This document shows positions 1-64,000 of a DNA stretch of 64,000 bases, piece after piece. How positions within the stretch are numbered: position 1 is the first letter of the stretch; every line of letters begins with the position of its first letter. A model generated the notes under the pieces. It had not been told where the DNA came from. It searched no databases and saw only the letters and a list, made by a program, of their open reading frames with translations. The stretch is from Pycnococcus provasolii (taxonomy: Eukaryota; Chlorophyta; Pseudoscourfieldiophyceae; Pseudoscourfieldiales; Pycnococcaceae), in assembly GCA_938743325.2 (NCBI GenBank), contig OW568878.1, forward strand, positions 496,001 through 560,000, read 5' to 3'. The translations under genes and the position numbers were made by a program.

Positions 1-158
1 AGCCGGGAGGAGGGAGTTGAGGTGCGCCGTGCCAACTAGGAGGTCGCCTTCTCTCCTCCCCCCTTTGCCCAAAACCACTCCCTTAAGCCAACCCATCGCC
101 GGATTCCGCCATCGGCCCGAATCACAGATTACGCCAGCTTGCACATCCACATCACACT

Positions 159-1883
159 ATGCGCGGCCCTGCTCACCTGCTCTCGTCGCTCACTTCAGGG
201 GACGACCGAACCACTTTATCGGATGTGCTCGCCTCTGCGCCAGCACAACTCATGCAAACGCCGGTGCAGCGAGAAACAGAGGCGTCCGCCGTGCTGCGCA
301 ACGCACTGTCCACGTACACGGACCAACAGGTGGAAGCGAGCAGGGAAGACCTCCTGCGATCGGGCTACTACAGAAGCGCGCTGCTCGCAAGAAGGCGTAT
401 GCAGGCGAAACAGAAAGAGGCGTGGTGGACAAGGGTGCTCTGCGCCGTGCTTGTCGCCGCACTGCTTGTCGCCGCACTTCTCGTCGGAAGCATCTTCGCA
501 CGCGACGACGGCAAGATGGAGGTTGACCTCGGCGTGGCCATCGGCGCGCTGCGCAACCATCCCAAAGCGCTCGAGCTGCACGACAGTATGGCGAATCTGA
601 GCGCCATCCCGTACCGAACGTTTGGCGCACTCAGAGCGACGGGGAGTGACCCACGGGCGCTCGTGCACCTCAGCCGGGGCCTGTACCGCGGCCACGACGG
701 CGAGCTGAGAAGCATCAAGGACAACAGCAGGGCGCGCTCTGGTTATACAAGGAAGATTGGAAAGGGCGAGCTCGTGGATATTGGTTTTATTGCCTCGCCA
801 CCGGTTCCTGGCTGGACACCACCGGCGAAAGCTCCTGCCATTCCCTCGCCGCCGCCGTTACCGCCGCCGGCGTTCATACCCAAGCACTGGAAGGAGGTTG
901 CGCACTGCGGTGGCAAGGAAGGATGCTTCCGCACAAAGCCGTACGCGTGCCCTGACTGGTTCGAACGGCGATGCGTGCCAGGACGTGACGACAGCGTGGA
1001 TTCGCAGATCAAGCGGCTGAAGTGCGTTCCGCTGAACGTTAGGTACGCACCGATGTACATCGGAATGATGCAGCCAAACGAGAGGGGTGGTAAGGAACTT
1101 ATGCAGTACACGGGCAAGGTGGACGAGGCGTGCCTGCTGCTGCACTGGCAGGACATCTACTGCAAGCTCACGCTACAGCACTGCCTGTACGACGCGAAGA
1201 CCTTGCAGGGCCTGCGCGGCGTTGGCGATATCACGCCAATCAAGTACTACGGAGCGACTTCGTGTGGCGCGAGATATAACACGGACACGTGGACGCGCGA
1301 AGAGTGCTGTGGCAGCTACCGCGAGAGCATGTGCATAGTGGACGAGGTGCTGCATCGCACGGCGGATTCACTCTCGGTCGCGAACATGAAGGCGGCTGAG
1401 ATGCTCGCTGCCCTGAAGAAGGTGAATCAGTCCACGTATGATGAGGCGAGCAAGAACGTGAACTTTCAGTCCATGATCGAGCCAACGACGTCGGAATTGG
1501 AAAGGCTGACAAAGCTTGTCGACGATTCGGAGAGGGCGAGCGCCAGCATGAAGGAGGCTACGCAGAATTCAATGCACGCGTGGGGCGCAGGTCGTGCTGC
1601 ACCCGCGGGCAAGGGCATCTACGAGGCGCGCCTCATTCCCATGGACGGAATTCAGCTCCGGGCGATTGCAACCATGAAGAACAAGTGTGGCTGCAATGAA
1701 GAGGATCGGTTCAAGATTGTTCGTACGGCGGAGGATGGCGTGACTGAGGTGATGGAGGATGTCAAAGCTCATGTACTGCCAGGCATCCTCGCCGACCAGA
1801 AGGGACACGATCCTGGTGGCGTGCAAGAGCAACGCGCGTCGAGCTTCGACTGGCGGAATGCTCTGCACCAGCCACGAGGGTGA
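159..1883 (+). CDS. Unrecognised single-pass membrane protein with Cys-rich C-terminal domain
   Basis: The ORF encodes 574 residues. I do not recognise the family. Residues about 88-112 form one strongly hydrophobic helix (Val/Leu/Ala-rich) preceded by a basic stretch (LLARRRMQAKQKEAWW), which suggests a type II membrane protein with a short cytosolic N-terminus. After the membrane segment comes a Pro-rich linker (about residues 215-240), then a cysteine-rich region (about 245-390, with CGGKEGC, CPDWFERRC and EECC) that would suit disulfides in the secretory lumen or outside the cell. A helical segment (about 400-470) and a late CGC follow. The first Met of the frame is used; no intron is visible. 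It sits beside a decayed ORF and a dispersed repeat, so a mobile-element or viral origin is possible but unproven. Confidence 0.6.
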   Translation: MRGPAHLLSSLTSGDDRTTLSDVLASAPAQLMQTPVQRETEASAVLRNALSTYTDQQVEASREDLLRSGYYRSALLARRRMQAKQKEAWWTRVLCAVLVAALLVAALLVGSIFARDDGKMEVDLGVAIGALRNHPKALELHDSMANLSAIPYRTFGALRATGSDPRALVHLSRGLYRGHDGELRSIKDNSRARSGYTRKIGKGELVDIGFIASPPVPGWTPPAKAPAIPSPPPLPPPAFIPKHWKEVAHCGGKEGCFRTKPYACPDWFERRCVPGRDDSVDSQIKRLKCVPLNVRYAPMYIGMMQPNERGGKELMQYTGKVDEACLLLHWQDIYCKLTLQHCLYDAKTLQGLRGVGDITPIKYYGATSCGARYNTDTWTREECCGSYRESMCIVDEVLHRTADSLSVANMKAAEMLAALKKVNQSTYDEASKNVNFQSMIEPTTSELERLTKLVDDSERASASMKEATQNSMHAWGAGRAAPAGKGIYEARLIPMDGIQLRAIATMKNKCGCNEEDRFKIVRTAEDGVTEVMEDVKAHVLPGILADQKGHDPGGVQEQRASSFDWRNALHQPRG

Positions 1884-2084
1884 CGACGACGTGATTGAGT
1901 GTTCAAAGGTAGTTAGGTGGATGACTACTATTGCTTATTTCGACCAGTCCTTATCCTCCTCCTTTTTGGAAGAAGAAGAATGACTATTTCTTAGACTATT
2001 TCTTGGACTATTTCTTGGACTATTTCTTGCATTCCCATTCTTCTTCTTCCATGTAACTTTCTAGATAATACTTTCTATTTTTAT

Positions 2085-2752
2085 TTATTGAGTGAGATGA
2101 AGTGTTCGAACAGCCGTTCGACGTATTTGCTTGTGATGGAACGTGAGCCACGAAGCTATGGTACGCCTCTTCGCGAGAATTCCCGCCGCCTCGTTCTTGT
2201 TCATCACGCCCATGCCTTCGCAAATGCCGATGTTGTACCCAAACTTGTAGCATATCTTGCTCCAGTCGTGCCACACCGGACACAAGAAACCCAAAAAGAA
2301 ACCCCTACGACGATACGACGAAGCCGCCGACGAGCGTGAGGCGCGGCAGCAACTCGCGATACTCATTTTGGCGATTGATGAGCGTCTTTGCCTCTCCCCA
2401 AGGCCCGTATCCCCACGATGCAGCCGATTGAACACCGATGAAGACGTTATTCACGCTAGCTTGGTGCAGCTCAAACGCCGTTTGCTTGGCAATCTCTGCT
2501 AACCCTAACAGTAAATCCATGCCGGCGACAACGCGCAAATTGAGGCGACACATCATGAGGACTCGCGAAGCCTTCTTTCCTCCACTTCTCGACGACGACT
2601 TGGACTTGCACGCCATCTGTGCGCACCATTGCGCCGAGCTCGTTGCCCTCCACTCTCGTAAATTGATTCAAGAACTCGTTCTTGAACATGTCCTGCCATT
2701 TTGCTGTGAAATCACTCAAGCCACGGTTCCAACTCGGCAAGCACTTCGTCAC
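2085..2752 (-). pseudogene. Decayed minus-strand ORF of unknown family
   Basis: Three overlapping minus-strand frames (2752-2471, 2616-2305, 2435-2085) read as successive pieces of one protein separated by frame changes. The first piece has a soluble, charged character (AKWQDMFKNEF), the second carries AEIAKQTAFELHQASVNNVF, and the third continues with CPVWHDWSKICYKFGYNIGI. Compositions are protein-like through the changes of frame, unlike antisense shadows, and there is no opposing gene to shadow. I recognise no family. Two small introns instead of frameshifts are the alternative reading, but I do not see convincing GT-AG pairs. Confidence 0.35.
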
Positions 2753-2773
2753 CCCACTCTGTACCTTCTAGCC

Positions 2774-2962
2774 GCAACCGCCGCGCCGCCGACGCGCTGA
2801 GTGAGAGCTTGAGAATGGCGCGCGGAAGAGGACAAGTACTTATTCTCCCCGGGGGACATACATGGACAAGACGTGCGTGGACGCCATGGCAACTCCTTCA
2901 TCTAAAGGTTATCGTGATAAAAATCACCCAAGAAAGCGGACCGGGATCCCAAGGAGCCCCCC
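2774..2962. repeat. Dispersed repeat, copy A
   Basis: This stretch starts at GCAACCGCCGCGCCGCCGAC, passes through a CTCCCCGGGGGACATACATGG block and ends at ACCGGGATCCC. It is clearly homologous, with point differences and indels, to 13084-13310. In copy A the repeat follows the decayed minus-strand ORF and precedes the pheophytinase-like gene. A short related block (TAAATCCATGCCGGC, near 2513) is separated from it by about 240 bp here but is directly joined in copy B, so copy B looks like an internally deleted version. Probably a mobile-element remnant. Confidence 0.6.
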
Positions 2963-3092
2963 CTCTCAGATCAAAGTCAAAGGGCATATCTTTTTGCCTT
3001 GAGGAAATTCGGAGTTGGGGGTTTAGATTTCCAAATCTGCGCCTTATCACAAGAGACACGTAAAGATAATCTTTACATATCTGCCCCCAGCC

Positions 3093-4268
3093 ATGCCCAC
3101 CCCTCATCCGTCCCGCGTGACGTCGTCACGGCCGCGCTCCGCTCCGCCGCCGTCGCCGTCGTCGTCGTCGCGCTCGCGGTTCTGGAGACACCGCAAGTTT
3201 GACGTGCACTACGAGACTGTGAAACCGTCGCCGGAGACCGGGTGTAAGAATGGCAACGGCCTTACACCTTCCGGTCCGCACGCGGATGTCGTGTTTGTCG
3301 CGGGATTCGGATGCGGCTCGTTCCACTTTCACAGGAACATGGAGTCGCTCGCAAGACGCGCGAACGTCAGATGCTACGCCATGGATATCGTGGGGCAGGG
3401 AAAGTCGTGGCCCGTGAACCTCGACGACATGGACGGACACACATACAACGCGGAAGGGTGGGTACATCAGCTCGGCGCATTCATCGACGAGGTGGTGCAC
3501 GCAGACGCCAACGACGACGACGATGAGCGTTGCAAAAGACCGCTCTACCTCGTTGGGAATTCGCTCGGCGGGTATCTTGTCGCAGCGACGGCAGCACGCG
3601 ACGCTCGCAGGCTGAGAGGAGGAGGGGTTGTGCTTCTCAACGCGACGCCATTCTGGGGAAGCACCGCAGTCCTTCCTTGGAAAGGCGTTCTACCCGTCCC
3701 GCGCCTGCTGCGTACCGCGCTCACGGGCTACTGGGACTTCTTTCGCTCCGAAGCCAACATCACGAACATCCTCTCGCTCGTCTACGCGCGCAAGGAGGCG
3801 CTCGAGGCGGACAGCCACCTGATACGCTCGATTCGCGAGCCAAGCGATCACCCACACGCGCTCGACGCCTTCTGCTCCATTCTGACGAGTCCTGCACTGG
3901 ATTCGAACAAGTCGCTGACTGCGGCGTTCGACGCAGCCCTGATCGAGCTTGGAGAATATGCTACGGTGGTTCAGATTAACGGGCGCGAGGATCCGTGGGT
4001 GGTGCCGGCGTGGGGTCGACGCGCGAAGCGCCTCGCACCTCCCAACCACAGACTATCCGTAGTGGAGATTTCGCCGTGCGGCCACTGCCCTCACCACGAG
4101 ACACCTGAGACGGTGAATGAGTTGTTGACCAGCTTGATTGTCGAAGAGAGTATCCATTCGGAGAGCCTCGACCGAGCGGCGGCGGCGGAGAAGGTGAAAG
4201 TTGAGGAGATCACGGACGGTACGCCGGAGACACTTCTTGGCCACGTGTTCAGTTGGCTGACAAAGTAG
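3093..4268 (+). CDS. PPH: Alpha/beta hydrolase, pheophytinase-like
   Basis: The 391-residue protein is an alpha/beta-hydrolase. The nucleophile elbow GNSLGG lies at residues 155-160 (Ser157), the acid is probably Asp300 in INGREDPW, and the base is His331 in PCGHCPHHE. The LLNATPFWG block at about 181-189 directly after the elbow strand is what I associate with pheophytinase and its plant relatives, which remove phytol from pheophytin in the plastid during chlorophyll breakdown. The first 35 residues are rich in Ser, Pro and Arg without acids, as in a plastid transit peptide. The acid region DDDDE at about 141-145 is an extra loop. Related chlorophyll dephytylases or general plastid esterases remain possible, so the exact substrate is an inference. 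Confidence 0.75.
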   Translation: MPTPHPSRVTSSRPRSAPPPSPSSSSRSRFWRHRKFDVHYETVKPSPETGCKNGNGLTPSGPHADVVFVAGFGCGSFHFHRNMESLARRANVRCYAMDIVGQGKSWPVNLDDMDGHTYNAEGWVHQLGAFIDEVVHADANDDDDERCKRPLYLVGNSLGGYLVAATAARDARRLRGGGVVLLNATPFWGSTAVLPWKGVLPVPRLLRTALTGYWDFFRSEANITNILSLVYARKEALEADSHLIRSIREPSDHPHALDAFCSILTSPALDSNKSLTAAFDAALIELGEYATVVQINGREDPWVVPAWGRRAKRLAPPNHRLSVVEISPCGHCPHHETPETVNELLTSLIVEESIHSESLDRAAAAEKVKVEEITDGTPETLLGHVFSWLTK

Positions 4269-4332
4269 GATGGCTGCAGCAGCTATAAGCACTTGTTCTG
4301 TAACAAAAGAGAAAAGCAAACAGCTTGCCCCT

Positions 4333-5178
4333 TTACCACCACGCAGCCTCGCCGTCCGTTCCTGCGACACGAATGCCGTCGGTACCGGCAACCACCACCT
4401 GGTATGTCATGCCCACGAACAGGCCGTGGTCGACGACGCCGACGGTGTTTTTGAGCTGCTCCGCCGCCGCCGCCGTGTCCGCGATGGGCGTATCGAAGTG
4501 CAGGTCAACGAGGTAGTTGCCGTTGTCAGAGATGGCAATCTCGTCGCCATCTGGCTTGTTTGTTGCGGACGATCCCATGCGAAGCACGGGCTTGCAACCC
4601 TTAAGCGCCGGCAGGCTTCCGACGACGCGCATCGTGTGCTCGTGGCAGAACGGCGTGATCTCCACCGGCAGAGGGAATCCCGGGCCAAGCGCTTTGCACA
4701 GCTTGGACTCGTCGACAATAACGATGAACTTCTTCGCCATGATCTCCACCATCTTCTCGCGAAGAAGTGCGCCGCCACCACCCTTGACGAGGAAAAGGCT
4801 GGGGTCCACCTCGTCCGCACCGTCGATCGCCACGTCGAGCTCCGAACGCTCGTTGAGCGTGCACAGCGGGATGCCCAGCTCCTCCGCCTGCTCCTTGGTT
4901 CGCACGGACGTCGGGATGCACATGATGTCCTTCAGCGTGCCATCCTTAAGAAGCTGTCCGACGCGCTCGACAGCGAACGCCGCCGTGGAGCCGGTTCCGA
5001 GTCCCACCGTCATGCCGGACTTGACGTGGTCGTCGACAGCCTTGTATCCGACAAGCTTTTTGAGTTCGTCCTGCGACGCCGCCATGGCTCGGACGTTGGT
5101 GCGGCCTATTTTGTGCGTGTTGCGGCGAGGTGCGGTGGTGTTGTTGAGCTTGAGAGAGTGTGAGGTGCGGAGAGCCAT
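4333..5178 (-). CDS. RPI: Ribose-5-phosphate isomerase, plastid type
   Basis: RpiA-type isomerase converting ribose 5-phosphate and ribulose 5-phosphate in the Calvin cycle and pentose phosphate pathway. Hallmarks: GLGTGSTA at residues 59-66, DGADEVD at 119-125 (catalytic Asp and substrate contacts) and KGGGGALLREK at 132-142. I start at the Met at 5178 (MALRTSHSLK), giving 281 residues with a basic, Ser/Thr/Asn-rich plastid transit peptide of about 30 residues; the frame is open to 5346, but that extension is antisense to the tRNA-Cys gene and has no conserved features. Everything upstream of residue 85, including the promoter, is repeated at 12329-12584 on the other strand by the large inverted repeat. 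Confidence 0.92.
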   Translation of the reverse strand: MALRTSHSLKLNNTTAPRRNTHKIGRTNVRAMAASQDELKKLVGYKAVDDHVKSGMTVGLGTGSTAAFAVERVGQLLKDGTLKDIMCIPTSVRTKEQAEELGIPLCTLNERSELDVAIDGADEVDPSLFLVKGGGGALLREKMVEIMAKKFIVIVDESKLCKALGPGFPLPVEITPFCHEHTMRVVGSLPALKGCKPVLRMGSSATNKPDGDEIAISDNGNYLVDLHFDTPIADTAAAAEQLKNTVGVVDHGLFVGMTYQVVVAGTDGIRVAGTDGEAAWW

Positions 5179-5347
5179 TGCTAGGGGGAGTGTGTGTGAG
5201 TGTGTTGGGATCGTCGAGGATCGGATAACGATAACGATACTATAACGATACTGGACGGTCGAAATCGCGAGCTCGGGAGTCGGGAGAATGACATTGCGAT
5301 TTAATTGTTTACTTGTGTACCTCAGCGCTATTAGGTTATCGCCCACT

Positions 5348-5569
5348 ATCGTGTGGTCGCTGGTTCAATTCCGGCCCGTCGCTGTATTACGATGGATTGG
5401 AACAAAATACACGAGATGAACGTCTCGAACTCCGACACGAACTTTTTTAACCCGCTCGCGGCGGTGTAAGTTTTTACGCTCATTTCTCTTCTTTACGCCA
5501 AAGTCGCAAGGCAACCTCTAATCTTCACTTTTTATTTTTAGAGCTCAGTGGTAGAGCATACGATTGCAA
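5348..5569 (+). tRNA. trnC-GCA: Permuted tRNA-Cys(GCA), 3' half before 5' half, with an intron at position 8/9
   Basis: The 3' half comes first: 5348 (A38), anticodon-stem strand TCGTG 5349-5353, variable loop TGGTC, T arm GCTGG-TTCAATT-CCGGC 5359-5375, acceptor strand CCGTCGC 5376-5382, discriminator T 5383. After 74 bp comes the 5' half: acceptor strand GCGGCGG 5458-5464 and T8 5465, a 76-bp insert 5466-5541 beginning GTAAGT and ending TTTTTAG, then A9 and D arm GCTC-AGTGGTA-GAGC 5543-5557, A26, TACGA 5559-5563, loop TT-GCA-A 5564-5569. Assembled, this is a 72-nt tRNA: acceptor pairs 7/7 with one G-U, anticodon stem 5/5 with one U-G, GCA anticodon and U73 both fit Cys. A box, B box and a T8 terminator are present. 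Caveat: internal T5-T6 runs. Confidence 0.75.
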
Positions 5570-5588
5570 CGCCTCTTGCTTTCGCTTA

Positions 5589-5596
5589 TTTTTTTT
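5589..5596 (+). terminator. Probable Pol III terminator of the permuted tRNA-Cys
   Basis: A run of eight T residues lies 20 nt after the last tRNA-derived base of the 5' half, the place expected for a Pol III terminator if the transcript runs from the 3' half to the 5' half. Shorter T runs occur inside the gene (T6 at 5443-5448; T5 runs inside the 5466-5541 insert), so this may not be the only stop used. Confidence 0.5.
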
Positions 5597-5869
5597 GCAC
5601 TATTTGCACAAGATGATGTCGCGTTGACACAATAACATGAAGGCTGAATTGCTAAAAACAAAAACATGGCGACGGAGCGAGCGTGCGAGCCAAATTTCAC
5701 CTTAATAGCAAGATTGCAAGTGATGGCGAAGCATACCAAGCACCACTACCAACGAGTTCTGTGAAAGTGACAAGTGCACGGGCTTGGTTTGATGGTTTTA
5801 GTTGCCCGGGCTTCAAGGCTTGGCTAAACTCTATTTGTTACAAAAAATACAATTTGGGAGAAGGCGTTC

Positions 5870-8800
5870 TTAGCGGCGACCGTATCGACTCGTATTGAGA
5901 CGTGGGAGGTACATATGTTGTTCCCCTACCATGGATGGATGATTGGGATTATAATTAGGATCATTCCACTCCGAGCGACTCGCGAGCATGCGCGTGCCAC
6001 GAGCAAGCTGAGTCTCGAGGATGCGAAGCGTACGCTCCTTCCTCTTGAGCGATTCCTGCATCAATGTAATCCTCGCCTCGGCCGCAGCAGCCATAGCCGT
6101 CTCCGCGTCCTCAATCCTCTTCTCGGCTTCGAAGTGCTCAAAGCGTGCAGAAGCCTCCGCGGCCATAGCTCTCGCCGTGGCCTCGGCTGCAGCCGCTTCT
6201 GCAGCCACAGCCCTCGCCTCGGCCGAAGCCAAAGCCGCAGTCACATGCTTTTCGGTCTCGACATACTCAAGGCGTGTAGAAGCATCTTCGAATGATTTGC
6301 CATCATCAACGTCAATGTCACCGTACTCTAGCTGCGGAGGAGATGCGTGGAAGATACCCACACGATGCGCCTCATCTGCAAGCGCTTCGAGAATGTGCGT
6401 GAGCGATGCAACGCGAAAGTCGTTGTACACCACCCATCGCAACGGTTCCACGCCTTGCCAACGCTCATCTGCAGATAGCATGTGGTGTTGCACGCCGTCG
6501 TAGCCTTTGCGCTCGTCCACCTGGCAAAGGGCAATCACGCGGCGACCTTCTTGCGATCGCAGGGACGCGACCAGATCCGAAAGCTCGTCCAGGGCATCTT
6601 GGGTGACAAAAACCACGACGAGGTGCGATGATTTGTCATCTGCAGAAAATGTGCATACGAGCTTACGGCAGACACGTCGCATATCTGCAACAGCCGTCTT
6701 AGCTTGTGGCATGGCGCTACTCGATGCAAGCATCGTCAGGCGAGCTCCCTCAGGAACACGCAATGCCGCGGCTAGTAGTGACGCGTTCGAGGGTGGTGGC
6801 GCCAAGTCCATTCGCGCAAGAATGCGCGTCAAGCTGACTGCGTCGAGCATCGCGTCGTGGTATAGTGGAATAGAGTCGACGCCAAAGATCCAATCTTTGG
6901 CTTCAGGAAAGTCAGCGTACAGCCCATTATCTTGCATTTGCTCCTTCAACTCGTCAATATAGCTGCCAAAGCTTGCGTATCCTCCTCGCTCTGGACTGGT
7001 TTCGTGCACAAGAACTAGCTTACGTCCTGAATCAAAAGCTGTGCGAAGCTCGAGCTTGCAGAACCATCTCTTGAAGTATCCTTCTGTGAGAAGCAGCAAG
7101 AAGTGGCGATGTTTTCGGACACCTTCTTTCATCGCATCTTCGCTGATTTGTTTCGCATCAACATCTAGCCAGATATGACGTTCAAGCCAAGGCTGTTCGG
7201 CTACGAGAGACGCTTTCAGTTCACGTGCGGATACGCCACCCCCGCCTTCCTGGTAGTGAGATACAAAGAGGCCAGGAGACTCTGAACCATATACGCCACG
7301 AATGCCTTTGGAAACATCCTCCTGGAAGAAGGAGTGGCGCAGTGCATCTATCATCGATGGCGGTCTCTCAGAAGCATCTGCACGCAAAAGCCATCGAATC
7401 AGGTCTACAAGTGCCTCAGCACGAATGTCGTCTACAAATGGCGGCGATGGTAGCATCTTCTCGAGCATCGTCTCATTCCAGCTAGTGGCAAGCGTATCGA
7501 GCTGCACGGATTGCGCGATATCGTCATTCAGTTCCACGTGAAAGAGTGTTTGTCCGCTGTATAGCAGAAAGAGAAGCACGCCGAAACTCCACAGATCGTA
7601 TGCCGGAGATGCGAGGTATGATTTGATGTCTTTATTAGCCCGTATGGCACGCGCCATTTCCGGTGGACAGTATCCCGTCGATGGTTGTTTCGATCCGAAT
7701 GCGCATCCAATTTGGCACGCACAGTCGAGATCAATTAGCAAGTATCGATTGCCACACTGCATGATATTGAGAGGCTTGAGGTCACTGTGGATGAATCCTT
7801 GCTCGTGCACGTGCTGCAAAGCCATCGCCACTTCCGTCGCCACCTGTCGTACCTTGAGAATATCTGTGCCTGCAAAGTGTTCATGCGCAAGGGCAGCGTG
7901 CAACCCTTGATCGGCGCGTGGGAGCACCAGGCAGCACGTGATGGATGAAGCGTCGTCGATGTGATGTGCGAGATACTTTTGCACAGATGATGTGAAGGAT
8001 GATGATGAGGAGGAGGAGGGGTCAATTTCGAACGATGTATGCGAACGAAGCACATTGAGAATATACTTTGTGTCTAGTGCATGTCGTTGACGAAAAGTAA
8101 ACTCGCGATCGAAATGGCCACGATCACGCATGAATTTAAGCGCGACGGGAGTCGACGTTCCTTCGTGGTGGTCAACAGCAAAGATGACCACGCACGTGCG
8201 ACTGCGATGTGCAGGTACGCCGGCATGAAGCTCGTAGCGCCCAAGGAAGTGTCGCGCTGCTTTAAGAATAGCAAGCGTGTTGTGGCCTTTTGCGCCTTGG
8301 CCGATGACCATGTCGATGGGAGAAAGGCCAGAATTATTTTTTGTCGTTGTGCTGTCGGGACAAGCTGCGGCCAGACACTCGACGACGTCGAGCGGCGCTT
8401 TGTTTGTAATCGCATAGTGCAGAGGCAGACAGCTGTTCTCATCCTGGCACTTGGCGCTGTCGGGACACGCTCGGAGCAGGCTCTCGACGACTTCGAGTGG
8501 CGCATCGTTGCTCAATGCTTTGTGCAAAGGAAAATCGCCGATCTTACCCTGGCACTTGGCGCCGTCGGGGTAAGCCGCGAGCAGACGATCGATGACGTCG
8601 AGCGGCGCTTTGCCTCTCACCGCCACGTGCAGAGGCAGATCGCCGTTCTCATCCTGGCACTTGGCGCCGTCGGGATGAGCCGCGAGCAGGCGATCGACGA
8701 CGTCGAGCGGCGCTGTGTTGTATTCAATCGCATAGTACAGAGGCAGACGGCCGTTCTTATCCTGGCACATGGCGCCGTCGGGGTAAGCCGCGAGCAGGCG

Positions 8801-10348
8801 ATCGACGACGTCGAGTGGCGCTTTGTTTCTAATCGCATAGTACAGAGGCAGACGGCCGTACTTACCTTCCTGGCACTTCGCGCCGTCGGGGTAAGCCGCG
8901 AGCAGGCGATCGACGACGTCGAGCGGCGCGTTGTTTGTAATCGCAATTTGCAGAGGCAGTCTGCGGTTCTCATCCTTGCAATGGGCGCCGTCGGGGTAAG
9001 CCGCGAGCAGGCGATCGACGACTTCGAGCGGCGCTTTGCCTCTCACCGCCACGTGCAGAGGCAGTCCGCCGTACTTATCCTCGCACTTCGCGCCGTCGGG
9101 GTAAGCCGCGAGCAGGCGATCGACGACGTCGAGCGGCGAGTTGTTTGTAATCGCATAGTGCAGAGGCAAATGACCGTCCTTATCCTCGCACTTGGCGCCG
9201 TCGGGGTGAGCCGCGAGCAGACGATCGAAGACGAGCGGCGATTTCTTATCAATCGCAATACGCAGAGGCAGACGGTCGTCCTCATCCTGGCACTTCGCGC
9301 CGTCGGGGTGAGCTGCGAGCAGACGATCGATGATGTCGAGCGGCGACTTCATCTCAATCGCCCTGTGCAAAGGCAGACGGCCATTCTCATCTTGGCACTT
9401 CGCGCCGTCTGGATGAGCCGCGACCAGACGTTCGATGACGTCGAGCGGCACTTTGCTTGTAATCGCATTGTGCAGAGGCAGATGGCCGTCCTTATTCTGG
9501 CACAAGGCGCCGTCGGGATGAGCCGCGAGCAGGCGATCGATGACGTCGAGCGGCGCTCTGTATATAATCGCAATGTGCAGAGGCAGATGGCCGTCCTTAT
9601 CCTCGCACTTGGCGCCGTCGGGATTAGCCGCGACCAGACACTCGACGACTTCGAGCGGCACTTTGCTTGTAATCGCATTGTGCAGAGGCAGATGGCCGTC
9701 CTTATTCTGGCACAAGGCGCCGTCGGGATGAGCCGCGAGCAGGCGATCGACGACGTCGAGCGGCGCTCTGTATATAATCGCAATGTGCAGAGGCAGATGG
9801 CCGTCCTTATTCTGGCACTTCGCGCCGTCGGGATGAGCCGCGACCAGACACTCGACGACGTCGAGCGGCACTTTGCTTGTAATCGCATTGTGCAGAGGCA
9901 GATGGCCGTTCTTATCCTGGCACAAGGCGCCGTCGGGGTAAGCCGCGAGCAGGCGATCGACGACTTCGAGCGGCGCTTTGGATTGCAACGCATAGTGCAG
10001 AGGTAGATTGCCTTGATTATCCGTACACTTGGCGCCGTCGGGGTGAGCCACGAGCAGGCGATCGACGACGGCGAGCGGCGCTTTGGATTGCAACGCCATG
10101 TGCAGAGGCAGACGGCCGAAAGTATTCTTGCACTTAACGCCGTCGGGGTAAGCTGCAAGCAGACATTCTATGACACTAAGCGGCGCTTCGCAACTTGCTG
10201 CGTCGTGAATGAGAAGCACTTTCATAAAAACGTCCTTCTCCATCGCCAGTTCCGGATATGTCTGCACGGCTTCGATGACGTCGTCGTATCTCTTATTTTC
10301 AATACAATGACGCACATAGTAGACGCCCGGATCGGATTCCACGACCAT
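5870..10348 (-). CDS. Ankyrin repeat - protein kinase - TIR domain fusion protein
   Basis: The 1492-residue protein has four recognisable parts. Residues 54-685 hold about 18 ankyrin-like repeats of 35 residues (consensus APLDVVDRLLAAHPDG, then CQDKNGHLPLHYAI). Residues about 700-1005 form a protein kinase domain: Lys728 in VALK, catalytic loop HSDLKPLN at 854-861, metal-binding DLD at 873-875 instead of DFG, PPE at 895-897, DLWSFG after it. Residues about 1025-1160 form a TIR domain: GLFVSHY box at 1026-1032, IWLDVD strand, and FCKLEL with Glu1100 where NAD-cleaving TIRs carry the catalytic Glu. A further alpha/beta region (about 1203-1330) and an Ala-rich coiled coil (about 1355-1445) follow. 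I infer a cytosolic sensor or immune-type signalling protein; partner and ligand are unknown. Its last 229 codons lie in the inverted repeat. Confidence 0.85.
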   Translation of the reverse strand: MVVESDPGVYYVRHCIENKRYDDVIEAVQTYPELAMEKDVFMKVLLIHDAASCEAPLSVIECLLAAYPDGVKCKNTFGRLPLHMALQSKAPLAVVDRLLVAHPDGAKCTDNQGNLPLHYALQSKAPLEVVDRLLAAYPDGALCQDKNGHLPLHNAITSKVPLDVVECLVAAHPDGAKCQNKDGHLPLHIAIIYRAPLDVVDRLLAAHPDGALCQNKDGHLPLHNAITSKVPLEVVECLVAANPDGAKCEDKDGHLPLHIAIIYRAPLDVIDRLLAAHPDGALCQNKDGHLPLHNAITSKVPLDVIERLVAAHPDGAKCQDENGRLPLHRAIEMKSPLDIIDRLLAAHPDGAKCQDEDDRLPLRIAIDKKSPLVFDRLLAAHPDGAKCEDKDGHLPLHYAITNNSPLDVVDRLLAAYPDGAKCEDKYGGLPLHVAVRGKAPLEVVDRLLAAYPDGAHCKDENRRLPLQIAITNNAPLDVVDRLLAAYPDGAKCQEGKYGRLPLYYAIRNKAPLDVVDRLLAAYPDGAMCQDKNGRLPLYYAIEYNTAPLDVVDRLLAAHPDGAKCQDENGDLPLHVAVRGKAPLDVIDRLLAAYPDGAKCQGKIGDFPLHKALSNDAPLEVVESLLRACPDSAKCQDENSCLPLHYAITNKAPLDVVECLAAACPDSTTTKNNSGLSPIDMVIGQGAKGHNTLAILKAARHFLGRYELHAGVPAHRSRTCVVIFAVDHHEGTSTPVALKFMRDRGHFDREFTFRQRHALDTKYILNVLRSHTSFEIDPSSSSSSSFTSSVQKYLAHHIDDASSITCCLVLPRADQGLHAALAHEHFAGTDILKVRQVATEVAMALQHVHEQGFIHSDLKPLNIMQCGNRYLLIDLDCACQIGCAFGSKQPSTGYCPPEMARAIRANKDIKSYLASPAYDLWSFGVLLFLLYSGQTLFHVELNDDIAQSVQLDTLATSWNETMLEKMLPSPPFVDDIRAEALVDLIRWLLRADASERPPSMIDALRHSFFQEDVSKGIRGVYGSESPGLFVSHYQEGGGGVSARELKASLVAEQPWLERHIWLDVDAKQISEDAMKEGVRKHRHFLLLLTEGYFKRWFCKLELRTAFDSGRKLVLVHETSPERGGYASFGSYIDELKEQMQDNGLYADFPEAKDWIFGVDSIPLYHDAMLDAVSLTRILARMDLAPPPSNASLLAAALRVPEGARLTMLASSSAMPQAKTAVADMRRVCRKLVCTFSADDKSSHLVVVFVTQDALDELSDLVASLRSQEGRRVIALCQVDERKGYDGVQHHMLSADERWQGVEPLRWVVYNDFRVASLTHILEALADEAHRVGIFHASPPQLEYGDIDVDDGKSFEDASTRLEYVETEKHVTAALASAEARAVAAEAAAAEATARAMAAEASARFEHFEAEKRIEDAETAMAAAAEARITLMQESLKRKERTLRILETQLARGTRMLASRSEWNDPNYNPNHPSMVGEQHMYLPRLNTSRYGRR
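8293..10189 (-). repeat. 105-bp tandem repeats encoding ankyrin-like units
   Basis: About 18 tandem units of 105 bp (35 residues; two units carry one extra residue and one lacks one) make up the N-terminal half of the kinase-TIR gene. Units 3 to 8 alternate in pairs: units 3, 5 and 7 end LPLHNAITSK, units 4 and 6 end LPLHIAIIYR, giving a 210-bp higher-order period. Such near-identity points to recent expansion by unequal exchange. The unit is two residues longer than the usual 33-residue ankyrin repeat. Confidence 0.85.
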
Positions 10349-10707
10349 GAGCTCTCACCACCGTCCAGTCAGCCAAACAGAAGTCGCCAAGATAACACGC
10401 CAACCCAACACGTGCTCGACAATTCAGCCGCGAGCCGAATGCCAAACCAACCAACCAAACCAAACCAAACCAAACCGGCCGCAGGTACCTGGCCGGAAAC
10501 TTAAGGCGCGCACACACGTATATCCACTTCTCAAAGTTTCACCAGACAAGCACGAGCAGACCGCTTAAGCTTCGTGATGGCGGAGCATGTACCAGTACTT
10601 CTGTGGCGGGACTGCGCGTGCGGGACGTGAGTGTGAGAGGGTTGTGTGAGAGTGTCTGTGAGAGGGTACCATAAGGGGTTAGGGGTTAGAAGTCGTAAGT
10701 TTTGTTT
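10349..10707. other. Promoter-side spacer of the ANK-kinase-TIR gene
   Basis: No gene is supported here. The stretch includes a low-complexity CCAAC/CCAAAC tract at about 10438-10480 and a telomere-like GGGGTTAGGGGTTAG at 10676-10690 close to where homology to the kinase gene resumes on the plus strand. Short ORFs reading through the CCAAAC tract are low-complexity and not credible. Confidence 0.5.
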
Positions 10708-11637
10708 TTCACCCTGATGCACTTACGGCGAAGAACAGGGATACCCAAACTTTGATTGACATCGCCATCGGCCAAGGCGCAAAAGGCCACAACACGCTTG
10801 CTATTCTTAAAGCAGCGCGACACTTCCTTAAGCGCTACGAGCTTCATGCCGGCGTACCTGCACATCGCATTCGCACGTGCGTGATCATCTTTGCCGTCGA
10901 GCACCACGAAGGAGCGTCGATTCCCTTCGCTCTTAAGTAAATTCATGCGATCACAAGAAGGCCGCCGCGTGATTGCCCTTTGCCAGGTGGACGAGCGCAA
11001 AGGCTACGACGGCGTGCAACACCACATGCTATCTGCAGATGAGCGTTGGCAAGGCGTGGAACCGTTGCGATGGGTGGTGTACAACGACTTTCGCGTTGCA
11101 TCGCTCACGCACATTCTCGAAGCGCTTGCAGATGAGGCGCATCGTGTGGGTATCTTCCACGCATCTCCTCCGCAGCTAGAGTACGGTGACATTGACGTTG
11201 ATGATGGCAAATCATTCGAAGATGCTTCTACACGCCTTGAGTATGTCGAGACCGAGAAGCATGCGGCTGCGGCTTTAGCAACGGCCGAGGCGAGGGCTGT
11301 GGCTGCAGAAGCGGCTGCAGCCGAGGCCACGGCGAGAGCTATGGCCGCGGAGGCTTCTGCACGCTTTGAGCACTTCGAAGCCGAGAAGAGGATTGATGAC
11401 GCGGAGACGGCTATGGCTGCTGCGGCCGAGGCGAGGATTACATTGATGCAGGAATCGCTCAAGAGGAAGGAGCGTACGCTTCGCATCCTCGAGACTCAGC
11501 TTGCTCGTGGCACGCGCATGCTCGCGAGTCGCTCGGAGTGGAATGATCCTAATTATAATCCCAATCATCCATCCATGGTAGGGGAACAACATATGTACCT
11601 CCCACGTCTCAATACGAGTCGATACGGTCGCCGCTAA
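10708..11637 (+). pseudogene. Decayed partial copy of the ANK-kinase-TIR gene
   Basis: The plus strand reads a diverged copy of the region joining the last ankyrin unit to the kinase (10708-10940; IGQGAKGHNTLAILKAARHF is shared, and I count 10 differences in 62 residues), hits a stop at 10938-10940, and then continues at 10946 in another frame with a nearly identical copy of residues 1264-1492. Kinase and TIR domains (about 1.56 kb of the parent) are missing. The open frame 10891-11637 could give a 248-residue protein of the C-terminal alpha/beta region plus coiled coil, but its first residues are out of frame with the parent. I treat it as a pseudogene made of two parts of different age. Confidence 0.8.
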
Positions 11638-11910
11638 GAACGCCTTCTCCCAAATTGTATTTTTTGTAACAAATAGAGTTTAGCCAAGCCTTGAAGCCCG
11701 GGCAACTAAAACCATCAAACCAAGCCCGTGCACTTGTCACTTTCACAGAACTCGTTGGTAGTGGTGCTTGGTATGCTTCGCCATCACTTGCAATCTTGCT
11801 ATTAAGGTGAAATTTGGCTCGCACGCTCGCTCCGTCGCCATGTTTTTGTTTTTAGCAATTCAGCCTTCATGTTATTGTGTCAACGCGACATCATCTTGTG
11901 CAAATAGTGC

Positions 11911-11918
11911 AAAAAAAA
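11911..11918 (-). terminator. Probable Pol III terminator, second tRNA-Cys copy
   Basis: The A8 run on the plus strand is the T8 run on the minus strand, 20 nt past the 5' half of the second permuted tRNA-Cys. It is identical to 5589-5596 through the inverted repeat. Confidence 0.5.
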
Positions 11919-11937
11919 TAAGCGAAAGCAAGAGGCG

Positions 11938-12159
11938 TTGCAATCGTATGCTCTACCACTGAGCTCTAAAAATAAAAAGTGAAGATTAGAGGTTGCCTTG
12001 CGACTTTGGCGTAAAGAAGAGAAATGAGCGTAAAAACTTACACCGCCGCGAGCGGGTTAAAAAAGTTCGTGTCGGAGTTCGAGACGTTCATCTCGTGTAT
12101 TTTGTTCCAATCCATCGTAATACAGCGACGGGCCGGAATTGAACCAGCGACCACACGAT
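11938..12159 (-). tRNA. trnC-GCA: Second copy of the permuted, intron-bearing tRNA-Cys(GCA)
   Basis: This is the inverted-repeat copy of the gene at 5348-5569 and I see no base difference over the tRNA, spacer or insert. Minus-strand order: 3' half 12159-12124, spacer, acceptor strand and T8 12049-12042, insert 12041-11966, D arm to position 37 at 11965-11938. Because both copies are intact they give no independent test of structure, but their conservation agrees with function or recent conversion. Confidence 0.72.
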
Positions 12160-12328
12160 AGTGGGCGATAACCTAATAGCGCTGAGGTACACAAGTAAAC
12201 AATTAAATCGCAATGTCATTCTCCCGACTCCCGAGCTCGCGATTTCGACCGTCCAGTATCGTTATAGTATCGTTATCGTTATCCGATCCTCGACGATCCC
12301 AACACACTCACACACACTCCCCCTAGCA

Positions 12329-12673
12329 ATGGCTCTCCGCACCTCACACTCTCTCAAGCTCAACAACACCACCGCACCTCGCCGCAACACGCACAAAATA
12401 GGCCGCACCAACGTCCGAGCCATGGCGGCGTCGCAGGACGAACTCAAAAAGCTTGTCGGATACAAGGCTGTCGACGACCACGTCAAGTCCGGCATGACGG
12501 TGGGACTCGGAACCGGCTCCACGGCGGCGTTCGCTGTCGAGCGCGTCGGACAGCTTCTTAAGGATGGCACGCTGAAGGACATCAGGAGAAACCCTACACG
12601 GGATACGCCGAACAGCCAAAACCCCCAACTAGGGAGGTATCAGGAAGTGGTCTCCCGACGCAGCGGGCAGTAA
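12329..12673 (+). pseudogene. Truncated copy of ribose-5-phosphate isomerase
   Basis: Residues 1-85 are identical to plastid RPI (transit peptide plus the GLGTGSTA motif), then after TLKDI at 12584 the frame runs into unrelated sequence and stops at 12673 with 29 non-homologous residues. The DGADEVD and KGGGGALLREK motifs are missing, so the product cannot be an isomerase. The promoter is copied as well, so a short transcript with an intact transit peptide could still be made. Confidence 0.9.
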
Positions 12674-13040
12674 AACGATGCCGCGCTTGTCCAACTCCTC
12701 CTCCCATGTATCCGTTGTGAATTTTGAATCCGCATCTGCACGAATCATACGCGTCTCATGACCATGTGCATTGCAAAAGGCCAGAACATGCAACATTGCC
12801 TGCACGGTCGTTTTGTTGTCCTTCATAGGAACATGCACCCGCATCTCAGTGACACGGCAGATGGAGCGAAGTAAGCATCGAAACCCATAGATCGTTGGCG
12901 CATTGTAGAGCCTAATGCCGATATGCAGTTTTTCCCTAGGATCTGTCGGCGGAATTGCATCAAAAGCTAAGAAGGTCGTACGTGCGCCACGTTTCTTTTG
13001 CTTCACCACCGCGCACCACCTTAGGTTTGCCTTGGCGCCG
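12585..13040 (-). mobile_element. Integrase-core fragment of a retroelement (Copia-like)
   Basis: The minus strand encodes about 135 residues resembling a retroviral-type integrase core. AFDAIPPTDP supplies a first candidate Asp, MIRADADSKFTTDTWEEEL has the spacing and setting of the second Asp (compare R-x-D-x-G-x-E-F-x-S in Copia elements), and KRGIVLLPAASGDH follows as in the LLPAAS/PYSPQQN turn. No reverse transcriptase, RNase H or LTR is visible next to it. The fragment starts exactly where the RPI copy breaks off, so it marks, and may have caused, the breakpoint. The longest ORF in it is 13009-12629. Confidence 0.55.
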
Positions 13041-13083
13041 GTAAATCACTTGTGGTAAATCAGTAAATCCATGCCGGCAACGC

Positions 13084-13310
13084 GCAACCGCCGCGCCGCC
13101 GACGCGTGGCGCGTGGAAGAGGACGGGTACTTATTCTCCCCGGGGGACATACATGGAGAAGACGTGCGTGGACGCCATGACAACTCCTTCGTCTACTATC
13201 GGAAAAATCACGAAAACCGGACCGGTAATGTGGTGGTTATTACAGGAGAATAAAACAATTCGCAAGAAAAAAAGGGACCGGGATCCCCACAAGCTGACAA
13301 GGTCCCCCCA
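13084..13310. repeat. Dispersed repeat, copy B
   Basis: Homologous to 2774-2962, sharing the CTCCCCGGGGGACATACATGG block, CGTGCGTGGACGCCATG and the final ACCGGGATCCC. Copy B retains a 60-codon plus-strand ORF (13071-13253, including EEDGYLFSPGDIHGEDVRGR) that is shifted in copy A. It directly follows the integrase-like fragment, which supports a retroelement origin for the repeat. Confidence 0.6.
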
Positions 13311-13411
13311 GTTCGCAGCGCGCCTAAAACCCTGAACTGCACCCCTGTGTGTGTGTGTGTGTGGCTGGATCGGATCAGGCCCTCCAAACCTTGTCGCGTC
13401 ATCAGCCTTTC

Positions 13412-14299
13412 ATGTCGTCCTCCTCCTTGTGTTTCTTGCGCGGCGGCAACGGCAGTGCCATTGCGCGTGCCGCCCTCTTTACCATGACCTCAGGGTTCGG
13501 CTCTCCTCAGCTCATCTCGAAATCTGTTTTTGCACCTGTCGCACTCCAGAGCAGCTTCTTTAGTTTTAAAAAACTTCAAACTTCTAGTTATCATACTATC
13601 AATGGCTTGTCTTTCTCGCCTTTTATTAGGTCGTTTGCTGCAGCTGCTGGTGAGGAGCCTGAGGGAGAATCTGAGGAAGCCACCAACGCCACCAGTGAAC
13701 CACCAATCAAGCGCGTCGCGCTCTACGTGCGCACGCCGCTTCACATGGACGCGCAGGATCTGACGGACCTCTTCACTCCGTACGGCAAGGTGACCCGCCC
13801 GCGCATCATGTACACGCGCAATGGCGAACACCGTGGGTACGGCTTCGTGGAGATGTTTCCTGGTGACGCTCAGACGGCGATCGACGCTTTGAATGGTACG
13901 CAACTTGAGGACGGCTCTGAGGTTTTTGTGGCGGAGGCTAGATATTCAGACAAGGCCAAGGGACCGAAGAAGAACACCACCGCGTTCATCGGGAATCTAA
14001 GCAAGCAGACAACAGAAAATCAGCTTCGCTCTGTTTTCGAGGAGTACGGTGAAGTGCTGGAGGTGCGTTTGATTCGCGACACCGAGACCGGCGTGAGTCG
14101 CGGCTTCGCCTTCGTGAAGCTGAGCAGCGTGGACGCGATGGATGCGGCGATTGAGGGCATTCACGGCATGACGCTCGAGGGTCGAGAGATGCAGTGCAAT
14201 AAGAGTCGCCAGAGTCGCCAGAGTGGTGGCGATCGTGGCGGCGGCGGCGGAGGCGGTGGTGGTGCCGACACGATGACGTACGAGTCACGTGTAGAGTAA
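13412..14299 (+). CDS. Two-RRM RNA-binding protein, probably organelle-targeted
   Basis: From the Met at 13412 (MSSSSLCFL) the protein has 295 residues; the frame is open to an earlier Met at 13349 that lies in a (GT)n tract and is unlikely. An N-terminal region rich in Ser, Phe and basic residues looks like a plastid or mitochondrial presequence. Two RRMs follow: the first with RNP2-like ALYVRTPL and RNP1 RGYGFVEM, the second with AFIGNLS and RGFAFVKL. The C-terminus is a Ser/Arg then poly-Gly tail. The arrangement resembles plastid ribonucleoproteins of the cp31 type. An AT-rich stretch at 13550-13630 could be a retained intron within the frame, so the N-terminal part is uncertain. Confidence 0.75.
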   Translation: MSSSSLCFLRGGNGSAIARAALFTMTSGFGSPQLISKSVFAPVALQSSFFSFKKLQTSSYHTINGLSFSPFIRSFAAAAGEEPEGESEEATNATSEPPIKRVALYVRTPLHMDAQDLTDLFTPYGKVTRPRIMYTRNGEHRGYGFVEMFPGDAQTAIDALNGTQLEDGSEVFVAEARYSDKAKGPKKNTTAFIGNLSKQTTENQLRSVFEEYGEVLEVRLIRDTETGVSRGFAFVKLSSVDAMDAAIEGIHGMTLEGREMQCNKSRQSRQSGGDRGGGGGGGGGADTMTYESRVE

Positions 14300-14393
14300 C
14301 AATACAAAAGCTAACGTGTCATATATGCGTCAGTAACACAAAAACAAAAACCACCAAAAACAAGCAACAAGTAGTAAGCTTAGATCATACCTA

Positions 14394-16529
14394 CTACATA
14401 TCCGCGAACAGGCGGAGCAAACGCGCGACCATCATGAGCTGCATCTCGATATTGTCGCATGTCATCTTCGCACGTTTCAGCGCGAGCTTCTGGCCGTCAG
14501 TCAGAGACTCGACGATCATCTTGCCGTCGTCGTCGTCATCCACGATCGACATGCTCGTGTCGGTGACATGGCGCAGGCGCTGAATAAGGTGCGACGCCAT
14601 CGTATGTAATTGCGCCGTGAAATGACGCTGCTGAGTTTCGAAATCGTAACGCCAGGCGTTCGGATCCCGCAGTTGCTGCACATTATCAGGGACAATCTCC
14701 TGGCACTGCACCCAACCTTCGCGCAGGAGCTGGTACATCACCTGGTTCACCTCGCCTTCACACACAAGAACGCGATCTGCGATCATCTTCGAGTTGAAGA
14801 TTCCCATCTCGGTGAGGATGCGGTAACACCGCAACGCGAGTTCCCCAAAGCGGCTTTTGATCATAGCCTCAAGTTCATGACTCTGCAAAATGTGGATTGC
14901 ACGCTTCGTCGAAACGCAGTATTGCGGACCCGTAGGGCCTTCGTCACCAGGTCGCACGATCTGCAGCGGATGCCGAGACATCTCCTGCAGCTGCTGCTCG
15001 ATGTCGCTTGGTGGGTTTGGGTACGTCTCCCTTTCCTTCGAGGTGCGGCCACTGCCCGCATCAACACCAGCACCAGCACCAGCACCACCTGCTGACGCCG
15101 CAGAAATTGTCGTGGGAAGTCCAGTCCGTTTTGCCACCTGACTCGCCTTGTGCCGGTGCTGTCTCGTCAACTCCGCCGCGTCGTGACCTCCTAGCTGTAT
15201 CGTCTGGTCCTCCGCCTGTGGCGGGAAATTTTCATTTGATCGATGCGCGCAAAGTAACGTCGCCACCGCCGCTGCCGCGTGATGTCCGTAGATGTTTTGT
15301 ACGTTCGATGCGATTTCCGCGTGGCGCATGCGGCGCAAAAACTCGTCGTGGTTGACACGCCAGCGCACAAGGTGCTTTCGAACAGCCACCTTCGAGGAAG
15401 GGCCTGCGGCGGCATCACCACGAGACGCCTTGTTGGCGGGCTCGTCAGCCGCTTCCTCGTCGTCGTCATCGTCCACGACAGCTCGTACGCGCTTACGCCC
15501 ACTTCTTGTTTGTTCTTCTGCGAGTGATGGATCGTCCGCAGGTGTGTTGCCGTCGCCCAACAAAGGTCCAGACTCGAGTTCTGGTGGAAGCAGGAAGCGC
15601 ACCTGCTGGTACTTTTCCATGAGGTTCGGCATGTTCGGCCCATCGTCAAATGTCTGGAGATGCTCCTCTGCAAAGATCTTCGAGCCCGACCGCGGCCCAC
15701 CGCCGCTGCCGCTTTTAGGTTCCCTTTTCGGCATGTCCGCCGCAGGCGTCCCTCTGCCCGGCGCGCGCTCGACGAAGCGCGCCTCCACCATCGCACGGAA
15801 CACGTAGAGTACGTCGTCCGTGCGGTTGCACTGCTGTCCTTTCACCGCAATTTGTCGCAGCTCTCCCGCCACCTTGGTCGCGAGTCGGGCGTATGACAGC
15901 CTTCCGTGTTCGATGAGGATGCGTACGATGAGTTCCGCGAGCGACCCCATTTCGTCGCGTGCGTGCATGAGAAATGCGGGGTAGCTGAGTCGCTGGCAGA
16001 CCCTGTGTGCGCTGCACGCGTACGCGTACGTCACGATGGAAGAGGAGGTTGCTGCCGACTTTCCCTTTGCTGATGCTGAGAGAGCTTCACTCTGCTGGTT
16101 TGTCGTCCGCGCGACTCTTCGTTCGACGCAGTACACGCAGTTGTGTTGAATGAGCAGTTCGACTGATGCGCGTACCACTTCGAGTGATAAGCTCGGAATG
16201 CTGGAAATTCGCGGCGACCTGCTTCTTGCTGCGGCGTCTAGGTTGACAGCGGCGTGTAGGTCGTGCATGTTCAGCGTTCCTCTCTTGAGGAGTGCTCGAG
16301 CTATGAGTGTAACGACATCACCGAACCTTTCTTCGAGAAGTTCACCAGCCAATGTAACACACGATGATTCGAGTGTGTCGAAGCATGGCGCGGTGGGACC
16401 AACATCCTCTGAATCGGCAGCACTGGTCTCGCCACCAGCAGCACCTCCAGCAGCACGACGACCCGCACGACGACGACCCGCACCACCACCACCACGACCA
16501 CCACGACCTCCACCACGCCCTCGTGCCAT
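14394..16529 (-). CDS. RPC3: DNA-directed RNA polymerase III subunit RPC3 (RPC82 family)
   Basis: The 711-residue protein matches the RPC3/RPC82/POLR3C family by order of its winged-helix segments: an N-terminal one around TLAGELLEERFGDVVTLIAR, the middle part around LSYPAFLMHARDEMGSLAEL, and the C-terminal one around RILTEMGIFNSKMIADRVLV followed by VNQVMYQLLREGWVQ. A Glu-Leu-rich end forms the terminal coiled coil. RPC3 forms the initiation subcomplex with RPC6 and RPC7 and acts in nuclear Pol III transcription. The N-terminal 35 residues are an added Arg/Gly-rich tract. A divergent promoter of about 195 bp is shared with the RCC1-like gene. Confidence 0.85.
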   Translation of the reverse strand: MARGRGGGRGGRGGGGAGRRRAGRRAAGGAAGGETSAADSEDVGPTAPCFDTLESSCVTLAGELLEERFGDVVTLIARALLKRGTLNMHDLHAAVNLDAAARSRSPRISSIPSLSLEVVRASVELLIQHNCVYCVERRVARTTNQQSEALSASAKGKSAATSSSIVTYAYACSAHRVCQRLSYPAFLMHARDEMGSLAELIVRILIEHGRLSYARLATKVAGELRQIAVKGQQCNRTDDVLYVFRAMVEARFVERAPGRGTPAADMPKREPKSGSGGGPRSGSKIFAEEHLQTFDDGPNMPNLMEKYQQVRFLLPPELESGPLLGDGNTPADDPSLAEEQTRSGRKRVRAVVDDDDDEEAADEPANKASRGDAAAGPSSKVAVRKHLVRWRVNHDEFLRRMRHAEIASNVQNIYGHHAAAAVATLLCAHRSNENFPPQAEDQTIQLGGHDAAELTRQHRHKASQVAKRTGLPTTISAASAGGAGAGAGVDAGSGRTSKERETYPNPPSDIEQQLQEMSRHPLQIVRPGDEGPTGPQYCVSTKRAIHILQSHELEAMIKSRFGELALRCYRILTEMGIFNSKMIADRVLVCEGEVNQVMYQLLREGWVQCQEIVPDNVQQLRDPNAWRYDFETQQRHFTAQLHTMASHLIQRLRHVTDTSMSIVDDDDDGKMIVESLTDGQKLALKRAKMTCDNIEMQLMMVARLLRLFADM

Positions 16530-16724
16530 TTTTTTTTTTTACCTCCCCTTCCTATCGTAAGATTAGTAGGTTCACTTTGACCACTTCCTTGGTCGTGCCT
16601 GCCGGGTCGTTTTCCTCTCCCCTCATTTCGGGTTTAAGTTGGTGGTTGGTTTTCACATGTTTTTTTTTTCTCTCGTCTATGTACCCGGTAAGTATCTGTC
16701 CCTTCATTCTCTGTCGGCGCATAA

Positions 16725-17717
16725 ATGTCGAGCTTTCCAATGCCGTGCACTCTGCCCTCCTCCTCCTCCGAAGAGTCTGAGTCGACCGCGTACAAGGTGA
16801 TGCGCACCGTGTGGGTGCCGTGGCAGCGTGAACGACGACTCATGCGCGAACAAGAACGAATACAGGCGACACGACGAAGTGCGTGCCTCGACGCAGGAAA
16901 CCGTCACGCCGTGGTGTTGCGACGCGACGGGGGAGTCGCGTGCTGGGGCTTCAACGACTACGGCGAGGCGCCTCCCGACGGCGTCGACGGTGATTTCGTC
17001 GCGGTTGATGCGGGTGGTGCACACTCGATCGCGCTTCGACGCGACGGCAGTATCACGTGGTGGGGACACAACGGCGAAGGCCATGCACCTCCCGACGGCG
17101 TCGACGGAGATTTCGTCGCGGTTGCTGCGGGTGGTGTACACTCGATCGCGCTTCGACGCGACGGCAATGTCGCGTGCTGGGGCTGGAACATCTACGACCA
17201 GGCGCCTCCCGAGGGTGTTGATGGGGACTTTGTCGCAATCGCCGCCGGTGGTGTACACTCGCTCGCGTTGCGACGCAACGGCAGTGTCGCGTGCTGGGGA
17301 CGCAACGATCATGGCCAGGCACCTCCCGAGGGCGTCGCGGGTGACTTTGTCGCGATCGCCGCGGGTTGGATTCACTCGCTCGCGTTGCGACGCAACGGCA
17401 GTGTCGCGTGCTGGGGACGCAACGACGAAGGCCAGGCGCCTCCCGACGGCGTACCAGGCGTCTTCATCGCGGTAGCCGCGGGTGGCGCACACTCGCTGGC
17501 GCTTCGACGCGACGGAAGCATTGCGTGCTGGGGACGCAACCAATTTGATCAGGCGCCTCCTGGAGGCATGGACGGCGACTTCGTCGCAATTGGTGCGGGA
17601 CAGCACTTTTCCGTGGCGCTTCGACGCGACGGCAGTATCGCGTGCTGGGGATGCAACGACGACGGCGAGGCACCTCCCGACGGCGTGCACGGTCCTTTCA
17701 AGACGCCAGAGGTGTAA
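16725..17717 (+). CDS. RCC1-like repeat protein
   Basis: The 330-residue protein has about seven tandem units of 39 residues (117 bp), each of the form GDFVAIAAGGVHSLALRR-(D/N)GS-VACWGRND-GQAPP. The AAGGxHSLAL and CWGxN elements are the signature of RCC1-type beta-propeller blades; seven blades fit one propeller. The first 55 residues are Ser/Glu-rich then basic and have no repeat. RCC1 relatives act as guanine exchange factors or binding scaffolds; nothing here fixes a partner. The very similar units suggest recent expansion. The opposite strand holds a long antisense ORF produced by the repeat, which I reject. Confidence 0.8.
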   Translation: MSSFPMPCTLPSSSSEESESTAYKVMRTVWVPWQRERRLMREQERIQATRRSACLDAGNRHAVVLRRDGGVACWGFNDYGEAPPDGVDGDFVAVDAGGAHSIALRRDGSITWWGHNGEGHAPPDGVDGDFVAVAAGGVHSIALRRDGNVACWGWNIYDQAPPEGVDGDFVAIAAGGVHSLALRRNGSVACWGRNDHGQAPPEGVAGDFVAIAAGWIHSLALRRNGSVACWGRNDEGQAPPDGVPGVFIAVAAGGAHSLALRRDGSIACWGRNQFDQAPPGGMDGDFVAIGAGQHFSVALRRDGSIACWGCNDDGEAPPDGVHGPFKTPEV

Positions 17718-18302
17718 CATTCGAGTTGTAACATTCGCAGACACATTGTAGTTGAAATTACTTCAAATAAAACGTGCCTCCAGTCACCAGAGACGGGCGT
17801 GAAGCGAGGTACCTTACGTGATACAAAGTACACGTGTAGGCCGAGATCCTTGCCCCGTCAGAAGTGGTGCATGGGAGGACTTCCCCGTTCCCAAATGGAG
17901 CGCACAGCGTGATGGCACGCACGCCGACATCAACAGAGACTCTAAGGGTACCACAAGCGCCGTGCAAGTTGCTCAGACGATGCAAATTCAAATTATTATA
18001 CATATAAACGTGAAACGAACAGACGTCTGTCTTTACCTTTTATTTAGGTACCTACGATCCGGCATACAATACAATATACATAGTCCCCTGAGGGAGCGTT
18101 TCTCCCCCTTCCTTTCGCTGCTAGCTCACAGGCACGCGTGCTTCGCGTGCTTCGCCTGTTGCTTCCTTTGCCTCGAAAAAAGTAAGGGTATGTAGTTTAC
18201 ATCACAGATCATTTCCAGTAAAAACACCATCACCTCCAACCACCTCCTCTTCCTCCTCAATCAATCAATCAAATCAAATCAAATCAAATCACTCAAATCA
18301 AT
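17718..18302. other. Intergenic spacer between RCC1-like gene and UTP10
   Basis: No coding region is supported. The two genes converge here. Close to the UTP10 stop there is a low-complexity AATC/AAATC tract (about 18258-18300). The short ORFs in the spacer have no recognisable features. Confidence 0.5.
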
Positions 18303-21300
18303 TCATCCGAGCAAGCCTTCAATACCACTCAAATCTTCGAGCAAGCTCACGACACGTTTCGCAGCCTTACTCACCGCGCCACCGCTGTCGCTCTCCAGCA
18401 ACTCAGCAAGCGGGGGAACGAGCTCGGGAACCGTGAGCACAACCTCCTCGTTCAACCTTCTCACGACACGTTCCACGCAAGAGAGCCCGCGCAACTTGAA
18501 CACCGATCCAGAGCAGTCGCGCACGCATGTTAGCATGCGGCGCAGCAGCGTCTTCCATCGCGCGCCACCGCTCGGCGAAGCGACATCCGCAGCCACGAAA
18601 GCCTCGCATGCCGAGCCGAGCGCCTCCGTGAATCGAGCTTCATCCCACGCGTGCTCACGTAGGCATCCGGTTGCCAGGCTCACCAGGCACTCGGCGTTGC
18701 CCAGCTTTCGCAGGCAATCGCCATCCTCCTCCAGCTTTCGCGTGCTCTCAAGATCGAGCAGCGAAGCGCTAGCCTCGTGCGCCAGAAGCACGACTTCGTC
18801 AGCACTGTCTGAGTTAGCCACGCCGCGCGCCACCACATCAAGAATCCACGGGCCGACGAGCTCGAGCACAACGCTCCCAAGCCTCTGCGCGAGCGTCAAG
18901 CTGAGATTCAGGCTAAGCATGTCGTCCATCTCGAGCTTCGTCAGATGTGCTGCGGCATCCTCGCTGCTCAGCTTTGCAAGCGTGTCAGCGAGCGCATCTG
19001 CTGCTGCGTCGCACTGCACCGCGGACGTCGAAGCGGCGGATGTGATACAAGAGCAGATGTCGCCAGCCAGCGCGCGAGCGTCCACGTCACCCATCGTGCC
19101 GACGAGACGCTTCAGCAAAACGAGCGTGCTCTTCGCCTTATCGTCAACAATGCCGCCATTACCACTCTCATCTGCTGCAGCACCTTTCTTACGCCTCTTT
19201 GACGATCCCTTGTGCTGCTGCTGCTGCTGCTGCCCCACTTCCTTCACCTCGGATTCCAAACAAGTTAAGCATGCAGGTACCGAGAGGCGAGGGGCAACAC
19301 CACGCGCGAGTGCCGTGCAGGCATTGTCCCAGCCAGCACAGCCGCTAGCGGATGGCAAACTCAGCGCCTCAACCACCTTTGTCAGCTGCGCCTTGGCCAA
19401 CATCCCGCCGAGAGTCGTGCACAACTGCGACACACAAGCCATTCCAGCCTCCAGCTCTTCGCTATCGGACGCCGCGAAGGTATCAGCCAGCAGCGAGTCA
19501 GCGAGCGACGGCAGGAGAGGAGTTGCGCGTCGACGCACCGCCGCCAGAAGAGCGTCCGCGGCGTAAAGGCGTTCCGTTCGCGCTTGTTCGCGATCGGATG
19601 CCATGAGGTGGGGCAACAAGGCCATGCATGGCGTGATTGCCGGCTCGCGATCGAACGCCCTGGCGCAACGCGCACAGGCAGCCGCGGCGCGGTACCACGT
19701 CTCAGGCTTGCCCGAGACGCTCTTGCGCTTGCCGCCTCGATCAGAGGAACCACCTGATCCCGCAAGACCCTCGCACGCAGTCGTAAGCACGCCCAATGCT
19801 TCCTCCTCCTCCTCCTCCTCCTGGCGAATCGTGGATGCCATGTCATCCATCAGGCGTGCGAGCGTATCGCACGCACGGCGCTCAAGCGACAAAGTGGCAG
19901 CCTCAAGCGCCCCGACGCAGCATCGCGCAAGTTCAAGCGGCGGAAGCAATTCTTCCAGAGCATCGCGCAGATTGCGTGCGTGCTCATCATCGTCATCGCC
20001 TTGCCTATCAAGCCAGGCAACCTTGTACAGCTCTCTCATTCGCGGCACGACGACGTCTGCATCGTCGCCATCAGCCAAAATCGGCATCGAGTCGTCGTTT
20101 GAGAAGAACGCCATTTCGTCGTCGCCGTCTTCATCAACAGTTCGTCCCTGCAGCTGCAAGCGTCCAAGTTGGGCCACCTTCGATTCAACGGGCGTTCCCG
20201 CCGCGTCGGAGACGAGGCGCGCGAGTGCCGCGAGGCGAACATTCACAGGGCATGCGCTCAGGCACGTGCTGCACATGCTGCCAGCTTCCGCGGGATCCAT
20301 CGCAGAAAGACCTGCAAGCCTAACGCCGTTCGACGCAGCAGAACTGCCAACGCTCGACTGCAAAAGCGACGCACTGCCGTCCGCTCCCGACTGGCGCATG
20401 AGCAAGCCTCCCAAGATAGCAGCCACCGCCGGCGCTGCTGTATCCTCGCCGGCTCCTCCGCACACCGCGCCAACCGCGTACATGACGACGCCGTCGCGGA
20501 CGTGTGCAATGGCATCATTCGGCAAAGCCTTGAGCACATCGAGTATGAAAAGAACGCAAGCATCGGCGTTTGAAAGTTCGGATGATTTCTGCCTTTTGCC
20601 TCGTCCGCTTGTTCCCACATTTCCTCCAGCCTCGCGCTGTGCCTGAAGCCATGGGATGAGAGCCTCGCGAAGCGCTGCATCGGCGAGTGCTACGTCCTCC
20701 TCCTCGGCAGCCAGTCCGAGACGACCTGCCGCCACTGCCGCGTCTACCGCATGCGGTGCAACGACAGATGGTGACACCTGCGCCAAGCCACGCAATGCTC
20801 GCAGGGCGCAACGCCCTGTGTTCATAGATGCCTGGCGCACATCGCACGCAACACGCAGAAGAAGTGGGGGAAGCGACGAGATGCACGCGGCGCTGCTGAT
20901 CGTCTCCCCAGTTTCGCCGCAGCAGGCTTCGAGCGCAGCAAAGCACAGGCAAATTGCATACGTGTCCTGCGCTGATGAGATATCTGCCCCTCCCTCTTCG
21001 CCAACGCCAACTTCACCGTCAGCCAAGAGTGAACACACGAGACCATGCGCTGCGTCTGCAACACCTGCAGGTGGCCTCTCTAGCCGCAGGACGAACTCAA
21101 GCGCTTTGCACGAGAGACGTAGGCGTGCCTCGGGCGACTTCGCCTCATCACTGGGATGCGCACCTTCCTTCCCATTGCTGTCATATATGATAAAGCACAA
21201 CGCCCGCGCCATTTCGGAATGTTCTATCACCGAAGCGCGGAGAGACGCTTCGGCCGCATCCGATGCCATACCCATGCCTTCACCGCCCTCAATCACAGCA

Positions 21301-24300
21301 AGCAGAGCTTCGACGAGCTCGACGAGCTGACCCTCGCCATGCGATCCTGCACCTGAGGCTTGCAGCACACGTGGCACCGTCGACGCGGCGGATGCCGCGG
21401 ACTGAGGCAAGAAAGCGGCTGCACGTAGGCACAGGAGTATGCTCGGGATTGCCGCAGCGGCTGCCAGCGGTGCTGATGCCACGGCGCGTGCGGCAACGAA
21501 GTCAAGTGAAGAGTCAAACCATTCATCCGAGGATGCCGCCATGGCACGCCTTGCTGCCGCATTAGCGAGTGCCAAACGCGCTGGTGCGGCTGCAGCAGGC
21601 GTGCTTCCGTCATTGATATCAGCGCTCTCCACGAGCATACAATCAGCGATCTCGGCAAGTCCTGCGGCAGCAGCCGGCGGGGTGATGTCATTCAACATCG
21701 CCATGGCACGGTCGCGCATATAACGTGACCAAGCCATTTTGTCGGTGTCTGCATCTGACAAAACTGCCGCGGCTGCGGCTGCCGTCTTTTTATGAGGCCT
21801 GCCGCGTGCTTTCGTGGACGGCGTCGCCGCTTGCCGTTGAGCAGCTTCTATACCAATAGTCCAATGAATGGCAGCACGTGCAACGTCAACGGAAATAGCG
21901 CCGTGCGTTGCCGCGCAAGACTCTGGTGAGGTTGCATCCTTGAGTGCAGATATAAGGCGAGCGAGCGACGTCGCCTCGAGGCGCTCGGGAGCGGCTAACG
22001 ATGCAGAGCCATGCTGCAGGATTCGATCGATCGTTGCGCATGCCGCCGTCCTCGTCTCAGCGGGTGCCGCCTTCACAGCATCTGCAAGCACCTGAGCAGC
22101 CTCGGCAAGCGATGTGAGCGCCGATGTAGCCGCGGCACGCACTACACCGCTGCGTGCGCCGTGTGCAGCAGCGAGCACGTTTGGAAGGATTACCATCTGC
22201 AGCGTTTCTAGAGAGGCGCACGCCGCGAGTGGCATTGCCGATGTTGAAGTTGCAGCGGTGCTCGTGAACTTTGCGACGGCTTTAATTGCGGATACCGCCG
22301 CCTTCGTGTCCTCCGCCTTGGTGCCATCCTCGAGCTCGCCAACCGAAGTTTCATTCGACACGGATAGGAGCAGGATGTCAACAAGCGCACTTGCCTCGCC
22401 AAAGGCTGATGCGACAGCCGCATCAGCCGCATCCTCCCCGCCCAGCTTTGCACGCTCGACGCGCGCTCTCAGGGAGCACACCGCTCTCACCTCGGTATCG
22501 TCCATCCGCACGAGGGCGCGTGATAGCCACAATCGCAACAGCGAGGCACGCCCATCCCATGCAGACTCTTCGGCATTGTTCAGAAGGGCGAGACGTAGCT
22601 GACGCGATGCCACACGCCATGCCATCCACGGGCTCTGCGCACGCATTTGCCAGTTTCGCACGCCGATCTCGCCCTCAATCGCGGCAGCGTCCCAGCTGCT
22701 GCCCTCACGCAAGGCTTTCACGTCGTTTTCCACGCCACCATCTTGCTCGAGCTTCAACAACTCAAACGCTTTGTCAATTAGTGCCAGTTTGGCCACTCCA
22801 TCGCCTCGTGTCACGAAGCCAGTTAATGCGAGCAATGCCACGTGGCTTGCCGCACTTGGCGGGGGTGGGATTAAGGCGGCTGCGAAGCAGGATGCATCTG
22901 GCGAAGAGTCAATGAGCGCACTGATAAGGTGCACGACGCCTTGCGCGTGCCACTCACAGCGATCGGACGCCACTGTGTGCAGCTCGAGAGCTGCAGCCTG
23001 CTTGCCACGCTTCTTCGCCTCAGACTTTGATTTTCCACTTCCATCCTCGCCCGTCGATCCGGAAACTTGGTGCCATTCTCTTAGCATTTTCCATTCGCCG
23101 TCACCTAAACAGGCAAGCACGCCGTTGCGGCACGTCTCCAGTGCTGCGCAGCAGCTCACCGCCGCCTTGCGCATAGGTTTTCTCGAAGGAACGAGCACGT
23201 CGCATGCTGCGTCAATGATGCGCCACGTGCATGAATTAGCAAGGCCTGGGTTAGCTTCTGGAATGTGGGTAGCGAGCACCGCGCAAGCGCGCTTTGCCAC
23301 CGTTGCAGCGTCCGAAGCGTCAGCGCGCATACGTGAACCACTTGCTGCGGACGAAGCTGCTTTCATGGCAGCCTCGGCGCACGTGGGCGTAGTCCATAGC
23401 GCAGGTGTGCGCAGTGCCGCGCGCGCCACGGCAGCATCCGCATCCGTGGCTAGGGAAATTGCGGCAGTGGCAACTTGCACGGGCGAAATACCAGCCGCTG
23501 CATCTGCCACTGCTTCTTCTTCATCGTCACCCGCTGTCGTTCCGTTGGCAGATGGGGCGGCGGCAGCAGCAAGCTGTTTCAGTGCAGCCTTGCGAGCATC
23601 CGCCGAAGCCGATGTGACGCCTGAGCTCGCCGAAATTCCAAAGCCAGGGATCGGCGCAGCGGCTCCGCCGCCGAGTGCTCGCTGCAGGAATGCCTCGAGA
23701 GGTTCGTTCGCTGTGCGCGATTCTTCAGCCGACGCTTTGTGATGCTTGTGACGTCTCTTCTTCTTCTTCACGGAAGACTCTTCCCCCGACATCGGCGATA
23801 ATGGTCCCGCCGCCTCCTTAGCATCTTGAGAACCAGTCGTCAAGGCGGCGTCCACCGCACGCGCAACATCATCCGGCGCCGCGTCTGCCATCGTGCGCAG
23901 TACATCCGTCATCGTCTCGAGGACAGCAGCGACATCTTCGTCAACCTGCGCCGATTCACCCTCCGAGTCCGCGAGTGCTAGCCTCACTACGCGGATGCAC
24001 TCTGTTGCCATGGCCCGTCGGGTATCGGGTAGTAGCTTTACGTGTCCCATTAGCGACGCGAAATCGCGCAGCGTTGCCCGCGCGTAGCGTCCGGCGGACA
24101 CATCTCGAGCATGCATGAGCAGGGATCCCAGCATCTGGTGCACAAGAGGCGCGACTCGCTCGGCGGGATACGACTCCAGCACTCCTGTAAGATCACGTAC
24201 GAGCCTTGCGCCTCCCATTTGCTTGCTGAGCGCCACGTACGCGTCCGTGGGCAGAAATGCCGCCGCGGTGCCACGTGGGGCGCTAGTCACGCTAGCCAGA

Positions 24301-25319
24301 CACGCAACCAGCATTTTGCTGTGAGCAGGAGCATGCGCGGACGAACATGCACGGGAAATTGCGATGACGAGAGCGTTAATCGCGGCGTCGGCGAGCGGCG
24401 TCGTCCCATGCGCGAGGTGAACGGCAATCGTTGCACATGCGCTCTGGAATCTGCTGTGCGGGCTGCCAGGCTGTGCCGGCCCACCGAGTCCCGCATGCAG
24501 CGTTGGCAGCAGTGCTCTCACAAGATGCTCCCTCGCTGCGCTGTTTGTGCTCGCGTTGAGCGCAGCGTGCGCGGTGCTCACGAAAAGGCTCATCCACCGC
24601 GCGTTACCCGCATCACGCATACACGTGCGCGCCGTCTCCGCGAACCACCTCACGAGCTCGGCGTGGTCCGACGGCGCAGCCACGCGAGAGAGGAGCGTTT
24701 CTCTCGCAAGCGGTGCCCCCGCTCGTTGGCACGGTCTCAGCCAGCTCCATCTGCGGTGCTGGGCGAGCGCTCTTTCGTCGACGCAGCGCAGCAGCCTGGC
24801 GAAAGCCGGCGTTTCGTGCATGGGCATGGCCATCGCCATGAGCGCGTCCAGGTCGCGCACGTGCACGCGGTATGCGCGCATTAGAAACTCCAAGCACTTG
24901 TTCGCTCGGCTTGTTCCAAAGTGCGGCGCTAGCATTCTCAGGAACGCGTGCAAGTTGCTTGCGAATCTCTCCGCAACCGGCGGCGCCATGAGTTCGCGTG
25001 CGGACTTCTGCGCAGCCGCCGGTCCGAACAGCGACTTCGCGAACGCGTCAAATTTCGGATCCTTCGCCGTCAGCTCAGCCACGCCGTTGCGCGCCGCATC
25101 CAGCAGCGTTGCGAGCGACGTGTCGTTGGCTTGCTGCACGCTGTCGAACAGCATCGACGCCGCCAAGCCATCTGCGGCGCCGGGGGCCGCTGCGCCTGCT
25201 TGTTGTCCCGCGTTGTGGGCGAGTGCGCCGAGCTGAGCTCCGAGCAGCGTGCTGGAGGGGGCGAATGTGTGCGACATGGTGGAGTGCACGTGCGTGGGCG
25301 TAGGCGGAGGCGGCGCCAC
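18303..25319 (-). CDS. UTP10: SSU processome protein UTP10 / HEATR1
   Basis: The 2338-residue HEAT-repeat protein fits UTP10 (BP28, HEATR1). The N-terminal region carries the family pattern: LGALAHNAGQQ, SMLFDSVQQANDTSLATLL, FLRMLAPHFGTSRANKCLEF, then YRVHVRDLDALMAMAMPMHE. Helical HEAT units fill the middle, and the C-terminus (LVPPLAELLESDSG ending LLEDLSGIEGLLG) matches the BP28CT end. UTP10 belongs to the t-UTP/UtpA subcomplex that joins early pre-rRNA in the nucleolus and links Pol I transcription with 18S processing. Three lysine or acidic low-complexity inserts occur (KKKKRRHKHHK, KRRKKGAAA). No intron is seen, and Ala content is high as in other proteins of the window. I chose the first Met; the Met at residue 15 is an alternative. 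Confidence 0.85.
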   Translation of the reverse strand: MAPPPPTPTHVHSTMSHTFAPSSTLLGAQLGALAHNAGQQAGAAAPGAADGLAASMLFDSVQQANDTSLATLLDAARNGVAELTAKDPKFDAFAKSLFGPAAAQKSARELMAPPVAERFASNLHAFLRMLAPHFGTSRANKCLEFLMRAYRVHVRDLDALMAMAMPMHETPAFARLLRCVDERALAQHRRWSWLRPCQRAGAPLARETLLSRVAAPSDHAELVRWFAETARTCMRDAGNARWMSLFVSTAHAALNASTNSAAREHLVRALLPTLHAGLGGPAQPGSPHSRFQSACATIAVHLAHGTTPLADAAINALVIAISRACSSAHAPAHSKMLVACLASVTSAPRGTAAAFLPTDAYVALSKQMGGARLVRDLTGVLESYPAERVAPLVHQMLGSLLMHARDVSAGRYARATLRDFASLMGHVKLLPDTRRAMATECIRVVRLALADSEGESAQVDEDVAAVLETMTDVLRTMADAAPDDVARAVDAALTTGSQDAKEAAGPLSPMSGEESSVKKKKRRHKHHKASAEESRTANEPLEAFLQRALGGGAAAPIPGFGISASSGVTSASADARKAALKQLAAAAAPSANGTTAGDDEEEAVADAAAGISPVQVATAAISLATDADAAVARAALRTPALWTTPTCAEAAMKAASSAASGSRMRADASDAATVAKRACAVLATHIPEANPGLANSCTWRIIDAACDVLVPSRKPMRKAAVSCCAALETCRNGVLACLGDGEWKMLREWHQVSGSTGEDGSGKSKSEAKKRGKQAAALELHTVASDRCEWHAQGVVHLISALIDSSPDASCFAAALIPPPPSAASHVALLALTGFVTRGDGVAKLALIDKAFELLKLEQDGGVENDVKALREGSSWDAAAIEGEIGVRNWQMRAQSPWMAWRVASRQLRLALLNNAEESAWDGRASLLRLWLSRALVRMDDTEVRAVCSLRARVERAKLGGEDAADAAVASAFGEASALVDILLLSVSNETSVGELEDGTKAEDTKAAVSAIKAVAKFTSTAATSTSAMPLAACASLETLQMVILPNVLAAAHGARSGVVRAAATSALTSLAEAAQVLADAVKAAPAETRTAACATIDRILQHGSASLAAPERLEATSLARLISALKDATSPESCAATHGAISVDVARAAIHWTIGIEAAQRQAATPSTKARGRPHKKTAAAAAAVLSDADTDKMAWSRYMRDRAMAMLNDITPPAAAAGLAEIADCMLVESADINDGSTPAAAAPARLALANAAARRAMAASSDEWFDSSLDFVAARAVASAPLAAAAAIPSILLCLRAAAFLPQSAASAASTVPRVLQASGAGSHGEGQLVELVEALLAVIEGGEGMGMASDAAEASLRASVIEHSEMARALCFIIYDSNGKEGAHPSDEAKSPEARLRLSCKALEFVLRLERPPAGVADAAHGLVCSLLADGEVGVGEEGGADISSAQDTYAICLCFAALEACCGETGETISSAACISSLPPLLLRVACDVRQASMNTGRCALRALRGLAQVSPSVVAPHAVDAAVAAGRLGLAAEEEDVALADAALREALIPWLQAQREAGGNVGTSGRGKRQKSSELSNADACVLFILDVLKALPNDAIAHVRDGVVMYAVGAVCGGAGEDTAAPAVAAILGGLLMRQSGADGSASLLQSSVGSSAASNGVRLAGLSAMDPAEAGSMCSTCLSACPVNVRLAALARLVSDAAGTPVESKVAQLGRLQLQGRTVDEDGDDEMAFFSNDDSMPILADGDDADVVVPRMRELYKVAWLDRQGDDDDEHARNLRDALEELLPPLELARCCVGALEAATLSLERRACDTLARLMDDMASTIRQEEEEEEEALGVLTTACEGLAGSGGSSDRGGKRKSVSGKPETWYRAAAACARCARAFDREPAITPCMALLPHLMASDREQARTERLYAADALLAAVRRRATPLLPSLADSLLADTFAASDSEELEAGMACVSQLCTTLGGMLAKAQLTKVVEALSLPSASGCAGWDNACTALARGVAPRLSVPACLTCLESEVKEVGQQQQQQHKGSSKRRKKGAAADESGNGGIVDDKAKSTLVLLKRLVGTMGDVDARALAGDICSCITSAASTSAVQCDAAADALADTLAKLSSEDAAAHLTKLEMDDMLSLNLSLTLAQRLGSVVLELVGPWILDVVARGVANSDSADEVVLLAHEASASLLDLESTRKLEEDGDCLRKLGNAECLVSLATGCLREHAWDEARFTEALGSACEAFVAADVASPSGGARWKTLLRRMLTCVRDCSGSVFKLRGLSCVERVVRRLNEEVVLTVPELVPPLAELLESDSGGAVSKAAKRVVSLLEDLSGIEGLLG

Positions 25320-25514
25320 ACACGAAGCAAAAAAGCAGGCCTAGGATGGGCGTTTTGGGGATGGGATGCCGGCGCCGCCGCCAAGAAGAACAGGGAACGG
25401 ACTGTTTCGGCGTTTCCCCCTCAGTTCCCCCTCACGTCTCACGTCTCAATTGGCTGATTGGGGTTTCAGAAGAACCCCCCGGGAGTTCGGGGTTTCATCA
25501 ACCTTGCATAGTCG

Positions 25515-26717
25515 TTACTTGAATAGTATCCGCTGCCGCACGCGCGCTGCCGCCCTTGATGCCAAGCACACGTGCACCGCTATCGCGCCGCACAGATACG
25601 CGCCGTGCATGAGAAACCGCCTCGTTGACGCAGACAGGGGCACGCCGCCGCCGCGGGCGGGCTGACGTCCCCCGCGGGAGGGTGCGGCACGCTGGCGTCG
25701 CGAACCCTCGTTCAAGCGACGGGGCTGGCCGCGCCCACTCCATCGAGCACCGGATGCAGCGGAGCGCAGTCCCGCCAACTTCGCGCAGAGGTGAATTAAG
25801 ACAGGTCGCGCGTGCACGCGAAGGATTCCGGCGCTGATCCCTGCAATGCGGGACACGAAAACAAGAGACACTCCTCCACCTACGGATGCCCAAGTCGGCG
25901 GCATGATGAGATAACGCATGGCGTCTTCCATAATCAGCTTTACCCACGGCGTGTACTCGATGGGAACCTTCACGGGGAGAAAGAAGTACATCCGCATGGT
26001 GGTTTGCATTCCAGCCATTTCCTCGCCGAGCACGGCTTCCATCGAATCCGCAATCATGCCCGCACCGCAGCAGCCGTCGAAGAAGTACGTGTCACTCGAC
26101 AGGACGCCAAGTTTGTGCGCGATGGCCGCGCCCCCGACTGTGAGCGATGCTGAGGTGAGCGCGCAAATGGCCACGTCTTTCACGAGCGTTTCTGTTCCCC
26201 TTCGCTTCTCAAGCATTTCACCCGTGGTGACTATATTTGCGAGAGACATGATCCACTGTTCCCACGACGTATGCATGAGGTGGCACGAAATAAGCCTGCG
26301 CAGTTGTCCACCACCTCGAAGCACAGCGTGCGGATTCAGCGCGTCGTCCAAAAAGTTGCGCTGAACGAGCATAGGTACAGTGATGCTGAGCGCGGTTGCA
26401 AGCGTAGCCATCGGCGGTTTGGTCTCATGTCTCCCACCTCCTCCTCTTCTTCTTCCACCTCTCGTGGTGCCCCCTCTTTGCGATGAGAGTTTCCAGTTAT
26501 CAAACTGCCGCACAAGAAAAGGCTGCAGCGTGGATGCGGCTAAAAATAGCAGGTGGATTTGGTGCAAGGACAAGTCAGAGGGGTCAAACTCAACGGGTAC
26601 GTTGACTGGCGCCCGGCTGGTACCCAGCCACAGTCGGTCTGCCGACGCGAGCATTCTATCTTTTTTGCTGTTTGCGTGTTGTTGTCTTCGTTTCATCGGC
26701 GGAGTGGGAAACGACAT
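25515..26717 (-). CDS. Rhomboid-fold membrane protein, catalytic residues replaced
   Basis: The 400-residue protein shows rhomboid features: RLISCHLMHTSWEQWIMSLAN at about 141-161 fits the TM2 region (H and N of the oxyanion site), a GEMLEKRRG block follows, DGCCGAG at 214-220 sits where active rhomboids have GxSG, and VSRIAGISAGIL at 288-299 sits where they have AH-x-x-G. Thus the catalytic Ser is Cys217 and the catalytic His is Arg290, so proteolysis is not expected. It may act as an iRhom- or derlin-like client-binding protein in an organelle or ER membrane. An Arg/Gly tract at 81-96 and a basic C-terminal linker precede a last hydrophobic segment at about 366-385. Family assignment is moderate. 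Confidence 0.55.
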   Translation of the reverse strand: MSFPTPPMKRRQQHANSKKDRMLASADRLWLGTSRAPVNVPVEFDPSDLSLHQIHLLFLAASTLQPFLVRQFDNWKLSSQRGGTTRGGRRRGGGGRHETKPPMATLATALSITVPMLVQRNFLDDALNPHAVLRGGGQLRRLISCHLMHTSWEQWIMSLANIVTTGEMLEKRRGTETLVKDVAICALTSASLTVGGAAIAHKLGVLSSDTYFFDGCCGAGMIADSMEAVLGEEMAGMQTTMRMYFFLPVKVPIEYTPWVKLIMEDAMRYLIMPPTWASVGGGVSLVFVSRIAGISAGILRVHARPVLIHLCAKLAGLRSAASGARWSGRGQPRRLNEGSRRQRAAPSRGGRQPARGGGVPLSASTRRFLMHGAYLCGAIAVHVCLASRAAARVRQRILFK

Positions 26718-28024
26718 GATGAGTGCTTACTTTATTCAGTCTATTCAGTTATGCGTGACGTGACACCGATGACGACGACGACGACGACGACGTGGCGCAG
26801 AATGATGGTTGCCGCCGCCGATCAGTATCGGACTGTTTAGGGGATCGAATTTGGATCGAATTCCGGCCGGGTAGAGTTCGGGGTTCGCTTTTGGCTCTGT
26901 GTCCTCAATGACCACCTTCTTTATCGATGCCCATCAACCCAACAATATGGCGCTTGCCTGCGAAGGAACAACTTCTGTATGGGATCGCCTGACCATCCTA
27001 TGGGAGTTGGCGCACAACCTCATCATCTGTTCTCCCTTTCACACAGGACTACACAGCAGGCAGCGCGTTGTACCGAAACCCTCCTTTCCTACACCGTGTT
27101 CGCGCGCAATTTACAGTCTGCTTGGCAGCGAGACGGGCCTCTGTAAGAATACAGTAAGTTGATAAAGAAGGTCAGGTGAGTGATCAGGAGCACGGAAAGC
27201 GGGAAAGCACAACGCCATTCGTGAACGGCGAGAAAAACGAACCCTGAAGACGAAGACGAAAACGAAGACGAAGAAGGGGAAGACGATTGGAAGACGAAAA
27301 AAGAAAAGGGGCGACCTGCCACCAACTCACCAAGATGACATGTGCATGAGCCTCCCTCATGGGTGAGAGAACAGCAGAAGACGAAGACGAAGAAGAAAGC
27401 GCGGAAAAACCACAGGCCAACCGACAAAGAGACAAGGGCGTGTCCAGTGCAGCACTACCAAATATGTGTAATAATAAGTCGGGGATCAGGTCCCACCTCC
27501 CCTCCCCCTCCCTCCCCCTCCCCTCCCGCCACGTCCGGTGTCCGGCATCCGGTGCGGGTAGGAAGGAAGTACCAGGTACGCTGTACCGGGTACGGTTTTA
27601 CGCCGACCAAAGCCTTCTTTCGCGCTTTTTTATACCCCTCCCCCCCGCCTAACAAACACCCACAAGGCCCCCGCTCGTGGGCTGGCTTGCACGCCCCATC
27701 ACTCTCGGCCATCACGCGCCATCAATCACATACATCACTGGCGTAGGGTACAGGACATTGTTGTGTGTTACGCGTAGGGTACGTGCTTGCTTGCTCGCTT
27801 CTTCGTGTGTGGGGTGTGGTGTGTGTGTGTGTGTGGTGCTCTTCTTCTTCTTTCCCTTCCCTTCCCTTCGCTTGCTTCATTGACTGTGCCTTCTTTCATC
27901 TTTCCTCACATCTATACACACACATGTGCACATCCCTCCCTCCCTCCATCCGTTTCAGTTTCGTGCTTGTGATTTTTGAGGTTCTCGTGAAAAGCACCCA
28001 GGAGTCTCCCTCGTTATTCGTACT
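26718..28024. other. Long gene-poor spacer
   Basis: I find no supported gene in these 1.3 kb. The sequence holds GAC/GA-rich tracts (27225-27400), a block of repeated CCGG-centred words (27527-27545), direct GTACC/GGTAC words at 27569-27595, a short (GT)n run near 27820 and C-rich/pyrimidine-rich DNA just before the F-box gene, probably its promoter and 5' UTR. An 87-codon ORF at 26899-27162 lacks any recognisable feature. Confidence 0.5.
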
Positions 28025-30621
28025 ATGATGGACGACAGTATGGACGTGGACATTGACGTGCTGCTCAAAGCACGTGCTGCAGCGTCAGAACCTGCAGGTG
28101 CTCGCGGTGAAGAAGAACTTAGGGCAGACTCACGAGCCATCACGCACGCACATGACGGAGATAATACGACGACGCAGAGGGATATATCCAAAGCGAATGC
28201 TCCCACGTCCATCGTGCGGTGGCACCACATGCCAACCACAGCACCAACCACAACTCCGAACCGAACGACGACGACGACGACGACGACGACAGCCGTCGCA
28301 CCCGCATCAACGAGCAAAAACAAGGAACGTGGGAGCTACAAGTGCGGACTATGCGGACTACCCAAAAAAGGACACAGTACGTCGTCAGGCTTGTCAAAGC
28401 CTCTCACCTTGCCCGTCACCACCCTAAATAAATGTCTCACCTAACACTCCCAACTAACTAATCTCCCATCACAAAAACAAAACTTCCAACCCGCCCAGTT
28501 TGCAAGTTTGCAAAGGCGCAGAAGCCTAACCCTGTTGCAGGTGACATGGCGGCGGGACCGTCAACGCACGCCAGTAACACAGCGTCGCCACCTCCGTTAC
28601 CCAGCCAGGTGGCGATGCCGACGCCGACGCCGACGCCAGGAGTTAAGAATATCATCGACAACACGGGCATGACGATGACGACGCCAACAGCCTCCGCCTT
28701 GGTGACACCCGCGAATGCGCCTCGCCAACGGCAGCGCACGACGCCCGCACCCAAGCAAGTTACCAAGCGCGTGCTCTTCGCCACGCCGGAGAAGGCACCG
28801 CCACCTCCTCCTGAGACGCAGCAAAGCCGTGACAGCAAGTTGAGCATGGCTCTTGCACTCAGCCGACTCGCTCCCAAGGATGTCGCCGTCGCCGCCTGTG
28901 TGTGTCGCGTGTGGCGCAGCGCAGCGTCGTACGTTTTGACACACACGGCGGGTGCGACGCTCGACATCTCCGACGTCCCGGCGCGTCGACGCGCCATTGG
29001 CGTACTGCAGGCACTTTCCGTGCGCTCAAGCCCGCTTGCGCATCTTTCGCTATGCTGCCCGCGTCCAAACAAGGACCCCTTTGAGCAGCCGCAGCCGCAC
29101 CAGTGCGCTTCCATCTACTCTGCCATCGCCGAGAACGCCAACACCACCCAGCACCTCACACGCCTGCATCTTACAGCGGAGCAGAGCACGTACGCCTTCC
29201 CCAACGCATCGATATTCGACTTCTGCGCATTCGACGCCGCCACCACCACATCCGCCTCCGCCGCCGCCATCAACATCAGCCTACAGAATGCGGACAACGC
29301 ACAGTTGATTCACCTCGTCTCTGTAAGCTGCAAATTGCGCACGCTCACCATCGACTCGTGGGCTGCCGCCACGAACTGCGGAACCAGGCTTCGCATTTCC
29401 AGCGCGACATTGCACGACCTTGCCATCGCCGAGATGACGGACGTGGACGATCTTGCGCTCAATTGCCCCTCGCTGCGAAACCTCAGCCTCGATTTCGACG
29501 ACCAGCCAGCCTTCGCCTGCCCGTGGGACCAGTCAAGCCACGAATCGGGCTTCGCGGAATCGGAGCTTCCCACCGCCCGTCCGACGACGATGATGCGACA
29601 GCTCGCGGAAAGTGTGACGATGAGCCCGAGCCTCGAGCGCCTGCACGTCCGTCTGCAGTCTCTCGGAGACCAGGCGGTATCCGCGCTGTGCTCATCTGGC
29701 GAAATCGTGGCGCTGCGCACGCTAGAGATTGTGCACGCGACCCGGCTGACGGATGCCGGTGCTGCCATGCTCGTGCGCTGCTGCCCGAACATCACCACGC
29801 TCGACCTGTCCGGCTGCACGCTGCTTACGGACGATATCCTGACGACGATCACCGACGACGAGAAACTCGCCAAGAACCTCGTTACGCTGCGCCTAGCCGG
29901 ATGCACGAATCTGTCCATGCGCGCGGTGAGCGCCGCCGTGCCACGCCTCGCGGCTCTTGAAACGCTCGATCTGGGGTACGTCTTCGTGGACGATCGTCGT
30001 ACGGTCAAGGTGTCGGGCCCTGCCAGCTCCGCCCCGCTGAGCGCCGCGTGGTTCATGCAAGGCAGGGAGATGACAGCCGTCGCTGCCGGCGCTGGCGCCG
30101 GCGGTGACTGGGATGACGACGACGAGGAAGACAAAGCTCAGCGACGCAGCAACCGCTTGAGGCACAAGTCACCCGTCGCATCGCCGATTGCGCCACGCGT
30201 CGCGCCTGTCGTGTACCGCGTCTCGATGCCTGTTAGCCCGAACAAAGTCCTCTCGCCTCTTCGTGCTGGCGCGTCAGCTGGATCCGTGCTTAAGCGCGAG
30301 CGTGCATTGAGCCCGATGAGACCTGTCAAAGTTGCACGCGTCTCCGAGGTTGACACCGTGGGCGGACTTGGACCGGATGCTCTGAAGATCGTGCATCCAC
30401 GACTTGTCGTGATCAGCCTTTGGGGATGCAGCCGCGTGCGATCGCTCTCCGTGGAGGAGTGCTCTTCGCTGAAGGAGGTTTGCCTGAACGGATGCGCTCG
30501 TCTAAGCTTCGATCGTCTGCACTTGCCCAGAGGTGCAGATGGAAAGACGACCTCTTCCGTCGTCGTGCTGAGCAACGGCATGGGTGAGACGGTTGCGACA
30601 AAGACTGAAGTTGGGCTGTAA
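28025..30621 (+). CDS. Zinc-knuckle, F-box and leucine-rich repeat protein (two exons)
   Basis: Exon 1 is 28025-28376, the intron 28377-28498 (GTACGT ... CCCAG, 122 bp, phase 1) and exon 2 28499-30621, giving 824 residues. Splicing completes a CGLCGLPKKGHIC zinc-knuckle-like motif (C-x2-C-x5-H-x-C) at the junction, which strongly supports the intron. An F-box-like segment (LSMALALSRLAPKDVAVAACVCRVW) follows, then LRR units of the cysteine-containing AMN1/FBXL type (LTDAGAAMLVRCCPNITTLDL, LSGCTLLTDDILTTI and LWGCSRVRSLSVEECSSL). F-box proteins of this class recruit substrates to SCF ubiquitin ligases; the substrate here is unknown. An acidic then basic insert separates the last LRRs. Exon 1 has a Thr homopolymer. 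Confidence 0.75.
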
Positions 30622-30857
30622 CATTTCGTCGCTTCTTTGGTGGTTCTAATCATGCAACGTGACGTTGTCCGTAGGATGGAAGAAAGGCTTAAAGTTTCTT
30701 TTAGATTAAAAATGGTCAGCCAAAGGTCATTAAAGTTTATAGCTTTTTGAAAGCCTGCGGCCGCCGTCGTCAGAATTCACCACCATTTACCAAATCTCTA
30801 CGTGGCCCCTCCTCAATGGAGACCCCACCGCCACCTTTCGCACGGCACTGTGCTTAC

Positions 30858-32463
30858 TTATTTTCCGTACGACTCCTCGCCATCCTTGGCGCGAAGCTCT
30901 CCAAGTGCGACGGGGGCAGACGTCTCGCAAATTTTGGAGGTTTGGAATGACGAGATGTCCGTGCCCGCATCCTTCGCCTCCTTCTCCATCTGCTCCTTGA
31001 TCCACGCGTACGTGATCTTCAGGCCATCCGCAAGCTTCAGGGAAGGGTGCCATCCGAGCTTCTCCTTGATGAGCTTGTTGTCGCTGTTGCGGCCACGCAC
31101 GCCCTCCGGTCCCGGGATGTGCTTGATCGGAATCTTCTTGTCGCCGAACGACAGTGCGAGCTCCATCATTTGGTTCATGCTGACTTGCTCGTCGCTGCCA
31201 AGGTTGAGCGGCTCGGAGAAGTCGCTCTTGGTGAGGCGCAGGATGCCCTCGACGCAGTCGTCGATGAATGTGAACGATCGCGTCTGCTTACCGTCGCCCC
31301 ACATTTCCGCCTCGACGGTGGCGGCCGCCGCCTTGCGGCAGAACGCGGCAGGTGCCTTCTCGCGTCCACCCTTCCACGTTCCGAACGGTCCGTAGATGTT
31401 GTGGAAGCGTCCGACGCGGCACTGCATGTCGAAGTCCTTCTGGTAGTGGATGTACGCCTCCTCGGAAACGAGCTTCTCGAGTCCGTACGCGTCCTGCGGC
31501 TGCGCGGGCCAGGCGTCGCTCTCCTTGAGGCCTCCACCCTCGACCTCGACGTCGAGCTGCTTGAACTCGGGGTAGATGCACGCGGACGACGCGTAGAAGC
31601 AGCGCTTGCATCCCTGGATGCGCGCAGCCTCGAGCACGTTGAACGAGATCATGATGTTGTTGTAGAGGATGACGGAGTGGTTGCTCTGGATGAATCCCAT
31701 GCCGCCCATGTCCGCGGCGAGGTTGAAGACGTGATCGCATCCCTTGCACACCTTCATACAGTTGTCGTACACGCGCAGGTCCACGAGGTGGAACTCGTCG
31801 CAGAACATGTCCTCCTGTGGTTTGTGAAAATGGCGTTGTTGGTGAGGTTGGTGAGTTTTGAGATTTTCACTTTTTTTTTCCCGGAAGTTCACCTCCTGAA
31901 TAGCCGATCACCGCTCCCGCCCAAAATATACTAAGTTTCACTCTTTTCTGTGCGTGTGCAAGTCACCAGGCACAAAAACCGGCTGAGATGGCCGTGCTAA
32001 TCGAGTGTTGCCTCACACACGACAAAGCACACTTTTGGCCACACTATATGCTTTTGCTGCCGCCTTTATCAATCAGGTATAAAATGAAATATCCTCCTCC
32101 TCCTCCAACAAATACGCGAATACTTGAACTGTACTTGTACTTGAGAGGTACACGCGAAGTCAATACAACGCGCGCGCAAACTCATTCAGGTGCTTTTAAA
32201 AGTCACCTGAACGTGTATCCCAACCATCCCAACAACCACCTCAGGTCGTTCCCCACCTCGTAGGATCCCGTACTACGTACCGTCATGTGTTCGTTCCTCT
32301 TCCAGTCGCACCCGACGATGTAGTGGCCCTCGGCCTTGAGTCGTCGCGCGAGGTGGGAGGCGATGAATCCGCCGGATCCGGTGATGCAGATCTTGAGTTT
32401 CTTCTCCGGCCAGTACGGCTCGAAGGGGAACTTCGCCAACTCGCTCGCTACCATCGTCGTCAT
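30858..32463 (-). CDS. GME: GDP-mannose 3,5-epimerase (two exons)
   Basis: Exon 1 is 32463-32281 and exon 2 31814-30858 on the minus strand; the 466-bp intron starts GTACGT and ends CACAG. The join restores NEHMT-EDMFCDEFHLVDLR as in plant GME, giving 379 residues, the usual length. Hallmarks: Rossmann GSGGFIASHLARRL near residue 30, HVFNLAADMGGMGFIQSNHS, YASSACIYPEFK, the YGLEK catalytic Tyr/Lys pair, GRFHNIYGPFGTWKGGREKA, and GPEGVRGRNSDN. The enzyme converts GDP-mannose to GDP-galactose (and GDP-gulose) in the cytosol, feeding ascorbate synthesis and cell-wall or glycan precursors. Confidence 0.95.
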
Positions 32464-32850
32464 CGTGATCTACTTTTACTTGTATATAATCTATGAAGGT
32501 GAAAAAGCCTAGAAGCGATCGGACAGGCGGAGGCGTTAAGCTGAGGCAATAAGGGGGTCCCCCGGGGGGATGCCTTTCACCCTTTATCCCTTTCCCTCTC
32601 CTCAATTCCTCTCCTTCGAGAAGGGAAGCCGGAGAAGGGCGGCCCTTTCAGCCTTTCCTTTCCTTTCACCTTTCGTCTCTTCTCTCTCTCACCACAACAT
32701 CAGAGCAGACTTCATCAGAGTTCCTCTCAACCCCTCGTTCGTTGTTGACCGGATGCCGGAGGTCTCTTTGGAGCGCACTTCAGAACCTTGAGGCCACACC
32801 TTTCTCGCTCGCGGTTTGGTTTGGGCAACAGCTTCACACAACAACAACTA

Positions 32851-33497
32851 CTTTTAGCAAGGGGAAATAACACTGGGGAGTTCACTCCCCCCTTTTCGGG
32901 AGGACGAGCTGTCCGGTAGGGTTTTGCTTTTTCCCGACCAACCGCATGGTTCCTCCCTCCCCCCTCCCCCGACTCACCCCATCTCATGGCAGTGCGCGCA
33001 GCGCGGCGAGGCACGCGCCGTGAGGCATGCGCGGCGCGTAGCGACGCCCATGCGCGTCATGTTGAGCTCGTTCGGTCAGGTAGGAGTATTCCTACACAGT
33101 GACACCGCCCATGCTCAATCGGCGCGCTTACGCGACGCGCGCATGGGGAGCGAGCTACGCGCGCGTAGACCTACGCGGGCATGCGTGCCATCTTCGGCGA
33201 GATGTTTGGGTATGTTCCGGAGATGTTCTCGTTAGTTTGAAAGTTGAATGCGAAAGTATAAGCACTAACTAAAAAAGTTACGGAGCCAGAAATGTACACA
33301 TTAGGACCCGATTTTGAGTTACGCACAATTGTTTGCGCCAGACGCGCCAGCGGACGCCATTGCGACCTATTGCCCCGTTCAGACTGAAAACCCCTACTCC
33401 CCAAGGTCTCCAAAAACAAACCCCTACGGGACAGCTCAGCTCCTCGAAGGAATAGTGGGAGTGAACTCCCCATTGTTATTTCCCCTTGCTTTTAGCA
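32851..33497. mobile_element. Foldback / MITE-like element with about 85-bp inverted ends
   Basis: The left end (32851-32935) contains AGCAAGGGGAAATAACACTG, GGGGAGTTCACTCCC and GAGCTGTCC; the right end (33411-33497) carries the same words in reverse complement and in the same order from the outside in. I judge the arms about 80% alike with small indels. Between them is GC-rich sequence with palindromes such as CTACGCGCGCGTAG (33160-33173). There is no ORF, so a non-autonomous element is the simplest reading. Target-site duplications are not clear. Confidence 0.55.
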
Positions 33498-34026
33498 CGT
33501 GTTCCAGGGATGTTCCAGGGCGCGCGTTCTCGCCGCGGGGGCGGCCTGAGGATAGCGCTGTGTACTTTTTCATAAATGCATTTTCACGTTTTTTAATCAT
33601 CAAAAAGATGACTCCTCCTTTCTCTCAAATGTCGCAATATGCCTAGGCTTACCTCTGCCTTGTTTGGTTCGCGGTAGACGTCGCTTCTCTTGTACAGTTA
33701 TTTCTTCTGTGCGCAGTTCTGATTTTTGTGAATTTCAACGCAGGAAGGCCAATTACAGTAAGTCCATGATTCTTTTCTTCCACCGTACAACGCGCGTAAT
33801 TTTCGCAAATTTCCACCTTAGAGATGTACCTGTGTGAGTGGTGTCCAGTAACGCCTCCTCCCACGAGCAACACTTTTACGATTCTTTGCGACCTGCTCAA
33901 AAGGTGCTCGGTGGGTCCCACGGCAAGTACATGGGGACGAGCCCTCAAGTTGCCGTCCTTGAACCCAACAAAAGACAGATCAAAAGACAGACAAAAGAAA
34001 GGTTTTAGGTTTACGGAACCACCCGT

Positions 34027-34047
34027 AACCCTAACCCTAACCCTAAC
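34027..34047 (+). repeat. Telomere-type CCCTAA array upstream of FNTA
   Basis: About three and a half perfect CCCTAA units end about 78 bp before the start codon of the farnesyltransferase alpha gene and are followed by TAGTTCGGGGTTTC. Position suggests a promoter telo-box rather than a chromosome end. Confidence 0.7.
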
Positions 34048-34124
34048 TCTTAGTTCGGGGTTTCCCCTCCTCTCCTCTCCCAGGCTGCCATAAAAGAAAG
34101 AACACAACACAGCACGTAACACGC

Positions 34125-35234
34125 ATGGCGTCGATGTCCGATGCTTGGGCGCACGACTACAGCGATTTGTCTCCAGGAACCACTTCCTCCATGTCTCCTC
34201 CTCCTGTCGTCTGCATCGCACACGCGCCTGCCGTGCGTAAAACTCAAATGATTCTACACGCACTCATACGCAAGCAGGAGTACTCGGCGCGAACCGTCGC
34301 CATCACTGCCAACGCGCTGCGCAATAATCCTGCAGACTACACCGCGTTCGCAGTACGGCGCCTGTGCCTGACGCAAGCAAGAGACACGCACGTGTCGAAC
34401 TTGGCACGGATGCTGGAGGAGGAATTCGCATTCACGGGGGACTTTGTGGAGATGTTCCCGAAGAACTATCAGCTTTGGGGACATAGGAGGTGGTTAGCTG
34501 ACACGTTTGCGATTTCGGACAGTAATGGAAAGTCTGAAGAAGACACGCAACAGTGCTTGCTTGACGAGGTGGCGTTTGCGCACGTCGCCATCGAGGACGA
34601 CAACAAGAACTACCACGCGTGGTCACACCGTGCGTACTTTCTGCAAAAAGCTGCAAACGTCTTACCGAGCGCTGCGGCCGATAGGATGTTTCAGGCGGAG
34701 ATGGCGTACACTGCGCGGCTTCTCGACGTAGACAATTCAAATAACTCGGCGTGGAATGCAAGACACCTCGCAGTGAGACTGCTATTCGAGTCCGCCACAA
34801 CTTCACACGACACAGATGAGGCACAAGCGCGCGTCGACGTAGCGATGGCAAGCGAGACGGCGTTCGCACTCGCCAGACTCGAAGTCGATCCATCGAACGA
34901 GGCGGTTTGGTCATACATCACAGACCTAGTCGCACCTGCAGACGACGAACTTGCGCGCGTGCCGTGGCGGGCGCACGCCGCGCACGCCGCCGCCGCCGCC
35001 GCCGCAACTCTCGACGCACTCGCGAGCGCGCTTGTCAACAAGGACGACGGCAAGACAGCCGCGAATGCGCTCGAGTACCGGCTACATCGCGCGTGCCAGG
35101 CGTCGTCACGCGCCGAAAATGCCGAAAATGCTCGTGAGGCGTGCGAAGACGCACGTGCCGCGTGCAAATCTCTCGTAAGTGTCGATGGCGCGATGCGCGC
35201 GGGATTTTGGCGATTTCGAAGAGAGTGTATCTAA
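34125..35234 (+). CDS. FNTA: Protein farnesyltransferase / geranylgeranyltransferase I alpha subunit
   Basis: The 369-residue protein shows the prenyltransferase alpha (PPTA) repeats: NPADYTAFAVRRLCL, PKNYQLWGHRRWLAD, NKNYHAWSHRAYFLQ, NNSAWNARHLAV and NEAVWSYITDL. These are the five tetratricopeptide-like units with the N-Y-x-x-W-x-x-R core that wrap the beta subunit. The second repeat in full canonical form (NYQLWGHRRW) favours the FTA/GGTI alpha subunit over the larger Rab GGT alpha. With a beta subunit it attaches farnesyl or geranylgeranyl groups to CaaX proteins in the cytosol. The C-terminal third is Ala-rich. Single exon; the first Met is used and the next Met is only three codons later. 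Confidence 0.85.
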   Translation: MASMSDAWAHDYSDLSPGTTSSMSPPPVVCIAHAPAVRKTQMILHALIRKQEYSARTVAITANALRNNPADYTAFAVRRLCLTQARDTHVSNLARMLEEEFAFTGDFVEMFPKNYQLWGHRRWLADTFAISDSNGKSEEDTQQCLLDEVAFAHVAIEDDNKNYHAWSHRAYFLQKAANVLPSAAADRMFQAEMAYTARLLDVDNSNNSAWNARHLAVRLLFESATTSHDTDEAQARVDVAMASETAFALARLEVDPSNEAVWSYITDLVAPADDELARVPWRAHAAHAAAAAAATLDALASALVNKDDGKTAANALEYRLHRACQASSRAENAENAREACEDARAACKSLVSVDGAMRAGFWRFRRECI

Positions 35235-35549
35235 TCTAATGTTTCTTTTTTGTACGTTTCGATGATAAAATTACGCTTCTGTCACAAGAATGGTTTTTTG
35301 TTATGCATTGTCCCACCAGCACCTGAACCAACCAAAACCAACCGACCGACCAAACGAACCAACCCACCAACCAAACTCCACAAAGCCACCACGCCCAGAT
35401 GAATCCCACAGAATGTACTTGCAAAATCCTTTCCCAAATCTCGTCCGCCTATTTCCTTTCCTTAAACACCCATTTCACCGTAACTCGCATATCCCGCGGA
35501 TTGCTGACGTGTGGCACCCATCCATGATTTTTTTCTCATATTGAAAACC

Positions 35550-38158
35550 TCACACCAAGAAGAGCTCCACGTAGCGATTGCCCATCATCGCACGGTGCCT
35601 CTCCGACACGGCTCGGCCAGCCTCGGAAGCGCTCGCGAAAGTGACCATAGCCTCGCCCGTCGCGCGTCCGTTCGTCGCCTGGCCAATACGCACCGAATCT
35701 TTCACCACCGCAAACCCGGAAAGGAAGTTAAGCACGTCCTGCGGAGTTGATTGCCATGGCAAGCCGCGAAGGCGCACCGTGCTGCTCTGGGGACCCGCAG
35801 GCGCAGGCGCACTTCCCTCCACGCCAGCCGGCGCACCAGTGGTTGGCGCACCGCCATTCGCGGCCGCGCCGGCGTACGCGGCCGCCGCCGCTGCACCCTG
35901 CGGTAAACCCGCGGCCATTGCCGCGTACGCCGGCGCGCCTGCCATGGCTGGCGCAATGCTTCCTTGCGGTGCCACGGGCGGAGGGACGCCTGCCGCCACG
36001 GGTGCACCCGCCGGGCCTGGTGGAGGCACTCCGCCAGGAGCGCTGGCACCACTCTCAAGCGGCGGTGGCGGCGGCGCTCCGACGGGAGCCATCGCTGAAA
36101 GTCCCGCGGGACCGGGTGCGAAGCCACCCGCGCCAGGGTTGAGCTGTCCCGGCGGCCCAGGGCGCGGCAGAGGCGCGGCAGGATCCACAGGTCCAGGCGG
36201 GCCGGGTGGTCCGAGGCTCATGCCAAGGCTCATGGCAACCATGCCGGCACCGCCGGTGCCCATTCCCATTGGCGCGTGACCGGCGCCACCCCACTGTGGC
36301 TGGCTCTGCGGGTACCCGAATAGGCCGCCCATTCCCATCGCGCCGAACGGCGCCGCGGCGGGGTCGTGCAAGAATGCCTGCGCGCCGCCCATGCCGGGCT
36401 GCATCATCAGGTGCATGTCAGGCGGAAGCAGCGCCTGCTGTGCAGAGGTGCCCATAGGTGCCGTTGGCAGCGGGATATTTGATCCCATCATATATGCCGC
36501 ATGTGACATCTCCGCATGGCTGCTTCGGAACAGCTCCACGTAGCGTTGCCCGATTCGAGCCTTGTTGCGCTGCTCGCGCGCGCGATTGCACTCCTCGTGG
36601 TTCGCAAACATGACGTACGCCTCGCCCGTGCTGCGCTCGTTGCGCATGACCACCAGGATGCCGTGCGGCACGAGCTCGTAGTCCGAGAAGAACTCGGTCA
36701 CCTCCTTCATGCCCGCTGAGTATGGAAGGCCACGCAGCTTCAGCACCAGGCCGTCGTGCGGCGCGGCCACCGCGTCGGCTGGGAATCCCGCGGCAAGTCC
36801 CGGACCGCCGGGGTGCCCGGGCATGCCCCCGGGCGTACCGGGACCACCCGCGCCGGGCGGCCCAAGTCCCATCATGCCACCATGCCCCGGTCCATGTCCG
36901 CCGTGGTGCCCACGTCCCATGTGCCCGTGTGGGTGGAATCCACGCGCGCCCGGATGGTGCATGCCCATGCCCGGGTGATGAGGCATTCCCATGCCACGTC
37001 CACGTCCACCAAACATGTGGCTTCGCGCTCCAGCACCCGCAGCCTGCATCATCTCACCCTTCGTGCTTCGGAACAGCTCGATGTACCGCGTTCCCATCAT
37101 CTGGCGGTGCCGGTTGAGCGCTAGATTCGCGCCATCCGCTGTAACGAACTCGACGTACGCCTCGCCCGTCGCACGCCCGTCGTGCGTGTAGGTGAGCAGG
37201 ATTCCCTCGGGCACCACATCGCCTCCGCATCCTTGAAAGAACTGCAGCACTTGTTCCGCACCAGCACTGAACGGCAGGCCGCGCATGCGCACGACGCCTG
37301 GGTACCGCGGGTCTGGATTCCCTGGGAGCGCGCCAGCCGCCTGTGCAGCGGCTTGGGCGTGCACCTGGCTGCGCTGATGCGCGTTGACCATGTCCTCCTC
37401 GGTGGACGGGAAGAGCTCGACGTACCGCCGTCCCATGTGCGCACGGTTCTTCGTCTCAAGCGCGTGCGCGGCATCCTCCTCATTAGCAAATCGTACGTAC
37501 CCGTCGCCCGTGGCGCGTCCCTGGCTGTTGAGGCAGAGCAGCGTTCCTCCCAAGGGAATATCAAAGTCGCTGAAAAACTCGGCAACCGCCTCCTCTGTCG
37601 CCTGTGTGTGTGTGTGTGTGTGTGTGTTGAGTGAGTCTATCCTTCTTTGTCCTTTCACCTCCACCCTCTGCAGACTCTTCCAGGTTAGGAAAGCAACAAA
37701 AAACAAATACGCACCTGATATGGCAGTCCTCGCATGCGCAGCACGCACGTTGGCGGCAACGGCTCAACAGGTGCAAGGTGGTGCGGCGGCGGCATGCCAG
37801 GCACGACCCCCATCGGCGCGACGATGGGCGTTCCGTCGGGTCCTGTGAAGTGCATAGGCATCAAGGCGCCGTGCGGTGGCCCTTGAGGCAGCATGCCTGG
37901 TACCATTCCGTTCGGCACTTGGCCTCCCGACATCCCGGGTATGGTTCCCATGCCCTGCGCGTCCATTCCATGTCCCACGGGCAAAGCACCCACGTGTGGC
38001 GCTCCCGTCACCTGCAGCGTTTCCACGGCGGTCGCGAGTGACTCGACGGTGTCGACGACGCCTGGTGCCCCCACCGCGACGCCGGGGGGTGGCACGTTTC
38101 CCTCGACAACAACTCCCGCCGCGTTTGTCGCTCCCACGGCGACAGCGTTCGGATTCAT
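35550..38158 (-). CDS. Four quasi-RRM protein (hnRNP F/H or ESRP type), two exons
   Basis: Exon 1 is 38158-37715 and exon 2 37601-35550; the 113-bp intron begins GTGCGT and ends in a long CA run then CAG. The join yields RMRGLPYQ-ATEEAVAEFFSDF, a complete RRM start, and an 831-residue protein. Four quasi-RRMs open with RMRGLPYQ, RMRGLPFS, KLRGLPYS and RLRGLPWQ, each ending with a G-x-x-Y-V-(R/E/M)-F RNP1-like strand and a RYIELF/RYVELF strand, as in hnRNP F/H and ESRP proteins that bind G-rich RNA and guide splicing. Gly/Pro/Met-rich low-complexity linkers lie between RRM 2 and 3 and RRM 3 and 4. The exon-2 frame is open into the intron, so the intron could be missed by ORF-only annotation. 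Confidence 0.85.
37602..37627 (-). repeat. (CA)n tract forming the 3' end of an intron
   Basis: On the minus strand about eleven CA units run straight into the AG of the quasi-RRM gene intron, in place of a polypyrimidine tract. Such tracts vary in length and can alter splicing. Confidence 0.75.
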
Positions 38159-38999
38159 GATGTCCTAAAAGATGCCCAACTTGTTTTTCCTGATGATCTT
38201 CCAAACTCCTTCCTCCTAATACTTCCCTGTTCCAAACCTGGTACTGTACCGCCCTCAGCTGAGTCCCGCCCAGCCAGTGTCGCCCTGCTTACCAAGCCAG
38301 CCAGCCGTCCCAATCCAGACCCCCTGATCCTGATCCAGATTTAGAATCCTCCCCCTGGATCCTTACCCGACGCGTCCAGGTAACCGCCCCTAACCAACCA
38401 CCTACAAGCTAGCACCTAAGGTAAAAGCTTCTAAAGACTTGTAGAAGCACTACAAGCACCACACCAACAATGAGAGAGAGATGATGAATGACAAGAGCAA
38501 AGGGAAGGAAACTTGTCTTCGTTTTCTGGATCTGGGTCCACCACTGGCGCAGACCCGGGACTCTGGACTCTGGGCGGGCGCGCTTGTACCCGCAGCGCAC
38601 AAAACACTGAACACCGGGAGGGAAGGGGAGGGGGCTCTTTTTCTAAAACAAGAATAGACTAGGCGCTCCGTTCCGAACCCTAGGAAGCCTAGCTAGTCTA
38701 AAAAGGAGAGTGTTTCTTCGAGGCATCAGGGGAGAGGAATACTTTAGAGTTTAGAGTTTAGGGGAAAGGGGAAGGCTTATTTTATTCGCTCCCCTCCCCT
38801 ATTCGCTCCGGGGGTTCGCAGTGGGGGGAGACTCCATAGGGAGACCATGCATGCAGTTAGGGGTTTCCTAAAGCCGCGAGTCCTGACCCTCGCTCATGCA
38901 TGGCCTCAGAGGGACCTCATCAGGTTGCCCGTCCTCCTCCAGGCTCCAGAAGCAGGTGGCAGGTGGCAGGGGAGGGGAGGAGGAGCGAGGGGACGGCCT

Positions 39000-39075
39000 A
39001 ACCTTAACCCTAAAGGTACCTACCCCTGCTAACCCTAACCCTAACCATAACCCTAACCCTAACACTAACCCTAAT
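39000..39075 (+). repeat. Degenerate CCCTAA telomere-like array
   Basis: About nine CCCTAA-related units (including CCTTAA, ACCATAA and ACACTAA variants) form an interstitial array in the spacer before the DDT gene. All are in the same orientation as the other arrays of the window. Confidence 0.75.
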
Positions 39076-39184
39076 GCGTCTTCAGAAATTTCCAGAGTTC
39101 CCTTCTTCCTGGGACCCCGACCTTCTCCCTAATAATAACCCTACAGTAATCCGGTCTGATTCCGTCCCTTCTTCCTGGGACCCC

Positions 39185-39437
39185 GACCTTCTCCCTAAAG
39201 GTTTTTAAAACCCGAATGCGTTCCCTAATAATAATGGTCTTCCCCCGACCTTCTCCCTAAAGGTTTTTAAAACCCGAATGCGTTCCCTAATAATAATGGT
39301 CTTCCCCCGACCTTCTCCCTAAAGGTTTTTAAAACCCGAATGCGTTCCCTACTAATAATGGTCTTCCCCCGACCTTCTCCCTAAAGGTTTTTAAAACCCG
39401 AATGCGTTCCCTAATGTAATGGTCTTCCCCCGACCTA
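39185..39437 (+). repeat. 62-bp tandem repeat, about four copies
   Basis: The word GACCTTCTCCCTAAAGG recurs at 39185, 39247, 39309 and 39371 and begins again at 39433, an exact 62-bp period. Each unit includes TTTTTAAAACCCGAATGCG and TTCCCTAATAATAATGG. Two partial related units lie upstream (39115-39190). Copies are nearly identical, hinting at recent amplification. Confidence 0.9.
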
Positions 39438-39639
39438 GTTCCCTTCTCTAGTTCTCCTCCCCCCTTCCAATTATTCTCCCAGGCTAGGCTGCCCCCAGGT
39501 CCACCAGGGGTTGGTGGGTTCCACGCGCCCCTCCCTCCCTCCCTCCCCCCGGGGGGCACATCATCCTGCGCATCCATCATCTTTTTTTTTTATTGGTGCG
39601 CTTACTTTCTTTCTTTCTAGTATAAGTAAGTGAAATAAC

Positions 39640-42135
39640 ATGGCGGATGCGGCGAAGCGGCGTCGCAACGCGCTCGAAGAACCCTCTTCGGCTCCTACGG
39701 CTCCTGCGGTTGTCACAGAGGTTGCACATTCACCTCCGCTTCCTCATGGGGCTTCTGGGGCTAACCCGGACCCCATCTTCATCCCGCCGGACCGACCTCG
39801 TCGAACGACCGCGGCGTTCAACATCAGCTACGCGTACAACGGAGCCGGCGCGCCGCAAAGGGCGGCGGCGGGTTCGGCAGCTGGCTCGGGGGCTGGGGAA
39901 ACGACGAAAGGACCGAAGCAGCCGCCGTGGAGCGAGAGAAACGCAAACGAGCCGGACGACATGAAGGAGGCGAGGCAAACCATCAGGACGGATGCACGAC
40001 TGCCAGCCTCGATCCTGCTCTTAAGGACGCTCGCGGACTGCCTGAGACTCAAAACGAAGGACCTTGCGGCGGACTTGATGGAAGACGCCATCGTCAACCC
40101 GGCGGCACACCACGCGTACCTCTCGGAAATTCTGGGGAAAGTCGTTCAGGCGGACACCATCGCGGGAACAACGGGAGCTCTGTCGCACATCGCACCTGAG
40201 ACGCTTGACATGTGGGAAGCCCTGATTACGCGCTGGGTTACCACGCAACAGGAGAAGGCTGAGGAAAGAAGAAAAGAGTTGGAAGAGGAGGAGGAGGAGG
40301 AAGAAGAAGAGGAGGAAGAAGAAGAAGACAGCGACGACGAGGTTGCCGAGAAACAGAACGACGACGCCGAAAAGAAGGATACGATGGAGACAGACACGCA
40401 GCAGCCTGCTGTGCCGAAGTCGGAACCGGGAACAGACAAGCCGCCGCCGTTCTCTTTCGCCGATGCCGATGCGACGACACGCATAGACGTGCTGTATGCG
40501 CTCTGCCTGTGGTGCTGCGAAGAAGTCGAGGCGACGCGAGAATATGTTGACAGCATTGACGCCTCGCTGCTGCGCATGTCGCATGTCGGAACAGACGCGC
40601 TTGGCCATCGGTACTACTTCTTCGCGTACAACGGGGAAGATTGCTACCTTTACAAGGAGGCGCCGCCGTCTACCGCAACGATCAAGCCCTCAGGGCTAGG
40701 TTCCGCGGCAGATCCAGTCGCCGAGTCTGAAGTGCTGCCTGACGTGCCAGGCATGAAAGACGGCGGGCCCAAGTGGTGTGTCGCCGCAGTCACGCTTGAC
40801 GAGATTCGCGCTCTGATTGACCGTTTTGCCAAGCAGAGCCGTGGCGCCTCTTCTTCCTCCGGATCTGCCGCAGAAAGGAAACTGGGAAATGCACTTTGCG
40901 AGGACGTGATGCCCATGCTCGTCGAGTCGGCGCCGATGCGCGATCGCGCTCGGAAGAAGTGGCGCGAAATGGAGGCGATGCCACGCAAAAAGAGCAGCCG
41001 CGTGCAGATCCTAGCGAGCGTGCGCGAGGAGGAGGCGCGGCGTCGGGAGGAGGTGCGCGCCAAGGCGGCTGCTGAGAAGGCGGCAAAGGAGGCTGAGCGA
41101 GAAGAGCAGATGCGCGAAGTTGCTCGCGAGGAGCGGCGCAGAAAACGAATGGAGCGAGAACGTGAGGAGCGAGAGCTGTATGGCACAATCTACGCAGCAG
41201 GTGGCGAAGCTTCTGCACCACGCCCAAGCCGCGCTGATCGCCAGGCGGAGCGCCTGGCGCGCGAGCAGGAGGCTCTCGATGCAGCACTCGCTGCGTCCGC
41301 AGCAGCGGCAGCCGCCGCTGAGGCGGAAGCTGAGGCGAAGCGCCCACCGTGGGGCGACGGGCCCATTCCTCGGCGCGCACGAAACGGCGCACGTCGCAAA
41401 CCTCGTACGCCAGCGCCAGAGAGGCAGCCTTGGTACACAGCTCCGCCACCGCCACCGCCACTGCCGCTGCCAGCACCAGCTCCGCCACCGCCACTACCGC
41501 GAACGGCTGGTGCACCGCCGCCACCACCACCACCACCGTCATCACGAGGCGCTAGGGGGGCACCACTGCCGCCACCACCGCCACCATCATCACGAGGCGC
41601 CGGCGCACCGCCGCCGCCGCCACCACCGCAGGCACGGGGAAAATCTGCCGGTGCACCTCCGCCGCCGCCGCCGCCGCCGTCATCGCGTGTTGGTGTTGCA
41701 GCACCGCCTCCCCCCCCTTCGTACTTCAATCCCTCACTACCGCCGCCACCGCCTCAACCTCATCTTGCACCACCTCAACCTCATCTGGCACCACCTCAAC
41801 CTTATGTGGCACCACCTCAACCTCATCTGGCACCACCTCATCTTGCACCACCTCAACTGGCACCACCGTACATGGCACCCGCGCATATGGCGGCAATGTG
41901 GGCGTACTGGCCGCAGGCGGCTCCTGTTATTTACCAGCAGCAGCCATTTTTTCCAGCACCAGCGCTTGGAATCCATGGAAGCTACGGTGCTATACCGCAC
42001 ACCGCCCCCGCCACCATGCCGCCGCCTCAAGTCTTCACCGCCAATCCTCAGCAGCATCTTTTTCAGCAACCGCCTCCTCACCATCCACCCCCACCTCAGC
42101 CGCAGCCGCAGCCGCATCTTCCCCCAAACCTGTGA
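39640..42135 (+). CDS. DDT/WHIM-like chromatin protein with FH1-like polyproline tail
   Basis: The 831-residue protein has a helical DDT-like region at about 110-170 (ASILLLRTLADCLRLKTKDL), a Glu homopolymer linker near 210-230, and a region near 282-345 (RIDVLYALCLWCCEEVEAT, then HVGTDALGHRYYFFAYNGED ending LYKE) that resembles the WHIM-like part of plant DDT-domain (DDR-type) ISWI partners, where an L-R-x-x-P-L-G-x-D-x-x-G-x-x-Y-W stretch is typical. A long Glu/Arg coiled coil at about 440-520 follows. The last 230 residues are proline runs and repeats of HLAPPQP, like a formin FH1 or actin-linked tail. I infer a nuclear chromatin-remodelling accessory protein; the proline tail is unusual. 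Confidence 0.6.
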   Translation: MADAAKRRRNALEEPSSAPTAPAVVTEVAHSPPLPHGASGANPDPIFIPPDRPRRTTAAFNISYAYNGAGAPQRAAAGSAAGSGAGETTKGPKQPPWSERNANEPDDMKEARQTIRTDARLPASILLLRTLADCLRLKTKDLAADLMEDAIVNPAAHHAYLSEILGKVVQADTIAGTTGALSHIAPETLDMWEALITRWVTTQQEKAEERRKELEEEEEEEEEEEEEEEDSDDEVAEKQNDDAEKKDTMETDTQQPAVPKSEPGTDKPPPFSFADADATTRIDVLYALCLWCCEEVEATREYVDSIDASLLRMSHVGTDALGHRYYFFAYNGEDCYLYKEAPPSTATIKPSGLGSAADPVAESEVLPDVPGMKDGGPKWCVAAVTLDEIRALIDRFAKQSRGASSSSGSAAERKLGNALCEDVMPMLVESAPMRDRARKKWREMEAMPRKKSSRVQILASVREEEARRREEVRAKAAAEKAAKEAEREEQMREVAREERRRKRMEREREERELYGTIYAAGGEASAPRPSRADRQAERLAREQEALDAALAASAAAAAAAEAEAEAKRPPWGDGPIPRRARNGARRKPRTPAPERQPWYTAPPPPPPLPLPAPAPPPPLPRTAGAPPPPPPPPSSRGARGAPLPPPPPPSSRGAGAPPPPPPPQARGKSAGAPPPPPPPPSSRVGVAAPPPPPSYFNPSLPPPPPQPHLAPPQPHLAPPQPYVAPPQPHLAPPHLAPPQLAPPYMAPAHMAAMWAYWPQAAPVIYQQQPFFPAPALGIHGSYGAIPHTAPATMPPPQVFTANPQQHLFQQPPPHHPPPPQPQPQPHLPPNL

Positions 42136-42230
42136 TTGCTCATTCAGTAATGGAATGTGATTTATGAATGGACAACCGTTGGATGAAGACATGAAGTAGT
42201 AAACCCAATTCCATTACTCAATGAGCGATC

Positions 42231-44390
42231 TTAGCTGTCCTCCATAGCCAACTCCACGTGCACACGCATCGACGCAACCATCGAGCCGTCCCTAAGCGCC
42301 TGTCGCTTCTCCAACTCCCTCGCGCCCTCTCCTCTTTGAGCCGCCGTCGCAGCAGCCTCCTCCTCATGTGACTTCTTGGTGGAAGGAGAAGAAGAAGAAG
42401 ATGATGATAAGCCGAACCAGGACAACATGTGCTCAAGCGAAGAGAGACGATCCGGCTTCTTGGGGTGCAGATTCGGCAACGAGGGTGCAAGTGATGACAT
42501 GCGTTCGACTGCGCGTTTGCTTGTCATTCTGCTGCGCAGACGATTAGTAGTAGTAGCTTGTTCTTCACGGTGGTTCAGACGGTGCACGAGTTCCTCCGTG
42601 AGCTCGGGAGGAAGCAGCGGGCAATCGATCGTCACACGGTGAATCAATGTCTCATCGCCAGGAACGGGCAAGTGGATTTGCTGGTCTTCGATGAATTGTC
42701 GTATCGATGACAGCGGTAAGACGGCGAAGCCTGCAATTTGGCATGAACCGAAGAGGTCAGCGTCGCAGACGCATATCTGCAACACGTCGAGGCACTTCGT
42801 GTCGTCGATGGCAAGGCGAGGTTGACCTGGGAGCTGGAGAATGAGAGGCGGTTCGTCGTCGCTCCACTCTGGCTCATCGTCATCATCTTTGACGCTTGTC
42901 GAAGCTGCAGATCCTCGGAGAGACTGCGATGGACTGCTGATGCGCAGCGGACGAAGGCACTGAATTTCTGCCCCAAAGGGAAGGAGGTGTGTAACGCCAT
43001 CATCGGATGATGATGCAAGCAACTCTGCGACGCTTTTGGTCTTTCGCGACGAGGTGACGAACGACGACGAAGAAGATGCAGCTAACGATGCCATCTTGTG
43101 AGCCATACGTACAGCATTGCCTGTCTTTAGCATCGCAGCCTTGATGTTTTTTTTTTCCACAACTTCGTCTAAATCTGCTTTTGACTTTTTCTTATTATCG
43201 TCATCGTCGTCGGCTTCCCCGAGTACGCCGTCGGATGAAGCAGCCGTGATATTGCTGCTCGGGTGAATTTCCTGATTGTCCTCTTCCTCACCTTCGCTTT
43301 TGCGGTCATAGCGATCATCAATGCGGATGCGCTCGAGTTGTGCCACGGCAAAGAGATCGTTCTTGCTCCAATAGTCCATCCTCGGCACTCCTGTAATTGA
43401 CGAAAGACGCACTGAAATGCAGGGTGGTGGCGGTGGTTCAACAAGCGGTGTGGCCAACTCTATGTCAAACCCCGAGGGCCATACGTAGGAGCTTAGAGCG
43501 CTCCTCACTGCATTCACGATAGTGTCTTCGAGGAACGGAACCAAGCTTGCATGAGCACCCATTATGTTGATGCCAAAGTCCACATGCGGCTGTTCACGGA
43601 ACATGATACGGGCGTTCGTGTAGAATGGTGGCGACGGGAGTGCACCAGTCAGTTCAACTTGCAAGACGGAGCTGATGACAACGTCACGGATGCCAGCCGT
43701 AATGTCCAGAAATCCATCCTCACGTTCCGCCGTCGTCGTCGTCGTCGTCGTTGTTGTTGTTGTCTTGGGCATGATGGGAAGCGCGATGGATGCTGCCGCA
43801 AGCAACTGCATCTCGCTGCCTGGACACCATCGCAAGTCAATCTCAAGGAGAACATCTGAAGCTTGTGTTGTTGATTCGCGAGTCGTCGTAGTGTCATCAT
43901 CGTCGTCACCACGACGACGACGACGACGAAAAGCTTCGTCGTGTGACGCTCGTGACGATGCCGCCCGCATTCCAAGTATCACTGGAGGCTCCACACCAAC
44001 ATCAAGGCATACGAGCTTGATGCTGGAAATGACTTCCGTTCCCAGATCAATGGCTTGAAGATCCTTGTTAATTGACGCGAGCATTTCGGCGTCATTCAAA
44101 TACGATCTTATCGCTGGCCAGGTGGCACGCAGCACCTCGGAGAGGGCGTGCGCACGATCGAAGCCTGGATCCCGACACCACGAAGGCAGTTGTCTTCGAC
44201 TGCGATCCGTGATCGATCCGAGGTCGCGAAGCGATGCGACGAATTTCGCGACATGGAATGCTGCATCGCGTTTCGCTTGGCGTTTGTATCCCGCTCGTGC
44301 CGTCCACGCGCCGACGAGGTAGCACGCCGCCATGGTTGCGATATGCGCGGAGACACGGAACATGCGACTTAGGGTGAAAATAAACATCAA
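42231..44390 (-). CDS. SMP-domain and C2-domain lipid-transfer protein (extended synaptotagmin-like)
   Basis: The 719-residue protein has an N-terminal membrane segment (about residues 10-30, IATMAACYLVGAWTA), then an SMP-type region: LPSWCRDPGFDRAHALSEVL followed by TWPAIRSYLNDAEMLASINK, the usual P-x-W-x-x-x-P-D-x-x-R-x-x-x-x-N-x-x-L motif. After an Arg/Asp and Thr-rich insert it resumes with VLLEIDLRWCPGSEM and ends about residue 315. A split C2 domain begins CISVRLSSITGVPRMDYWSK (about 325) and ends with RVTIDCPL, interrupted by a long low-complexity insert. This is the layout of plant synaptotagmins and E-Syts, which hold ER-plasma membrane contacts and move glycerolipids. Alternative starts exist at Met residues 10 and 20. 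Confidence 0.75.
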   Translation of the reverse strand: MMFIFTLSRMFRVSAHIATMAACYLVGAWTARAGYKRQAKRDAAFHVAKFVASLRDLGSITDRSRRQLPSWCRDPGFDRAHALSEVLRATWPAIRSYLNDAEMLASINKDLQAIDLGTEVISSIKLVCLDVGVEPPVILGMRAASSRASHDEAFRRRRRRGDDDDDTTTTRESTTQASDVLLEIDLRWCPGSEMQLLAAASIALPIMPKTTTTTTTTTTTAEREDGFLDITAGIRDVVISSVLQVELTGALPSPPFYTNARIMFREQPHVDFGINIMGAHASLVPFLEDTIVNAVRSALSSYVWPSGFDIELATPLVEPPPPPCISVRLSSITGVPRMDYWSKNDLFAVAQLERIRIDDRYDRKSEGEEEDNQEIHPSSNITAASSDGVLGEADDDDDNKKKSKADLDEVVEKKNIKAAMLKTGNAVRMAHKMASLAASSSSSFVTSSRKTKSVAELLASSSDDGVTHLLPFGAEIQCLRPLRISSPSQSLRGSAASTSVKDDDDEPEWSDDEPPLILQLPGQPRLAIDDTKCLDVLQICVCDADLFGSCQIAGFAVLPLSSIRQFIEDQQIHLPVPGDETLIHRVTIDCPLLPPELTEELVHRLNHREEQATTTNRLRSRMTSKRAVERMSSLAPSLPNLHPKKPDRLSSLEHMLSWFGLSSSSSSSPSTKKSHEEEAAATAAQRGEGARELEKRQALRDGSMVASMRVHVELAMEDS

Positions 44391-44931
44391 TCAATTGATC
44401 AACATCAATCAACAATCAACAATCAACAAACAAACGTGAGACAGACTGCACGGAACCGAACCGAACTACATACACGCATGAAGGCGACCATTGAACAAAC
44501 CCCCAAACAAGAATGTTAAATGTAACAGGGTTTAATAAACCCCGATTATAAAAAGTAAAAACGTTCCCGATAAACTTTAGGATCCATATGTAGATTCGAC
44601 TCCGGCATCCGGGGGGGGACTCCGGTAATAAGGACTACGGTAGGAACTACTAAAATACGGGTCCCGAGGCGTTGCTTGATTGCTTTTTCCAGAATCCAGA
44701 GGAGGCCTGTTTCGTTCGGCGTAACCCTTTCCTACCTTAAGTTAGTTTCGTCCCCCCCCCTCCCTCTCACCCTCTGAGCTCTCAGCTGTCTCCGCCATCA
44801 CATCACCGAGTGATCATTGCTCGTGTGTGCTCTTGCTTGTGTGCTCTTGTGCTCGTGCTGTTGGGTTGGGTTAGGCGCTTGCCCTTCTCATAACTACGCT
44901 AATATCTGAACGGGTGGTTAAGGTTTAACGG
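44391..44931. other. Divergent promoter spacer
   Basis: No gene is supported. The sequence has ATCAATCAAC-type low-complexity near the SMP gene start, a C-run and a G-run (about 44610, 44752), and pyrimidine-rich DNA before the EF-hand gene. Confidence 0.5.
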
Positions 44932-47349
44932 GTGGGTGGTTTGGTGCAGCCTGGTAGTAGGTACAGTACTGCAGTGGATATGGTGCTCGGTATTCCTGGA
45001 ATCACGACGAAAACATCCTCGGGAGGTATTCGGCATGTCATATTATCCGACGCGTCGTTCAGCAAGAACCCCAACACCGCGCAGGAAAACGCGCAGTGGG
45101 CCGCCGCGGCCAAGTCAGCGAACGAGGCGGCGGCGGTGATCGTGCACGTCGCAAGAGCACACGCCAACTTTGGAAGGTACCCACCTCAGTTTCGCGAGGA
45201 TGTCGAGGCGCTCATGGGGCGACCGGCGCGAGAAAACCCCGCGCAGGTTAGCAGTGATCTCGCACACCACGCTCCGTGCTTCATGAGCGTACTGCACGAC
45301 GCACTCGTGGAAGTCATAAAGGTGCACCTCAGGCTTGTCGACATCTTCAAGCAGTTTGATGCCGACCACGACGGTAAACTCACGTACGGAGAGGACCTTG
45401 CCGTCGTGCGAAAGCTTGTGCCCAGCGCAACGAACTGGCAGCTCGTGTACACGCAGTGCCTACTCGACGTCGAGGAAGACGAACGCAAAGTCGGTGGTAT
45501 GGACGGTGTGCTGACACTTGCCATGTTTCGCAGCGCTGTCAAGTACGCACAAACCGCGGAGCTCGCGGTGGCCTCCGGAGGCGCGGCTAACGACGAGGCT
45601 CGCGTGCCTACCGTGGAGAAGAATCTGCGAAACGTCCTGCGAAGTCTCAAAAAGACTGAGATTGGCACAGAGGTAGCAAGGCGCAACCTCAGCATTCTCG
45701 AAGTGACTAAGATGCTCAAGCTTATCGCGATGAAAGCGTCGGCGCAAGAGCTGCGCATCACCCTGGCCATCGCCGCTGCGGTGTGCATCAGCGAGAGTGA
45801 CGATCAGGCTACGTATGACGACAGCCCGTCGAAAAAAGCCCGCGGAAACATCTTCGTGTCATCCATCGATGCCGACACGCTTGCAGACGGCATGGGCATT
45901 TCTATCGAAACGCTTTACCACGCTGTCAGGTTGCACAATCACGGCCCGGAAGACGACGGCGACGAGCCGCACAACGTAACGGCGTCTCCGGACACTCCGA
46001 CTAAGTCGCTGTCCGCTGAGTCGTCGACGCCGTCGACATCGCCGACGCCAAGGACTGGATTTCTGAACAAGCTGCTCAAGCGAGGCAATCAAAGCGAAGA
46101 AGAAGAAGCGAGCAATGACATCAAGCTGCCCAGCTCCATCCTCGAGGGACCTCGGAACTTTGACGATGACGAGATCACGTCGTCTTTTGACCACACATTG
46201 GAAATGTGCGCCGAGGCTTCAGCGACTATAATAGGAATTGCATCGGGCACCGCAGGTGACGTGCAGGCTCGAAAAATCCTACTGCGCCCCGACTATCACC
46301 GTGTTGCGATGCGCGATATCATGTCGAATATGCCGCGCCTGTTTACATTAGTTGACGAAATGGTGAGCTTAGATCCTTCAATCAAGGCGAGTTACAGAGA
46401 TTGGATGCGAGCGCATGATTGGGACGAGGATGGCAAACTCATCCATTCGGAGAACCTTTCATTCCTGCGACAGCTTCTTCCTCACGCGAGTACGCACGAT
46501 ATCGTATACCTGCATGCCATGATGGACATGCACGGCGATGGCCACATCGCGACATCAGGCATGCGAGCGATTCTGTATTCCTGCAAGGACGTCGAGCAAA
46601 TGGTATCGCGGGGCGGTATGACTGATCCAAAGGAATTCGGGAAGCACCGCACTTTGGCGAAAGATGTGGAAGATGGCATGACTCCCTTTCTTGAGGCACT
46701 TCAAGATACCGTACAGGGTCGCCTCGCTGCCAAGAAACTTCTGAATGTGGTTGAGATTGCGCTGTTGATCCGCAGTCTCGTGCCCGATGCCACTCTGCAA
46801 AGCACTCGTATCTCCATTGCAATTGCAGAGGCGCTCACCCGAGCGGAGTGTGTCGAGGAAATCGACCGGCACAAACGCGTGATCTACAAGGGAACATCTC
46901 TCGAGGCATTTTGCGATGCGCTGAAGCAGTACAATGTCAACGGACGTCTTGTAAATCTTCCTGCGGATTTGAAAGATGAGCTGAATCGAGAGGAGAGGAT
47001 TATGTGCGCTGGTATCGTGTCGTTCTGGCAAAGCTTGGACACAGAGAACAAGCTGAGCGAGAAGGATCGTCATGCCAAGGGTGTAGTTGCAGCACGGGTT
47101 GCCATGCAGAAGTGGGTAGCCAGGTTGGAGAATCACAAGATGGCGTACGTGAAAGACATGTCTTCCATGGAGAACAGTGCTGCAGCACGGACCTATCACA
47201 CAGATCACTTTCACCACGATGATCACGTCAATGAAACGACTGAGAAGCACATGGTGAGAATCGAAACACATAAGTTTGAAGATCCAAAGAAGAAGAGCAG
47301 CTTTTTTTCGCGTCTAACAAATCCATTTAGGCGGAATAAGAAGAAGTAA
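44932..47349 (+). CDS. EF-hand protein with internally duplicated module
   Basis: The 805-residue protein is not one I recognise. It contains two canonical EF-hand loops, DADHDGKLTYGE (about residue 143) and DWDEDGKLIHSE (about 496), each with D/D/D-G-L-E at positions 1, 3, 5, 6, 8 and 12, each followed by L-(R)-x-L-(V/L)-P and a degenerate second loop. The surrounding 250 residues are duplicated: VVRKLVPSATNWQLVYTQCL pairs with FLRQLLPHASTHDIVYLHAM, and RRNLSILEVTKMLKLIA pairs with AAKKLLNVVEIALLIRSLV. A Ser/Thr/Pro and acidic linker separates the halves. It is probably a soluble calcium-binding protein. Another start is the Met at 44971. Confidence 0.7.
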   Translation: MGGLVQPGSRYSTAVDMVLGIPGITTKTSSGGIRHVILSDASFSKNPNTAQENAQWAAAAKSANEAAAVIVHVARAHANFGRYPPQFREDVEALMGRPARENPAQVSSDLAHHAPCFMSVLHDALVEVIKVHLRLVDIFKQFDADHDGKLTYGEDLAVVRKLVPSATNWQLVYTQCLLDVEEDERKVGGMDGVLTLAMFRSAVKYAQTAELAVASGGAANDEARVPTVEKNLRNVLRSLKKTEIGTEVARRNLSILEVTKMLKLIAMKASAQELRITLAIAAAVCISESDDQATYDDSPSKKARGNIFVSSIDADTLADGMGISIETLYHAVRLHNHGPEDDGDEPHNVTASPDTPTKSLSAESSTPSTSPTPRTGFLNKLLKRGNQSEEEEASNDIKLPSSILEGPRNFDDDEITSSFDHTLEMCAEASATIIGIASGTAGDVQARKILLRPDYHRVAMRDIMSNMPRLFTLVDEMVSLDPSIKASYRDWMRAHDWDEDGKLIHSENLSFLRQLLPHASTHDIVYLHAMMDMHGDGHIATSGMRAILYSCKDVEQMVSRGGMTDPKEFGKHRTLAKDVEDGMTPFLEALQDTVQGRLAAKKLLNVVEIALLIRSLVPDATLQSTRISIAIAEALTRAECVEEIDRHKRVIYKGTSLEAFCDALKQYNVNGRLVNLPADLKDELNREERIMCAGIVSFWQSLDTENKLSEKDRHAKGVVAARVAMQKWVARLENHKMAYVKDMSSMENSAAARTYHTDHFHHDDHVNETTEKHMVRIETHKFEDPKKKSSFFSRLTNPFRRNKKK

Positions 47350-47364
47350 ATAGTAAAACGTATG

Positions 47365-47773
47365 TTACGAGGATGACTTGGGCTTTCGAACATTATCCTT
47401 CCACTCGTCCAGAACCCGGTCGGTGTCCGCGGCATCGTCGCGCGCTTCGCTGATTCGCATGCGACTTGCCGTCATAATACCCTCCTTCTGCCTTTGAAGC
47501 TGCCTTCGTGCATCCTGCATCGTTGCCTCGACAGCTGCACCCGCATCGATGGTTGGGTCGTTGATCAGTCCAGTGTCGATCGCGGCACGCAGCGTCTCCA
47601 TCTCCGCCAATACCTCTGGTGGCAGGCTTTCTCGCTGAAGTGCCCGCCGTTCCTCCGCGAGCTCTTCGCTGATCTTACGTTCCATTTCACGTTCCAGCTC
47701 CTGTCGCCTTGCAAAGTACGCGTTCTTCTCCCCCTCATCCGGCGCATCCTTAAGGTTGTTGAGATCGTCGTCA

Positions 47774-47806
<33 letters not shown>

Positions 47807-48819
47807 ATGTCGATGTCGATGTCGCCGCCAAGATTTCGATGTCTTCTTACTTCTTTGGCTTTTTCGGCCTGTGCCGCTGCCTCTGCGTCGACAGCTGCAA
47901 GACGCTTGGCCGCCTCCGCATCTGCTTCCATCACAGCCTGCTCCACCTCCCTTTCCCAAGCTTGGTACGCCGGGTCGTTAGTGATTGCATCTTCATCGTC
48001 GTCGTTCGCAGGGACAGCTGAAGATTCCTGCTGTCTTTGCTGGCTGGCGTCGCCTTCTTCTTCTTCTTCTTCGTCGTCGACAAGTTCCCAGTTTGCCTCG
48101 TCGACACCATCGAGCTCCGCTATCCGCGGCAGGTGTTCCCGTAAGCTTTTGAGAAGTTCCGCGGAATAGTCCGCCGCATTTCCCTCGAGCACGAGAAAGC
48201 ACACACTCTTTGGGAGGGTTTGCACGTCAAATGTCTCGAACCGGTTACGCGCGACGTCAACAAACATGAGGTTTGCGAGCTCTTCGACACCTTTCCAGTC
48301 TTGCAGTTCGTTGTCAGCGGCGGATAGAAACCTGAGATTTGGCAGCAGTCTGACTGGCTCGATACTTCTGAGGTTGTTGCACTGCACATAGAGGTTCGTG
48401 ACGTTCGGGCACGCCGCGAGCGCGTCATCTTCGATAGACACGAGTCGTTCGCGATCCGCGCGTAGGTGCGTGACTCTCACTAAAGCGTCAATGATGCTGT
48501 CGCCGTCGGGATCCGCGTCTAAGAACGACTCTGGAAGGTTTCTCTCCGCGACGATGGGCAGCGAGAGCGTTTGAAGTTGTTTCCCTGAAGGCGAAGGTTC
48601 CCCAGAAGGCCCTAAAGGTTGCTCAGCAGGGAGAAGCTGCAAGAAGCCTGCATCTTCTTCTCTTGACTTTGACTTAAGTGAGGCATCTGAATAGCAGGCC
48701 CTCCCCTCCCCTCCCCTCCCCACCTCTTCCGGTTCAAGCACTTCAACCCTGGTTGTGGAGTTATGGGAACCCTCATCTTCGTGACCGGCCACGGATGTCG
48801 CGGAGGATGTCGCGGCCAT
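47365..48819 (-). CDS. Leucine-rich repeat protein, LRRC46-like
   Basis: I start at the Met at 48819 (MAATSS), giving 484 residues; the frame is open to 48915, but the added 32 residues sit next to a telomere-like array and look like 5' UTR. SDS22-type LRRs cover about residues 115-230: HLRADRERLVSIEDDALAAC, VTNLYVQCNNLRSIEPV, LRFLSAADNELQDWKGV, LMFVDVARNRFETFDV and CFLVLEGNA, ending with an LRR cap and LPRIAELDGVD. That order resembles LRRC46, found with ciliary proteins in animals and flagellated algae. The C-terminal half is an acidic, Gln/Glu-rich coiled coil with an Asp run. A ciliary role is inferred only by resemblance. Confidence 0.65.
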
Positions 48820-48930
48820 GGAGACGGAAGGAAACCACTTAAGGAAACTTGCGCAAACCAAGAACAGAGAAAAGCCGGCCGCGGGAAAACGATACCTTAA
48901 CAAAAAGACGCGCACAAGAAGGCAGAACAG

Positions 48931-48975
48931 CCCTAACCCTAACCCTAACCCTAACCTTAACCCTAACCCTAACCC
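48931..48975 (+). repeat. CCCTAA array in a bidirectional promoter
   Basis: Seven or so CCCTAA units (one CCTTAA variant) lie 112 bp upstream of the LRRC46-like start on one side and about 190 bp upstream of the copper ATPase start on the other. Confidence 0.85.
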
Positions 48976-49165
48976 GATGGTATTGTATTTTCAGTAGTTG
49001 GGGGTTCCAGTCAAACAAACAAGCAGGCCCTCTTTTTTCCCTGGAACCCCGAAATGAATAATAAGGCAAACAAACGTTTCCGGCCCCGCTTCCTAAGATC
49101 CTTATCCGATCTCCCCCCTCCCCCTCCCCTATTCTATTCTATTCTCACGTCGGAAATCAGCCGCC

Positions 49166-52129
49166 ATGGTGGCACCCGCACGACCAGGCGTACGCGTTCA
49201 CGGTGGTCATGGTGCCCTTCAGTCCTTTTCCTTCAGCAGGAGGAGGAAAAGGAAACTCGATATAAGCAGTGACATCAACCCCCTGGGGGGTGGTGTCCCG
49301 TTAGGTGGCGGTGGGTTACTGTCGGGGGGGACTGCGGGGGGATTGTTCTCTTTGGTAGGCGCGGCGGCGGCTGCGACGGCTTCCACCACCTTGAATACAC
49401 AAGTAGTGCAGGGGAGTGGTGGCGCAGCCCTTAATCAGGGAAACCACAAGTCGTTAAGTACTCGGAATAGTAATAGTGGGGGAAACAACAACAACAACAG
49501 CGGAGGAGGAGGAGGAGGAGGTGGTGGTGGTGGTGGTGGTGGTGGCGGCGACGGCTTCTCAGGAGGTTCCTCAGGAGACTCATCAGCACAAGTGCAAGTC
49601 ACCGACCTCACGCAGCCAGAAGACGAACAGCACACTGACGACGCTGACGACGAGTTCGCACTGCGCGTCGAGGGCATGCGGTGCGGCGGGTGCTCGAGCC
49701 AGGTCAAGAAACTACTCGAGGCGCTGCCGTACGTTCAAGCCGCAACCGTCAACCTGCTAACAAACAGCGCAGCCGTCAAGCTCAAGCCACGCGAACAGCG
49801 CGACGGCGTCACGAACGCCGCCGCAGCAGCAACTGCCACCGCCGCAATCCGTGACGCAGGTTTTCGCGTGGAAGTTCTCGCGTCGGGGCAGGACTTTGAC
49901 CCCGCGTCAGAACTCGAACGGCGGCGTGCAAAACGAGCGCAGGCTCTCGAGGATGCGAAGCGACGGATCGTCGGCGCAGGAACGCTCGCGGCGGTATGCA
50001 TTCTGTCGCATGCGTCGCACGTATTCAAGCTACCTCCGCTACCCTTCCCGTGGGCAAGACGGCTGAACCTCGACTACCTGAGAGCAGCGCTCGCAGTGAC
50101 GGCGATGGCTGGGCCGGGTGGCGAGATCATGGCACACGGCGCGCAGAATCTGGTGCGAGGCACGCCGAACATGGACAGCCTCGTCGCGCTGGGGGCATCG
50201 TCGTCATTCACCGTCAGCCTCGCCGCACTGGCGATGCCTAAACTGGGGTGGACGACGTACTTTGACGAACCTGCGATGCTGCTGAGCTTCGTTCTCGTCG
50301 GCAAGGCACTCGAGGCGCACGCGCGCGCGCGAGCCTCCACCGACATGGAGGGTCTACTGCGCCTGCTCCCGTCGCGCGCACGACTCGTGCTTCCAGGAAT
50401 GGCTGGCTCGGGCAGCACCGATGCCGCGCCGTGGGTCGAGGTGCCCACCAGCCGACTGGTGGTAGGAGATCGCGTCGCCGTGCTGCCTGGCGATCTCGTG
50501 CCCGTGGATGGCGACGTTCTCAGCGGCGCGTTCGATGTTGACGAGAGCAGCCTGACGGGAGAGCCACTTCCCGTGACGAAGCGCGTCGGATGCACGGTAT
50601 CCGGCGGCGCGACGGTCGTCGACGGTGCAGGGACCGTGCGCGCGCAGCGTGCCGGTGGGCAGGCGCTGGTCACGGACGTGCTGCGCATGGTGGAGGCAGC
50701 GCAGGCGCGTGCGCCGAAGCTGCAGCGTCTCGCTGATGCCGCCGCTGGGCCGTTCTGCTTTGGCGTGCTCGGCATGTCCGCGCTGACGCTGGGATTCTGG
50801 GCCGCAACACCCATGGGTCGAACGATTGCCGTTTCGACGCTTGGACGTGAGCCGCGGCAGCTTGCAATGCAGCTCGCTAGCTCCGTGCTCGTCGTCGCGT
50901 GCCCCTGCGCGCTCGGCCTCGCGCTGCCAACGGCAACTCTGGTGGGCACCGGGCACGGCGCCGCGCGGCTGGGCCTCGTGGTCCGTGGCGGCGATGCGCT
51001 GCAGGCTGCGTCGGAGGTGCGCACCGTGGCGTTCGACAAGACGGGAACGCTCACGCGGGGCATGCCCGAGGTGGCACGCGTATTGACGTGCGCACCACCG
51101 CGGACGGTGGAGGACGTTCTACGCGTCGCGAGCGCGGCGGAGGCAAGCTCTGCACACCCAATTGCGCGAGCCGTTCGCGCTGCGGCGGGTGCTGACACCG
51201 AGCTTCCTGACGACGGCTCGGTGCGCTCCATTCCTGGCGGCGGAGCGAGCTGCACGGTGCGCGGCAAGCGTGTTGCCGTGGGCACGCTCGCGTACCTTCG
51301 CGAGCAGTGCAGTGTCGTTGGTGACCCACCATCCGAGGCTGGTCATGGCGAGGGTGCAGAGCGCACGGTTGCGCATGTCGCGTACGACGGCCGTCTCGTC
51401 GGCGCGATTGAGCTGCACGATCCGATCAGCCCCGCGGCGTTCGACGCAATTTCCGCCGTGCGAAGCTACGGCTTGCGCCCCGTGATTGTGAGCGGCGATC
51501 GCCCCGAGGCTGTGGCGGCTGTGGCACGTGAGCTTGGCATAACCGTGGAAGATTCGATGGGCGGTGTGACACCCGCGGGGAAGGTGAATGCGGTTCGCGA
51601 GCTTCGCAAGCGCACCAACGGCAGCGGCGTGGCGATGGTGGGCGATGGCATCAACGACGCGGCGGCTCTCGCGGAGGCGGATGTTGGGCTGGCCATGGGA
51701 TCAGGTGCCGCGGCGGCGGCGGACGCCGCGGACTTCGTCCTGCTTCGCGGCGACGTGGCTCAACTTCCCGATGCGCTCGCTTTGGCGCACGCGACGACGA
51801 GCACGATGAAGTCGAATTTAGTGTGGGCATTTGCCTACAACGGCGTCGCCCTGCCCGTGGCGATGGGTGCTCTTCTTCCTCGGTTTGGACTTGCTTTGAA
51901 TCCCACCATAGCGGGTGCGGCGATGGGAGTGAGCAGTCTAGGCGTGATCTTGAATAGCCTGCAGTTGCCGAATCGCGTCAACCACACGCATTCTGGCGGA
52001 AAACAACCTGTTGACGACTTTGAGGAGAAGCTTCGTGCGGAGCGAAACGCCCGGCTCGCGATGGAGAGTCAGCAACTGCAGGCGGTGCAGGCGGCCAAGC
52101 CCACAAGAGCTGAGCGAAATGTGAAATAG
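49166..52129 (+). CDS. PAA1: Copper-transporting P1B-type ATPase, plastid PAA type
   Basis: The 987-residue pump has, in order: a long N-terminal region with basic presequence-like start and a Gly run of about 14 residues (about 115-128); a heavy-metal-associated domain with MRCGGCS (Cys about 173 and 176); membrane helices; TGEPLP (about 464) in the actuator; the CPC metal channel [12 protein letters not shown] (about 579); DKTGTLTRG (phosphorylated Asp about 625); SSAHP (about 665); [10 protein letters not shown] (about 826); and last helices. CPC with HMA CxxC marks Cu(I) transport. A presequence and single HMA domain suggest PAA1/HMA6 or PAA2/HMA8, which bring copper to plastocyanin and plastid SOD. 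The choice between those two is a guess. Confidence 0.88.
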
Positions 52130-52148
52130 TACACTTTGTTTACAATCT

Positions 52149-52760
52149 TCACGCGTCCCTCTCAACGGCGACAACGTACGAGCACCCGTCACATCGCACG
52201 AACGTCTCCTGTCCTATTTGCAGTTGGCTTATTAGCATTGGGACGTTTATGCGAAATACGCCTCCACAGTTGCACGGCCTTGAGCACATGTCGCCGTCAA
52301 GCAGTTCCGAGGTCACGACATTGTCAAGGACGACAGCGTGTTGGTTTTCTGAGAGAGCTTTCTGCGAGGCTTCGGCTTGAGCGAGTTGTGCGTCATATTG
52401 TTTTCTTCGCGCTGTGTCAGACAGTACCTGATAAGCGTGCTGGATGGCGATGAACGTCGCATGCGACTCTGACTCTGACTCTGACTCTGACGACATCGTC
52501 GCGGCATCATCATCCCAAACAGCCTGACCGCAAGATGACTGTGCCCCCTGAACCTTGTCTGGGTGGTGCTTGAGTATTAAAGCTTTATACGCACGTTTGA
52601 TTTCGGAGAGTGCGATATCACCGGAGGCGGCGGGGGAGGAAGGCACTAAGCCTAATAACGCATACAGGTTCTTCTTTGTAGGAGTTTGTTGCGCAACACC
52701 GCCGCCGCCGCCGCCGTGAGCCATCAAGCGCCCCCAATCGTAAAAAGGGAAACCGAACAA
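52149..52760 (-). CDS. DPH4: Diphthamide biosynthesis protein 4 (J domain plus CSL zinc domain)
   Basis: The 203-residue protein joins a J domain (NLYALLGL, ALILKHHPDKV with HPD, then IQHAYQVLSDTARRKQYD) to a CSL/DPH-type zinc domain (MCSRPCNCGGVFRI and FVRCDGCSYVVAV, giving C-x3-C-C/C-x2-C ligands). That pair defines DPH4/DNAJC24/JJJ3, an iron-binding electron carrier and cochaperone in the first step of diphthamide synthesis on elongation factor 2. The first 12 residues may be UTR; the Met at 52724 (MAHGGG) is an alternative start. A Ser/Glu run splits the J domain's helix III. It converges with the ATPase gene, 19 bp between the stops. Confidence 0.9.
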   Translation of the reverse strand: MFGFPFYDWGRLMAHGGGGGGVAQQTPTKKNLYALLGLVPSSPAASGDIALSEIKRAYKALILKHHPDKVQGAQSSCGQAVWDDDAATMSSESESESESHATFIAIQHAYQVLSDTARRKQYDAQLAQAEASQKALSENQHAVVLDNVVTSELLDGDMCSRPCNCGGVFRINVPMLISQLQIGQETFVRCDGCSYVVAVERDA

Positions 52761-52941
52761 TCAAGTGGGCCCCTGGAGGTTAGCCTATGGTTAGGGTAGA
52801 CTAAGTAAGGTAACCCTAACCTTATTCGGGGTTTGACTTTCCTGTACCCGGTAGGGTATTATTATTATCGGGGTTTGACTTTCAGGTGGCCTCCACTTTG
52901 TTTTTTTCCAGTCATCCCCTCCCTCGTGTGAACCTTTTTTT

Positions 52942-55263
52942 ATGGCGTCCACGCAGCACCACCACCAACATGTGTATGGTCTATTAGCTCACCTCCCTCG
53001 GGCACAGCTTCGTTCTCTTTGTTATTTAGGCGCTTCCCTGGACGCGTACTGCTCCTTGTGGTCGACGACAATACGCGCGCTCTTCACGCACAATGACCTC
53101 GACCAGTCCGGCTTTCTCTCAACCGGGGAACTCGTCGCTTTCACATCACAGCTGCAGCTGGAACCGTCAGGTGGTCAACTTGACGACCACGAGGAGGCCG
53201 TGGACGACATCTTTCAGTCGCATAACGATTCGTGGCGGCGTCTCGCGATTGATGCCCTCAGCTCGCTGCACGGCGCGTCTGGGGGTGTCAGCTTCTCAGA
53301 ACTTCTTACAACTCTGCAGGATGCAACTTTATTAGAGAACGAACTGCAGAGGAGGGAGCAGCCATTGCTCCAAGAAGAACCAACACAGCCACAGCCACAG
53401 CCACAGCCACAACAAACTCACGCAAGAATGGAGGAGCGAGAACAAGTCGTCCCCAACACATACAACCACCAGCAGCAGCTTGAAGCACCTGCGATGCACG
53501 AACACTTTCTGCGAAACGAAGCACGGACGAACGCTCTGCGCATGTCCGTGTACGCAAGGAGACGAAGGGCTGCGCTGCGCTTGGCCACATCAGCCGTCGA
53601 GCACTCAGACCTTCAAGTGGACATGCCCTTACCTGCAACGCACTACACCATCGAGCTCCCGCCTGATGACAACATGGACCGCGAACGCGACATGTACTCA
53701 GCAGCCGCAAGCAACGAACGACTTCCCAGACGAAAGGTGGCATGGAACCCAACCTCGAGTCGCGCTACGCCACCCGACCCACCTACGAAGCCGGCAGATG
53801 AGCAGGACCTCGACGTGGACTTGCTGCTCAAACGTGGAAGTCGCGCGGACGCTAGTGACGCGGAACGACGTGCCGTGCGCCACTTCTGGGCTGCAAGAAG
53901 ACGTGCTGCTTGCATGCTCGCCGTGACCAAGCCGCCGCGCCTGCATGATGCCCAGACACGAGCGCAGCTCGTTGCAGACGCGTTGCCCTCACGCCCGAGC
54001 GCTTACATGGAGATCTCCGCGCCTGCAGCCATGCCCGCCTGGCGTGCGAACGACCTGGCGAGGCAGCGATCACTCGACCAGGCGGTCCGGAACAGGATGA
54101 GGCTGTCTTCAAAGAAGACTTCGACGCCTTGGTGCGACGATTGGCAGAAAAAGCCGTCGAGCGTCGCAGCAAGCAAAGGGTTGCCATTTACAGACGATCC
54201 GTACGCCGCACGTCCTGCCGACGCGGTACCACGCTGGGCGGGCGCGCGGGAGCGCGGGCGCAGTCGAGTGCACGAATCGGCGCGGGTCGGCGACGCACCG
54301 ACGCTCGCAAGGTTGCTGTCGTTCGCGGGAGACATTTTTGAAGCAGCTCGCCAGCCTGATGGCCACCTCGTCACGCCGCTGCACCTCGCGTGCCGCTGCG
54401 CGCCGGATGCCAAGACGCGTGGCGACGCAGGAGCTCTCGCTTGTGCCCAATTGTTGCTGTCGTCGGGCGCAAGTCCTGGCGCTGCGACCGCGATCGCGGC
54501 GGGAGGCGAAACCTCTCTGCACCTTGCGTGCGCAAGAGGGTGCGCGCTGCTCGCTGAAGAGCTGCTCGCGTGCGAGAGGCCGCCAACCCTTGATGGCGGC
54601 GACGATACGTGGGAGCCCGCAAATGTCGCGGCGATAGACGCAAATGGGCAGACTCCGCTGCACCGTGCGGTGAACCTTGGTGGATCGCGCTCACGTGCGT
54701 GCGTGGAGCTGCTTCTCGCGCATGGAGCAGACATCACCGTCCAAGATGTCGACGGGGCCAATGCCGTCCACATCGCGTGTGCACGCTGCGACGTGACCCT
54801 TCTCAAAATGCTACTGCGTGGCTCGCAGAATCTTGATCTTGCACGAAGAGCTGTTACCACGTTAGACCATCAGCTGCGCACGCCGCTCCATCGCGCAATT
54901 TCGTTTGCCGCCGACGGTGGCGCTGATAGGGTTCGCCGTGCGGCATCGGATAGTCCGAAGCCGAGTGCCTTTGCGAGATGTGGTAAGGTGCCACAGGCGA
55001 AGATGGGTATGCCAGGCACGCGACGCTGGCGCGATGCAGCTTCATGCGCCGCAATGCTCCTGCGCCTCGGTGCGGATGCAGGTGCAGTGTCACTCGATGG
55101 CTGTACTCCAGCTACGCTAGCAGCTCGTGCTATTAAGGCGCATTCACCGCAGGAAGCTTCAAATCTCGCAGCCATTCTTGCAAATGAAGCGGAGGCGATG
55201 AGACAAAGAATGCAGCAGCAGTATCAGGAACAGAGCGGCGAAGAAGATATTCTACGACTGTAA
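52942..55263 (+). CDS. EF-hand and ankyrin repeat protein
   Basis: The 773-residue protein has one canonical EF-hand loop near residue 51 (DLDQSGFLSTGE), a Gln/Pro tract near 150, a basic middle region, and five to six ankyrin units from about residue 430: SRVHESARVGDAPTLARLLS, LVTPLHLACRC, GGETSLHLACARGCALLAEE, NGQTPLHRAVNLGG, DGANAVHIACARCDVTLLKM and LRTPLHRAISFA, then a last one with LLRLGADAGAVSLDG. Ankyrin units are of the common type and not related to the 35-residue units in the kinase-TIR gene. I do not recognise an orthologue; it probably binds a protein partner in a calcium-dependent way. The promoter has two copies of TCGGGGTTTGACTTTC. Confidence 0.7.
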   Translation: MASTQHHHQHVYGLLAHLPRAQLRSLCYLGASLDAYCSLWSTTIRALFTHNDLDQSGFLSTGELVAFTSQLQLEPSGGQLDDHEEAVDDIFQSHNDSWRRLAIDALSSLHGASGGVSFSELLTTLQDATLLENELQRREQPLLQEEPTQPQPQPQPQQTHARMEEREQVVPNTYNHQQQLEAPAMHEHFLRNEARTNALRMSVYARRRRAALRLATSAVEHSDLQVDMPLPATHYTIELPPDDNMDRERDMYSAAASNERLPRRKVAWNPTSSRATPPDPPTKPADEQDLDVDLLLKRGSRADASDAERRAVRHFWAARRRAACMLAVTKPPRLHDAQTRAQLVADALPSRPSAYMEISAPAAMPAWRANDLARQRSLDQAVRNRMRLSSKKTSTPWCDDWQKKPSSVAASKGLPFTDDPYAARPADAVPRWAGARERGRSRVHESARVGDAPTLARLLSFAGDIFEAARQPDGHLVTPLHLACRCAPDAKTRGDAGALACAQLLLSSGASPGAATAIAAGGETSLHLACARGCALLAEELLACERPPTLDGGDDTWEPANVAAIDANGQTPLHRAVNLGGSRSRACVELLLAHGADITVQDVDGANAVHIACARCDVTLLKMLLRGSQNLDLARRAVTTLDHQLRTPLHRAISFAADGGADRVRRAASDSPKPSAFARCGKVPQAKMGMPGTRRWRDAASCAAMLLRLGADAGAVSLDGCTPATLAARAIKAHSPQEASNLAAILANEAEAMRQRMQQQYQEQSGEEDILRL

Positions 55264-55353
55264 TTACCTATGTAAACAACTCATGGTGGTGGCACAACAC
55301 AATATATCAAATTGTTTTTGGTTTTACACGTAAACAAAAATAGAGAAAGAAAA

Positions 55354-57069
55354 TCAACGAGCTCCAGCACCGCCCGTAGCTAGTGCCTCCGCCGCCGCCC
55401 AGGCATGCATAGCAACCGCGCGAGCCTGAAGCACATCTTCCTTATGTGTGTGACCCTGCTTGAGACCGCGATAGTCGTCAGCGAGGTCCACCGCGAACTG
55501 TGCATTCTCCACAGACACGAAGTCGACCGCGATCTTCACACAAGGTCGCAGATTACGCACCTGATGCGGGCATCGCGATGGCACGAACACCGCGTCGCCC
55601 TCACGCTGGTAGATGCGCCACGGAACAATGCCCGTCTCCTGCTTGAGCAGCGCCAGGTCATCCTTGCGCAGGTATACCAGTTGATCGTGAATCGGATGGT
55701 CGAGTACAGATTCGTCAGGCACCGCGGCGTCTGTCTCGTTCTGCGTCGCTGTTTCGTCAGGCACGGCGGCGTGGGTCTCATTCTGCGTCGCTGTGAGCAC
55801 CACCTTGGTCGGGCCGTGGTACCAACGCCCTTCCGCTGCTTTCTCCTTGATCCACAACTCGAGCTTAGCAGCATCATTGCGGTGGAAGAGGTCCCAAACA
55901 GCCCCCACTTCGTCGTGCTGGCAAGGAAGATTGCTGAAATCCCTCTCCCCCTCCTCCTGAGCCTTCACCATTGCATCCGACTGAACATGCACAAGCAGGT
56001 TCACTGCATCTGCCATGTCGTAGTGCATCTTTGTCACACTGTCGCCACGGTCCTCGAATCCGTTTTTGCCCTCGCACGGCGCCTCGTCCGGGGACCCGAA
56101 GGCGATGTAGCACTTTGGCCCGAGGTCAGGTTGGCTCAAGTTCTGCGGAAACAGGCTGACGACATTGAACGGACCCTTCGGATTCGTGTACTCTGGCACG
56201 GGACACATCTCGTAGAAATCTGCCGTGTGCCGTGGCGCAAAATCGCGCATGTCACCATCCGGCGGCCAGTCTTTCAGCTTCAGCAGCTCCCTGACTCCAT
56301 TTTTGCGCTTCACACCTCCTTGAAGGTAGTTGGTGAAGAACTCGCCCACCTGCATGCCAGTCATCTCACAGATGTCACTGCACCGGATGATCGTCAAAGA
56401 GTTTCCCTCCTGTCGTGTCTGGCCTGGACGCGATTCGCGCGCCATGCGCCGCAGCACCCTCGGCGCCCACGACATTCGGCCGATGCACCGGCGCATGAGG
56501 ATGGGCTCACCCTGCATCCATCTTTTGTGAAAGGCGGCAAACATCTCCGGATCAGTACGCTCGACGAACTGCGGTCCATACTTGACGCCATCGGCGGTGC
56601 GTAGATTGCTCGGTTCCGGCTCGCCTTCGATGCCGTGCCGCATCTGCCACATCGTGGGTGAGAAGATGTTTTTGTGCAACTTCGCAGCATCAGCTGGCAA
56701 GCTTGCGAGAACGACGTTGCTCGTGTTGTCCACTTCCGGCGATCCCTCCTCGCCAGGATTGATGTTTGAGACAGGCGTACAGATGGACGGCATGTCCGCG
56801 ATGCGCTCACCGCGTTGCAGCACCTTCTTCGCCAGCGGAAGGCGGGGAAGTGTGGCAGGCTCCGTATGTTTCGGCAAGGGTAGCTGAAGAGCCGCATCGA
56901 AGCGGCTGGCAGGCTCCAGTCCGCATCGCTTGAGCGACTTGACGAAATCCACCTCCTCCTGATCAGCGTCCATTGTTTCTTGCATCGCTTGGACGCGTCT
57001 GATGAAGCAATCAGGACACAGCTCAGTATCAGGCGGTCCCTGCCCTTCCTCCTCTTCCTCTTCCTCCTC

Positions 57070-57103
<34 letters not shown>

Positions 57104-58306
57104 TCGTCGTCGTCGAGGCCTTTTGCAGCCGGTGCTGCTGCCGCCATCGCTGCTTTTCCTCCTCCTTTCGCTGCTTTCTCCTCCTCCTTTTGCTTTTGCC
57201 ACGCCTCGATCTCCTTTTCGGTCGCCGGTGCGGAGTAGTAGTCGTTCCACAGCGACGTTCCACACTCGGGATTGCTGCAGATGGCGCGTTCGCCGTCGCC
57301 AAGCGCATTGATTGTGCGCTCCGCAACCTGGTCAAGCGCATGGAGCTTTTGGTGCACCATCGCCGCCTCGTGCGCGCTCCTGGCAATACTGGGAACGCAC
57401 GTCGCCGCGAGCGCGTGTGCGACGTGTTTGGCGAAAGCCTGTTTCTCGACTTGTGGGATGGGCGGCAGTTCGCCGATGACGCCGTCTGCATTTACGTAGT
57501 ACAACGCCGTCGCACCTGTGTCACGATCGAGCTGTTTTCCTGGAACGCCACGAAGACAGATGCGGCATGAGCACACGGCACGGCACTGTGGACAGCCTCC
57601 TTTCATGAATTCTATCCACCTCTTCTTGAGTTCTTCAGGTGTTTTGATGTTCCAGGCGTCAATGAGCGAGCTGTGGTGCAGGTAAATGCACTTGGGGCAG
57701 ACACGTGGGCAGGGCAGCGCGTGTTTGCAGACACGTGCGTTGAATTTTGACTTCGCTGACGTCGTCGTCGTCGCATTTCCAATTTTCTTCACCTCCTTGC
57801 CCTGGTTGGGGCACACGGCAAAGACGGGTGAGCGTCCTTGGCACCAGTGGCAGCAGCTCGTTTCATCGGACAGGTTCGTTTTCGGCGGCGCCATCGCGGG
57901 ATGGAACAGATTGGCGAAGAGTTTCGCATTTTCGTTGATTTTCTGCGCGAGAGCTTTGCGTTCCTCTTCTGTGTTGTTTGATGTGTCGCTGCCGAGAATG
58001 TTTCTTTTGGCGCGTGCGAGCGGCAGTGGTGGTGGTTGTTGTTTTTGTGACTGCGACTGCGACTCCATTTTTTCAGCCATCCTGACGTGTTTCTCGCAGT
58101 ACCTTTCACCGAATTCTGACTCCTTGTGGCACTTTCTCCCGTTTGCCGCAACGAATTTGCACCTGTCGTCTTCCTGGCTTGCGTACGTGTTGAATGCCTG
58201 AGTAGCTCGTGCAGCTGCGCGTCGCGTCGGCGGCGTGGATGTTTGCCATGTTTGTTGTGTCGACTGCTTTTGTGCTTCTTCTTTTTCCACTTCCGGCTTT
58301 TGAGAA

Positions 58307-58337
<31 letters not shown>

Positions 58338-59202
58338 GTGGTGGTGCTGTTGGCGGTTTGTTTGTTTTCTGTTTCTTGGCGGCTGGTTTGTCTGGTTGTT
58401 TGTCAGCGTTGTTTGCCTTTGGTTTTTGGTTGTTGACTTTGGCAGTGGCGACGACACCGGCAGCAGCCTGTTTTGGTTTTGCACTTGCGCTTGGGGCATT
58501 CGCGTGAGATGTCGACGGCCGTTCCAACTTTTCCTTGTCGTGCTTCTTTTCGTTTGGTTTTGGTTTTGGTTTTGTATTTGGTGGTGGTGCCGTTGTTTTC
58601 TTCGGCAGTGCTTGTTGTTGTTTTTGCACAGGAGCAGGCGCCGGCGCCGTGGTGGTGTTTGGTTGAAATCTCCCTGGCAGTGCCATGCCAATGTCCGGCG
58701 CCGGGGACAGGAGCAGGCCCGTTGAGCGTGCTGGCACCGGCACAGCAGGGGAAGAAGGAGGAGAAGCAGCACCACGAGGTGGTGGTTGAGGAGGAGGAAC
58801 ACTGCCACTGCTAATTCCCATGAGCTCCGAAGCCGCCGCTGCTAACACCGCTTCTGAAGTGGGTACAAACCGACGCCTTTTAGGTATCTTAGAAGCTGGT
58901 AAAGGCACAGACTCCGGAGCATCATTTACCTCCAAATCAACGTCGTCGTCTTCGCGAATGACCAAAACTCCCGAACTTCCGCCGGAGTCGTCATCCGAGT
59001 GACCTGAGGAACCGACCCCACCTAAGGAACCATGACGACGTGCACGCTTATTCTTATTCTTATTCTTAGCATTCATAACAGGAGGAACTGCAGGAACTGT
59101 AGGAAGAGAAGTGGTGAATTCGGAGTGGATAGCAAGAGCGACACCTTCCAAGGAAGTGGCGCCATGGGAAGCAACGCCATGAGGAGGAGCGGGCTCCAAC
59201 AT
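55354..59202 (-). CDS. JmjC histone demethylase, KDM3/JMJ25 type
   Basis: I start at the Met at 59202 (MLEPAPPHG), 1282 residues; the frame is open to 59286 but the extra residues look like UTR. After a long Pro/Gln/Lys-rich region comes a WRC-like cluster (CKFVAANGRKCHKES then YCEKH), then the zinc/RING-like part typical of KDM3-type proteins (CHWCQG, CPKCIYLHH, CPQCRAVCSCRICLRG and CSNPECG ... CPDC), an Asp/Glu run of about 25 acidic residues, and a JmjC domain with Fe(II) ligands in MHYDMADAVN (His-x-Asp) and CPHQVRNLRP (second His). Members remove H3K9 methyl groups in the nucleus. The internal repeat AVPDETATQNETDAAVPDES inside JmjC is unusual. Catalytic residues appear intact. Confidence 0.85.
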
Positions 59203-59329
59203 GGTAAAGCCTCTGGGGGAAAGGAAATAAATGGCGGGTGCCCTGCAAAGCCCGGGCAGGGGGAGGACTCTCCAACGCAACGCCAACGGGCAAATAAATG
59301 TATGACGACACCCCGCACCCGACTCACAA

Positions 59330-59478
59330 CAACCCTAACCCGAATCCCTCACCCTAACCCTAACTAACCTTAGGTACGACACCCGAACAACCCTAATGCC
59401 CGAATGCCCGAATGCCCTAACTTAACTACGACACACGAACAACCCTAATGCCCTAACGTGTAACCCTAACCCTAACAG
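59330..59478 (+). repeat. Degenerate telomere-like array upstream of the JmjC gene
   Basis: Blocks of CCCTAA (59332-59380 and 59463-59475) flank two diverged copies of ACGACACxCGAACAACCCTAA with CCCGAATG words. It lies between about 130 and 280 bp upstream of the JmjC start, on the side away from UGP3. Confidence 0.7.
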
Positions 59479-60041
59479 CCAGCCTCTCCCGCTGATAAGA
59501 TGCTACGATAGATGGGGGAGGCCCAGGAACTAGCCACGGGCCCCAGGCAGCCAGGGCCGGGGGGGATCCCTGTTCGTGTCATTTGGACTTTTGGTCCAGC
59601 ACGCTGAAATGATCGGACTCCACTTCCCTTTCCCCGGAAGGCCTTGACGGGTGGGGATCCCTTCATTGTCATTGCGCATTGCGGGACCGGACGATTGAAT
59701 TGTAGGGTGGGAAATGATAAGAATAAAGTGCTCGTTGCAGATCCTCCTCTCCTCCCCCGGGGTCCCCCCCCCGCCAAAGCCAAAAGGTGCGGGTTGTTTT
59801 GGGCCGGGGACAGGCCCTGGTGGAGGAGGGGGCAGGAACCCGAGGGAGGGATGGAACGGACGGACGCGGTAGTTCTCCGGGGACGACAGGCAACCCGCAA
59901 TCCTGGTACACGGCCATCTCGCACCGTCATCCAACTCGCACTCTTTCAGGACTGCTGCACATCCTACTGTGTGCGTGTGCGTGTGTGTGTGCACGTGCTG
60001 AGCCTCCCTCTTCTTGTTCTTGAAGAGTAATCAACCTTTCA
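59479..60041. other. Spacer before UGP3
   Basis: No gene supported. The stretch is G/C-rich with a C-run at 59766-59773 and a (GT)n-like GTGTGCGTGTGCGTGTGTGT tract near 59970. ORFs of 128-154 codons on both strands have mixed, low-complexity content. Confidence 0.5.
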
Positions 60042-63000
60042 TTGTCCAATATGGCGCCGGCAATCTCCAGGCCCGTGACGACTTCTGCTTCGGCACACTC
60101 CAACAAAGGTTCGGTTAGGCAACAACGTAGGTTCCAAGGGGTCGCTGCTTTTCACGTCGCTGCTCAGCGACAACTCCGCCACCACCACGCGCCTTTTGTC
60201 CTTGTCGGAGGAGGAGCTGGTGGTGGTGTGATCCAACCATCCACAACGAAAGCAGCAGCAGCAGCAAGATCGTCGTCGTCGTCGTCGTCGCCGTCGTCGC
60301 TCTTTTTCCGATCAGCACACACCTTTCAGCAAACAACCTTCAGAACACGATCGGCGTTGAGAGATGCGCCCTCCACCTCCTCGGCGGCGTCGGCGTTTGA
60401 ACCTGTGGACCCCGTCGCCGACGTACCAAGGCTGCGTGCTCTCACGGCTGACATACAGGCTGTTGACGCCTCCTCCTCCTCAACCACCACCGCCAACGCC
60501 GCCAAGCTCGCTCTGCTGCAGGACGACCAAGTCGTGCGCACATTCCTAAGCACGGAAGACGGCGACGCGTACTGGAAACTTGTCAACAGCACGTTCGACG
60601 ACGACGACGTCGAATCCAAGCTTGTCTGCCTCGCTCTCGTTGCCGCACGACAGGAGCACGCGTGCCACGGCATTGCCAACCTCGTGAAAACAGAACCGGC
60701 AAACTCCGCCGAAAAACTCAACCAGATGGCTGACACGCTGCGACGTGTAGAGACGTTCTACAGCGCCATCGGAGGTTTGCTGGGATACCAACTTCAAGTT
60801 CTCGAACTCATATGGGCACAGGGAACGCCGGAACATGTCTCCCAAGACCTTGTCAAGGAAACAAGAGCAGGTGCACCGCCAACACCCGCGGAGGCTGACT
60901 CGGGGAACCAGACGAAGTTCCACCTCCCTCCCGGACCGGACATGGCGCAGAACGAGGCGTTCGCGCTGCGTGCCGCGCAGTGGGGTGTCGCCGCGCTGCC
61001 ATGCGTGGGCGAGGTGCTGCCACTCGGAGGTGCTGGCGATCGACTTGGCTTGATTGACGAGCGGACGGGCGAACCGCTACCCGCAGCCATGCTGCCGTAC
61101 GCCGGAAGGTGCATGCTCGAGCACTTGATTCGCGACGTGCAGGCTCGTGAGTACCTGCACTACAAGGTTCACGGAACCCAGCACGTCACGCCCATCGCTA
61201 TCATGACGTCCGACGCCAAGGGAAATCACAGCCGCATCTCGCGCCTCATCGAGGACAAGGCATTCTTCGGACGGCCCAAGTCAAGCTTTCGACTCGTGAA
61301 GCAGCCGAGCGTGCCGCTCGTCTGCGGTACCGACGGAAGGTGGATAGTGGACGGAAGCGCGTTCCAACTACAGCTCAAGCCTGGTGGACACGGCGCGCTG
61401 TGGAAGCTTCTGCAGGATGAGGGTGTTCTCACGTGGCTTGAGGCGCAGAACCGCCACGCCGTCGTCGTCAGGCAGGTGTCGAACCCCATCGCAGGCACGG
61501 ACACCACGCTACTCTCGTTGGCAGGATACGGCGCGCGGCATGGAAAGAGCTTCGGGTTCGCGTCGTGCCCGCGCGCGGTGGGTGCGAACGAGGGCATGAA
61601 CGTTCTCGTCGAGAAAAAGGCGCCAGGTGGGTACACGTACGGAGTCAGCAACGTCGAGTACACGGAGTTCGACAAATACGGCCTCGAGGATGACAGCCGC
61701 GACGACGGGTCGGTGGACGAAAGCGGACGTGCGGTGTCGATCTTCCCCGCGAACACCAACGTGCTGTACGTCGCCATTCCCGCGGTGCGCGACGTTCTCA
61801 GCCGCGAGGGGGTTGCCAGCCTTCCCGGGATGATTATCAACCTGAATAAGAAGGCGAAGTGGACGGATGCCGCCAGCGGCGAAGAGAGGGAGGAGTTCGC
61901 CGGCCGGCTCGAGTGCACGATGCAGAACCTCGCGGACGGGCTGTGCGACCCTGCGACGAAGCCGCTCGTCGGCGACGACGGCGTCGTCGCTCTCGACGTC
62001 CGCCTCGACCTGCCGCGCAATGAGGGAGACGGCGACGCCGTCGAGGACCCCGGTGCGGAGAATGCGTACAAAAAGGAGGCTGCCGCGGCGGCGGCGCCCG
62101 CCATCAAGTCGATCGACCCGAAGGAGGGACTGCGACGCCTCGACCAGCTGAGCACGTTCGTCATGTACAATGAGAGGAGGAAGGTCACGTCAAGCGCCAA
62201 GAAGGCGCGAGATCCGAACAGCACGAGGCTCGCTCAGACGCCTGACGGAAGTTTCTGCGACCTTCAGCGAAACGCCGCAGAGCTGCTGACGAAGTGCGGC
62301 ATGAAGGTGCCGCCGGCTCGCGACCACGAGGAGTACCTCGAGAAGGGCGGGCCCGCGATGACGTTCCTCTTCCACCCGAGCCTTGGGCCGATGTGGGATG
62401 TGATCCGGCAGAAGATTCGTGGCGGGTCGATGACCACCGGGTCGGAGCTCGTGCTGGAGCTGGCGGAGGCTCAGCTCGTGAACGTGAACATCAACGGAAG
62501 CTTGCTCGTTTCGTGCGACAACGTGATGGGCAACATGGAGGCGAAGGCTGGTGAGGGAGAGGGCAAGGGCCTTGTCTTCGACACGTCTCAGTGCGGTCGC
62601 GTTCGAATGCGCCACGTTCGCGTCGAAAATGCGGGTGTCAACCACGAGGAGACGGTGATGGAAAGCGGCGACTGCTGGAAGCACCGCCCGTCGCGCGTCG
62701 AGTCGTGCCGCATCGTGCTTCACGGCAATGCGGAGTTCGAGGCGAGGCGGTGCACGCTGAGCGGCAACCTGAGCTTCGAGGTTCCCGCGGGCAACAAAAT
62801 GTTCGTGACGGCGGACGCGGACGGCAAGCTCGTACGCACGCTCGAGCCTCTGTCTGCGGGTGGCAAGGCTTCGTGGGGATGGGAATACCAGCTTTGTCGC
62901 GACGGCCGCCTCAGGCTGCGATTACGCCTGTGGCCAGGTGCGATTCGCCGTGCGTCGAATGCGGTGCGAAGTGCGGTGGGTGGCGTCGCTGGAAGGATAG

Positions 63001-63044
63001 CCACAGCCGGTAATGGCAAGGGAGCTCAGCAGCAAGCAAGCTGA
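60042..63044 (+). CDS. UGP3: Plastid UDP-glucose pyrophosphorylase 3 (UGP3 type)
   Basis: The 1000-residue protein starts with an Ala/Ser/Arg-rich transit-peptide-like region and Ser homopolymer. The nucleotidyltransferase core carries LPLGGAGDRLGL (about residue 327) as the nucleotide-binding loop, LPAAMLPYAGRCMLEHLIRD, VTPIAIMTSDAKGNH, KPGGHGALWKLL, and VRQVSNPIAGTDTTLLSLAG, GFASCPRAVGANEGMNVL, VEYTEFDKYGLED. This layout is UGP3, which makes UDP-glucose in the plastid for sulfoquinovose and so sulfolipid synthesis. The C-terminus has beta-helix character (VRMRHVRVENAGVN, FEARRCTLSGNLSFEV). It is somewhat longer than plant UGP3 (about 880). Single exon. Confidence 0.9.
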   Translation: MSNMAPAISRPVTTSASAHSNKGSVRQQRRFQGVAAFHVAAQRQLRHHHAPFVLVGGGAGGGVIQPSTTKAAAAARSSSSSSSPSSLFFRSAHTFQQTTFRTRSALRDAPSTSSAASAFEPVDPVADVPRLRALTADIQAVDASSSSTTTANAAKLALLQDDQVVRTFLSTEDGDAYWKLVNSTFDDDDVESKLVCLALVAARQEHACHGIANLVKTEPANSAEKLNQMADTLRRVETFYSAIGGLLGYQLQVLELIWAQGTPEHVSQDLVKETRAGAPPTPAEADSGNQTKFHLPPGPDMAQNEAFALRAAQWGVAALPCVGEVLPLGGAGDRLGLIDERTGEPLPAAMLPYAGRCMLEHLIRDVQAREYLHYKVHGTQHVTPIAIMTSDAKGNHSRISRLIEDKAFFGRPKSSFRLVKQPSVPLVCGTDGRWIVDGSAFQLQLKPGGHGALWKLLQDEGVLTWLEAQNRHAVVVRQVSNPIAGTDTTLLSLAGYGARHGKSFGFASCPRAVGANEGMNVLVEKKAPGGYTYGVSNVEYTEFDKYGLEDDSRDDGSVDESGRAVSIFPANTNVLYVAIPAVRDVLSREGVASLPGMIINLNKKAKWTDAASGEEREEFAGRLECTMQNLADGLCDPATKPLVGDDGVVALDVRLDLPRNEGDGDAVEDPGAENAYKKEAAAAAAPAIKSIDPKEGLRRLDQLSTFVMYNERRKVTSSAKKARDPNSTRLAQTPDGSFCDLQRNAAELLTKCGMKVPPARDHEEYLEKGGPAMTFLFHPSLGPMWDVIRQKIRGGSMTTGSELVLELAEAQLVNVNINGSLLVSCDNVMGNMEAKAGEGEGKGLVFDTSQCGRVRMRHVRVENAGVNHEETVMESGDCWKHRPSRVESCRIVLHGNAEFEARRCTLSGNLSFEVPAGNKMFVTADADGKLVRTLEPLSAGGKASWGWEYQLCRDGRLRLRLRLWPGAIRRASNAVRSAVGGVAGRIATAGNGKGAQQQAS

Positions 63045-63211
63045 GTGAGTTGAAATCCAGCCGCCGCCACCCTTCTTTTTTTGCGTGTTGAACCTCCTGC
63101 AGACATAAGTGGGGAGGGAAAACACAACGACGACGAGTTACAAAAAAGTTGAATTGAGATGAAAAACAAAAATAATTTTTCACACAAAAGAATACGTGCT
63201 TGTCATAAGCG

Positions 63212-63994
63212 TCATGTTGTTCTTTTCTTATCGTCGGCGTCGTGCTCCTCCCCCTCCTCCTCCTCCTCCTCTTCCTCTTCCTCCTCCTCAACTTCGGCTC
63301 CGCTGATGTAGTTGTACAAGTCCGCGTCGGGGAAGTGGTCTCGGTCCAAGTACATGGGATAGTTTTTGTGCTGGAACGTACCTAGCGGGTGCCATCCTTC
63401 GTATGGTTTCGTGTCACCGACGGCGAACGTCTCTGTCTTTCGATTTGCAAAGATTCCGAGTCGTTCCACCTTGACTTGAATGGCGTCCCAGCTTTCCTTG
63501 GTGGAGTCTTTTGGTAGGTTGGTCACCCACATTTTGTGTACGTAAGGCTTTGTGTACAAGTGCATGAGCCCCGTCGTGAAGACGCCGAATGTGAGTAGCG
63601 CTCCCGCGATTCCGACCTTGGCCGCCGCGCCCGATGCGTCACCCATGGCGACGATGATGGGCGCGCCAATGACGGTAGCTGCGCAGCTGCTGATGCTGAG
63701 CATTTTCACACGGCGAACCGCCAAAGACAGCGGTCCTTCGTACAGAGGACCGCTGGCTTCCCCAAGTTCAGGCTGGGAGGAGGGGTTGTTATTATTATTA
63801 TTATTATTAGAGGCAGCATCCACTGAGGAAGCTTTGGTGGACGACAAATCTTCTTCTGGAGATGATGACGATGACGAGGATGACGACGAGGATGACGCGA
63901 ACGACCGATCCAACGAAGATCCAAGGGGAAAGAGCGAACGCTGACATCCAACACAAGAAGAAGGATGTGTACGTGTATAGGTATGTGAAAACAT
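63212..63994 (-). CDS. TMEM70-like membrane protein, possibly incomplete at window edge
   Basis: The 260-residue frame begins 6 bp from the window end, so an upstream start or exon cannot be excluded. After a Ser/Asn-rich presequence-like region comes PLYEGPLSLAVRRVKMLSIS, two hydrophobic segments (about 98-115 and 124-143) and HLYTKPYVHKMWV. That motif set resembles the TMEM70/TMEM186/TMEM223 group of mitochondrial inner-membrane proteins that aid assembly of respiratory complexes; TMEM70 acts on ATP synthase and complex I. A C-terminal Glu run ends the protein. Assignment rests on the hairpin layout and is moderate. Confidence 0.6.
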   Translation of the reverse strand: MFSHTYTRTHPSSCVGCQRSLFPLGSSLDRSFASSSSSSSSSSSSPEEDLSSTKASSVDAASNNNNNNNNPSSQPELGEASGPLYEGPLSLAVRRVKMLSISSCAATVIGAPIIVAMGDASGAAAKVGIAGALLTFGVFTTGLMHLYTKPYVHKMWVTNLPKDSTKESWDAIQVKVERLGIFANRKTETFAVGDTKPYEGWHPLGTFQHKNYPMYLDRDHFPDADLYNYISGAEVEEEEEEEEEEEEGEEHDADDKKRTT

Positions 63995-64000
63995 ACACCC

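Follow-up and report, generated by a model that had tools for sequence, protein, structure and literature searches.

A 64-kb window of the Pycnococcus provasolii genome (the whole 64,000-nucleotide stretch of DNA that was analyzed, contig C18 positions 496001–560000) contains a tRNA-Cys(GCA) gene on the plus strand that is circularly permuted, with its 3′ half encoded before its 5′ half. The sequence makes it highly probable that this is a working nuclear gene permuted at the 37/38 junction with a spliceosomal GT-AG intron separating position 8 from position 9, in a genome where scrambling of tRNA genes is widespread and introners have invaded some of them.

Organization of the tRNA-Cys gene

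Positions 38–73 come first, at 5348–5383 (ATCGTG TGGTC GCTGG TTCAATT CCGGC CCGTCGC T), as seen by direct reading and by reassembly. A putative spacer of 74 nt (5384–5457), delimited by the reassembly, lies between this 3′ half and the acceptor 5′ strand GCGGCGG (5458–5464), which together with U8 at 5465 constitutes positions 1–8 (5458–5465). Positions 9–37 start with A9 and extend from 5542 to 5569, with the anticodon GCA at 5566–5568. The GCGGCGGT sequence and the D arm are separated by 76 nt (5466–5541) that carry the signals of a U2-type intron: GT-AG ends, a GTAAGT donor, a TTTTTAG acceptor and a candidate branch site, CTAAT (5518–5522), read by eye, whose branch A, A5521, is 20 nt ahead of the acceptor by the same reading. 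All of these features are on the plus strand.

Once the halves are ordered and the intron is removed, ARAGORN calls the rearranged sequence tRNA-Cys(gca) with a score of 122.9. In the unrearranged window, neither ARAGORN nor Rfam at the gathering threshold found anything. The acceptor stem (7/7 pairs, one G-U), the anticodon stem (5/5, one U-G), the GCA anticodon, U73 and the variable loop TGGTC are all present in the reassembled molecule as they had been described. The T stem, described as perfect, is paired at 5/5 positions and is perfect only if its one G-U wobble is allowed. The predicted length of 72 nt is reached by the cloverleaf, but only after excision of the 76 nt at 5466–5541; the proposed two-piece gene was incomplete in that it missed the GT-AG intron at 8/9. 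This overlooked intron is the most unusual part of the gene. Direct reading, reassembly and the ARAGORN call together confirm a permuted tRNA-Cys(GCA) with its 3′ half upstream, and circular permutation with a 37/38 junction is supported as the best reading of the sequence.

Chance and boundary controls

For the excision scans, ARAGORN treated the sequence as circular, with the intron position set to 37/38. Under these settings the Cys locus gave no tRNA call without an excision, and 1 of 21 GT-AG excisions gave a tRNA with a score of 111.6. When any stretch of 40–130 nt could be removed, 18 of 20,565 excisions produced a tRNA, all of them Cys(GCA), and the GT..AG excision was one of two that tied for the best score. 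Twelve shuffled loci gave no tRNA call in 47,877 excisions. Among 39 background loci drawn from this genome (117,481 bases, a set that excludes loci with known tRNA genes) none of 2,184 unspliced windows was called, and the 9 calls from 69,264 GT-AG-excised variants all came from one window with a best score of 101.2, against 111.6 for Cys under the same settings; no background call scored 104.8 or higher. The shuffled and background values uphold the earlier judgment that chance juxtaposition of the two halves is unlikely.

The same unrestricted scan produced a tRNA in 16 of 12,557 excisions at Ala(TGC), with GT..AG one of two tied for best, and in 3,905 of 15,105 at Thr(AGT), where GT..AG ties for best. 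At Ser(AGA), 73 of 14,650 excisions gave a tRNA and the GT..AG excision (104.8) fell below another (105.3). The Thr and Ser(AGA) results are loose because an intron within or close to the anticodon is under weak constraint.

An overlapping mRNA that contains the GT-AG stretch, with the tRNA match arising by chance, would be suggested by a 25-codon ORF (5392–5469) that crosses GCGGCGG into the donor. Joined past the intron, this frame stops within a few codons by eye, nothing in the background control attains the Cys score, and a GT-AG intron occupies the same 8/9 position in Ala(TGC) and Lys(CTT), so this explanation is left with almost no probability. A short protein encoded by 5392–5469 was itself ruled out because the frame, read by eye, stops just past the splice.

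A second copy and the search for other tRNA-Cys genes

The gene lies in one arm of an inverted repeat (4910–6561, plus strand, 1,652 nt, 99% identity), and repeat comparison places the other arm at 10946–12597 on the minus strand. The arms differ at 14 positions in 1,652 nt and at none between 4923 and 6109. The second copy of the gene, inverted at 12159–11938, is identical in sequence to the first: positions 38–73 at 12124–12159, positions 1–8 at 12042–12049, a GT-AG intron 100% identical to that of copy 1 at 11966–12041 and positions 9–37 at 11938–11965, all on the minus strand. A ribose-5-phosphate isomerase gene (4333–5178, minus) flanks the Cys gene on one side, and on the other is an ORF of 1,492 codons (5870–10348, minus) that appears ankyrin-repeat kinase-like by eye. 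Up to 18 tandem 105-nt repeats, ankyrin-like by eye, lie inside this ORF at 8278–10260 of the window.

Inverted pairs about 3.5–8 kb apart are common among the Pol III genes (Cys, Trp, Val, Lys, Ser and U6), and pattern positions suggest that Arg and Ala(TGC) probably form such pairs as well. Inverted Pol III gene pairs also occur on contigs C3, C7, C9, C16, C26 and C34.

A conventional tRNA-Cys elsewhere had been named as a finding that would weaken the prediction. None was found among the 15 places in the genome that carry GAGCANNNGAYTGCA, and only the two window copies are tRNA-like; each place was judged with about 60 bases on either side, so a gene split inside this 15-mer, or differing in it, escapes the search. 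These results bear on whether the locus is a dead or decaying relic, duplicated with its surroundings, while another gene decodes cytosolic Cys codons. The presence of both copies in a recent inverted repeat fits such a history, and a Cys gene split within the searched 15-mer would be missed. The relic explanation is nevertheless very unlikely, because the structure is complete with all stems paired, the splice sites and terminator are intact, the 15 pattern places hold no other tRNA-Cys candidate and many other tRNA genes share the same architecture.

Permuted tRNA genes across the genome

The genome surveyed comprises 32,333,900 bases in 46 contigs. The available part of the description of P. 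provasolii CCAP190/2 (ucPycProv1.2) gives 44 chromosomes, 32,253,916 bp, a longest scaffold of 1,490,684 bp and organelle genomes of 24.3 and 80.2 kb (PMC11130579); contigs C1, C45 and C46 have 1,490,684, 24,277 and 80,243 bases. The main text of that paper makes no use of the word tRNA.

Seventeen of the 20 nuclear places found with D-arm patterns are permuted, a result that describes a sample and not a census because the patterns require an unbroken D arm. The pattern GCTCARYN{0,1}GGNAGAGC matched 16 places, 14 of them nuclear, against 24 for the reversed control. Each of the 14 nuclear places reads as a tRNA gene; together they represent 9 distinct genes, and 11 of the 14 are permuted: Thr(AGT), Val(TAC), Val(CAC), Val(AAC), Ala(CGC), Lys(CTT) and Cys(GCA). 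The two others in this set, Trp(CCA) and Tyr(GTA), have introns at 37/38 and are not permuted. The Ser/Leu D-arm pattern matched 6 places, all permuted, against 0 in its control. Eight T-arm places near a T9GC run (L101–L108) and the T-arm locus L076 were added, and the 3′ half also comes first in Lys(TTT), Ala(TGC), His(GTG), Asn(GTT), Ile(TAT), Leu(TAA), a probable Gln and a putative Arg. The T-arm pattern alone was useless as a gene finder (175 places versus 225 in the reversed control) and the T9GC terminator pattern alone was weak (166 versus 140).

Seventeen permuted genes were assembled by hand, and ARAGORN accepts 15 of them, rejecting His and Ile. Leu(TAG) (L097) is called by ARAGORN yet stands outside the 17, as do Arg (L101) and L108. 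The acceptor stems of the assembled genes pair at 119/119 positions, compared with a mean of 3.36/7 when strands are exchanged between genes; the acceptor strands were picked by hand, which makes the complete pairing a consistency check. The Leu(TAA) assembly has a 31:39 mismatch. Locus L098 (C34:484150–484850) carries tandem permuted tRNA-Ser genes, CGA and AGA, and L104 (C15:645700–646050, minus) is a permuted tRNA-His whose D loop is unusually long, by about 7 extra bases as judged by eye. The Rfam tRNA model recognized at least three nuclear places in the genome (63 of 587 first-look candidates were scored), which suggests that ordinary finders may leave the tRNA inventories of picoplanktonic algae badly incomplete.

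GT-AG introns in tRNA genes

Eight of the 17 assembled permuted genes together contain 13 GT-AG introns of 69–80 nt. Cys and Ala(TGC) are interrupted at 8/9, Ile(TAT) at 6/7, Thr(AGT) at 30/31 and Ser(AGA) at 29/30; Ser(GCT) has introns at 28/29 and in the variable arm, Lys(CTT) at 8/9, 33/34 and in the acceptor 3′ strand, and Ala(CGC) at 31/32, 47/48 and 64/65. The donor is GTAAGT in 7 introns, GTACGT in 4 and GTAAGA and GTAAGG in one each, and the third Lys(CTT) intron is 77 nt long with the acceptor CACAG. GTACGT is also the donor in a protein gene of the window, presumably a GDP-mannose epimerase from its resemblance.

Intron boundaries were scored with the halves ordered, the other introns removed and the excision ends unrestricted; Ile was left out because ARAGORN rejects the assembled gene. 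GT-AG excision ranks first or tied for first (ties of 1–4) in 10 of the 12 introns. The two exceptions, at ranks 132 and 65, both belong to variable arms, a region with little structural constraint. When GT-AG excisions were tried in combination, Ala(CGC) was recovered with exactly its three introns as the best of 32 combinations. For Ser(GCT) the best of 34 removed its two introns, with the anticodon misread, and Lys(CTT), whose anticodon is ambiguous to ARAGORN, tied with another anticodon reading among 144 combinations. Nothing was recovered in this way for Ile or L108, and for Arg the sole result was an unspliced call whose identity is doubtful. No call came from six shuffled runs, each limited to 1–12 combinations. 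At the Gln locus L107 (C7:498750–499260) the best combination removes three GT-AG introns around a five-base microexon, CACCA; 124 combinations were tried, 7 gave a call and ARAGORN reads the anticodon otherwise. The locus is a probable permuted tRNA-Gln with three GT-AG introns.

Relation to spliceosomal introns and introners

The Ile 6/7, Ala(CGC) 64/65 and Ser(AGA) 29/30 introns occupy different tRNA positions and are 83–96% identical over 65 to 73 aligned bases. The Ile intron, used as a query one base short of the acceptor end, has at least 30 matches in the genome. Among the 30 matches listed, all start within three bases of the donor, 24 reach query base 72–74 and are thus end to end, and at least 4 are sampled tRNA genes. 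Five family copies outside the sampled tRNA genes were cut from GT to AG, which opened a reading frame across the junction in 5/5 cases (the intron end of one, L112, was read by eye). A Pfam match spans the junction in 3 of the 4 peptides tested (dynein AAA_9 twice and FAD_binding_4 once), and the fourth gave no match. By their open frames and Pfam matches, these elements look like protein-gene introns of the spliceosomal kind. The family combines near-identical copies dispersed over many loci with insertion of the whole intron, both hallmarks of introners, and from their sequences its members in Ile(TAT), Ala(CGC) (at 64/65) and Ser(AGA) appear to be introner-type spliceosomal introns. Two dynein heavy chain copies on contig C24 (L109 and L110) have near-identical introners at the same codon boundary.

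A BLAST search with the Cys intron against 108 loci and the window matched only the two Cys copies. The spliceosomal nature of this intron is argued from its splice sites, its branch-site candidate and the company of the other tRNA introns.

The U6 gene (L100, C34:514050–514550, minus) is interrupted between ACAGAGAA and GATTAGCATGG by a GT-AG intron of 161 nt and has T9GC at its end. Its best Rfam match is 32.4 bits, below the cut-off of 44. The intron sits in what we take to be the ACAGAGA/ATTAGC region of the U6 motif. It also contains GGGTTCAAATC, which is B-box-like.

The 37/38 junction

A mark of tRNA introns in eukaryotes is the pairing of position 32 with intron base −3. In permuted genes the leader takes the place of the intron end. 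At the end of the Cys leader (5345–5347, plus), A5345 (−3) can pair with U32 (5564), and 5346, 5347 and A38 form the 3′ bulge. The 32:−3 pair is present in 16 of the 17 permuted genes, compared with 2–8 of 17 at ten other offsets; C32 is opposite G in 10/10 genes and U32 is opposite A or G in 6/7, with Val(CAC) lacking the pair. Anticodon-intron pairs are mentioned in the available part of a review of permuted tRNA genes (PMC3978253).

The Cys junction keeps the anticodon stem, the three-base bulge and the 32:−3 pair, and its helix has 2/4 pairs (1,0,1,0). The original prediction saw no clear bulge-helix-bulge (BHB) here, which holds for the helix but not for the 32:−3 pair and the bulge; the inner four-base helix is complete in just 5 of the 17 permuted genes. 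Folding leader against trailer in search of a classic BHB gave no common outer helix.

Endonuclease geometry was defined as an exon-exon helix of at least 4 beside the 3′ bulge plus a pair at −3. It occurs at 16/17 permuted junctions, 15 of them at the standard position, compared with 1/13 GT-AG introns, the Lys(CTT) acceptor intron. The Cys intron (5466–5541) lacks it, with a helix of 3, two inner pairs and a non-standard offset, and with the acceptor CACAG the third Lys(CTT) intron has no endonuclease geometry. The distribution of this geometry between junctions and introns indicates that two signals mark two kinds of cut.

This separation weighs on a permuted tRNA-Cys with an ordinary BHB intron at 8/9 that is cut by the endonuclease, as in Cyanidioschyzon merolae, with coincidental GT-AG ends. 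Endonuclease-type introns have been described in permuted genes (PMC3978253, available part), and the genome has two matches to the tRNA endonuclease (PF01974). Such an arrangement is unlikely here given the near absence of endonuclease geometry from the GT-AG introns and its presence at the permuted junctions, the place of GT..AG among the best-scoring boundaries in 10/12 introns and the membership of three tRNA introns in one family with protein-gene introns.

Transcription signals

A weak copy (TGTGTACC, two mismatches) of the upstream element TGTGTCAC, a possible Pol III promoter element, lies at 5314–5321 on the plus strand. An element with at most one mismatch to TGTGTCAC occurs upstream of 10 of 23 genes (tRNAs and U6), compared with a shuffled mean of 0.81 and a maximum of 4 in 300 rounds; TGTGTCAC was chosen from the same 23 upstream regions, and the count describes more than it tests. 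The U6 copy, like that of Cys, has two mismatches. An external promoter would explain the transcription of genes whose internal boxes are reversed and split, and one has been argued for the permuted tRNA genes of C. merolae (PMC3978253, available part). Loss of TFIIIC as the cause is unsupported, as a B-block TFIIIC match is present.

A second leader motif, GGGATACCGGTTC, is found with 0–2 mismatches in 7 of 23 regions, a count that has no control comparison, and is perhaps an external B-box-like element. It is upstream of Ser(TGA), Leu(TAG), Lys(TTT), Ala(TGC), Ile, Gln and Arg (L095, L097, L102, L103, L106, L107 and L101).

Most of the tRNA genes read, and U6, are followed by a T7–T11 run and then G; Ser(CGA) has T9 and then C. 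The T8GC run at 5589–5598 (plus) is the likely Pol III terminator of the Cys gene. Internal T5/T6 runs in the Cys unit (5443–5448, 5471–5475, 5529–5533 and 5535–5539) might stop Pol III early, and the U6 intron contains T6–T7 runs. These internal runs lead to the prediction that Pol III here stops only at longer runs or in a different context.

Discussion

Much of the cytosolic tRNA set of P. provasolii is, judging from the DNA, likely to be permuted and partly invaded by introners, so that maturation would need both the spliceosome and the tRNA endonuclease and some genes would pass through three spliceosomal events plus circularization. For Cys, Pol III would transcribe the leader, 3′ half, spacer, acceptor strand with U8, intron, remainder of the 5′ half and trailer, in a transcript that may run from the upstream element to the T8GC run. 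The splice sites and the related introns suggest that the spliceosome excises 5466–5541 and so completes the 5′ half. With the anticodon stem and the 32:−3 pair presenting the 37/38 junction, the tRNA splicing endonuclease would then remove leader and trailer, and a ligase would join 37 to 38 to make a circle. RNase P and tRNase Z would remove the 74-nt spacer before CCA is added. This RNase P/tRNase Z path has been proposed for other algal permuted tRNAs, for which both the circular form and the tRNA with its CCA tail have been observed (PMC3978253, available part).

This pathway has several consequences if it is correct. It would mean that introners can colonize tRNA genes and that the spliceosome is required for making tRNAs while its own U6 RNA also has an intron. 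These genes would also offer a natural system for studying the persistence of tRNA genes that lack intact internal promoters. On current understanding, introns in nuclear tRNAs are removed by a protein endonuclease that recognizes structure and GT-AG introns are removed by the spliceosome, and one gene that needs both would break this division. Literature searches confined to openly licensed papers gave no title or abstract opening that reports spliceosomal introns or introners in nuclear tRNA genes. The word tRNA is absent from the main text of the introner paper PMC9860276, and "permuted" is absent from the available part of the Chloropicon paper PMC12301720.

Permuted tRNAs were reportedly first described by Soma in 2007 and Maruyama in 2010. 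The available part of the review counts 34 permuted tRNA genes in seven species, and the statement in the original prediction that prasinophytes, the group to which P. provasolii belongs, have them is borne out by the permuted Cys(GCA) genes of O. lucimarinus, O. tauri and M. pusilla (PMC3978253, Table 1). The type II (37/38) genes of Ostreococcus and Micromonas, Cys(GCA) included, have the same 3′-first order and 37/38 junction, and the 74-nt Cys spacer of P. provasolii equals the longest in the table available there (PMC3978253). In contrast to those genes, the 5′ half of the P. provasolii Cys gene is additionally split by a GT-AG intron, and the sampled genes are mostly permuted with up to three GT-AG introns per gene. 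The permuted Ser gene of O. lucimarinus has a 56-nt intron without the central helix (PMC3978253, available part), and this intron deserves re-examination.

The extent of disruption has a parallel in C. merolae, where most nuclear tRNA genes are disrupted (34/43), some are permuted as well as intronic and intron positions are odd (PMC3978253, available part). The C. merolae introns are BHB introns of 11–69 bp for the tRNA endonuclease according to the same text, whereas those of P. provasolii measure 69–80 nt, begin with donors of the GTAAGT/GTACGT type, end in AG and for the most part have no endonuclease motif. In fission yeast, U6 snRNA carries mRNA-type introns (PMC10484740, available part); P. 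provasolii has them in tRNA genes as well as in U6. The near-identical copies throughout the genome that comprise a whole intron from GT to AG resemble the introners in the available part of PMC9860276, from which the P. provasolii elements differ in having copies inside tRNA genes.
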